A stretch of DNA of 39,270 bases from Hansschlegelia zhihuaiae (GTDB lineage: Bacteria > Pseudomonadota > Alphaproteobacteria > Rhizobiales > Methylopilaceae): positions 145,221-184,490 of the forward strand of contig NZ_RYFI01000003.1 of the NCBI RefSeq assembly GCF_004103825.1, given 5' to 3'. A model generated the notes under the pieces. That model saw nothing but the letters and a program-made list of their open reading frames with translations. It did no database searches and was not told where the DNA came from. Positions 1-39,270 of this stretch are shown piece after piece. Within the stretch, counting starts at the first letter, position 1. The number at the start of each line of letters is the position of its first letter. The translations under genes were made by a program, and so were the position numbers.

Positions 1-377
1 TCGAGCGCGGCCCGGTCCCCGGCGTCGAGCGCCTCGTCATAGACCGCGAGACCATCATAGAAGGAACGGGCCATCGCCTTCATCCGCTTCGGAACCGTGA
101 GGTCGCCGACGCCGAGCTCCCTCAGATTCGCGTCGAGCGCACAAAACATGGCGTCGAACAGGGCCTGCCCGAAATCCGCTCGTCCGCCGGCGCGCAGGCG
201 ACGCAGCGCGAGCCCGACATGCAGCACGATGAGTTCGAAGCGCGCCGGCAGCGTGTCGGGGGCGCCGAGCCCGACATAGAACGCCGGGCGGCGCGCCGCC
301 GCCACAATCGCATCGTAGACCGACTCCGCCTCGCGGGAGGCGTCTGGCCCGGCTTTCCTCAAACGTCCGAAGATCAT
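1..377 (-). CDS. ubiquinol-cytochrome c chaperone (Cbp3/UQCC1 family), 3' end cut by window edge
   Basis: Translated from the ATG at 377 toward the window edge, the frame stays open for 125 codons and has no stop inside the window, so the C-terminus is missing. It begins MIFGRLRKAG and contains YDAIVAAARRPAFYVGLGAP, a helical stretch FELIVLHVGLALRRLR, then FDAMFCALDANLREL and VPKRMKAMARSFYDGLAVYD. This is the pattern of the Cbp3-type chaperone that helps assemble cytochrome b into the bc1 complex at the inner membrane. It is divergent from the bamE-like gene, a neighbour pair common in Hyphomicrobiales. The 178-bp space between them must hold both promoters; I could not define either. Family assignment is by recognition of the conserved text, without a database search. 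Confidence 0.85.
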   Translation of the reverse strand, partial: MIFGRLRKAGPDASREAESVYDAIVAAARRPAFYVGLGAPDTLPARFELIVLHVGLALRRLRAGGRADFGQALFDAMFCALDANLRELGVGDLTVPKRMKAMARSFYDGLAVYDEALDAGDRAAL

Positions 378-401
378 GGCTGTCAGATCCGCGACGCGCC
401 G

Positions 402-416
402 TCTCCGCTTGGGAGA
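402..416. repeat. short inverted repeat in the bamE upstream gap
   Basis: TCTCC and GGAGA arms flank a GCTTG loop. The core resembles the longer palindrome at 34790-34813 (pyrimidine-rich arm, GCTTG, GGGAGA arm), so both may belong to one family of intergenic palindromes. It could instead be an operator between the divergent genes. Short arms make this tentative. Confidence 0.35.
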
Positions 417-555
417 AAGGGCCCCGCCTGTTGAACTGTAACCGCCTGCGGGTTACGCCAAGGCCGGCGGAGGGACAAGCCTCGGGGGGAGAGGCGGTTT
501 TCGATCACGGAGCCGTGCTCGCCGCTGCTGTCGCGTTTCGGGAGGACGTTCGGGC

Positions 556-993
556 ATGAGCTTTTTGAACACGACGACCGTCCGCATGGCGGCGCTCGCC
601 GCGGCTCTGGCGCTTGCGGGGTGCGCCGAGGAGCAGACCAAGGGCTATGTCATGGCCCCGAACGCGCTCCAGCAGGTGCCGGTCGGCTCGAGCCAGGATC
701 AGGTGCTCGTCGTGCTCGGCACGCCCTCGACCACGGCGACGCTGAAGGGCGAGGTCTATTACTACATCACGCAGAAGACCAAGCGTTCGGTCGCGTTCAT
801 GAACCCGTCCATCACGGAGCAGACCGTGCTCGCGGTCTATTTCACGCCGGACCGCAAGGTGGAGCGCGTCGCGAATTACGGCCTGCAGGACGGGCGCGTG
901 GTCGACCTCGTCACCAACGTCACGCCGACGGCCGGCCAGGAGCGCAACTTCCTGGAGCAGGTCTTCAAGGGCGTGCTGTCGTTCGAAGAATGA
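556..993 (+). CDS. bamE: outer membrane assembly lipoprotein, BamE/OmlA (SmpA) family
   Basis: 145 aa. A lipoprotein signal peptide ends in the lipobox LALAGC at about residues 18-23, so Cys23 should be lipidated. The mature domain has the BamE hallmarks: a segment predicted to start the fold (MAPNALQQVPVGSSQDQVL), then VLGTPSTTATLKGEVYYYI and an edge strand (LAVYFTPDRKVERVANYGL). BamE stabilises BamA-BamD in the outer-membrane beta-barrel assembly machine, viewed from the periplasm. bamA itself lies at 24352-26787. The stop codon overlaps the next gene's ATG by 4 nt (ATGA), so the two are probably translated from one mRNA. The family is clear; the symbol follows the usual alphaproteobacterial assignment. 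Confidence 0.88.
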   Translation: MSFLNTTTVRMAALAAALALAGCAEEQTKGYVMAPNALQQVPVGSSQDQVLVVLGTPSTTATLKGEVYYYITQKTKRSVAFMNPSITEQTVLAVYFTPDRKVERVANYGLQDGRVVDLVTNVTPTAGQERNFLEQVFKGVLSFEE

Positions 994-1427
994 GCCCCGG
1001 CCCTCGTGCGGCCGCACGGGGCGCGGCGGCTGCGTTTGCGCTTGCGCTCGTGGCGTCGCCCGCCCATGCGGCGCCCGGCGACAGGCAATATGCGACGCTC
1101 TACAACCACGACCAGTCCGGTTTCCTCAGGGCGTTGAGGGCCGGCGAGGACTTCGTGAAGGGCGGCCGCGGGCGCCAGTTCCGCATCGTGCTCGCCGGGC
1201 CGGGCGTCATTGTCGTGATACCGGGCACGTCGACGGCGCAACGCGAATACATGAAGGCCGGCAGGGCGCGCGGGCTTGAGATCATCGCCTGCAAGGAGAC
1301 GCTCGACGCCCTGTCCAAGGCGAACAAGCGCCGGATTCCCGTCCTGCCGGGCGTGTCGGTGCGGACCTGCCAGTCGCTCCGGAACCAGATGACCGTCTCC
1401 GGATGGCAGGTCGCGCCGGGCTTCTGA
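990..1427 (+). CDS. secreted DsrE/DsrF-like protein
   Basis: 145 aa starting at the ATG that overlaps the bamE stop. The N-terminus is a Sec signal peptide: charged start, hydrophobic run AAAAFALALVA, then SPAHA with predicted cleavage before APGDRQ. The rest has alternating strand and helix segments, with FRIVLAGPGVIVVI, then GLEIIACKETLDALSK and a final GWQVAPGF. The ACKETLDAL part and the ending resemble DsrE/DsrF-fold proteins, where a Cys at this place can carry sulfur or bind ligand. Another Cys lies in VRTCQSLRNQ. No reaction can be assigned. The overlap with bamE suggests co-expression and export to the periplasm. Assignment to the fold is by similarity of the C-terminal half only. 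Confidence 0.6.
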   Translation: MSPGPRAAARGAAAAFALALVASPAHAAPGDRQYATLYNHDQSGFLRALRAGEDFVKGGRGRQFRIVLAGPGVIVVIPGTSTAQREYMKAGRARGLEIIACKETLDALSKANKRRIPVLPGVSVRTCQSLRNQMTVSGWQVAPGF

Positions 1428-1438
1428 TCGACACGCCC

Positions 1439-1876
1439 ATGCCCCTCCATCTGCAAAAACTCTGCGTCGGCTGCGATTCGCCCGAGGAGCTCCGCGCCTG
1501 GATCGAGGAGCGCATGGCCGACAGGCGTCGCCGCGGCGCGCCCGAGGAGCAGGTCCACACCACCCGCATGGCGCCGAAGCGCGCCGCGGAGTTGCTCGAC
1601 GGCGGCTCGCTCTATTGGGTGATCAAGGGCGTGATGCTGGTCCGGCAGCCGCTGATCGATCTGCGGCAGGTCAAGGGCGCGGACGGGATCGAGCGTTGCG
1701 AGCTGGTGATGAAGCCGGAGCTCACCGCCGTGCGGCCGACGCCGCGCCGGCCGTTCCAGGGCTGGCGCTATCTCGCGGGCCACGAGGCGCCGGCGGACCT
1801 CGCCGACGACGAACGCAAGGCGCCCGGCCTGCCAGCCCATCTCATCGCCGAACTCCGCTCGCTTGGCCTGCTGTGA
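1439..1876 (+). CDS. DUF1489 family protein
   Basis: 145 aa, no signal peptide and no membrane segment. It opens with MPLHLQKLCVGCDSPEEL, the typical start of the alphaproteobacterial DUF1489 family, and later has VHTTRMAPKRAAELLDGGSLYWVIKG and an arginine-rich PTPRRPFQGWRYL. The frame is open further upstream, but this ATG is preferred because it gives the conserved family N-terminus. The function of DUF1489 is unknown; the basic segments and the WVIKG block are its conserved parts. It starts 11 nt after the DsrE-like stop and is probably in the same transcript. Confidence 0.85.
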   Translation: MPLHLQKLCVGCDSPEELRAWIEERMADRRRRGAPEEQVHTTRMAPKRAAELLDGGSLYWVIKGVMLVRQPLIDLRQVKGADGIERCELVMKPELTAVRPTPRRPFQGWRYLAGHEAPADLADDERKAPGLPAHLIAELRSLGLL

Positions 1877-1908
1877 CGGCGCCGAACCGCGGTCTAGTAT
1901 CCTGATCG

Positions 1909-2589
1909 ATGCCCGGTCCCCTCACCCTGCTCGACGCCGTCGCGATCGCGATCTTCCTGCTCGCCTGGATCGCCTATCACTTCCTGTCCGAATGGGGCGG
2001 ACGCAGCCTCAACTCGGCCATGGCGCGGCGGCGGCGCGAATGGATGGACCGGATGTCCGAACGCGACGCGCGGATGCCCGACTCGATCACCAATCAGGGG
2101 CTGCAGAACGGCTCGGCGTTCTTCGCCTCGACGTCGCTGCTCGCGGTCGGCGGCGCGCTGGCGGCGCTGCGGGCGAGCAACGACGCGGTGCAGATCTTCG
2201 CGGCGCTCCCGCTCGGCATTCAGACGACGGCGGAGCTCTACGATCTCAAGGTGCTCGGCTTCGCAGGCATCTTCGTCTACGCCTTCTTCAAGTTCGTCTG
2301 GGCCTATCGGCTGTTCAACTACGGCTCGATCCTGATCGCCTGCACGCCCCTGCAGGAGAAGCGCGGCTCCCGCGAGATGGAGATCGCGGTCGAACGCGCG
2401 GCGCGCATGAACATCGCCGCCGGCAGGCATTTCAATCGGGGCCTCAGGACGCTGTTCTTCGCGCTCGCCTATCTCGGCTGGTTCGTGAGCCCCTGGCTGC
2501 TGATCGCCACGACGGCGGCGGTCGTGATCGTGCTGTGGCGCCGGCAGTTCAGCTCCGAACCGCTCGCCGCGGCGACCTATGGCGAGTGA
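1909..2589 (+). CDS. DUF599 family membrane protein
   Basis: 226 aa integral membrane protein. Predicted membrane segments: about residues 8-26 (DAVAIAIFLLAWIAYHFLS), 69-88 (AFFASTSLLAVGGALAALRA), 111-133 (KVLGFAGIFVYAFFKFVWAYRLF) and 185-212 (LRTLFFALAYLGWFVSPWLL). The cytoplasmic loop after the first segment is rich in Arg (AMARRRREWMDRM). The order of segments and the SITNQGLQNGSAFFASTSL block match DUF599, a family of unknown function. It lies 32 nt after the DUF1489 stop and converges on cimA with only 6 nt between the stop codons. Confidence 0.85.
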   Translation: MPGPLTLLDAVAIAIFLLAWIAYHFLSEWGGRSLNSAMARRRREWMDRMSERDARMPDSITNQGLQNGSAFFASTSLLAVGGALAALRASNDAVQIFAALPLGIQTTAELYDLKVLGFAGIFVYAFFKFVWAYRLFNYGSILIACTPLQEKRGSREMEIAVERAARMNIAAGRHFNRGLRTLFFALAYLGWFVSPWLLIATTAAVVIVLWRRQFSSEPLAAATYGE

Positions 2590-2599
2590 GCCGGCTCAC
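2586..2599. repeat. perfect palindrome spanning two convergent stop codons
   Basis: GTGAGCCGGCTCAC is a perfect 14-bp palindrome containing the TGA of the DUF599 gene and, on the other strand, the TGA of cimA. With no loop it is a weak hairpin, but it may mark the end of both transcripts. No T-run follows on either strand. Confidence 0.5.
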
Positions 2600-4194
2600 G
2601 GCGCCGGCGCGCCGGCCTTCAGCAGCTTGTAGGTGAGGCTGTCGACCAAGGCCTCGAAGGAGGCGTCCACCACGTTGGGCGAGACTCCGACCGTGGTCCA
2701 CGCCTCGCCGTCGCCGTCGGTCGACTCGATCAGCACGCGCGTCACGGCTTCGGTGCCGCCGTTCAGGATGCGGACCTTGTAGTCGGTGAGCCGAAGGTCC
2801 GCGATGTAGGGCTGGTAGCGACCAAGATCCTTGCGGAGCGCCACGTCGAGCGCGTTGACCGGGCCGATGCCTTCCGCCGCGGTGATCAGCGGCTCGCCGT
2901 CCACCGTGACCTTCACGACCGCCTCCGACATCGTCACCAGCTCGCCGAGCGCGTTGTGGCGGCGCTCGACCATCACGCGGAAGCTCTCGACCGTGAAGAA
3001 ATCCGGCACGCGCCCGAGCGCGCGCTTGGCCATCAGTGCGAACGAGGCCTCCGCGCCCTCATAGGCGTAGCCCTGCGCCTCGCGCGCCTTCACGTCGGCT
3101 AGCAACCGGTCCAGCCGCGGATCGGACCTGTCGACCTCGACGCCGACGCGGGCGAGCTCCGACAGCAGGTTCGACTTGCCGCCTTGGTCGGAAACCAGCA
3201 GGCGGCGGTGGTTGCCGACGCTGTCCGGCGTCACATGCTCGTAGGTGCGCGGGTTCTTGAGGATCGCCGAGGCGTGAATGCCAGCCTTGGTCGCGAAGGC
3301 GTTGGCCCCGACATAAGGCGCGTGGCGGTTCGAGGGCCGGTTCAGCAGCTCGTCGAAGGCGCGCGACAGCTGCGCGAGCGCCGACAGCGACTCGTCCGGG
3401 ACGCCGACCTCGTAGCGCTCGGCGAAATCCGGCTTGAGCTTCAGGGTCGGGATCAGCGTCGTGAGGTTCGCGTTGCCGCAGCGCTCGCCTAGGCCGTTCA
3501 GCGTGCCCTGGATCTGGCGCGCGCCGGCGCGCACGGCCGCGAGCGAGTTCGCGACCGCGAGCCCCATGTCGTCATGGGCGTGGATGCCGAGCTTCCCGGC
3601 CGGAACCACGGTCGCGGCCGAGGCCACGATCTCGGCGACCTCCTCGGGCGTCGTCCCGCCATTGGTGTCGCAGAGCACGACCCAGCGCGCGCCGGCCTCG
3701 TAGGCCGCCTTCGCGCAGGCGAGCGCATAATCGCGGTTGGCCTTCCAACCGTCGAAGAAATGCTCGCAGTCGACCATGGTCTCGCGGCCGGCCGCGACCG
3801 AGGCGGCGACGGTGTCACGGATGGTCTCGAGATTCTCATCGAGCGTGATTCCGAGCGCCTCGCGGACGTGAAAGTCCCAGCTCTTGGCCACGAAGCAGCA
3901 GGCCTCGGCCTTCGCCCGAAGCACGCCCTGCAGGCCCGGATCGTTGGCGGCGGAGCGCCCGGCCCGCTTGGTCATCCCGAAGGCCGTGAAGATGGCGTGC
4001 GAGGTCCTGGGCGCGGCGAAGAACTCGGTGTCGGTCGGATTGGCGCCCGGATAGCCGCCTTCGACATAGTCGACGCCGAGGCGATCGAGCATACCCGCGA
4101 CCTCGATCTTGTCCTCGAGCGTGAAGTCGACGCCGGCCGTCTGCGCGCCGTCGCGCAGCGTCGTGTCGAACAGGTAAAGGCGCTCGCGCGTCAA
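2596..4194 (-). CDS. cimA: (R)-citramalate synthase
   Basis: 532 aa. An N-terminal HMGL-like TIM barrel starts with [20 protein letters not shown], giving the metal- and acceptor-binding DTTLRDG motif. It continues with [26 protein letters not shown], the metal-binding HAHDDMG, and [12 protein letters not shown]. After about residue 400 comes the LeuA-type regulatory domain. The length, and [17 protein letters not shown] in place of the isopropylmalate synthase equivalent, favour citramalate synthase. The enzyme condenses pyruvate with acetyl-CoA to start a threonine-independent isoleucine route. The start is TTG: the TTGA sequence overlaps the cysS stop and no ATG or GTG lies near the conserved N-terminus, so translation is probably coupled to cysS. 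The C-terminal domain makes feedback control by isoleucine likely (family knowledge). Confidence 0.93.
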
Positions 4195-5549
4195 CGCACG
4201 ACCTCCCAGCTGGTGCCGCCGGCGCCGTCCTTCAGGGCCACGCCCTGAGCCAGCAGCTCGTCGCGGATGCGGTCGGCCTCGGCGAAGTTCCTTTCGCGGC
4301 GCGCCGCGATGCGGGCGTCGATCAGGCGCTCGATCTCGGAGACCGGGAGCGCGGGCTCAGGTGCGGAAGCCGCCTTCCACGCCTCATAGTCGTCCGGCCG
4401 GAAGCCGAGGAACCGCAGCGTGCCGGCGAGCGCCTTGCGGGCGCCCTCGGACTTCAGGCGGTGGATCTCGGCGATCATCTTCGGCGTGTTCAGGTCGTCG
4501 GCGAGCGCCTCCAGCACGTCCGGCGCGGGCCGCGCCTCGGCGTCCGAGGCGGCGGCGTCGAACCACTGGCCGAGCGTCCGCTCCGCCTCCTGCAGGCTCT
4601 TCAGCGTCCAGTTGATGGGCTGGCGATAATGCGCCGAGAACATCGCGAGACGCGCGACGTCGCCCGGCCAGTCGGCCAACACCTCGCGGATCGTGACGAA
4701 ATTGCCGGCGGACTTCGCCATCTTCTCGCCCTCGACCTGCAGGAACCCATTGTGCATCCACACATTGGCCATCCGCTCATGGCCGAAGCAGCAGGTCGAC
4801 TGGGCGATCTCGTTCTCGTGGTGGGGGAAGATCAGGTCGATGCCGCCGCCATGGATGTCGAACACTTCGCCGAGCAGCGCGGCGGACATCGCCGAGCATT
4901 CAAGATGCCAGCCCGGGCGCCCCCTGCCCCACGGGCTGTCCCAGCCGGGCTCGGTTTCGGTCGACGGCTTCCATAGCACGAAGTCCATCGCGCCCTTCTT
5001 GTAAGGCGCGACCTCGACGCGCGCGCCGGCCTGCATCTCGTCGAGCGAGCGGCGCGCGAGACGGCCATAGGCGGGCATCGAGGAGACGTCGAACAGGACA
5101 TGGCCTTCGGCCGCATAGGCATGGCCGCCGGCGATCAGGCGCTGAACGAGCTTGACCATGTCGAGCTCACCTTCGCCGCGGCAGATGAACTCGGTCGCGC
5201 GCGGCTCGTGGGTCGGGGCGAGACAGCCGAGCGCCGCGACGTCCTCGTGGAAGCCGCGCGCGGTCTCCTCCGTCAGCTGGCGGATGGAGACGCCCCGCTC
5301 AGCCGCCCGCGCGTTGATCTTGTCGTCCACATCCGTGATGTTGCGGACATAGGTGACGTGGTCCGCGCCATAGACGTGGCGAAGCAGGCGGAACACCAGG
5401 TCGAAGACAATGACGGGACGCGCGTTGCCGATATGCGCGCGGTCATAGACCGTCGGCCCGCAGACATACATCCGGACGTCGGCCGGATCGATCGGCGCGA
5501 AGACGTCCTTGGCCTTCGTCAGGGAATTGTAAAGCCTGAGCGCAGTCAC
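4191..5549 (-). CDS. cysS: cysteinyl-tRNA synthetase
   Basis: 452 aa, near the usual length. Class I motifs are present: [18 protein letters not shown] (HIGN form of HIGH, with the zinc Cys of YVCGPT), the zinc and cysteine-binding [20 protein letters not shown], and KMAKSAGNF as the KMSKS loop with Ala in place of the first Ser. The C-terminal anticodon-binding part ends [15 protein letters not shown]. It charges tRNA-Cys with cysteine in the cytoplasm. The start is GTG with a strong AGGAGG seven nt upstream. The 3' end overlaps cimA. An intrinsic terminator or attenuator structure lies 40-120 nt upstream (5586-5666), so expression may be separated from the thioesterase gene or regulated there. 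Confidence 0.97.
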
Positions 5550-5585
5550 GCTCCGTCCTCCTCATGGGCCGGGGCGCCACTCTTT

Positions 5586-5666
5586 TCTCAAAAATAAAGA
5601 AAAAACCGCCGCGGCCAGCTTTCGCTATCCGCAGATAATGACGATCCGGTTGATGCGGCCGGCGGT
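5586..5666 (-). terminator. intrinsic terminator of the thioesterase gene, or attenuator before cysS
   Basis: Read on the minus strand, ACCGCCGGCC (5666-5657) can pair with GGCCGCGGCGGT (5616-5605) with a 2-nt bulge, and is followed at once by TTTTTTC and further T-rich sequence down to about 5586. A T-tract like this is exceptional in such GC-rich DNA. The 40-nt loop contains more sequence that could fold. Position 33 nt after the thioesterase stop argues for termination; position in front of cysS allows attenuation. Confidence 0.6.
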
Positions 5667-5698
5667 CTTCATGGCGCGGGACAATGATCTTACGCGGC

Positions 5699-6265
5699 TC
5701 AAGCGTCAAGCGGCGCGGCGGGGCCGTCGGACGTAACCGTCTTGAGAGCGCCCTCGGCGGCCAGGAACGCCGCGACGTCGGGCCGGAGCGGCGGGCTTTC
5801 GGCGGTCACGCCTGAAAGCTTCATCAGTTCCGCGACGGGGACGAAGGCCCGGCGGGCCCGGTCATAGAGCCCGGTTTCGACCAGCGCGATGGCGCCCACC
5901 GAGCCGTCGTCGCGCAGGATTCGGTGCTCGATGACGATGCGGTCCTCGCTCCAGGCGAGGACCTCCGTTTCCAGCGTGAAACTGCGGAACAGCCTGAGTT
6001 CGCGGCGGAAGCGGATCAGGCCAGCGCTCATGAGCGGCGTCCAGCGCCGCTTCAGCACGGCGCGCCACAGGCCGGTCCGCAGCAGCAGGTCTGCGCGTCC
6101 GAGATCCATCAGCGTCCAGTAGCGGCCGTTGTTCATGTGCATCGACGTGTCGAGGTCAGTGGGCAGCACCGTGAAGCGCAGCCGCGACACGTCGAACGGC
6201 GCGGACAGGCGCGCGCGCCACGGGGTCGCGATCAGGAGGAAGATGAGGCGGAGCCAGAGGTTCAC
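5699..6265 (-). CDS. acyl-CoA thioesterase-like protein, 4HBT hotdog fold
   Basis: 188 aa. An N-terminal hydrophobic stretch (MNLWLRLIFLLIATP) is followed by the hotdog segment LPTDLDTSMHMNNGRYWTLMDLGRADLL. The D-MHMNNGRY pattern is typical of the 4-hydroxybenzoyl-CoA thioesterase-like group (4HBT_2/THEM6-like), where the Asp near HMNN is catalytic. The central helix and strands RFRRELRLFRSFTLETEVLAW and ALVETGLYDR complete the fold. The substrate cannot be deduced. The start is GTG at 6265, giving the hydrophobic N-terminus seen in relatives. The gene diverges from pqqA across 268 bp and is followed by the terminator upstream of cysS. Confidence 0.83.
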   Translation of the reverse strand: MNLWLRLIFLLIATPWRARLSAPFDVSRLRFTVLPTDLDTSMHMNNGRYWTLMDLGRADLLLRTGLWRAVLKRRWTPLMSAGLIRFRRELRLFRSFTLETEVLAWSEDRIVIEHRILRDDGSVGAIALVETGLYDRARRAFVPVAELMKLSGVTAESPPLRPDVAAFLAAEGALKTVTSDGPAAPLDA

Positions 6266-6383
6266 CTGGTCGACCCTTGCGTTTAGGGCGCTCAGAACCG
6301 TCGTGCGAGCGCGGCGAAACTGTGGCGTTTCGGCGGCGTCTGGCCGTCGGCGTGATCATCCCGGAGCGCGCTCATTCCTAAGA

Positions 6384-6398
6384 AGTTCTTGAGGAACT
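6384..6398. promoter_or_regulatory. inverted repeat in the pqqA / thioesterase intergenic region
   Basis: AGTTC-TTGAG-GAACT, perfect 5-bp arms about 135 nt upstream of the pqqA ATG and 120 nt upstream of the divergent GTG. This 268-bp gap has no gene, and its shape fits an operator for a dimeric regulator. I found no convincing -35/-10 pair for pqqA. Confidence 0.35.
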
Positions 6399-6533
6399 CA
6401 CGTCCGAGATTACCAAGATTTAAGGCGCGCACGGCTGGCGGCGTGATCTCACAAAAGCTATCTTCGGAAGCGCGTCGAGGGACAAGCAATTCGAGCTCGG
6501 CGCAAAAGTCTCAGGAAACCTTAGGAGGCTATA

Positions 6534-6614
6534 ATGGCCATCTGGACCGCCCCGATCGTCGAAGAGACCCCCGTTGGTCTCGAAGTCACGTCGTACAGCC
6601 CGGCCGAGCTCTGA
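6534..6614 (+). CDS. pqqA: PQQ precursor peptide PqqA
   Basis: A 26-codon gene, MAIWTAPIVEETPVGLEVTS then YSPAEL. The signature is Glu17-x3-Tyr21 (EVTSY): these two side chains are cross-linked and become the skeleton of pyrroloquinoline quinone. AGGAGG at 6523-6528 lies 5 nt before the ATG, an excellent ribosome-binding site matching high expression. It is followed after 52 nt by pqqB. The 3' end carries a short hairpin (6606-6618). The PIVEE leader region is the part recognised by PqqD in this family. Length and motif leave no real alternative. Confidence 0.97.
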   Translation: MAIWTAPIVEETPVGLEVTSYSPAEL

Positions 6615-6618
6615 GCTC
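6606..6618 (+). promoter_or_regulatory. short hairpin at the pqqA stop codon
   Basis: GAGCT-CTG-AGCTC can form a 5-bp stem across the end of pqqA. Such a structure could stabilise the pqqA message or reduce read-through into pqqB, giving the excess of precursor peptide known for other pqq operons. No T-run follows; this is inference. Confidence 0.35.
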
Positions 6619-6666
6619 AAGCCGTGACTGAAGTCGAGACGATTTCCGCGCTGCAGGGCTGACGTC

Positions 6667-7608
6667 ATGTCGTTGCGGATGATTGTTCTCGGTTCGGGCG
6701 CCGGCGGCGGCTTTCCCCAGTGGAATTGCCGCTGTCCGGTGTGCTCGCTCGCATGGGACGGCGATCCGCGGGTGAAGGCCCGCACACAGTCCTCGATCGC
6801 GGTCGAGACCGGCGACGGGCATTGGACGCTGTTCAACGCCTCTCCGGATCTCAGGTCGCAAATCCTCGCGACGCGCCAGATCCAGCCGACGGGGCTGCGC
6901 GAGACGCCGATCTCGGCGGTGGCGCTCACCAATGGCGACGTGGACCATGTCGACGGGCTGATCACGCTGCGCGAGCGGTCGCCCTTCACGGTGTACGCCA
7001 CCTCGCAGATTTCCGCGGTGCTCGACGCCAACCCGATCTTCGGCGTGCTCGCCAGAGACGTGGTGTCCCGCCGGACGGTGGAGCTCGGCAAGCCCTTCTC
7101 GATTGACGACGCGACGATCGAATTCTTCGGCGCGCCCGGCAAGGTGCCGCTCTATCTCGAGACCGAGAACCTGACGATCGGCGACACCTCCGGTGACACG
7201 GTGGGCGCGGTCGTGAAGAAAGACGGCAAGCGGCTGGTCTACATTCCCGGCTGCGCCTTCGTGAATGACGACGTGCTGGCCCGCGTCGAGGGCGCAGACC
7301 TTCTGCTGTTCGACGGCACGGTGTTTGAGGACGATGAGATGCAGCGCGCCGGCGTCGGCGTGAAGACCGGGCGGCGTATGGGTCACGTGCCGATCTCGGG
7401 CCCCGACGGCTCTTTGGACGCGTTCAAAGCTGTGAAAGTCAGCCGGAAGGTCTACATTCACATCAACAACACCAACCCCATCTTGATCGAGGGCTCGCCG
7501 GAGCGGCGGGCGGTCGAAGCGCGGGGCTGGGAGGTTTCAGAAGACGGGCTCGAGATCGCCGCGGGCGAGGCCGCGTCCGTCCACGACCGCGGGTCCACCG
7601 CGGCTTGA
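6667..7608 (+). CDS. pqqB: PQQ biosynthesis protein PqqB
   Basis: 313 aa metallo-beta-lactamase-fold protein. It begins with MIVLGSGAGGGFPQWNC at residues 5-21, then the zinc-binding Cys cluster CRCPVC, SPDLRSQI, and a modified MBL metal motif in NGDVDHVDGLITLRE. Later it has YIPGCAFVNDD, LLLFDGTVFEDDEM and the C-terminal YIHINNTNPIL. PqqB acts in the cytoplasm on the PqqE-linked peptide or its processed Glu-Tyr product and is reported as a hydroxylase adding oxygens to the tyrosine ring. It is second in the pqqABCDE cluster. The ATG at 6667 is chosen; the Met five codons in is a possible alternative since neither has a strong Shine-Dalgarno sequence. Confidence 0.97.
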   Translation: MSLRMIVLGSGAGGGFPQWNCRCPVCSLAWDGDPRVKARTQSSIAVETGDGHWTLFNASPDLRSQILATRQIQPTGLRETPISAVALTNGDVDHVDGLITLRERSPFTVYATSQISAVLDANPIFGVLARDVVSRRTVELGKPFSIDDATIEFFGAPGKVPLYLETENLTIGDTSGDTVGAVVKKDGKRLVYIPGCAFVNDDVLARVEGADLLLFDGTVFEDDEMQRAGVGVKTGRRMGHVPISGPDGSLDAFKAVKVSRKVYIHINNTNPILIEGSPERRAVEARGWEVSEDGLEIAAGEAASVHDRGSTAA

Positions 7609-7629
7609 AAGGTTGCGGAGGATTGCGCG

Positions 7630-8382
7630 ATGTCTGACCTGTTGGCGCCAGAAGCTCTCGAGCGCCGGCTCCGCGAGGTTGGCGAGACCCGCTACCACCA
7701 CCTCCATCCGTTCCAGCTTCGGCTCCAGTCCGGCGAGTGCTCGCGCGGCGAGGTCGAGGCTTGGGCGCTGAACCGCTACCTCTACCAGGCCTGCATCCCG
7801 CAGAAGGACGCCCACATCCTCGCCCGGATGGAGGACGCCGGAATGCGCCGCGAATGGCGCCAGCGCATCATCGACCATGACGGCGAGCGCGAGGGCGAGG
7901 GCGGCATCGCCAAATGGCTGAAGCTGACCGACGACCTCGGCCTCGACCGCGCGGACGTCATGTCCGGCCGCCTCGCGCTGCCGGCCACGAAGTTCGCGGT
8001 CAACGCCTATCTGTCCTTCGTGAAGGACCGCTCGCTGCTCGAGGCCATCGCCTCGTCGCTGACCGAGCTGTTCTCGCCGATGGTGATCAAGACCCGCGTC
8101 GCCGGGATGCTGTCGAACTACGACTACGTCACCCCGGAGACGCTCGCCTATTTCACGGCGCGCCCCGTGCAGGCCAAGCGCGACAGCGACTTCGCGCTCG
8201 CCTATGTGCTGGAAAACGCGAGGACGCCGGCCGAGCAGCAGGCGGCGATCGGCGCGCTCGAATTCAAGTGCTCAATGCTGTGGGCCATGCTGGACGCGCT
8301 TGAGCACGCCTACATCTACGCGCAGCCCTGGCCCGACGCGTTCAAGCCGGCGGACGCCGTCCGCCGGGAAGCCGCGGAATGA
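7630..8382 (+). CDS. pqqC: pyrroloquinoline-quinone synthase PqqC
   Basis: 250 aa, the usual length for stand-alone PqqC. The all-helical oxidase is recognised by RYHHLHPFQLRL near the N-terminus, LNRYLYQACIPQKDAHILARM, RIIDHDGE, FSPMVIKTRVAGML, and FTARPVQAKRDSDFALAYVL. It carries out the last step, ring closure and oxidation of AHQQ to PQQ using molecular oxygen without a metal or cofactor. GGAGG lies 8 nt before the ATG. The stop overlaps the pqqD ATG by 4 nt. In Methylobacterium pqqC and pqqD are one fused gene; here they are separate. Confidence 0.97.
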   Translation: MSDLLAPEALERRLREVGETRYHHLHPFQLRLQSGECSRGEVEAWALNRYLYQACIPQKDAHILARMEDAGMRREWRQRIIDHDGEREGEGGIAKWLKLTDDLGLDRADVMSGRLALPATKFAVNAYLSFVKDRSLLEAIASSLTELFSPMVIKTRVAGMLSNYDYVTPETLAYFTARPVQAKRDSDFALAYVLENARTPAEQQAAIGALEFKCSMLWAMLDALEHAYIYAQPWPDAFKPADAVRREAAE

Positions 8383-8660
8383 CCGACGTGCCGTCGGACG
8401 CCACGCCGAAGCTGCCGCGCGGCGTCAGGTTGCGGCGTGACGAGGTGCGGAACGAATGGCTGCTTCTCGCCCCGGAGCGCGTGCTGCGGCCTGACGCGAT
8501 CGCGGTGAAGGTGCTGGAGCTCTGCGACGGCGCGCGCACCGTGGACATGATCGTCGAAGAGCTCGCCTCGGCCTATGCGGCCCCACGCGAGCAGATCGAC
8601 GGCGACGTGAAGAAGATGCTGCGCGATCTGGCTGACAAGCGGGTGCTCGACCTGGCTTGA
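8379..8660 (+). CDS. pqqD: PqqA-binding chaperone PqqD
   Basis: 93 aa. The conserved core is [55 protein letters not shown] and the final helix [17 protein letters not shown]. This is the RiPP recognition element fold that binds the PqqA leader and presents it to the radical SAM enzyme PqqE. The ATGA overlap with pqqC indicates translational coupling. pqqE follows 59 nt downstream with its own strong ribosome-binding site. Confidence 0.96.
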
Positions 8661-8719
8661 GGCCGGGCGCCCGGCCAACGATCGCGGCGTTCGCGCGTTG
8701 CGCCGGAGAGGAGGACGAC

Positions 8720-9895
8720 ATGAACGACATGACCGTTCCCAATCCCTCGGAGGCGACCCGCGTCGCGCCGCCGGCGCCGCTCGGCATGCTGGCCGAGCTC
8801 ACGCACCGCTGCCCGCTCTCGTGCCCCTACTGCTCGAACCCCGTGGAGCTCGACAAGCGCTCCGGGGAGCTGGACACGGAGACTTGGAAGCGCGTGTTCT
8901 CCGAGGCCGCGGCGATGGGCGTGCTCCATCTCCACCTTTCCGGCGGCGAGCCGACGGCTCGCAAGGACATCGTCGAGCTGACCGCGCACGCCGTGAAGGT
9001 CGGGCTCTACACCAACCTCATCACCTCCGGGATCGGCGTCCAGCGCGAGAAGCTCGAGGAGCTTGCGAACGCCGGCCTCGACCACGTCCAGCTGTCGATC
9101 CAGGACGCCGAGAGCGATAACGCCGACAAGATCGCGGGCCTCAAGGGCGCGCACGAGAAGAAGCGGATCTTCGCGGGCTGGGTGCTCGAGCTCGGCATGC
9201 CGCTGACGATCAACGCCGTGATCCACCGCGGCAATGTCGACAACATCGAGGCGCTCGTGAACATGGCGCTGAATTTCGGCGCCCGGCGCGTCGAGATCGC
9301 GCATTCGCAATATTACGGCTGGGCGCTCGAAAACCGCAAAACCCTGATGCCGACGCGCGAGCAGGTCATGAAGGCGGCCGAGACGGTCGAGCGCCTGCGC
9401 GAGGAGCTTCAGGGCAAGCTCGTCATCGACGCCGTCGTCCCGGACTATTATGCGCGCCGTCCGAAGCCTTGCGTCGGCGGCTGGGGCCGTCAGTCGCTCA
9501 ACGTCACGCCGCAGGGCAAGGTGCTGCCCTGCCACGCCGCCGAAACCATCACGCATCTCGAATTCGACTACGTGACTGAGAAGAGCCTGAGCGAAATCTG
9601 GACCAACGGCTCGGCCTTCGAGGCTTATCGCGGCACGAGCTGGATGAAGGAGCCCTGCACCTCCTGTCCGCGCAAGGAGATCGACTTCGGCGGCTGCCGC
9701 TGCCAGGCGCTCGCGATCACGGGCGACCCGCGCAACGCCGACCCGGCCTGCTCGCTCTCGCCGTTCCACGCCAAGATCACGGCGCTCGCGATCAAGGATG
9801 CGCGGCCGACCGACGAGGGCTACGTCTATCGCCGCTTCGGAGCGAAGCCGGGACAGGCCCGTGTCGAGATCACGCGCAGCAACGCTCCGGCCTGA
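8720..9895 (+). CDS. pqqE: PqqA peptide cyclase PqqE (radical SAM)
   Basis: 391 aa. The radical SAM motif CxxxCxxC is Cys31, Cys35, Cys38 ([11 protein letters not shown]), followed by [12 protein letters not shown], the SAM-binding GGE. The C-terminal SPASM part supplies Cys ligands for auxiliary iron-sulfur clusters: [20 protein letters not shown] with a following Cys-His, then [18 protein letters not shown]. The enzyme forms the carbon-carbon bond between Glu17 and Tyr21 of PqqA. The ATG at 8720 is preceded 5 nt upstream by AGGAGG (8709-8714). The frame is open back to a TTG at 8657, but the Shine-Dalgarno position decides for 8720. It is last in the cluster; no pqqF or pqqG protease gene follows. 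Confidence 0.97.
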
Positions 9896-10007
9896 CGCCT
9901 CCTCACTTCGGTCCCATTCCCGCGCCCCTGTGCGCGACGGCCTCGACGGGTTAGAACGCTCGCGGGGCCGGTGCGCGCGACGTCGAAGAATCGGTCAAGG
10001 GACGCGG

Positions 10008-11225
10008 ATGAGATCGAAAATCCTGACGAACGTCGTTCTGGCGGTCGCGTTCGCGGCCGTGCTCGGAGCGTCGGGCGCCGGGGCGCAGGAACCGTCGGAG
10101 GAGTGCCTCAGCCTCGAGGCCCGGCTCGCGGCGCTCGACCGCAGCGGGCCGCGCAAGCCCGACCCGCGCCAGCTCGAACAATCGGTCGCCCGCCAGCAGA
10201 GCGAGCTCGACCGCACCAGCGCCTACGCCAAGGGCATCGGCTGCGGCCGCCGCTTCATCTTCGCGCCGGAGCCGCCGGCCGAATGCGAGCCGCTCGGCGC
10301 GCGCATCAAGCAGATGCAGATCAATCTCGACCGGCTGAAGGCGCAGTCCGCGCAAGCCGCGCAGGGCGGCGGCGGCGATCCGCGCCGGCGCGAGCTCCTG
10401 TTCGCGCTCGCGCGCGGCCATTGCGGCCCGCAATACCGTCTGGTCGAGCGTCGCGTCGCGCCGCAGCAGCAGGAGAAGAAGGGCTTCTTCGAAATGCTGT
10501 TTGGCGGCGGCCGAAGCTCCGAAGAGCCTTCGGGCGGCGAGACAGTCGTCGAACCCGAGATGGATCCGGCCGAGACGCCCAAGGTCTCGACCTTCCGAAC
10601 GGTCTGCGTCAGGACCTGCGACGGATTCTTCTTCCCGATCTCCTACCAGACGACCCGCAACGCCTTCGGCCGCGACGAGGCGATCTGCCGGGCGACCTGC
10701 CCTGGGGCGGAGGCGAAGCTGTTCGCCTATCCCAATCCCGGCGGCAAGATCGAGGGCGCGGCCGACGTCGACGGCCAGCCTTACGCCAAACTCGAAAACG
10801 CCTTCCGCTACCGCAAGGAGTTCGTCTCCGGCTGCTCCTGCAAGCCCGAGGGCATGAACTGGGCCGAGGCGCTGTCGGGCGTCGAGGACAAGACGGTCAA
10901 GAAGGGCGACATCGTGGTCGACGAGAAGACCGCCGAGGAGATGTCGCGCGCCAAGACGCCGGAGGAGCGCGCCCAGATCCAGGCCCGCGCCGCCAAGGCC
11001 AAGCCGCCCGCCCCGCCGGCTTCGCCGCCCCCGCCTCCTCCGAGCTCGCCGCTGCAGGACGCCGCGCAGCAAGGCGGCGAGCCGTTCGAACCGCAACAGA
11101 CCGGCGCGGCGCGCCGCGAGGCGCCTTCCGACGACGTGATCATCCTGGACCAGCCGCCGATGCCGCGCGGCGGGGTGGAGCGCCGGCCGCTCGACGGTCC
11201 GGACATGGAGCGCGTTCCGCACTGA
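10008..11225 (+). CDS. secreted DUF2865 protein
   Basis: 405 aa with a signal peptide (MRSKILTNVVLAVAFAAVLG, cleavage near GAGAQEP). The mature protein is rich in Gln and Arg and has several Cys: SEECLSLEARLAALDRSG, GIGCGRRFIF, PAECEPLGARIKQM, then the conserved DUF2865 block VRTCDGFFFPISYQTTRNAF, AICRATCPGAEAKLFAYPNP and KEFVSGCSCKPEGMNW. A low-complexity Pro-rich tail (PPPPPSSPLQ) follows. The family is found in Hyphomicrobiales and has no known function; the paired Cys suggest disulfides in the periplasm. It sits between pqqE and trpG, separated from trpG by palindromes that may end its transcript. Confidence 0.82.
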   Translation: MRSKILTNVVLAVAFAAVLGASGAGAQEPSEECLSLEARLAALDRSGPRKPDPRQLEQSVARQQSELDRTSAYAKGIGCGRRFIFAPEPPAECEPLGARIKQMQINLDRLKAQSAQAAQGGGGDPRRRELLFALARGHCGPQYRLVERRVAPQQQEKKGFFEMLFGGGRSSEEPSGGETVVEPEMDPAETPKVSTFRTVCVRTCDGFFFPISYQTTRNAFGRDEAICRATCPGAEAKLFAYPNPGGKIEGAADVDGQPYAKLENAFRYRKEFVSGCSCKPEGMNWAEALSGVEDKTVKKGDIVVDEKTAEEMSRAKTPEERAQIQARAAKAKPPAPPASPPPPPPSSPLQDAAQQGGEPFEPQQTGAARREAPSDDVIILDQPPMPRGGVERRPLDGPDMERVPH

Positions 11226-11245
11226 CGAGCGCGGCGGACGTTCTC

Positions 11246-11281
11246 ACGGCCGCGGCCGTCGGGTCACGCCCTTGACGGGCG
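11246..11281 (+). terminator. palindromes between the DUF2865 gene and trpG
   Basis: ACGGCCGCGGCCGT (11246-11259) is a perfect palindrome, and shortly after CGCCC and GGGCG flank a short loop (about 11267-11281). They lie 20-55 nt after the DUF2865 stop. There is no T-run, so this would be at best a weak or Rho-assisted terminator. Confidence 0.3.
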
Positions 11282-11324
11282 AAGCGACGTCGCGCTTTCT
11301 CCATCCGCCGAGGCTTTGAGCGCG

Positions 11325-11945
11325 ATGACAGCCGTCACCCTGATCGACAATTACGACAGCTTCACCTGGAACGTCGTCCACGCGATCGGCGCGCTCGGCG
11401 CGCGCGTGACCGTGCATCGCAACGACAAGATCTCGGTCGAGGATGTGCTGGCCGAGGGGCCGGACGCCATCGTCATCTCGCCCGGCCCCTGCACGCCGCG
11501 CGAGGCCGGCGTCTCCTGCGACCTGATCCGGGCGGCCGCCGGCGAGACGCCGATCTTCGGCGTATGCCTCGGCCATCAGGCGATCGGCGAGGTGTTCGGC
11601 GGCGTGGTGGAGCGCGCGCCGGTTCCCGTCCACGGCAAGCTCGCGCGCATCCTCCACCACGGCCGGGGACCGTTCCGCGGCATCAACGGCGTTCTGAGCG
11701 CGACCCGCTACCATTCGCTCATCGTCCGGCGCAGCGACCTCCCCGAGACGCTCGAGGTCACGGCCGAGACCGAGGACGGCCTGATCATGGGCCTCTCGCA
11801 CCGCGAATTCCCGATCCACGGCGTCCAGTTCCACCCCGAGAGCATCGCGTCCGAGCATGGCGCGGCGATCTTCGGCAATTTCCTGGCCGACGCCGCCGCC
11901 TGGAACGCCGAGCGCCGCGCCTCCGTCGCGCGTCGTGCGGGCTGA
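11325..11945 (+). CDS. trpG: anthranilate / aminodeoxychorismate synthase glutaminase subunit
   Basis: 206 aa class I glutamine amidotransferase. It begins [19 protein letters not shown], then [13 protein letters not shown], the nucleophile Cys81 in [19 protein letters not shown], and the His-Glu pair in GVQFHPESI. It supplies ammonia from glutamine to TrpE (anthranilate) or PabB. The partner trpE is not in the window, so trpG either works with a distant trpE or serves both pathways. The start is the ATG at 11325; a TTG three codons upstream is possible. trpD follows after 14 nt. Confidence 0.94.
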
Positions 11946-11959
11946 GCCTCGAGACGGCC

Positions 11960-12985
11960 ATGGAAGCGTTCAAGTCGGTCATCGCCCAGATCGCGGAAGG
12001 ACGGCCGCTCGACCGAGTCGCGGCCGAGGCCGCGTTCGGCCAGATCATGTCGGGCGAGACCACGCCCGCGCAGATCGGCGCCTTCCTCATGGGCCTGCGC
12101 CTGCGCGGCGAGACCGTCGACGAGATCGCCGGCGCGGTCGCGGCGATGCGCGCCCGCATGACGCCCGTCGCGGCGCCCGCGGACGCCGTCGACGTGGTCG
12201 GCACCGGCGGCGACGGCGCGGGCTCGGTCAACGTCTCGACCTGCGCGGCCCTTGTGGTGGCGGGCTGCGGCGTGACGGTCGCCAAGCACGGCAACCGCGC
12301 ACTGTCCTCGAAATCCGGCTCCGCCGACGTGCTGAAGGCCCTCGGCGTCGACGTCGATCTGCCGCCCGAGCGGATCGCGGCCTGCATCGCAGAGGCCGGC
12401 ATCGGCTTCATGTTCGCGCCGAACCACCATTCGGCGATGCGCCATGTCGGTCCAGCGCGGACCGAGCTCGGCGTGCGCACGATCTTCAACCTGCTCGGGC
12501 CGCTCTCGAACCCGGCGGGCGTGAAGCGCCAGATGGTCGGCGTGTTCTCGCCGCGCTGGATCGAGCCGATCGCCGAGGCCCTGCGGACGCTCGGCTCCGA
12601 ACATGTCTGGGTGGTGCACGGCTCCGACGGCCTCGACGAGATCACCACGTCCGGTCCTACCTCGGTCGCCGAGCTCAAGGACGGGCAGGTCTCCACCTTC
12701 GAGATCTCGCCCGAGGATGCGGGGCTCTCGCGTCATCCCGTCGGCGCACTCGCGGGCGGTGACGCCGAGGCGAACGCGGCCTCGCTCCGCGCGGTCCTCG
12801 ACGGCGTTCCCGGCGCCTATCGCGACGTCGCTATCCTGAACGCCGCCGCGACCCTGATCGTGGCGGGCCGCGCCAAGACCCTTGCGGAAGGCGCGGCGCT
12901 CGCGGCCGCTTCGCTCGACAGCGGCGCGGCCTATTCGCGGCTCGACGCGCTGGTCCGGGTCTCGAACGCGGAGATCGCGGCGTGA
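11960..12985 (+). CDS. trpD: anthranilate phosphoribosyltransferase
   Basis: 341 aa. The helical N-terminal domain begins [20 protein letters not shown] and contains [20 protein letters not shown]. The PRPP-binding loop is [17 protein letters not shown], followed by [20 protein letters not shown] and [20 protein letters not shown], all diagnostic. TrpD transfers phosphoribosyl to anthranilate, the second step of tryptophan synthesis from chorismate. The ATG at 11960 fits the usual N-terminus. The stop overlaps the trpC GTG (GTGA). Confidence 0.97.
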
Positions 12986-13788
12986 GCGACATCCTGGAGC
13001 GCATCGGCGCCTATAAGCGTCGCGAGATCGAGGCCGCGAAGGCCGTTCGTCCCTATTCTGGGGTTCGGAAGGCCGCCGAGGCCGCCTCCCCGCCCCGCGG
13101 CTTCGTGCGCGCGATCGCCAAGACGCTCGACGCCGGCCGCACGGCGCTGATCGCCGAGATCAAGAAAGCGAGCCCGTCGAAGGGCCTGATCCGAGCGGAT
13201 TTCGACCCGCCGGCGCTGGCCCGCGCATACGAGGCCGGGGGCGCGACCTGCCTGTCGATTCTGACCGACGGCCCCTCGTTCCAGGGCGCGCCGGAGTTTC
13301 TGGTCGCGGCGCGCGACGCGACGCGGCTGCCCGTCATCCGCAAGGATTTCCTCTACGAGCCCTATCAGGTCGCCGAATCGCGCGCGCTCGGCGCCGACTG
13401 CATCCTGGTGATCATGGCGGCAGTCACCGACCGCGAGGCCCGCGACCTCGTCGCCGCCGCGTCCGATTTCGGCATGGACGTGCTGGTGGAGGTTCATAAT
13501 GGTCAGGAGCTCGACCGCGCGCTGCCGCTCGGGACCACGCTCGTCGGCGTCAACAACCGGAACCTCCGCACGTTCGAAGTCTCACTCGAGACCACCGAAA
13601 ATCTCGCCGTCCACATTCCGGACGACCGCATCCTCGTCGGCGAGAGCGGAATCTTCACGCCCGCCGAGGTCGCGCGGCTCGGCGTCGTCGGCTGCCGCAC
13701 GCTGCTGGTCGGCGAAAGCCTGATGCGTCAGACGGACGTGGCGGCCGCAACGCGCGCGCTGCTCGCCCCCGCGCATGCGGCCGCCTGA
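12982..13788 (+). CDS. trpC: indole-3-glycerol phosphate synthase
   Basis: 268 aa TIM barrel. Key segments are [20 protein letters not shown] (catalytic Lys and phosphate site), [33 protein letters not shown] (catalytic Lys of KDF), [24 protein letters not shown] and [14 protein letters not shown]. It converts the carboxyphenylamino-deoxyribulose phosphate to indole-3-glycerol phosphate. It is a stand-alone enzyme, with no TrpF fusion. The start is GTG at 12982, translationally coupled to trpD. A gap of 23 nt with AAGGAGG leads to the DUF1003 gene. Confidence 0.97.
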
Positions 13789-13811
13789 AGGTTTCGGACA
13801 AGGAGGAGCGC

Positions 13812-14375
13812 ATGGCGCACGAGGCGACCTCCGACCTGCACCATAAGGCTCTCCACTGGCTCGGCCGCGGCGCGGAAACGCTCCACGAAGGCGAGCGCCG
13901 CGTGCTGGAGAGCGCGCGCAACCGCCGCGTCGTGGCCCGCCCTCCCGATCATGCGAGAGACGCCGATCTCGGCGCCCGGCTCGCCGATCGCGTCGCCGAG
14001 TTCGGCGGCTCCTGGACCTTCATCCTTCTGTTCTGCGCGGTTCTCTTTCTCTGGACCGGCGCGAACGTCTGGCTGCTGACGCGGCCGTTCGACCCTTACC
14101 CCTTCATCTTCCTCAACCTGTTGCTCTCCATGCTTGCGGCTCTGCAGGCGCCGGTCATCATGATGAGCCAGAATCGGCAGGCCGCGAAGGATCGGGAGAA
14201 CGCGGCCCTCGACTACGAGGTCAACCTCAAAGCCGAGATCGAGATCATGGCGCTGCACGAGAAGCTCGACCGGATGCGCGACGAGCACCTTGCCGGCCTT
14301 ATCGCAAAGCAGCAGGAACAGATCGACCTGCTCACCCGCGCGCTCGACACGCATCTGGAATGCAAGGGATCATGA
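13812..14375 (+). CDS. DUF1003 membrane protein
   Basis: 187 aa. A soluble N-terminal region with [15 protein letters not shown] (the DUF1003 entry motif) is followed by two membrane segments, about residues 70-90 ([21 protein letters not shown]) and 96-118 ([20 protein letters not shown]), then the conserved [20 protein letters not shown] and a coiled C-terminal tail with [23 protein letters not shown]1003 has no established function. AAGGAGG precedes the ATG by 5-6 nt, so this member of the trp-moa run can be translated strongly on its own. Its stop overlaps the next gene (ATGA). Confidence 0.88.
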
Positions 14376-14713
14376 CGGAGACCAAGCCCCCTGCGGTCGA
14401 CCGCATCGACCCGACCTTCCGCAACGGCACGATCACGGCGTTCGGCGTGACGGTTTCGTTCTCGCTCGGCTTCCTGTCGCAATGGGCGTCGAGCCCCGGC
14501 GCCTGGCAGCCCTACGACACGCCGCCCATGATCCTGCTGTTCGCAGGCGTCGCGCTGCAGATGCGGGCGCTCTCGCTTCTGCTACCGGTCGAGGGGCTCG
14601 AAAGGCGCATCTACGACCGCTCGACGAAGATCTATCTCACCGGATTGATCCTGACGGGCGTCGGCGTCGGCGCGGCCGTTTCGTTCGACGCGCTTTCGTC
14701 GCTGTTCAAATGA
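14372..14713 (+). CDS. small membrane protein, family not recognised
   Basis: 113 aa if started at the ATG overlapping the DUF1003 stop; an ATG 12 nt upstream (14360) would add four residues. Three hydrophobic segments are visible, around residues 22-40 ([16 protein letters not shown]), 52-72 ([20 protein letters not shown]) and 89-108 ([19 protein letters not shown]), with a short charged loop [12 protein letters not shown] between the last two. No catalytic motif or known domain is recognised. Overlaps on both sides (DUF1003 and moaC, each ATGA) tie it to the operon, and it may pair with the DUF1003 protein in the membrane, though nothing shows this directly. Confidence 0.75.
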
Positions 14714-15228
14714 GCGTTACGAAAGACATGCCGCCACAACCCTCCGCGCGCCTCACGCATCTCAAGAGCTCGGGCGAAGCCGACATGGTCGACGTCGGCG
14801 ACAAGCCCGCCACCTTCCGGGAAGCGACGGCCGAAGGCCGCGTCGTCATGGCGCCCGAGACGCTTCGGCTCGTGGTCGAGGGAAACGCCAAGAAGGGCGA
14901 CGTGCTCGGCGTCGCGCGAATCGCGGGCATCATGGCCGCCAAGCGGACCCATGAGTTGATCCCCCTCTGCCACCCCCTCGCTCTCTCCAAGGTGTCCGTC
15001 GACCTTAGGCCGGACGAGGGACTGCCAGGCGTCGTGGTCACGGCGACGGCCCGCGTCACCGGGCCGACGGGCGTCGAGATGGAGGCCCTGACCGCGGTGT
15101 CGGTCGCCTGTCTCACGATCTACGACATGACCAAGGCGGTCGACCGCTCCATGCGGATCGAGGCCGTGCGGCTGCTGGCGAAATCCGGCGGCCGCTCCGG
15201 CGATTTCCGCGCCGGCGAGGCGCCGTGA
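14710..15228 (+). CDS. moaC: cyclic pyranopterin monophosphate synthase
   Basis: 172 aa. The MoaC fold is shown by [19 protein letters not shown], then [20 protein letters not shown], whose CHPL segment is an active-site signature, then [20 protein letters not shown] and [11 protein letters not shown], with the Glu-Met-Glu and catalytic Lys region. It makes cyclic pyranopterin monophosphate in molybdenum cofactor synthesis. The ATG overlaps the preceding stop. MPPQPS, six codons in, is an alternative start. The stop overlaps the moeA GTG. Confidence 0.96.
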
Positions 15229-16445
15229 GCAACCTCCTCCCGGTTCCCGAAGCGCGCGCTCGCATCCTCGCCGGGCTCGCGCCGCTCGAGCGCGAAACCA
15301 CCCCGCTCGCCGAAGCGCTCGGCCGCACGCTGGCCGCGCCGCTCAAGGCGCTGCGCACCCAGCCGCCCTGGGACTGCTCGGCCATGGACGGCTACGCCCT
15401 GAGGGCGGCCGACGCCGCGACCGCCGGCGCACGGCTCGTCGTGGTCGGCGAGGCGGCTGCGGGCCGAGCTTTCCCGGAGCGCGTCGGCGAAGGCCAAGCG
15501 GTGCGGATCTTTACCGGAGCGCCGGTGCCGGAGGGCGCCGACGCAATCCTGCTGCAGGAGGACGCCGAGCGGGACGGCGACGCGCTGGTCGTCGGCGAGG
15601 CCGTGCGGTCCGGCCGCCACATAAGGCGGGCCGGCCTCGACTTCCGGGAAGGCGAAACGTTGCTGGAGAAGGGCCGCAGGCTCGGCGCCCGCGACCTCGC
15701 GCTCGCGGCCGCGCTCGGCCACCCTTCGGTCGAGGTTTCGCGCCGTCCCCACATAGCGATCCTCGCGACCGGCGACGAGCTCGTGCTTCCGGGCGCCGAG
15801 GTCGGTCCCGACCAGATCGTCGCCTCGAACGCCTTCGCGATCGCCGCAGTGGTGGCGGCCGAGGGCGGCGTTCCGGTCGATCTCGGCGTCGCGCCCGACG
15901 ACCGGAGGGCGATCCGCGCCGCGATCGAAAGCGCCATCGCGCAGAAGGCCGACGTCCTGGTCACGCTCGGCGGCGCCTCGGTCGGCGACCACGACCTCGT
16001 CAAGCCCGTATTGGAAGAAGCCGGCGTGCGGCTCGACTTCTGGAAGATCGCGATGCGTCCGGGCAAGCCGATGATGGCCGGCCGCAGGGACGATATGCTC
16101 GCCCTCGGCCTGCCGGGCAATCCGGTTTCGGCGATCGTCTGCTCGCTGCTCTTCCTCGCGCCGGCGATCCGGCGGCTCGCCGGCCGCGCCGACGTCGAGC
16201 CGGTGCTCCGCCCAGGACGGCTCGGACGGGACATGCCGGCGAACGACCGGCGCGAGGACTATATGCGCGCCGCGCTCTCGATCGATTCGGACGGGACGCC
16301 GGTCGCGACGGCTTATGACCGGCAGGATTCGTCGATGCTGCGGCCGCTTTCCGACGCCGAATGCCTGCTCGTCCGGCCCGCGCACGCGCTGGCCGCGGCC
16401 GCCGGCGACCCCTGCGTCATTTTTCCGCTCGACCACCCCTATTGA
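15225..16445 (+). CDS. moeA: molybdopterin molybdotransferase
   Basis: 406 aa. MoeA signatures are [17 protein letters not shown] near residue 48, [16 protein letters not shown] (TGAxxPxGAD), [34 protein letters not shown] and [19 protein letters not shown]. MoeA inserts molybdate into adenylylated molybdopterin. The start is GTG, coupled to moaC by GTGA. A hairpin with 7-bp arms lies 16 nt after the stop. The usual four-domain length is complete. Confidence 0.97.
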
Positions 16446-16460
16446 ACGGAAGCCGGCTCA

Positions 16461-16481
16461 TAAGGGCCACGTTCGCCCTTA
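16461..16481 (+). terminator. hairpin after moeA
   Basis: TAAGGGC-CACGTTC-GCCCTTA has perfect 7-bp arms, 16 nt after the moeA stop, with a modest pyrimidine-rich stretch downstream but no clean T-run. It may end the trp-moa transcript before the lexA promoter. Confidence 0.5.
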
Positions 16482-16646
16482 ACCAATCCCTCAAGTCCTT
16501 ACGTTTCCTCATCTTCGTCCGTCGGCGGAGACACGCAGCCTGTCCGCGCTCCTTTATCGCCGCGAAATGGCCCCGCGGAGTCGGTCCGGCAAAGCATTCA
16601 CGCACGACCGATGGAGGAGCCGGACAAGAAACGCGTCCTTAACGGC

Positions 16647-16675
16647 TTGCGGAACACATCTAGAACAGCTATGCA
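16647..16675 (+). promoter_or_regulatory. lexA promoter with SOS box (GAAC-N7-GAAC)
   Basis: GAAC at 16652-16655 and 16663-16666 are separated by 7 nt, the reverse complement of the alphaproteobacterial LexA site GTTC-N7-GTTC. It lies between a -35-like TTGCGG (16647-16652) and a -10-like TATGCA (16670-16675) spaced 17 nt apart, so bound LexA would block RNA polymerase. This is the expected autoregulation of lexA. Confidence 0.88.
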
Positions 16676-16713
16676 ATGTTCATGATTTGTTTTGGTCCGG
16701 CTCGGAGCCGCCA

Positions 16714-17415
16714 ATGTTGACCCGCAAGCAGTATGACCTGCTCCGCTTCATCCACGAGCGGCTGAAGGAGACCGGCGTGCCACCCTCCTTCGAGGAGATG
16801 AAGGACGCGCTGGGCCTGCAGTCCAAGTCCGGCATCCACCGTCTGATCATGGCGCTCGAGGAGCGCGGCTTCATTCGCCGGCTGCCGAACCGGGCGCGGG
16901 CGCTCGAGGTGGTGAAGCTGCCGGAGGCCGCGGCGCCGCCTGTCGCACGGCCCACGACCGGCCGCTTCGCCCCGAACGTGATCGAAGGCAGCCTCGGCCG
17001 CAGGCCGCCCGCTGGCGAGGACGAGGACGGCCGCTCGGTGTCGATTCCGGTGATGGGCCGCATTGCGGCCGGCGTGCCGATCGAGGCCATCCAGTCGCGC
17101 AGCCACACCATCTCGGTCTCGCCCGACATGCTGTCGAGCGGCGAGCACTTTGCGCTCGAAGTGCGCGGCGATTCGATGATTGAGGCCGGCATCCTGGACG
17201 GCGACCTCGTGCTGATCCGCAAGCAGGACACGGCCGACACCGGCGACATCGTGGTCGCGCTGGTCGACGACGAGGAGGCGACGCTGAAGCGCCTCAGGAA
17301 GCGCGGCGCCTCGATCGCGCTCGAGGCCGCGAACCCGGCTTACGAGACCCGCATCTTCGGGCCGGACCGCGTGGCGATCCAGGGCCGGCTGGTCGGTCTG
17401 ATCCGCCGCTACTGA
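16714..17415 (+). CDS. lexA: SOS repressor LexA
   Basis: 233 aa. The N-terminal winged helix begins [20 protein letters not shown] and has the recognition helix region [20 protein letters not shown]. The C-terminal peptidase domain has the self-cleavage site Ala119-Gly120 (GRIAAGVP), the nucleophile Ser154 in RGDSMIEAG and Lys192 in EATLKRL. RecA filaments trigger self-cleavage and release SOS genes. The start at 16714 gives the conserved N-terminus; the frame is open upstream, but that reading would run through the promoter. The last 7 nt overlap the 3' end of the convergent comEC gene. Confidence 0.98.
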
Positions 17416-19697
17416 TCGTCCGGAGACGCCGCGGCCTCCGGGTCGTCGGTCGGATCGACGGGCGGATCGGCGGTCGTGCGGGCCGTCGCTGCGGCGGGCC
17501 GCGGAGCGAACATCAGGCGCAGGGCGTCATCGGGCGGAGCCCCGGCCGCGCGGGAGCCGGTCCAGGGCCGGACGCCGGACGGGTCGCGCGCGGCGACGGC
17601 GGAGAAGGACGCCCCGTCCCGGGTGAGGCTGAGCGCTCCGGTCGCGGTCAGCGTGGCCCGATCGACCACGGCGGCGTGTTCCGAACAGGCCGCAGGCGCC
17701 GCAAGCGGCGTCACCACCAGGGCGGCGCGGCGGCAGTCCTCGTCGAAGGCGCGGGCGTCGAGGACGAGCGACACGATCCTGCCGCCGGCGAGCGGGGCGA
17801 CGCAGCCATAGGGGTCGCACCGCGCCGAGGCCGCCTTCCCTGCAGGCGCAGCGTCGGCCGCGAGCCAGACGCGCGACGCGAAGGCCGACGGACGGGCGCC
17901 GGCGAGCATGAGCCGACCGTCCGGTCCGCGTGCGGCGAGCGAACGGCCGGAACGGTCGATCACGACGTCCGGCCGTGTCGGAAAGACTGCGAGCAAGAGC
18001 GCGGCCGCCAGTATCGGGACGGAGGCCCAGCGCAGCGCCGTGCGCCACAGGCAGAGCCAGGCGAGCCCGAAGGCGAACAGGACGAGCGCCGCCTCCCCGA
18101 AGGCAAGGATGAAGCGCTCGGACCCCGGCCATGACGCGACGGCGCGAGCGATCTCCAGCACGCCCTTCAGCCCGAGCCCCATCAGCCCCCACCACGGCCC
18201 GTCGAGCCCAAGCGGCGCGAAGGCGAGGCCCCCAACGACCGCGGGCATCACGATCAGGCTCAGGAGCGGCGTCGCGAGCGCGTTGCCGGCGAGCGCGTAA
18301 GGGGTGACGCGGTGGAAGTGGTAGGCCGCGAACGGCGCGGTCGCGAGGCCGGCGATCAGGGTGGTGGCCACCGCGATCGTGGCCGCCGTCGCGACGACCC
18401 GGAGGGCGCGCGCCCATCCGGTCTCGGGCCGCGGGTCCGCCGGCCTGTCGCGCCGCGCCTCGAACCAGGCGAGCAGCGCCGCCACCGCCGCGAACGACAT
18501 CTGGAAGCTCGGGCCGAGCATCGCCTCGGGCGAGAGCGCGAGCACGACCAATGCCGCGAGCGCCAGGTTGCGGGGCGCGAGCGCCGGCCGACCGACCAGC
18601 ACTGCGCAGAGCGCGATCGCGATCATGATCCAGGAGCGCTGGGTCGCGACCTCCGCGCCCGACAGCGCGAGATAGAAGGTCGCGCCGCCGAGCGCCGCGG
18701 CCGCCGCGATCGCCTTGACCGGCCAGCGCAGCGCCGCTGCGGGGACGAGCGCAAGCGCCGCGCGCACGACCCAAAAGACCGTGCCGGCGATCAGCGCCAT
18801 GTGCAGGCCGGAGATCGACAGGATGTGGGCGAGGCCCGCGGCCCGGAGATCGTCCTCGGTCGATTGCGGGATCGGCCCCTGGACGCCGGTGACGAGGGCC
18901 GCCGCCACCGCGCCCTCGGGTCCGCTGATCGAGGACGAAACCCTCGCCGTCAGCCGCTCCCTCAGCCGCTGGAGCGCCGCGTCAAACCCTTGCGCGTCGG
19001 CCGGCCCGAGGTTCCGGACGTTTTTCGGCGCGAAGGCTGTCGCGCCGATCCTTTCGAAGAAGGCGACGCGCGCGAAGTCGTAGCCGCCCGGACGCACCGG
19101 CCCCTCGGGCGGCCGCCAATAGGCCTCCAGCGAAACGCGGTCTCCCGCGGTCAGCGCAGGAGCGGCCCCCATCGTGACGCGCGCCTTTCCGGGTCGCTCG
19201 CCCTTCCCGAGCGCCCCGAAGCGCTCGACCGCGAGGGTCACGCGGCGGCGGCCCGCGGCGCGGGGCTCGACGAGCAGCACCCGCCCCGTGACCTCGGCGC
19301 GCATTCCGCGCGACAGGACGGGCGCCTCGGCGCGCACGGTCGCGAGCTTGGCGGCGAGGAAGCCGCCCGCGGCTGCGGCGAGCGCGAGCACAAGGCCGAG
19401 CGCCACGAAGCGCCTGCGCGCGGCCGCGACCCCAAGGCAGGCCAACCCGAAGGCGCCGACCGCGGCCCAAAGCGCGGGCTCCCGCGCGGCCGCGAAATAG
19501 ATCGCGACGCCGATCCCGAAGGCGACAGGCGTCCAGAGCGCCGGACGGCCGAGATCGGTCTCTTCGGCCAGTCTTGCGCGGAGCCAGGCCTGCAGGCGGT
19601 CGAGCAGCGGGCGCAGCCGGGGAACAGCCGCCGTCGCGGCGGGCAGCGTCGCGGCCCGCCCGTCCCGTCTCCTTCGCGGTTCGGGGGCGCTCGCCAT
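17409..19697 (-). CDS. comEC: ComEC/Rec2-family DNA uptake protein with degenerate C-terminal domain
   Basis: 762 aa from the ATG at 19697. An N-terminal hydrophobic pair and DUF4131-like domain (residues about 50-220, with [12 protein letters not shown] and [20 protein letters not shown]) precede the Competence domain. That domain is recognised by [19 protein letters not shown], many membrane segments, and [20 protein letters not shown]. After about residue 590 comes a metallo-beta-lactamase-like region ([20 protein letters not shown] and onward) that lacks any HxHxDH motif, so nuclease activity is unlikely. ComEC forms the inner-membrane channel for single-stranded DNA in natural transformation; alphaproteobacteria often keep it without proven competence. 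Divergent from gltX by 97 bp. Confidence 0.88.
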
Positions 19698-19794
19698 CCC
19701 GTCTTTTCCCCGTCGGCGCCTGCATGCTACGAGGAGCGCGCCCGCGCGCATAGCGGCCGCGCCCCGCAACCCTCCGAGAGACCGACCTTCGACC

Positions 19795-21234
19795 GTGACC
19801 GAGACCGTCGTCACCCGTTTCGCGCCGTCGCCCACCGGCTTCCTGCACATCGGAGGCGCGCGCACGGCCCTCTTCAACTGGCTGTTCGCCAAGGCCCAGG
19901 GCGGCAAGATGCTGCTCCGGATCGAGGACACTGACCGCGCGCGCTCGACCGAGGCGGCGATCGCCGCGATCCTCGACGGGCTGCAATGGCTCGGCCTCGA
20001 CTGGGACGGCGAGCCGACCTTCCAGTTCGCGCGCGCCGACCGTCACCGCGAAGCCGTCGAGCAGATGCTGGCCGCCGGCCGGGCCTATCGCTGCTATGCG
20101 AGCGCCGAGGAGCTCGAGCAGATGCGCGCGACCGCGCAGGCCGAAGGGCGCCCCCCCCGCTATGACGGCCGCTGGCGCGACCGGCCGGCCTCCGAGGCGC
20201 CCGAAGGCCGCGCTCCGGCGATCCGCCTCAAGGCGCCGACCGAGGGCGAGACGGTGATCGACGATCTCGTGCAGGGCCGCGTCGTGATACCCAACAAGGA
20301 CCTCGACGACCTCGTGCTGCTGCGCTCGGACGGCACGCCGACCTACATGCTCGCCGTCGTGGTGGACGATCACGACATGGGCGTCACCCATGTGATCCGC
20401 GGGGTCGACCATCTGACCAACGCCGCCCGCCAGACGCAGATCTACGAGGCGATGGGCTGGGCTGTCCCGAAGATGGCCCATATCCCGCTGATCCACGGGC
20501 CGGATGGCGCAAAACTCTCCAAGCGCCACGGCGCGCTGGGCGTCGAGGCCTATCGCGAGATGGGGTTCCTGCCGGCGGCGCTGCGCAACTATCTCGCGCG
20601 GCTCGGCTGGAGCCATGGCGACGACGAGATCTTCTCGACCGAGCAGGCGGTCGCCTGGTTCGACATCGGCTCGGTCGGGCGTTCGGCCGCGCGGTTCGAC
20701 CTCCTCAAGCTGCAGAACCTCAACGGCCATTACATGCGCGACACCCCGGACGACGAGCTGATGGCGGCGCTGAAGACCGCTCTGCCCCACCTGCCCGGCG
20801 GCCCGGACTTCTCCGCCCGACTCGACGCCTCCGGCCGCTGGGAGGCGTTTCGCCTTGCGCTTCCCGGCCTGAAGGAGCGTGCGAAGACGTTGGTCGAACT
20901 CGTCGACGGCGCACGGTTCCTGATCGACGAGCGGCCGCTCGCGGTCGAGCCGGCGGCCGCCGGGCTGCTGACCTCCGACGCGCGAGACCTGCTCGCGCGG
21001 CTCTCCGAGCGTCTCTCGGCGCTGGAGCCATGGACGGCCGAGGGCGCGGAGGCCGTGGTGCGGGCCGTGGCGGACGACGCCGGCGTCAAGCTCGGCGCCC
21101 TCGCCCAGCCGCTCCGGGCGGCGCTCACCGGCCGCAAGACCTCGCCCGGCATCTTCGACGTGCTGGTCGCGCTCGGCCGCGAGGAAAGCCTCGGCCGGAT
21201 CGAAGACCAGGCCTCGCCGCCGCGCGCGGCCTGA
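19795..21234 (+). CDS. gltX: glutamyl-tRNA synthetase
   Basis: 479 aa. Class I motifs are [20 protein letters not shown] (HIGH as HIGG) and [13 protein letters not shown] (KMSKS as KLSKR). [17 protein letters not shown] and the [18 protein letters not shown] block are typical of GluRS. The C-terminal helical part (about residue 330 on) binds the anticodon. It charges tRNA-Glu, possibly also tRNA-Gln if the organism uses the GatCAB route. The start is GTG at 19795. Its length and motifs do not tell which GluRS subtype it is. Confidence 0.97.
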
Positions 21235-21390
21235 CGTCTCACGGGCTCGCCGCGGCGCCTGCGAGCCCTAGTTTGCGCTGCAACAATAGTCGTATAGGGT
21301 CACGTCAACCATCTCCCGGTCGCCCGCCTGACAGGGCGGCGCTCGCCGGTCGAATGGCGTGACCGCACTCGAAGCGAAGGGGTATGGCGC

Positions 21391-22728
<1,338 letters not shown>

Positions 22729-22738
22729 ACGGCTCCCG

Positions 22739-22762
22739 CGCGGCGGCCCCTTGGCCGCCGCG
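22739..22762. terminator. hairpin between convergent gltA and fabZ
   Basis: CGCGGCGGCC and GGCCGCCGCG are perfect 10-bp arms around a CCTT loop, 10 nt after the gltA stop and 20 nt from the fabZ stop. It is symmetric and could act in both directions, though no T-run follows on either strand. Confidence 0.6.
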
Positions 22763-22782
22763 GCCGCACTTCTACGACCGCG

Positions 22783-23304
22783 TCAATTGTCGACGATCAT
22801 CGCCGACAGTTCGGCCTCGCAGACGGTCTTGCCGTCGACTTTCGCCTCGCCGCGGAACCACCACATGTTGGCGCGCTTCTTGATGCGCGTCATGTGGAAG
22901 CGGACGACGTCCCCCGGCGTGACGGGCTTCCTGAACTTCGCCTTGTCGATCGTCATGAAATAGACGATGCGCGGCGTTCCCGGCGCCGTGCGGGCGGCCA
23001 CGCACATGGCCCCGGCCGTCTGCGCCATGCCCTCGATCAACAGCACGCCAGGCATCACGGGCGTTCCCGGAAAGTGGCCCTGGAACTGAGGTTCGTTGAA
23101 CGTCACGTTCTTGATGCCGACGCCGCTTTCGTCGCCCTTCATATCGACGATGCGGTCGACGAGCAGAAAGGGGTAGCGGTGCGGCAGATAGGACATGATG
23201 GCGGCGATGTCCGCCGAACTCAGGCCGGACGGCGCGGTCTGCTCGGCCGGGGAGTCGACTGCGGAAGGATCAGCGGGCGTATAGTGAGCGGTGTCGTCTG
23301 TCAT
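22783..23304 (-). CDS. fabZ: 3-hydroxyacyl-ACP dehydratase
   Basis: 173 aa. After a polar N-terminal extension of about 30 residues, the hotdog core has [20 protein letters not shown] with the catalytic His ([10 protein letters not shown]), [20 protein letters not shown] and [16 protein letters not shown] with the catalytic Glu, then [18 protein letters not shown]. FabZ dehydrates 3-hydroxyacyl-ACP in fatty acid elongation, in the cytoplasm. Its ATG overlaps the lpxD-like stop by 4 nt (ATGA), so fabZ translation probably depends on ribosomes finishing that gene. In most Hyphomicrobiales lpxA, lpxI and lpxB follow; here gltA follows directly. Confidence 0.96.
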
Positions 23305-24254
23305 TCCGGTGCGTCCTCGGACGCGTCGGCTGGCCGTTCGGCCTCCGACGCTGTTATGCGAAGGGCGCCGTCTGCGCGGCGCCTTTGACGATCTGAGCCG
23401 GCCCTGAGGCCGAGCGACGAGAAGTCCGCGACCATCGAGCCCGCCCCAAGCGCATGATGGGCGAAGATCACGCAGCATCGACCGATCATGGCGTCCGGGC
23501 CGACATTCGCCAGGGCGCCGATGCGGGTCGCCTCGCCGACCACCGTATCGCCGATGCGTCCGCGGGCGACAGTCGCGTTCGGGCCGATCTCGACCCCGTC
23601 CTGGAGGACGACCCGACCGAGAAGAGGCAACGCGCCTTCGAGCCGGGCGTCCGCGCCGTCGCCATGGCCGACGGCGGCGCCGGCATGGATCACGACCCGG
23701 TCGCCAATCAAGGCGTTGGCGACCGTGGCGCCCGGCCCGATCGCGCTGTCGCGGCCGAGCCGCACCCCGGCGCCGATCACCACGTTCGCGCCGACGATCG
23801 CGCCGCGTCCGATCTCGGCGCCCGGGCCGATGACGGCGCCGGGGTCCACCGAGACATCCGGCTCGAGCCGCGCCTCGGGATGGACCGACGCGCCCGGCGC
23901 AACACCTGCTCCGAACAGAGCTTGCGGACGCGCCGCAGCCGGAAACAGCGCGCCTGCGACCCGCGCGAAGGCGCGGCCCGGCTCGTCGCTGACCAGCGCG
24001 ATCGAAGACTCTGGCGCGAGCGCCGCGAAGCGCGGCGCGACGAGGCAGGCGCCGGCGGCGCTGGCCGCGAGCGCATCCGCGTCTCTTTCGTCTTCCGCAT
24101 AGGCGATTTCGGAGGGCCCGGCCCAGTCCAGCGCGGCGACGCCCGTGATCGAGACCAGGCGATCCGCGTCGCCCGCGACGACCGCGCCGGTGATCTCGAT
24201 CAGGCGGACCAGATCGAGCGGTTCCGGCTCGTGGTGGAAGCGGGGTCCGGTCAT
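23301..24254 (-). CDS. degenerate LpxD-like hexapeptide acyltransferase homologue
   Basis: 317 aa. Residues 10-105 match the LpxD N-terminal uridine-binding domain ([37 protein letters not shown]). Residues 117-285 are a left-handed beta-helix of hexapeptide repeats ([40 protein letters not shown]). Several LpxD landmarks are altered: the GFGF block is replaced by [19 protein letters not shown] is NATVARG, and the catalytic His of QIxHNV is Pro253 in [10 protein letters not shown]. After LGLRAG (residue 286) the last coils and the C-terminal helices are missing and replaced by an Arg/Ala/Glu-rich tail. True LpxD N-acylates UDP-3-O-acyl-glucosamine; this protein probably cannot. It may have a new role, or survive because fabZ is translationally coupled to it. 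The ORF is intact, so it is not called a pseudogene. Confidence 0.8.
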
Positions 24255-24287
24255 CGCTCTCGCGGGATTGGCGCCGCGGACGCGAAG

Positions 24288-24316
24288 CGGGCGGCGGATG
24301 GAACGTCCGCCGCCCG
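24288..24316 (-). terminator. strong hairpin between bamA and the lpxD-like gene
   Basis: CGGGCGGCGGA and TCCGCCGCCCG form perfect 11-bp arms with a 7-nt loop in the 97-bp gap after bamA. Without a T-run in the direction of transcription it may be an attenuator, an mRNA-stabilising 3' end for bamA, or a Rho-assisted terminator. Confidence 0.5.
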
Positions 24317-24351
24317 ATTACGAAATTTTCGCCGAAGTCGAAAGGGTTGTC

Positions 24352-26787
24352 TTAGAAGCGCGTGCCGCCCGAGAACCGGAACAGCTGGGTTTCGTCGTAC
24401 TTCTCCTTGCTCAGGACCTTCGCGAAGTCGAACCGGATCGGTCCGAGAGGCGAGTTCCAGAGCAGCGAGGCACCGACCGAGGAGCGAATCTTCTTGCTGT
24501 CCTTGGCGTTGACGTAGAGTTCGCGCGGGTTGCCGAGCCGGCCGTCGACCGTGATGCTGTCGACGCCCTCATAGTTGAACACCGTGCCGGCGTCCGCGAA
24601 CAACGCACCCTTCAGGCCGATCTCCTTCGGCAGACCGAAGATCGGGAACTGCATCTCGGCGCTGCCGCCGAAATAGGTGGTGCCGCCGAGCGGATCGTCG
24701 TTCGGGCTGCCCCTGAACAACTTGCTCGTGCCGACGTCGCGCGGACCGAAGCCTTGCGGCTCGAAGCCGCGGACAAGGTCCGGACCGCCGGGGAAGTGGT
24801 CGAGGATGCGGAGATCGTCGCTGCCGAACGCCACCACGTGGCCGCCCTGGACGCGCAGCATGCCGATGATGTTCTCCCATCCGAGCGGATGGTAGTATCG
24901 GCCGTCGAAGGTGGTGCGGAAGAACTTCGCGTCGCCGCCAAGACCCGCGACGTCGCCCTTAAGTTCGGCGTAGGTGCCGAGCGTCGGCGCCTGCGGATTG
25001 TCGAGATCGTTGTAGATCAGCGACAGGCCCGCGAGCGACGTCATCGTCTTGCCTTCCGCCTCGAAGATCGCGGCGGACGCGCGATCGTCGTTCGCGACGC
25101 GAGCCGGAGGCGGATTCGAGGTCTTGACCGTGATGCGGCTGAACTCGCTCGGGATCTTCAGATCCTGCTGGTAGAGCTGGTAGCGCGTGCCGAGCGTGAA
25201 CTCCTCGGTGATCGGCAGCCCGAAGCGGAGGCCGCCGCCATAGGTGTCGAGCTCGTAAGAGGTGTAGTCGGTCTCGTCGCGCTGTTTCACATAGGCGTCG
25301 ACGCCGGCCGACACCCGGCTGCCGAGGAAGTACGGCTCGGTGAACGAGAAGTCGAAGCCCGAGACATTCTGGCCGAACTGCGCGGCGATGCGGGCGTACT
25401 GCCCGCGGCCAAGGAAGTTGCGCTCGCCGAGCGCGACCTCGCCGATCATGCCGTCCTGGCTCGAATAGCCACCCGCCACCGAGAATTCGCCGGTCGCCTG
25501 ATCCTCGACGTCCACATTCACGATGACGCGGTCGGGCGACGAGCCGGGCTCGGTCGAAATCTTCACGTTCTTAAAGAAGCCGAGCGCCTTCAGGCGCCGC
25601 TCCGCGCGGTCGATGAAAATCTGATTGTAGGCGTCGCCTTCGCCGATGTCGAACTCGCGGCGCACCACGTAGTCGCGCGTGCGCGTGTTGCCGCGGACGT
25701 TGATGCGCTCGACATAGACCCGCGCGCCCTCCTCGACCACATAGGTCACGCCGATCGTCTGGTCGGACATGTTGCGGTCGCCGCGCGGGCGAACCTGCGC
25801 GAATGCGTAGCCGCGCGAGGCGAGGTCGAGCGACATAGCCTCGACGGACTTGTCGATGTCCTGCGCGCTATAGGTCGAGCCGGAGCTCGACTTGATCTTG
25901 CCGCGCAGCGTCGCGGCGTCGACGTCGGGAACGCTCGACTCCACGTCGACCGCGCCGAAGCGGTACTTCTGGCCTTCCTCGACGGCGATGTTGAGCGTGA
26001 AGGCGTTGGTGCCCTGGTCGAGCGCAGCGTTGGCCGAAACCACGCGGAAGTCGGCGTAGCCGTGGTTCAGGTAGAACTTGCGCAGCAGCTCGAGATCGGC
26101 GTTGACGCGGTCCGGATCGTAGACGTCGGAGGTCTTCAGCCAGCTCAGCCAGTTCGATTCGGTGGTCGTCATCTGGTCGCGCAGCGTGCCGTCCGAGAAC
26201 GCGTCGTTGCCCTCGAAATTGATCGACGAAATCTTGGTCTTCTCGCCCTCGTTGATTTCGAAGACGAGGTCGACGCGGCCGCTCGGCTGGTCGATGGTCT
26301 TGGGCGAAACCGTGACCTCATAGCGCCCGGAGCGGCGGTAGATGTCCTGGATGCGCTGCGCGTCGGCCTGCACCACCGCGGGGTTGAACGGGCCGCGCGG
26401 CTTGGACTGCGTCTCGGATTCGAGCACCGAGTCCTTGATCTTGCTGTTGCCCTCGAAGGCGACGCGGTTGAGGACCTGGTTCTCGCTGACCGTGACCACG
26501 ATGCCGCCGCCGGCGCGCGCTACGCGCACGTCGGAGAACAGGCCGCTGGCGTAGAGGCCGCGGATGCCTTCGTCGATGGTCGCTTGGGTCAGCGGGCCGC
26601 GGCCCGTGAAGTAGGAGCGGACCGTCTCGGCGTCGACGCGCTGGTTGCCGCGCACCGTGATTCCGCCGCTCTGCGCAAACGCCTTCGTGGCCCCGGGCGC
26701 CCCAAGAGGCGCACCCGCCGTAATCGCTCCGATGGCGACCGACGACGCGAGCGCAAGCCGCCCAACCACTCGAACCATACGCATCAT
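24352..26787 (-). CDS. bamA: outer membrane assembly factor BamA
   Basis: 811 aa from the ATG at 26787. The signal peptide is LALASSVAIGAITAGAPLGA up to about FAQS. Five POTRA domains follow (starting ITVRGNQRVDAETVRSYF; later INFEGNDAFSDGTLRDQM and INVRGNTRTRDYVVRREFDI), then the 16-strand barrel with LVRGFEPQGFGPRD, the VRGF motif of loop 6, and a C-terminal strand ending in Phe (FSGGTRF). BamA inserts outer-membrane proteins. A GTG at 26814 preceded by GGAGG is a serious alternative start that would add nine residues. It lies downstream of rseP with about 150-175 bp between, enough for its own promoter. Confidence 0.97.
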   Translation of the reverse strand: MMRMVRVVGRLALASSVAIGAITAGAPLGAPGATKAFAQSGGITVRGNQRVDAETVRSYFTGRGPLTQATIDEGIRGLYASGLFSDVRVARAGGGIVVTVSENQVLNRVAFEGNSKIKDSVLESETQSKPRGPFNPAVVQADAQRIQDIYRRSGRYEVTVSPKTIDQPSGRVDLVFEINEGEKTKISSINFEGNDAFSDGTLRDQMTTTESNWLSWLKTSDVYDPDRVNADLELLRKFYLNHGYADFRVVSANAALDQGTNAFTLNIAVEEGQKYRFGAVDVESSVPDVDAATLRGKIKSSSGSTYSAQDIDKSVEAMSLDLASRGYAFAQVRPRGDRNMSDQTIGVTYVVEEGARVYVERINVRGNTRTRDYVVRREFDIGEGDAYNQIFIDRAERRLKALGFFKNVKISTEPGSSPDRVIVNVDVEDQATGEFSVAGGYSSQDGMIGEVALGERNFLGRGQYARIAAQFGQNVSGFDFSFTEPYFLGSRVSAGVDAYVKQRDETDYTSYELDTYGGGLRFGLPITEEFTLGTRYQLYQQDLKIPSEFSRITVKTSNPPPARVANDDRASAAIFEAEGKTMTSLAGLSLIYNDLDNPQAPTLGTYAELKGDVAGLGGDAKFFRTTFDGRYYHPLGWENIIGMLRVQGGHVVAFGSDDLRILDHFPGGPDLVRGFEPQGFGPRDVGTSKLFRGSPNDDPLGGTTYFGGSAEMQFPIFGLPKEIGLKGALFADAGTVFNYEGVDSITVDGRLGNPRELYVNAKDSKKIRSSVGASLLWNSPLGPIRFDFAKVLSKEKYDETQLFRFSGGTRF

Positions 26788-26962
26788 AGGCAGACGGACC
26801 CCCGTGCCGTTCACCGCGCCTCCGCAACCGTCAAGAACGGCGTGAATACGCGGGGCGACCCCGTCCGCTTCTATAGAACTTTGACGCACGTGCAAACTCG
26901 CTACTCAACGCCGGCACGACGTTTGGACCGACCCGTTGCGAGTCGGCCACGCCGTCCGTTTT

Positions 26963-28111
26963 TCAGCCTAGAGTCGAAAGGTGAACGATGTCGTTCCAAG
27001 TCGCGAAAATCATCAGCATGAGCACCAGCGCGAGGCCGATGCGCATGCCGATTTCCTGGGCCCTGGCGCCGAGCGGCCGGCCCCGAAGGGCCTCGATCGC
27101 GTAGAATAGCAGGTGTCCGCCGTCGAGCAGCGGGATCGGCACCAGGTTGAGGAGCCCGATCGAGACCGAAAGGATCGCGGCGAGCGACAGGAGCGCGACG
27201 AAGCCGAGCGTGGCGAAGTCGCCCGACGTCTTGGCGATGCGGATCGGACCGCCGATCTGGTCGGCCGATTCCCGCCCGACCACGAGGCGCCCGAGATAGG
27301 CTCCCGTCCGCGTCACCTGAAACCAGGTCTCCTCCGCACCTGCGACCAGCGCCTCCAAAGGTCCGAAGCGCTCCATGCGCACGGAATCGGGATTGGTCGC
27401 GCGGCTGATTCCGAGCAGGCCGATCCTGAGCTTGTTGCCGAAGGCGTCGGTGATCGCGCGGAGACGGGGCGTGGCCGTCAGATCGACGCGGGCGCCGCCA
27501 CGCTCGACCGTCACCTTCATGGTCCGGTCGGCGCTCTGCTCCACGATCCGCTGCATGTCGCCGAAGGTCGCGATCTTGCCGCCGTCGATCGCGACCACGA
27601 GGTCGCCGGGCTGGAAGCCCGCGGCTTCGGCGGCGCTGCCCGGCTCGACCTTGTCCACCACGGCGTCGGTCGCCGGACGGCCGACGGTCAGGAAAATGCC
27701 GGCGAATATCGCGATCGCCAGCAGGAAGTTGGCGAGTGGCCCGGCCGCGACGATCGCGGCCCGAGCAGGCAACGGCGCGAAGAAGAAACTCGACCGCCGT
27801 TCCTCGGGACTCATCCGTTCCAGAGCATCGACGTCGGGCGCCCCCGCGGCGTTCTCATCGCCAGCGAAGCGCACATAACCGCCGAGCGGGATCGCCGCGA
27901 GCCGCCAGCGGGTGCCGTGCCGGTCGTCCCATCCGAAGAGTTCAGGGCCGAAGCCGATCGAGAACGCCAGCACCTTCACGCCGGTCCAGCGTGCGACCAG
28001 GAAATGGCCGAGCTCGTGAAAGAAGATCACGAGGGTCAGCACGAACAGGAAGGGGACAAGGTAGGCCGCGGCCGACCAGCCGGCGCCGAAGATTTCATTC
28101 ACGAACGACAT
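26963..28111 (-). CDS. rseP: site-2 intramembrane metalloprotease RseP
   Basis: 382 aa. The zinc motif HELGH is His32-Glu33 to His36 within the first membrane segment (LTLVIFFHELGHFLVARWTG). One PDZ domain lies at about 130-210 (VDKVEPGSAAEAAGFQPGDL). The third metal ligand motif is LLNLVPIPLLDGGHLLFY in the C-terminal membrane part. RseP cuts anti-sigma factors and remnant signal peptides in the inner membrane. It stands between dxr and bamA in the usual order, all read from right to left. Confidence 0.96.
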   Translation of the reverse strand: MSFVNEIFGAGWSAAAYLVPFLFVLTLVIFFHELGHFLVARWTGVKVLAFSIGFGPELFGWDDRHGTRWRLAAIPLGGYVRFAGDENAAGAPDVDALERMSPEERRSSFFFAPLPARAAIVAAGPLANFLLAIAIFAGIFLTVGRPATDAVVDKVEPGSAAEAAGFQPGDLVVAIDGGKIATFGDMQRIVEQSADRTMKVTVERGGARVDLTATPRLRAITDAFGNKLRIGLLGISRATNPDSVRMERFGPLEALVAGAEETWFQVTRTGAYLGRLVVGRESADQIGGPIRIAKTSGDFATLGFVALLSLAAILSVSIGLLNLVPIPLLDGGHLLFYAIEALRGRPLGARAQEIGMRIGLALVLMLMIFATWNDIVHLSTLG

Positions 28112-28168
28112 ATCCGTCCTCTCGGCCCCGGCGGCGCGTCTCGAAGCGCGCCCGCGCCAAGGCTTTCC

Positions 28169-29365
28169 TTAGTGCGCCCGAAAATGCGCCTCAGGCAAGC
28201 GTTCCGCGGCGAGACGCCGCGCCTCGGCGTCGAGCGCCAGCGCCGCCTCGACGGTGCCAGGCGCGCCGAACGGTCGGCCGGCCGCGATTTCGAGCGTCTC
28301 CTCGACGATGCGCGGCACGTCCATGAAGCCGATCCGCCGCGCGAGGAACAGCGCGACCGCGACTTCGTTCGCGGCGTTGAGCACGGTCGGCGCCGCGCCG
28401 CCCGCCGCAAGCGCCGCGCGCGCGAGCCCGAGCGCCGGAAACCGCCCCATGTCGGGCGCCTCGAAGGTCAGCCGGCCGATCGCCGCGAAATCGAGCCGCG
28501 CGGCCGGCGTCGAGAGCCGGTCGGGAAAGCCCAACGTATGTGCGATCGGGACGCGCATGTCGGGCGAGGCAAGCCCGGCCGTCACCGCGCCATCCTTGAA
28601 CGCCACGAGGCCATGGATCACCGACTGTGGATGCACAACCACATCGAGGCGGGTCGGATCGATCGCGAAAAGATGATGAGCCTCAATCAGCTCGAGCCCT
28701 TTGTTCATGAGCGTCGCGGAATCGATCGTGATCTTCGCGCCCATCGTCCAGGTCGGGTGGCGCAGCGCGTCCTCCGGCCGGGCGGCGGCGATGCGCTCCG
28801 CGCTCCAGTCGCGGAACGGTCCGCCGGAGGCCGTGAGCGTCATGGTCTCGACCTCCGCGACGCTCTGGCCGCCGAGCGCCTGCATCAGCGCGTTGTGCTC
28901 GCTGTCGACGGGCAGCAGCGTGGCGCCTGCCCTCGCCACCTCGGCCATGAAGGCCTGGCCTGCACAGACGAGGCATTCCTTCGTCGCGAGCGCGACCGCG
29001 CCGCCGCGCCTGACCGCTGCGACGGTCGGCGCGAGGCCCGCCGCGCCGGAGATCGCCGCCATCGTCCAGTCGACCGGGATCGAGGCCGCCTCGGTCATGG
29101 CCCTGGCGCCGGCGGCGCTCCGCACGCCTGTCAACTCAAGAGCCCGCGCCAGCGCCTCGCCTTGGGTCTCGTCCGCGATCACCGCGCGGCGGGCCTTGAG
29201 ACGGACCGCGACCTCCGCGAGCGCCCTGGCGTCGCTGCCGCCCGCCACCGCCTCCACCTCGAACCTGTCGGCATGGCGGAGCAGCAGGTCGACGGTCGCG
29301 CCGCCGACCGAGCCGGTGGCGCCGAGCACCGTCACGCTCCGCTTCACGCCGTCCGCCCTCACCAT
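28169..29365 (-). CDS. dxr: 1-deoxy-D-xylulose-5-phosphate reductoisomerase
   Basis: 398 aa. The NADPH site is VTVLGATGSVGGATVDLL (Ala in place of the usual Ser of GSTGS). The metal and substrate site has PVDSEHNALMQAL, LTASGGPFRDWS, and MGAKITIDSATLMNKGLELI; VHPQSVIHGLVAFKDG follows. It makes methylerythritol 4-phosphate, the committed step of the non-mevalonate isoprenoid route. The ATG overlaps the 3' end of cdsA by 7 nt. Its product feeds UppS, two genes upstream. Confidence 0.97.
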   Translation of the reverse strand: MVRADGVKRSVTVLGATGSVGGATVDLLLRHADRFEVEAVAGGSDARALAEVAVRLKARRAVIADETQGEALARALELTGVRSAAGARAMTEAASIPVDWTMAAISGAAGLAPTVAAVRRGGAVALATKECLVCAGQAFMAEVARAGATLLPVDSEHNALMQALGGQSVAEVETMTLTASGGPFRDWSAERIAAARPEDALRHPTWTMGAKITIDSATLMNKGLELIEAHHLFAIDPTRLDVVVHPQSVIHGLVAFKDGAVTAGLASPDMRVPIAHTLGFPDRLSTPAARLDFAAIGRLTFEAPDMGRFPALGLARAALAAGGAAPTVLNAANEVAVALFLARRIGFMDVPRIVEETLEIAAGRPFGAPGTVEAALALDAEARRLAAERLPEAHFRAH

Positions 29366-30213
29366 CTGAGGAGCCCCTCGCCAGCCGCGTCCAAGCCGCC
29401 GCGCGCGACCCCGATGGCGGCCGCGACGGTGGCGGCGAACAGGAAGCCGTCGAGCCGGTCCATCAACCCGCCATGGCCCGGGATGAGCTTGCTCGAATCC
29501 TTCGCGCCATAGGCCCGCTTCACGCCCGACTCGAAAAGGTCGCCGAACTGCGAGGCGGCCGATGTCACGAGCGCAACCACGACGATCGGCCAGAGCCGCG
29601 CCGCCCCCCCGCCCGCCGCCACCGCGACGCCGGCCGCGACGGCCGCGGTCGCGCCGCCGATCGCGCCGGACCAGGTCTTGTTGGGCGACAGAAGCGGCGC
29701 GAGCTTCGGCCCGCCAAAGGCGCGCCCGGCGAAGAAGGCCGCGATGTCGGTCGACCAGACGACCGCGAACAGCCAGAGGATCGCCAGCAGCCCGTCATGG
29801 GGATCACGCCGCAGCAGCATCGCCCCGACGAAAACCGCGGCCCCGTAGGGAATGGCGACGGCGGCGAAATAGGCGGGGCGCGCAAGGAAAGCCGCCACGA
29901 CGGCGCCAGCCAGCAGCACGAAGGCCGCGGTCACGGGCGCGACGTAGAGATAGATCGAGAGGCTGAGCGCGGCTCCCGCCACGCCGAGCGTCGCGGCGAC
30001 GACGCGCGCCGTCCAGCGCCGCGAGGGCGGGTCGCCGGCGACGAGCCAAGCCCATTCCACGCCGACCGCGACGCCCGCGAGGATCCAGAAGGCCGCGAAG
30101 AACAGCCCGCCCACATAGGCCGCCGCAAGAGCCGCCGCGATCAGCACCACGCTCGAAGCGGTGCGCAGCGCAAGCTCCGAGACGCGCCCGGCCCCGGGGC
30201 GCGGAGGGATCAC
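29359..30213 (-). CDS. cdsA: phosphatidate cytidylyltransferase
   Basis: 284 aa with about seven to eight membrane segments. The C-terminal CDP-alcohol signature is [20 protein letters not shown] followed by [23 protein letters not shown] lies just before it. CdsA makes CDP-diacylglycerol for phospholipid synthesis in the inner membrane. The start is GTG at 30213, overlapping the uppS stop (GTGA); the frame is open 96 nt further upstream inside uppS, but that stretch is not CdsA-like. It overlaps dxr by 7 nt at its other end. Confidence 0.95.
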
Positions 30214-30983
30214 GCGCCGACCCGCGCGACGCGCCCGCCGTAACGACGCTGGCGCGTCCGGAACGCCGCGATCGCCTCCTCGAAGGCCGCATGGTCGAAG
30301 TCCGGCCAATGAAGAGACAAGAATACGAACTCTGCGTAAGCGCTTTGCCAGAGTAGGAAATTCGAGATTCGCAATTCGCCGCTGGTGCGGATGACGAGGT
30401 CCGGATCCGGCAGATCGGCGGTGTCGAGATGATCCGCCACCACGCCGGCGTCGATCGTCGCGGGGTCCAGCCTGCCGTCGCGCGCCGCCTCCGCGATGCG
30501 CCGGACAGCCGAGACGATCTCCTGGCGGCCGCCATAGTTGAACGCGACCACGAGCGTGAGACCGCTGTTCGCGCGCGTCAGGGTCTCGGCCTCTTCGAGC
30601 AGCCCGCCGATGTCGTCCGGCAACCCGCGGCGTTCGCCGATGACGCGGATGCGCACGTTTCCGCGATGCAGTTCGGTGAGGTCGCGCCGGATGAAGGCGC
30701 GGAGCAGATTCATCAGGTCAGCGACCTCCTGGGCCGGCCGCGACCAGTTCTCCGCCGAGAAGCTGTAGAGCGTGAGCTGCCTGACGCCGAGTTCGTGGGC
30801 GGAGCGCACGGCGCGCCGAAGCGCGTCGACGCCGCGCCGATGGCCCTCGATCCTCGGCAGTCCGCGGGCGGCCGCCCAGCGGCCGTTGCCGTCCATGATG
30901 ATCGCGACGTGCCGCGGCGACGCGCCATCGTCGCCAGGCTCCGGCGCGCTCGCGGTCCATCGTGGCAGGTTGGTCGGCGACAT
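30210..30983 (-). CDS. uppS: (2Z,6E)-polyprenyl diphosphate synthase (undecaprenyl pyrophosphate synthase)
   Basis: 257 aa from the ATG at 30983; a GTG at 30998 is possible. cis-prenyltransferase signatures are [20 protein letters not shown] (catalytic Asp), [38 protein letters not shown] and the final [20 protein letters not shown] with YAEFVF. It makes undecaprenyl diphosphate, the lipid carrier for cell-wall and surface polymers. It precedes cdsA with a 4-nt overlap. The 143-bp gap after frr may hold a promoter. Confidence 0.96.
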
Positions 30984-31126
30984 CGGGCGTCCGAACACGA
31001 GTGCGGATGTCTTTCCCGGCTTTGCCCATGCAGGCGACGCCGAATGCGGTCGGCCTGAATCGGGCCGGGGTCATGCGCACGCGCCCAGCGCGCCCTGAAG
31101 GCACGCGACTCGCGTCCCGCAGGTTA

Positions 31127-31690
31127 TCACACCTGCAGGATATCCTTTTCCTTGGCGGCGAGCGCCTGATCGATCTCGGCCACCGCGGCGTCGGTCGCCT
31201 TCTGGACCTGTTCGGCGAGCTTTTCGTGCTCGTCCTGGCTGACGTCGCCGTCCTTCTCGGCCTTCTTCAAGACGTCGAGCCCGTCGCGCCGGACGTGGCG
31301 GACGGCGACGCGCTGGTTCTCGGCGTATTTGTGCGCGACCTTGACGAGCTCCTTGCGCCGGTCGGCGTTGAGCTCGGGCAGCGGAATGCGCAGCAGCTGA
31401 CCTTCGGTGATCGGGTTGAGGCCGAGATTGGCCTCGCGGATCGCCTTTTCGACGGCGCCGGTCATGGAGCGGTCCCAGACCTGGACGCTCAGCATCCGGG
31501 GCTCCGGCACGCTCACCGTCGCGACCTGGTTGAGCGGCATCTCGGCGCCGTAGGCGGTGACCGTCACGGGATCGAGCAGGTTCGCCGAGGCGCGGCCGGT
31601 GCGGAGGCCGGCAAGGTCGGTCTTAAGCGAAGCGACGGCGCCGTTCATGCGGCGCTTGACGTCTTCAAGGTCGAACTGGGCGGATGACAT
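31127..31690 (-). CDS. frr: ribosome recycling factor
   Basis: 187 aa from the ATG giving [15 protein letters not shown]. It has [60 protein letters not shown] and [20 protein letters not shown]. These cover the triple-helix bundle and the globular domain. RRF splits post-termination ribosomes together with EF-G. It starts 41 nt after pyrH in the same direction. The frame is open upstream into pyrH but the family N-terminus decides the start. Confidence 0.98.
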
Positions 31691-31731
31691 GGTCTGGCTT
31701 CCTTGCTTCGAGCGGGCGGTTCCGTCCGCCT

Positions 31732-32451
31732 CTATCGGGTTGCGACCGTCGTCGCGCGCCCTCCGCCGCAAACCGCCGCCCGGATCGAGCCGGGTTCGTG
31801 AATGGAGAAGACGATTACCGGAAGCGCGTTCTCGCGCGCAAGCGCGAAGGCCGCGGTGTCCATGATCTTGAGGTCCTTCTGGATGACCTCGTCATGGCTG
31901 ATCCGGTCGTAGCGGGTCGCGCTCGGGTCCTTCTTCGGGTCGGCGGTGTAGACGCCGTCGACATTGGTGGCCTTGAGCAGCGCCTCGCAGCCGGTCTCGA
32001 TGGCGCGCAGCGCCGCCGCGGTGTCGGTCGTGAAGAACGGGTTTCCGGTGCCGGCCGCGAAGAGCACGATCCGGCCGCGATCGAGATGGGCGAGCGCCCG
32101 CGGACGCGTATAGGTCTCGCACACCGCCGGCATGTCGAGCGCCGAGAGCACCCGCGCCTGCGTGCCCGCCCGCATGATCGCGGCGGCGAGCGCAAGCCCG
32201 TTCATCACGGTCGCGAGCATGCCCATATAGTCGCCGGTGGCCCGGTCGACGCCCTGGGAGGAGACCTGCACCCCGCGAAAGATGTTGCCGCCGCCGACCA
32301 CGACGCCGAGCTCGACGCCGAGCGCATGGGTCGCGGCGAGATCCGCCGCGATGCGGTCGACCGTCGGCTGATGGAGGCCGAAGCCGGCGGGGCCCATCAG
32401 GGCCTCGCCGGAGACTTTGACGAGGACCCGTTTATAGAGCGGCGCCTCCAT
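31732..32451 (-). CDS. pyrH: UMP kinase
   Basis: 239 aa amino acid kinase fold: [15 protein letters not shown] at the N-terminus (phosphate site), [51 protein letters not shown] and [20 protein letters not shown]. It phosphorylates UMP to UDP and in bacteria works as a hexamer controlled by UTP and GTP. It lies between tsf (20 nt upstream) and frr. Confidence 0.98.
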
Positions 32452-32471
32452 CGCTCCCGAGCCCCGCGGCC

Positions 32472-33401
32472 TCAGCCCTGGCCGCCCGCGGCGGCCGCGA
32501 CCTCGGCCGCGAAGTCGCTGTCCTCCTTCTCGACGCCCTCGCCAAGCGCGAGCCGGACGAAGCCCGTGACCTTGATGGGCGCGCCCACCTCGGCCTCGGC
32601 CGCCTTGACCGCCTGCGCGACGGTCTTCGACGTGTCGTGAATGAAGGGCTGCTCGAGCAGCGTCGCTTCCTTGTAGAAGGTCTTGATGCCGCTCTCGACG
32701 ATCTTCTCGATCACGTGCTCGGGCTTGCCGCCCTCGCGCGCCTTGTCGGCGAGCACCGCCTTCTCACGCTCGACGATCGCGGGATCGATCGAGGACGCGT
32801 CGAGGCCCTGCGGATTGGTGGCCGCGACATGCATGGCGATCTGCTTGCCGAGCGCGAGCAGCGGCTCGGACTTGCCCTCGCTCTCGAGCGCGACCAGCAC
32901 GGCGATCTTGCCGAGATTGGGCGCGACCTGGCCGTGCACATAGGTTCCGATGCCGCCCTTGGAGACGGACAGCGCCTTGGCGCGACGAAGCGTCATGTTC
33001 TCGCCGATCTTGGCGATGGTCGCCTGGACCTTCTCCGCGACCGTGCCGCCGCCCGGATAGGCGGCCGCCGAGATCGCCTCAACGTCGTCGCCGACGGTGA
33101 GGGCGACGCCCGCGATGGCCGACACCATCTCCTGGAATTCCGGGTTGCGGGCCACGAAGTCGGTCTCGGAGTTGACCTCAACGGCCACGCCCTTGACGCC
33201 CTCGACCGCGAGAGCGACCAGGCCCTCGGCCGCGACCCGCCCGGCCTTCTTGGCGGCCTTAGCGAGGCCCTTCTTGCGCAGCCAGTCGACCGCCGCCTCG
33301 ATGTCGCCGCCGACCTCGTTCAGCGCGTTCTTGCAGTCCATCATGCCGGCGCCGGTCTTCTCGCGAAGCTCCTTCACCATGGCGGCGGTGATGTTGGCCA
33401 T
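32472..33401 (-). CDS. tsf: elongation factor Ts
   Basis: 309 aa, within the normal range. The N-terminal UBA-like domain has [20 protein letters not shown] and [20 protein letters not shown]. The core includes [19 protein letters not shown], the TDFV segment that contacts EF-Tu, then [18 protein letters not shown]-Ts exchanges GDP on EF-Tu. It is preceded by a 99-bp gap after rpsB holding two hairpins, which could set the tsf:rpsB ratio. Confidence 0.98.
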
Positions 33402-33423
33402 TTCAATCCTCGAAAATGAACGT

Positions 33424-33450
33424 CGTCGCCCAGGCCTCGCCCGGGCGACG
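33424..33450 (-). promoter_or_regulatory. hairpin 1 between rpsB and tsf
   Basis: CGTCGCCC and GGGCGACG form perfect 8-bp arms around an 11-nt loop, 23 nt upstream of the tsf ATG. With its neighbour it may act as a partial terminator or an mRNA processing site that lets rpsB and tsf be expressed differently. Confidence 0.5.
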
Positions 33451-33466
33451 GAAAGGAAGCCGAAGC

Positions 33467-33488
33467 GCCCGTCAGCCGTGTGACGGGC
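33467..33488 (-). promoter_or_regulatory. hairpin 2 between rpsB and tsf
   Basis: GCCCGTCA and TGACGGGC are perfect 8-bp arms with a 6-nt loop, 12 nt after the rpsB stop. No T-run follows in the minus direction, so a full intrinsic terminator is unlikely. Confidence 0.5.
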
Positions 33489-33500
33489 GGTAGCGATGCA

Positions 33501-34556
33501 TCAGGCCGCGAGGCTCGCGAGCTGCTCGCGCGCCTGGGCCACCCAGCCCTCGCGCTCGAAGCGGCCGTTGAGCTTCATGTCGGCGTCGGCCTTGGAGATG
33601 TCGGCCGGCGTCATCGCGGCGATCTGCCAGTAGTGGTAGACGCCATATTCGTTGAGCTTCTGCTCGAGCTGCGGACCGACGCCCGAGAGCTTGGACAGGT
33701 CGTCGGGCGCGCCGCGCGGCGCGGCGAGCAGCTCGAACGTCTCCTCGACGGTCTCGGCCGGGGCGTCGGAGCTTGCGACCACGGCGGGCTCGGCGGAGAC
33801 CGTCTCCTCCAGCACCGGCTCGATGGTCGGGGCCTCCTGGGCGCCGAGGTCGACGCCCGAATCGCCCTGGCCGCGGCCGATGCCGTCGATCGCTGCGCGG
33901 GCGATCAGGTCGCCATAGAGCGCGAGCGCGCGGCCGGCGTCGTCATTGCCCGGGATCGGATAGGTGATCCCCTCCGGGTCGGAATTGGTGTCGAGGATCG
34001 CGGCGACCGGAATGCCGAGGCGACGGGCCTCCTGAACCGCGATCTGCTCCTTGTTGGTGTCGATCACGAAGATCAGGTTGGGCAGGCCGCCCATGTCCTT
34101 GATGCCGCCGAGCGTCTTTTCGAGCTTGTCGCGCTCGCGCGACAGCGTCAGGCGCTCCTTCTTGGTGAAGCCCTGGGCCTCGCCGCCGAGCATCTCCTCG
34201 AGCTTGCGCAGGCGCTGGATGGAGCCCGAAATGGTCTTCCAGTTGGTCAGCATGCCGCCGAGCCAGCGCGAGTTCACGAAATACTGCGCCGAGCGGCGGG
34301 CCGAATCCGCCACGACTTCAGCCGCCTGGCGCTTGGTGCCGACGATCAGCACGCGGCCGCCGCCGGCGACGACGTCCGAAACCGCCTGCAGCGCGCGGTG
34401 CAGCAGCGGCACGGTCTGGGCGAGGTCGATGATGTGGATGTTGTTGCGGGCGCCGAAGATGTAGGGAGACATCTTCGGGTTCCAGCGGTGGGCCTGATGG
34501 CCGAAATGCACGCCAGCCTCGAGCAGCTGACGCATGGTGAAATCGGGCAGCGCCAT
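33501..34556 (-). CDS. rpsB: 30S ribosomal protein S2 with C-terminal HhH-like extension
   Basis: 351 aa, about 100 longer than the E. coli protein. The S2 body has [87 protein letters not shown] and [20 protein letters not shown]. An acidic linker rich in Glu, Ala and Val leads to a domain at about 275-351 with [20 protein letters not shown] (helix-hairpin-helix-like) and [20 protein letters not shown]. Similar tails occur on S2, L21 and NuoE of related alphaproteobacteria; their job is unknown. A good promoter (34669-34697) lies 110-140 nt upstream. Confidence 0.97.
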
Positions 34557-34668
34557 GTCGTTCGTTCTCCGGTTTTCGCCTCCGCGGGCTTCGACGGAGC
34601 CCATAGGCTGGACCCGATCCGGAACGGCTTGGTTATCGCCGCCATGCCCGCGTGTGGAATGGCGCGGC

Positions 34669-34697
34669 TTATAGGCGAAGCGGGGCGAGAAAGGCAA
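34669..34697 (-). promoter_or_regulatory. predicted promoter of rpsB
   Basis: On the minus strand TTGCCT (34697-34692) and CTATAA (34674-34669) are separated by exactly 17 nt, close to the alphaproteobacterial housekeeping pattern. A start near 34662 gives a leader of about 105 nt before the rpsB ATG. No T-rich or otherwise better match lies in the 283-bp gap. Confidence 0.6.
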
Positions 34698-34789
34698 GGG
34701 CGCGGACGGAAATGGCGCGTCAGGCGGCGACGCCCGGACGTCGCGCCGCCGTCAGCAAGACGGGGTCAAGAGAGCGAGGCCCTGCCCGT

Positions 34790-34813
34790 CCCTCTCGCGC
34801 TTGCGGGAGAGGG
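34790..34813. repeat. REP-like palindrome after dnaE
   Basis: CCCTCTC and GAGAGGG are perfect 7-bp arms around GCGCTTGCGG, 27 nt after the dnaE stop in the 283-bp gap before rpsB. Intergenic palindromes with a GCTTGCGGGAGAGGG core are frequent in Hyphomicrobiales genomes. It may double as a terminator for dnaE. A shorter relative sits at 402-416. Confidence 0.5.
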
Positions 34814-34839
34814 TTGGCGTCGCGCCAGCCCCGGTCGCC

Positions 34840-37800
34840 TCACGCCGCCTCGACCGCGAGGACCCCCGGCACGGTCTTCAGCGCTCCCGCGACCTGCGGC
34901 GAGACGCGGTAGCGGCCGGGCAGCCGGATCTCGACCTCGGTCCCGGCGTCGAGCAACATGACGACCGACACCTCGCCGTCGCCGCTCTCGAGGCGGCGCG
35001 TCAGCGCGTCGAACGGCTCGGGGCTGCGCATGAAGACCCGCACCGCCTTCTGGCGCCGCTCCGCCTCGCGGTCGAGCGCCTCAACGCTCTCGATCCGCAC
35101 CCGGACCTCGTCGCCATCGAGCGCCGCCGACACCGAGACGATGACGGGCGTGTTGGGCTCCAGCAGGTCCCGATACTGCGAAAGCCCTTCCGAGAAGATC
35201 ACCGCCTCGTAATGGCCTGTGGGGTCCGACAGGGTGACGATCCCCATGCGGTTGCCGGTCTTGGTCTTGCGCTCCTGGCGCGACAGCACGGTGGCGGCGA
35301 GCCGCCCGCCGGTGGCGCCGGCCTTCACGGCCGCCGCGAACTCGCCGTAGCGACGGAGCCTCATCCGCTCGAGCAGCGGCCCGTAATCGTCGAGCGGATG
35401 GCCGGACAGGAAGAAGCCGACGGCCTCATATTCGCGCTTCAGCCGCTCGCCGGCGGTCCACGGCTCGTGAGGCTGCGGGCGGATCGGCTCCTCGGCCGCG
35501 CCGAAGAAGTCGTTCTGGCCGCTCGCCTCGCCGTCGCGGGTGCGCGACGCGATCGCCATCACGGCCTCGACGCTCGCGAGCGCCCGGGCGCGATCGTCCA
35601 CCAGCGCGTCGAGCGCGCCCGCCTGGACCAGGCTTTCGAGCGCGCGCTTCGGCAGCGCCTTGGAGTCGAGGCGGCGCGCGAAATCCGCGAGGTCGGCGAA
35701 CGGCCTTGCGCGCCGCTCCGCCACCAGCTTCTCGACCGCCGACCCGCCGACGCCCTTGAGCGCAGCGAGCGCATAGAGAATCTCGCCCTCCGCCACGTCG
35801 AAGGCGACGTCCGAACGGTTCACGCAGGGCGGCTTCACCGTGATCCCGAGCCTCACCGCCTCCTGGCGGAATTCGGCGAGCTTGTCGGTCGAGCCCATGT
35901 CGAGCGTCATCGACGCGGCCATGAACTCTACAGGGTGGTTCGCCTTGAGATAGGCGGTCTGGTAGGCGACCAGCGCATAGGCCGCGGCGTGGCTCTTGTT
36001 GAAGCCGTAGTCGGCGAACTTCGCCAGCAGGTCGAAGATCGTCGAGGCGTCGGACTTGCCGATGCCGCGCTCGACCGCGCCGGACACGAAGCGCTCGCGC
36101 TGCGCGTCCATCTCGGAGCGGATCTTCTTGCCCATCGCGCGGCGCAGCATGTCGGCCTCGCCGAGCGTGTAGCCGGCGAGCGACTGGGCGGTCTGCATCA
36201 CCTGCTCCTGGTAGATGATGACCCCGAAGGTCTCTCCCAGGATCGGCTCGAGCTTGGGATGCGGATAGTCGGGCTTCTCCTGGCCGTGCTTTCGCGCGCA
36301 ATAGGTCGGGATGTTGGCCATCGGGCCCGGCCGGTAGAGCGCGACCAGCGCGATGATGTCCTCGAAGCGGTCCGGCTTCATGTCAGCGAGCGCGCGCCGC
36401 ATGCCGGCGCTTTCCAGCTGGAACACCCCGACGGTCTCGCCGCGCGACAGCATCGCGAAGGTCGCCGCGTCGTCGATCGGGATCTTCTCAAGGTCGAGCT
36501 CGATACCCCGGCGCTTGAGCAGCGCGACCGCCGTGGTCAGCGTCGTCAGCGTCTTCAGCCCGAGGAAATCGAACTTCACGAGACCGGCGGGCTCGACCCA
36601 TTTCATGTTGAACTGGGTGACGGGCATGTCGGAGCGCGGGTCGCGATAGAGCGGCACGAGCTCGGAGAGCGGCCGGTCGCCGATCACGATGCCGGCCGCG
36701 TGGGTCGAGGCGTGGCGATAAAGCCCCTCGAGCTTGAGCGCGATGTCGAGCATCCGCCCGACGGTCGGATCGGCGGCGCGCGCCTCGGCGAGCTTCGGCT
36801 CGTCGACCACCGCCTGCTTCAGCGTGACGGGATTGGCCGGGTTCTGCGGCACGAGCTTGCAGAGCTTGTCGACCTGCCCATAGGGCATCTCCAGCACGCG
36901 CCCGACGTCCCGCATGACGCCGCGCGCCTGCAGCGTGCCGAAGGTGATGATCTGCGCGACCCGGTCGTGGCCGTAGCGGTCCTGGACGTAGCGGATCACC
37001 TCCTCGCGCCGGTCCTGGCAGAAGTCGATGTCGAAGTCCGGCATCGAGACGCGCTCGGGATTGAGGAAGCGCTCGAACAGCAGGCCGAAGCGCAGCGGAT
37101 CGAGATCGGTGATGGTGAGCGACCAGGCGACCAACGATCCCGCGCCCGACCCGCGGCCCGGACCCACGGGAATCCCCTGCGCCTTCGCCCATTTGATGAA
37201 GTCGGAGACGATCAGGAAGTAGCCCGGGAATTTCATTCCCTCGATGACGCCGAGCTCGAATTCGAGCCGCTTGTCATAGACCTCGCGCTCGAGCCCCGGC
37301 GCCGTGCCGTGGCTTACGAGGCGGGCCTCGAGCCCGGCGAGCGCCTGCCGGCGGAGCTCCGCGGCCTCGTCCTCGCCGGCCGTGAAGCGCGGCAGGATGG
37401 GCTTCATGGTGCGCGGCCGGTAGGCCGAGCGGCGCGCGATCTCGAGCGTGCTGGCGAGCGCCTCGGGAAGGTCGGCGAACAGAGCCGCCATCTCGGCGCG
37501 GGTCTTGAAGCCGTGCTCGGGCGACATCTGTCGCCGCTCGGTCTCCCCCAGGAACCGTCCCTCGGCGAGGCAGATCAGCGCGTCGTGGGCCTCGTGGTCG
37601 GACCGTTCGGCGAAGCGGGCGCCGTTGGTGGCGACGATCGGCAGGCCGCGCGCATAGGCGAGCTCGAGCAGCGCGCCCTCGACGGCCCGTTCTCCCGGAA
37701 GATTGTGGCGCTGCAGCTCGACATAGAACGCGTCGCCATAGAGCGCCGACAGACGGGCGAGCCTCGCCGCCGCTACGTCGTCAGCGCCTTCGGACAGCGC

Positions 37801-38268
37801 GCGGTCGATCGGCCCCTCGGGACCGCCCGTCAGCGCCACGAGGCCGCCACGATGCCGTTCGAGCAGTTCGAGCCCGACATGCGGAGGACCCTCGCCCTCC
37901 CCGTCGAGGAAGGCGCGGCTCGAAAGCGCCATCAGGTTCCGATAGCCGAGCTCGTCGCGCGCCAGGAGCACGATCGCGGGCGGCCGCTCGTCCTTGGCCT
38001 GCCGCCCGGCGCGCTGCTCGCGATCCTGGAAATCGACCGCCAGCGTCAGCCCTGCGATCGGCTGCACGCCGGCGCCGGCGAGCTTCTCCGAGAACTCCAA
38101 CGCCCCGAATAGATTGTCGTCGGTGAGCGCGACCGCCGGAGCATGGTCGGCCTTCGCGAGCGCCGCGATGCGGGCGATGGTCAGCGCGCCCTCGAGCAGG
38201 GAGAAGGACGAGCGCACATTGAGGTGCACGAAGCCCGGATCGCTCTTCAGCCCGCTCGCCATGTCCAC
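34840..38268 (-). CDS. dnaE: DNA polymerase III subunit alpha (replicative DnaE1)
   Basis: 1142 aa. N-terminal PHP domain (FVHLNVRSSFSLLEGALTIA) in which both His of the metal HxH motif are replaced (Asn17, Arg19), so it has no expected nuclease activity. The polymerase domain has GPGRGSGAGSLVAWSLTITD, catalytic Asp411 and Asp413 in MPDFDIDFCQDRREEVI, and Asp567 in VKFDFLGLKTL. Then come FADYGFNKSHAAAYALVAYQ and a C-terminal OB-fold (RMGIVTLSDPTGHYEAVIFS). It is the replicative polymerase, not the error-prone DnaE2. The start is GTG at 38268 with GGAGG six nt upstream; an ATG two codons in lacks such spacing. The small SOS-box ORF lies 86 bp upstream on the same strand. Confidence 0.97.
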   Translation of the reverse strand: MDMASGLKSDPGFVHLNVRSSFSLLEGALTIARIAALAKADHAPAVALTDDNLFGALEFSEKLAGAGVQPIAGLTLAVDFQDREQRAGRQAKDERPPAIVLLARDELGYRNLMALSSRAFLDGEGEGPPHVGLELLERHRGGLVALTGGPEGPIDRALSEGADDVAAARLARLSALYGDAFYVELQRHNLPGERAVEGALLELAYARGLPIVATNGARFAERSDHEAHDALICLAEGRFLGETERRQMSPEHGFKTRAEMAALFADLPEALASTLEIARRSAYRPRTMKPILPRFTAGEDEAAELRRQALAGLEARLVSHGTAPGLEREVYDKRLEFELGVIEGMKFPGYFLIVSDFIKWAKAQGIPVGPGRGSGAGSLVAWSLTITDLDPLRFGLLFERFLNPERVSMPDFDIDFCQDRREEVIRYVQDRYGHDRVAQIITFGTLQARGVMRDVGRVLEMPYGQVDKLCKLVPQNPANPVTLKQAVVDEPKLAEARAADPTVGRMLDIALKLEGLYRHASTHAAGIVIGDRPLSELVPLYRDPRSDMPVTQFNMKWVEPAGLVKFDFLGLKTLTTLTTAVALLKRRGIELDLEKIPIDDAATFAMLSRGETVGVFQLESAGMRRALADMKPDRFEDIIALVALYRPGPMANIPTYCARKHGQEKPDYPHPKLEPILGETFGVIIYQEQVMQTAQSLAGYTLGEADMLRRAMGKKIRSEMDAQRERFVSGAVERGIGKSDASTIFDLLAKFADYGFNKSHAAAYALVAYQTAYLKANHPVEFMAASMTLDMGSTDKLAEFRQEAVRLGITVKPPCVNRSDVAFDVAEGEILYALAALKGVGGSAVEKLVAERRARPFADLADFARRLDSKALPKRALESLVQAGALDALVDDRARALASVEAVMAIASRTRDGEASGQNDFFGAAEEPIRPQPHEPWTAGERLKREYEAVGFFLSGHPLDDYGPLLERMRLRRYGEFAAAVKAGATGGRLAATVLSRQERKTKTGNRMGIVTLSDPTGHYEAVIFSEGLSQYRDLLEPNTPVIVSVSAALDGDEVRVRIESVEALDREAERRQKAVRVFMRSPEPFDALTRRLESGDGEVSVVMLLDAGTEVEIRLPGRYRVSPQVAGALKTVPGVLAVEAA

Positions 38269-38354
38269 GCCGTTCCTCCGCCCTGTTCCGCGACCTTAAG
38301 GGCGCCGCCCGCGATCCCGCGGCGCCTTCCTGGCGCGCTCCACAGGAAACAGCC

Positions 38355-38465
38355 TCAAACGTTCATCATCACGTCGGCCCAGAGCGACAGCGCGCCGACG
38401 AAAACCGCGACCGAGACGAGTTCGAGACAACCGCAGGCCCACGCCTTGATACGGGCGACATCCAT
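38355..38465 (-). CDS. predicted SOS-regulated small membrane protein, 36 aa
   Basis: 36 codons: MDVARIKAWACGCLELVSVA, then VFVGALSLWADVMMNV. A short basic N-terminus and a single hydrophobic segment (about residues 14-29) suggest an inner-membrane protein; two Cys (11 and 13) lie at its edge. The ATG at 38465 has GGAG six nt upstream (minus strand), which favours it over an in-frame ATG at 38477 that has no ribosome-binding site. The upstream promoter is overlapped by a perfect SOS box. I do not recognise the sequence. Caulobacter SidA, a 29-aa SOS-induced membrane inhibitor of cell division, has a similar architecture; homology is not claimed. The space from 38269 to 38589 holds no other gene. 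Confidence 0.62.
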   Translation of the reverse strand: MDVARIKAWACGCLELVSVAVFVGALSLWADVMMNV

Positions 38466-38490
38466 GATGATCTCCATATGAACCCGTTAT

Positions 38491-38527
38491 GTTCTTTTAA
38501 TGTTCTCCATGCCTAAAGGGCCGTCAA
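38491..38527 (-). promoter_or_regulatory. SOS-type promoter of the 36-aa ORF (GTTC-N7-GTTC)
   Basis: GTTC at 38491-38494 and 38502-38505 (plus strand) are spaced by 7 nt, the alphaproteobacterial LexA site. Read on the minus strand, TTGACG (38527-38522) and AACATT (38504-38499) are spaced by 17 nt and form a -35/-10 pair whose -10 lies inside the box. Transcription from about 38491 would give a 26-nt leader. A further GAAC at 38480-38483 lies 7 nt from the nearer half-site. Confidence 0.75.
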
Positions 38528-38589
38528 GCGGATTCTCCCCGCGCCGCGGTCTGCGGCTCCGGAAGGTGAAGAAAGTCTGAAACTTGGGC

Positions 38590-39270
38590 TCAGGCGTCGA
38601 CCAGCACGCCGTCGCGGAGCGTGATCCGCCGGTCGAGCGTCGCCGCGAGATCGAGATTGTGGGTCGCGACGATCGCCGCGAGGCCCGAGGCGCGCGCGAG
38701 CGTGGTCAGCGTCTGGAAGACATGCGCCGAGGTCGTCGGGTCGAGATTGCCGGTCGGCTCGTCGGCGAGCAGGAGCCTCGGGGCGTTGGCGACCGCGCGG
38801 GCGATGGCGACGCGCTGCTGCTCGCCGCCGGAGAGCTCGGCGGGCCTGTGCGACAGCCGCGCGCCGAGGCCGAGATAGGTGAGCAGCTCGGCCGCCCGTT
38901 CGCGGGCCTCGGCCTTGGCGAGGCCGCGGATGATCTGCGGCATCACGACATTCTCGAGCGCGGAGAATTCAGGCAAGAGATGGTGGAACTGGTAGACGAA
39001 GCCGACCCGGCCGCGCCGGATCGCAGTTCGGGCGTCGTCGCCGAGGCCGACGGTGGGCCGGCCGTCGAGCCAGACCTCGCCGCCGTCCGGTCGCTCCAGC
39101 AACCCGGCGACATGCAGCAGCGTCGACTTGCCGGCGCCCGAGGGCGCGATCAGCGCCACCACCTCGCCCGCCTCGACAGTCGCCGAGGCGCCGTTGAGGA
39201 CGTCGACCGAGGCGTCGCCCTGCCGGTAACGACGCACGACGTTGTCGAGCACGAGGAGCGGCGGGGGGGC
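38590..39270 (-). CDS. lolD: lipoprotein-releasing ABC transporter ATP-binding protein LolD, 5' end cut by window edge
   Basis: 227 codons to the edge of the window, in frame with no start inside, so the N-terminus is outside. Walker A is [17 protein letters not shown], the Q-loop region [20 protein letters not shown] is typical of LolD, the ABC signature is [16 protein letters not shown], and Walker B is [13 protein letters not shown], followed by the His switch VATHNLD. LolD energises LolC/LolE to extract outer-membrane lipoproteins from the inner membrane; BamE in this window would be a client. The lolC-like permease gene probably lies just beyond the edge. Confidence 0.93.

Follow-up and report, generated by a model that had tools for sequence, protein, structure and literature searches.

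The window analysed here is a 39,270 nt stretch of a Hansschlegelia zhihuaiae contig (NZ_RYFI01000003.1, positions 145,221 to 184,490), which carries a short ORF between a lolD-like gene and dnaE. The features of this locus, together with the lexA gene found elsewhere in the window, are as follows (positions are those of the window).

34840..38262, minus strand: dnaE (DnaE1, replicative polymerase III alpha), the downstream neighbour; NCBIfam NF004226, 1455 bits against a cut-off of 1002
38339..38344, minus strand: TGTGGA, part of a CTGTGGA element conserved in the gap separating dnaE from the small ORF, from the count over genus loci
38355..38465, minus strand: ORF for a 36-aa one-helix membrane protein, proposed sidA ortholog; from sequence, genus conservation, codon constraint, profile and AlphaFold2
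38472..38475, minus strand: Shine-Dalgarno sequence GGAG, spaced 6 nt from the 36-aa start, read from the sequence
38491..38505, minus strand: LexA box GAACATTAAAAGAAC, GTTC-N7-GTTC on the plus strand; perfect match, conserved in the genus
38522..38527, minus strand: -35 element TTGACG, from the genus alignment
38590..39252, minus strand: lolD-like ABC ATPase gene, the upstream neighbour; best NCBIfam match TIGR02211 LolD, 248.5 bits, under the cut-off of 307.75
16714..17415, plus strand: lexA, the presumed repressor; TIGR00498, 186 bits against a cut-off of 111

An alternative start for dnaE lies at 38268. The window also holds, at 6667-9895, a run of ORFs that we take to read like PQQ biosynthesis genes.

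The small ORF and its upstream region

Read from its first ATG, the small ORF comprises 40 codons (38477-38355, minus strand), the fifth of which is an ATG at 38465. The latter start, giving the 36-residue product MDVARIKAWACGCLELVSVAVFVGALSLWADVMMNV, is the likely one and is favoured over the 40-aa start at 38477, because GGAG lies 6 nt before it and most relatives in the genus begin there. The initial annotation of this DNA had proposed a ribosome-binding site at normal spacing and a short ORF with one hydrophobic segment, and both proposals hold: the hydrophobic 17-mer of the 36-aa protein has a mean of 2.1, and the AlphaFold2 model is a single helix covering residues 2-35 with a mean pLDDT of 92.9. 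When eight small proteins of this kind were compared with Pfam-A and NCBIfam, no matches were returned at E values up to 10.

The predicted LexA box upstream of the ORF, seen on the coding strand as a perfect GAAC-N7-GAAC, is as originally described and is kept in the genus. It was further claimed that a -35/-10 promoter is present, with the -10 overlapping the box. As for the -35 part of this claim, TTGAC is found ahead of the box at all 13 genus loci as read from the alignment; the -10 element at 17 nt spacing is AACATT, which lies inside the LexA box and is weak, and a sigma-70 scan of 38260-38620 returned neither promoter-like nor terminator-like sites. Taken by itself, the LexA box is not significantly above chance in the 39-kb window, where two perfect boxes were found against 0.95 expected from shuffles. 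The other perfect box, at 16652-16666, precedes lexA, and 11 nt beyond it is a second box with one mismatch (window 16652-16692).

Conservation and coding constraint

A single-sequence search at E<=1 gave matches in 20 of 61 genomes, comprising 13/13 in the genus and 7/48 outside. Four of the outside matches were inspected, and two are situated before dnaE (L016 and L021) and two elsewhere (L014 and L018). The initial annotation had suggested that relatives be searched for an ORF conserved between lolD and dnaE. A box carrying no more than one mismatch and a one-helix ORF precede dnaE at 13/13 genus loci, versus 0.00 expected from dinucleotide shuffles. At the conserved position nine of the boxes are exact and four have one mismatch; the exact box of locus L010 is off the conserved place, giving ten genus loci with an exact box anywhere.

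Across a 28-codon core, pN/pS was 0.58 versus a column-shuffle mean of 1.01, and none of 500 shuffles was as low, which indicates that the protein is being kept. In the six closest genus pairs pS was 0.22-0.46 and pN 0.06-0.13. A lack of coding constraint, which had been named as grounds for abandoning the candidate, is thus the opposite of what is seen. Conservation of the ORF, the box and their place in the genus, together with the codon constraint and not the box alone, confirms that an SOS-type small ORF and its box before dnaE are real and not a product of chance.

A separate sequence is conserved in the gap between the ORF and dnaE. TGTGGA occurs at 11/13 genus loci in the 250 nt preceding the estimated dnaE start, versus 0.6 expected from base composition, and at these 11 loci CTGTGGA is placed 66-79 nt before that start. 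Part of the element presumably resembles a DnaA-type site, and its conserved placement hints that it is perhaps a separate control of dnaE.

Occurrence in the order and class

In order to follow the ORF beyond the genus, dnaE was used as an anchor. A search with the DnaE N-terminus identified the gene in 243/249 genomes of the order (E<=1e-20) and 281/290 genomes of the class (E<=1e-12), from which 40 loci spread over the families of the order and 40 class loci outside the order were sampled. A locus was scored as positive if dnaE was preceded by a one-helix ORF of 25-60 aa and by a LexA box that was exact or had one mismatch. Within the order 22/40 loci fit this rule (20 with an exact box; the shuffle expectation for the rule with one mismatch allowed was 0.05), a count that includes one very AT-rich locus that may be chance (L071) and one where the match is a piece of a longer ORF (L063). 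Outside the order the rule was fitted by 11/40 class loci, all 11 with an exact box, with a shuffle expectation of 0.20 when one mismatch is allowed. At L097 the top-scoring frame is not the best candidate, and another frame there fits the profile built for the order (see below). Occurrence can differ within a family, as in f42, where two of four loci are positive (L047 and L084) and two negative (L085 and L091).

The DnaE search in the order itself supplied 30 loci, 9 of the genus and 21 others that are nearest in DnaE and so form an uneven sample. Among these 21, an exact box and a one-helix ORF were found at 18; at L055 the ORF is present but an exact box is not, and both are absent from L036 and L054.

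Two other kinds of locus were encountered in the order. At L062 and L075 exact LexA boxes stand before dnaE but are not followed by a small one-helix ORF; these boxes are perhaps relics of a lost gene. At L063 (genome G027) and L094 (genome G221) a LexA box is followed by N-terminally extended ORFs, of 111 aa and 88 aa respectively, that end in a SidA-like helix. The second of these had been scored as a miss, its 88-aa ORF having a similar C-terminal helix, and the extended ORFs could possibly be larger SidA variants. A 35-protein profile was also searched in 16 genomes, most of which lack the usual ORF before dnaE. Six gave matches at E<=0.5, the best being G027, where the match is the extended form in the usual location before dnaE.

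The corresponding ORF in Caulobacter

The initial annotation had likened the ORF in size and layout to SidA, which is described as a 29-aa, LexA-controlled inner-membrane inhibitor that acts on FtsW (PMC4211646). To bring Caulobacter into the comparison, 80 named loci were obtained with Caulobacter MreB as bait; dnaE was sought in 28 of those genomes and found in 28/28. The likeness proved apt: Caulobacter vibrioides and C. hibisci have an identical 29-aa ORF at the same place before dnaE, ending about 20 nt before the first in-frame dnaE ATG; upstream of it in C. vibrioides are two boxes, each with one mismatch. Across the named loci 15/28 are positive for box and ORF, 9 with an exact box, where 0.15 are expected. 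A similar ORF that falls below the cut-offs is found at three Brevundimonas loci (L241, L243 and L245) and at L246, and nine loci are negative for box and ORF before dnaE (Thalassospira, Stella, Nitrospirillum, Niveispirillum, Ferrovibrio, BAL199, Telmatospirillum, Oceanibaculum and Rhodospirillaceae M30B52).

The C. vibrioides ORF is taken as SidA on the basis of its length, position and boxes. Published locus tags are consistent with this assignment. The sidA gene is CCNA_02004 (PMC10769358); dnaE, recN and uvrA are CC1926, CC1983 and CC2590 (PMC1839093), and in the other tag series recN and uvrA are ccna_02062 and ccna_02673 (PMC12700426). The two series are thus offset by 79 at recN and by 83 at uvrA, which places CCNA_02004 no more than one or two tags away from dnaE. 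We take sidA to be CC1927. The initial annotation had also called the ORF undescribed and outside the known SOS genes. That description is wrong or at least incomplete, since sidA of Caulobacter is among the known targets of LexA (PMC4211646, PMC12700426) and a matching ORF precedes C. vibrioides dnaE.

Homology between the small ORFs

Next, it was asked how far the proteins themselves are related. A profile of 13 genus proteins, searched against 3506 stop-to-stop frames from other genera of the order, gave 16 frames at E<=1, of which 15 were the ORF before dnaE. When the 34 order proteins were scored against this profile, 20 scored above 95% of their own shuffles and 16 above all 100. With the 40 class loci the genus profile gave three frames, one being the ORF before dnaE, and with the 28 named loci it gave no frame at E<=1. 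A direct comparison of the genus profile with a Caulobacteraceae profile by hhalign was likewise weak (P = 0.014, probability 3%, 13 columns), with P = 0.46 for a control with an FtsW helix.

A profile for the order was then assembled from 34 order and 7 genus proteins, with no Caulobacterales included. Searched against 2220 frames of the 28 named loci, it placed the ORF before dnaE at ranks 1 to 16, with C. vibrioides tenth; among 1711 class frames the ORF before dnaE took ranks 1 to 8, and three of the 11 box-positive class loci (L098, L115 and L128) were missed. The C. vibrioides ORF scored 13.1 bits, and the highest score among 200 shuffles was 11.6. Of the 11 Caulobacteraceae ORFs in an alignment, nine were tried in this manner; eight outscored all of their shuffles, and the ninth was equalled or beaten by 2/200. 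As judged from these profile scores, homology to the Caulobacter ORF is reached by way of relatives in the order rather than directly from the window.

In a 35-sequence alignment the window protein is 34% identical to the C. vibrioides ORF. The core highlighted in the initial annotation, AWACGCLELVSVAVF, is conserved in part: the sole invariant residue is an F, mostly followed by W, and the rest of the core is not kept throughout. The core W is replaced in several Caulobacteraceae, and an acidic residue is shifted in the genus of the window.

Because C. vibrioides has a 29-aa ORF in the equivalent position before dnaE, and this ORF scores with the order profile above 200/200 shuffles, the 36-aa ORF is most likely an ortholog of SidA, which would make it the same gene rather than a look-alike.

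Discussion

The present analysis establishes the ORF, the box, the constraint acting at the protein level, the conserved place before dnaE and, by way of order relatives, the homology to the ORF of C. vibrioides. The reading we prefer, with a probability of roughly 0.8, is that the ORF represents sidA in this bacterium and would encode a LexA-silenced, damage-released membrane helix that holds FtsW inactive and so delays constriction. By this account LexA bound at the box would silence the candidate sidA and, as in known SOS biology, DNA damage would lead to RecA-stimulated cleavage of LexA, freeing the promoter. The 36-residue helix would then enter the inner membrane, with its N-terminus probably inside as judged from its Arg/Lys residues. 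By analogy with Caulobacter SidA, it would bind the septal glycosyltransferase FtsW, or the FtsW/FtsI/FtsN complex, and keep the enzyme inactive, and constriction would wait until repair is finished. A model from 2026 places the contact of SidA at FtsW TM7, which its authors state is not of high confidence (PMC13396833).

The putative target is present in the window genome (G000), which gives a TIGR02614 FtsW match over the cut-off. Over 395 aligned columns this FtsW shares 46% identity with the C. vibrioides protein. At E<=0.001 one FtsW/RodA-type match each was obtained in G000 and in G029, G051 and G057 of its order, versus two each in four named genomes (two Caulobacter, Maricaulis and Parvibaculum), so that the wall machinery may differ. 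This difference, together with the low identity to the C. vibrioides ORF, would fit a SidA homolog that has shifted to a different membrane target, such as another septal or polar wall enzyme, a possibility that we nevertheless consider unlikely. Besides the presence of FtsW, the retention in the window FtsW of all three residues equivalent to Caulobacter A31, F145 and A246, the suppressor sites for SidA and DidA, would speak weakly against such a drift; yet in six non-Caulobacter FtsW sequences these equivalents are kept in 2, 5 and 4, respectively, and since they vary in relatives having the small ORF no argument is drawn from them.

A second possibility, distinctly unlikely in our estimation, is an SOS membrane peptide of the TisB/DinQ kind that would depolarise the membrane or form pores in it and slow growth with no specific divisome target. 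Size, a single helix and LexA control would fit such a peptide equally well, and DinQ of Escherichia coli is a single-transmembrane SOS peptide (PMC3567139). Against it stand the homology and the shared place with the C. vibrioides ORF that is taken as SidA. TisB belongs with an antisense RNA, and a search of both strands of 38200-38700 against Rfam gave no family at E up to 1, a search that would not detect an antisense RNA belonging to a new family.

It has also to be considered that the ORF may be a leader bringing dnaE under SOS control, the peptide itself being of little weight. The two genes are on the same strand with a gap of 86-92 nt in the window (about 20 nt in C. vibrioides), and with no terminator-like site between them read-through is possible. 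The protein-level constraint and the conserved peptide core argue against a mere leader, as do a gap to dnaE that varies widely among loci and the separate element conserved within it; a weaker indication is that dnaE has 0 occurrences in the main text of a Caulobacter SOS study (PMC12700426). This explanation is accordingly very improbable. Finally, a chance ORF behind a chance box, although the box alone does not exceed expectation, is considered refuted by the conservation of ORF, box and place and by the coding constraint.

If the preferred reading, a sidA gene acting on FtsW, is extended to the other loci, SidA may be an old alphaproteobacterial checkpoint locked to dnaE that brakes FtsW after damage even where no RodA is apparent, that has been extended in some families (the 111-aa and 88-aa forms), and that ties the control of division after damage to the supply of replicative polymerase. 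We put this forward tentatively, as an idea with the odds somewhat against it. Should the same tiny gene serve much of the Alphaproteobacteria, the FtsW damage checkpoint would be a class-wide feature. Annotation can miss such a gene, as its ORF has only some 25-40 codons and no Pfam-A or NCBIfam model matches it. The natural SidA variants would provide a ready list for mapping the FtsW contact. Members of the window's order include polar growers, and one could then ask how damage halts division in them. In the literature searched there was no bacterial account of SidA homologs or orthologs, or of a dnaE-anchored spread, beyond Caulobacter, and what was returned for SidA homologs concerned, by title, fungal iron or siderophores, fungal genomes and Streptomyces desferrioxamine; the founding SidA study and comparative LexA studies lay outside this scope, and an earlier mention is therefore possible.

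Several known systems invite comparison. SidA is presented as the Caulobacter counterpart of SulA in the literature examined. Like the proposed product, SulA is an SOS division inhibitor; according to PMC4211646, however, it targets FtsZ and is not widely conserved beyond the gamma-proteobacteria. TisB and DinQ of E. coli, compared here by description, are likewise tiny SOS-induced membrane peptides, but act on the membrane. YneA, SosA and ChiZ, also compared by description, are small membrane proteins, induced by damage, that block division at a late stage and are predicted, as is SidA, to contact FtsW TM7, whereas they occur in other phyla and carry a LysM domain or a longer extended part (PMC13396833). 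DidA of Caulobacter, likened by description, is a small one-helix damage-induced inhibitor of FtsW/I/N, but is reported as a 71-aa, FtsN-binding protein that is not under LexA (PMC4211646). Closest is SidA of Caulobacter crescentus, which shares with the window ORF a short single transmembrane helix, a LexA-type box, the position directly before dnaE and a homologous core. The two differ in that the window ORF has 36 aa and a perfect box and belongs to another alphaproteobacterial order, whereas the Caulobacter ORF has 29 aa and, in C. vibrioides, two one-mismatch boxes.
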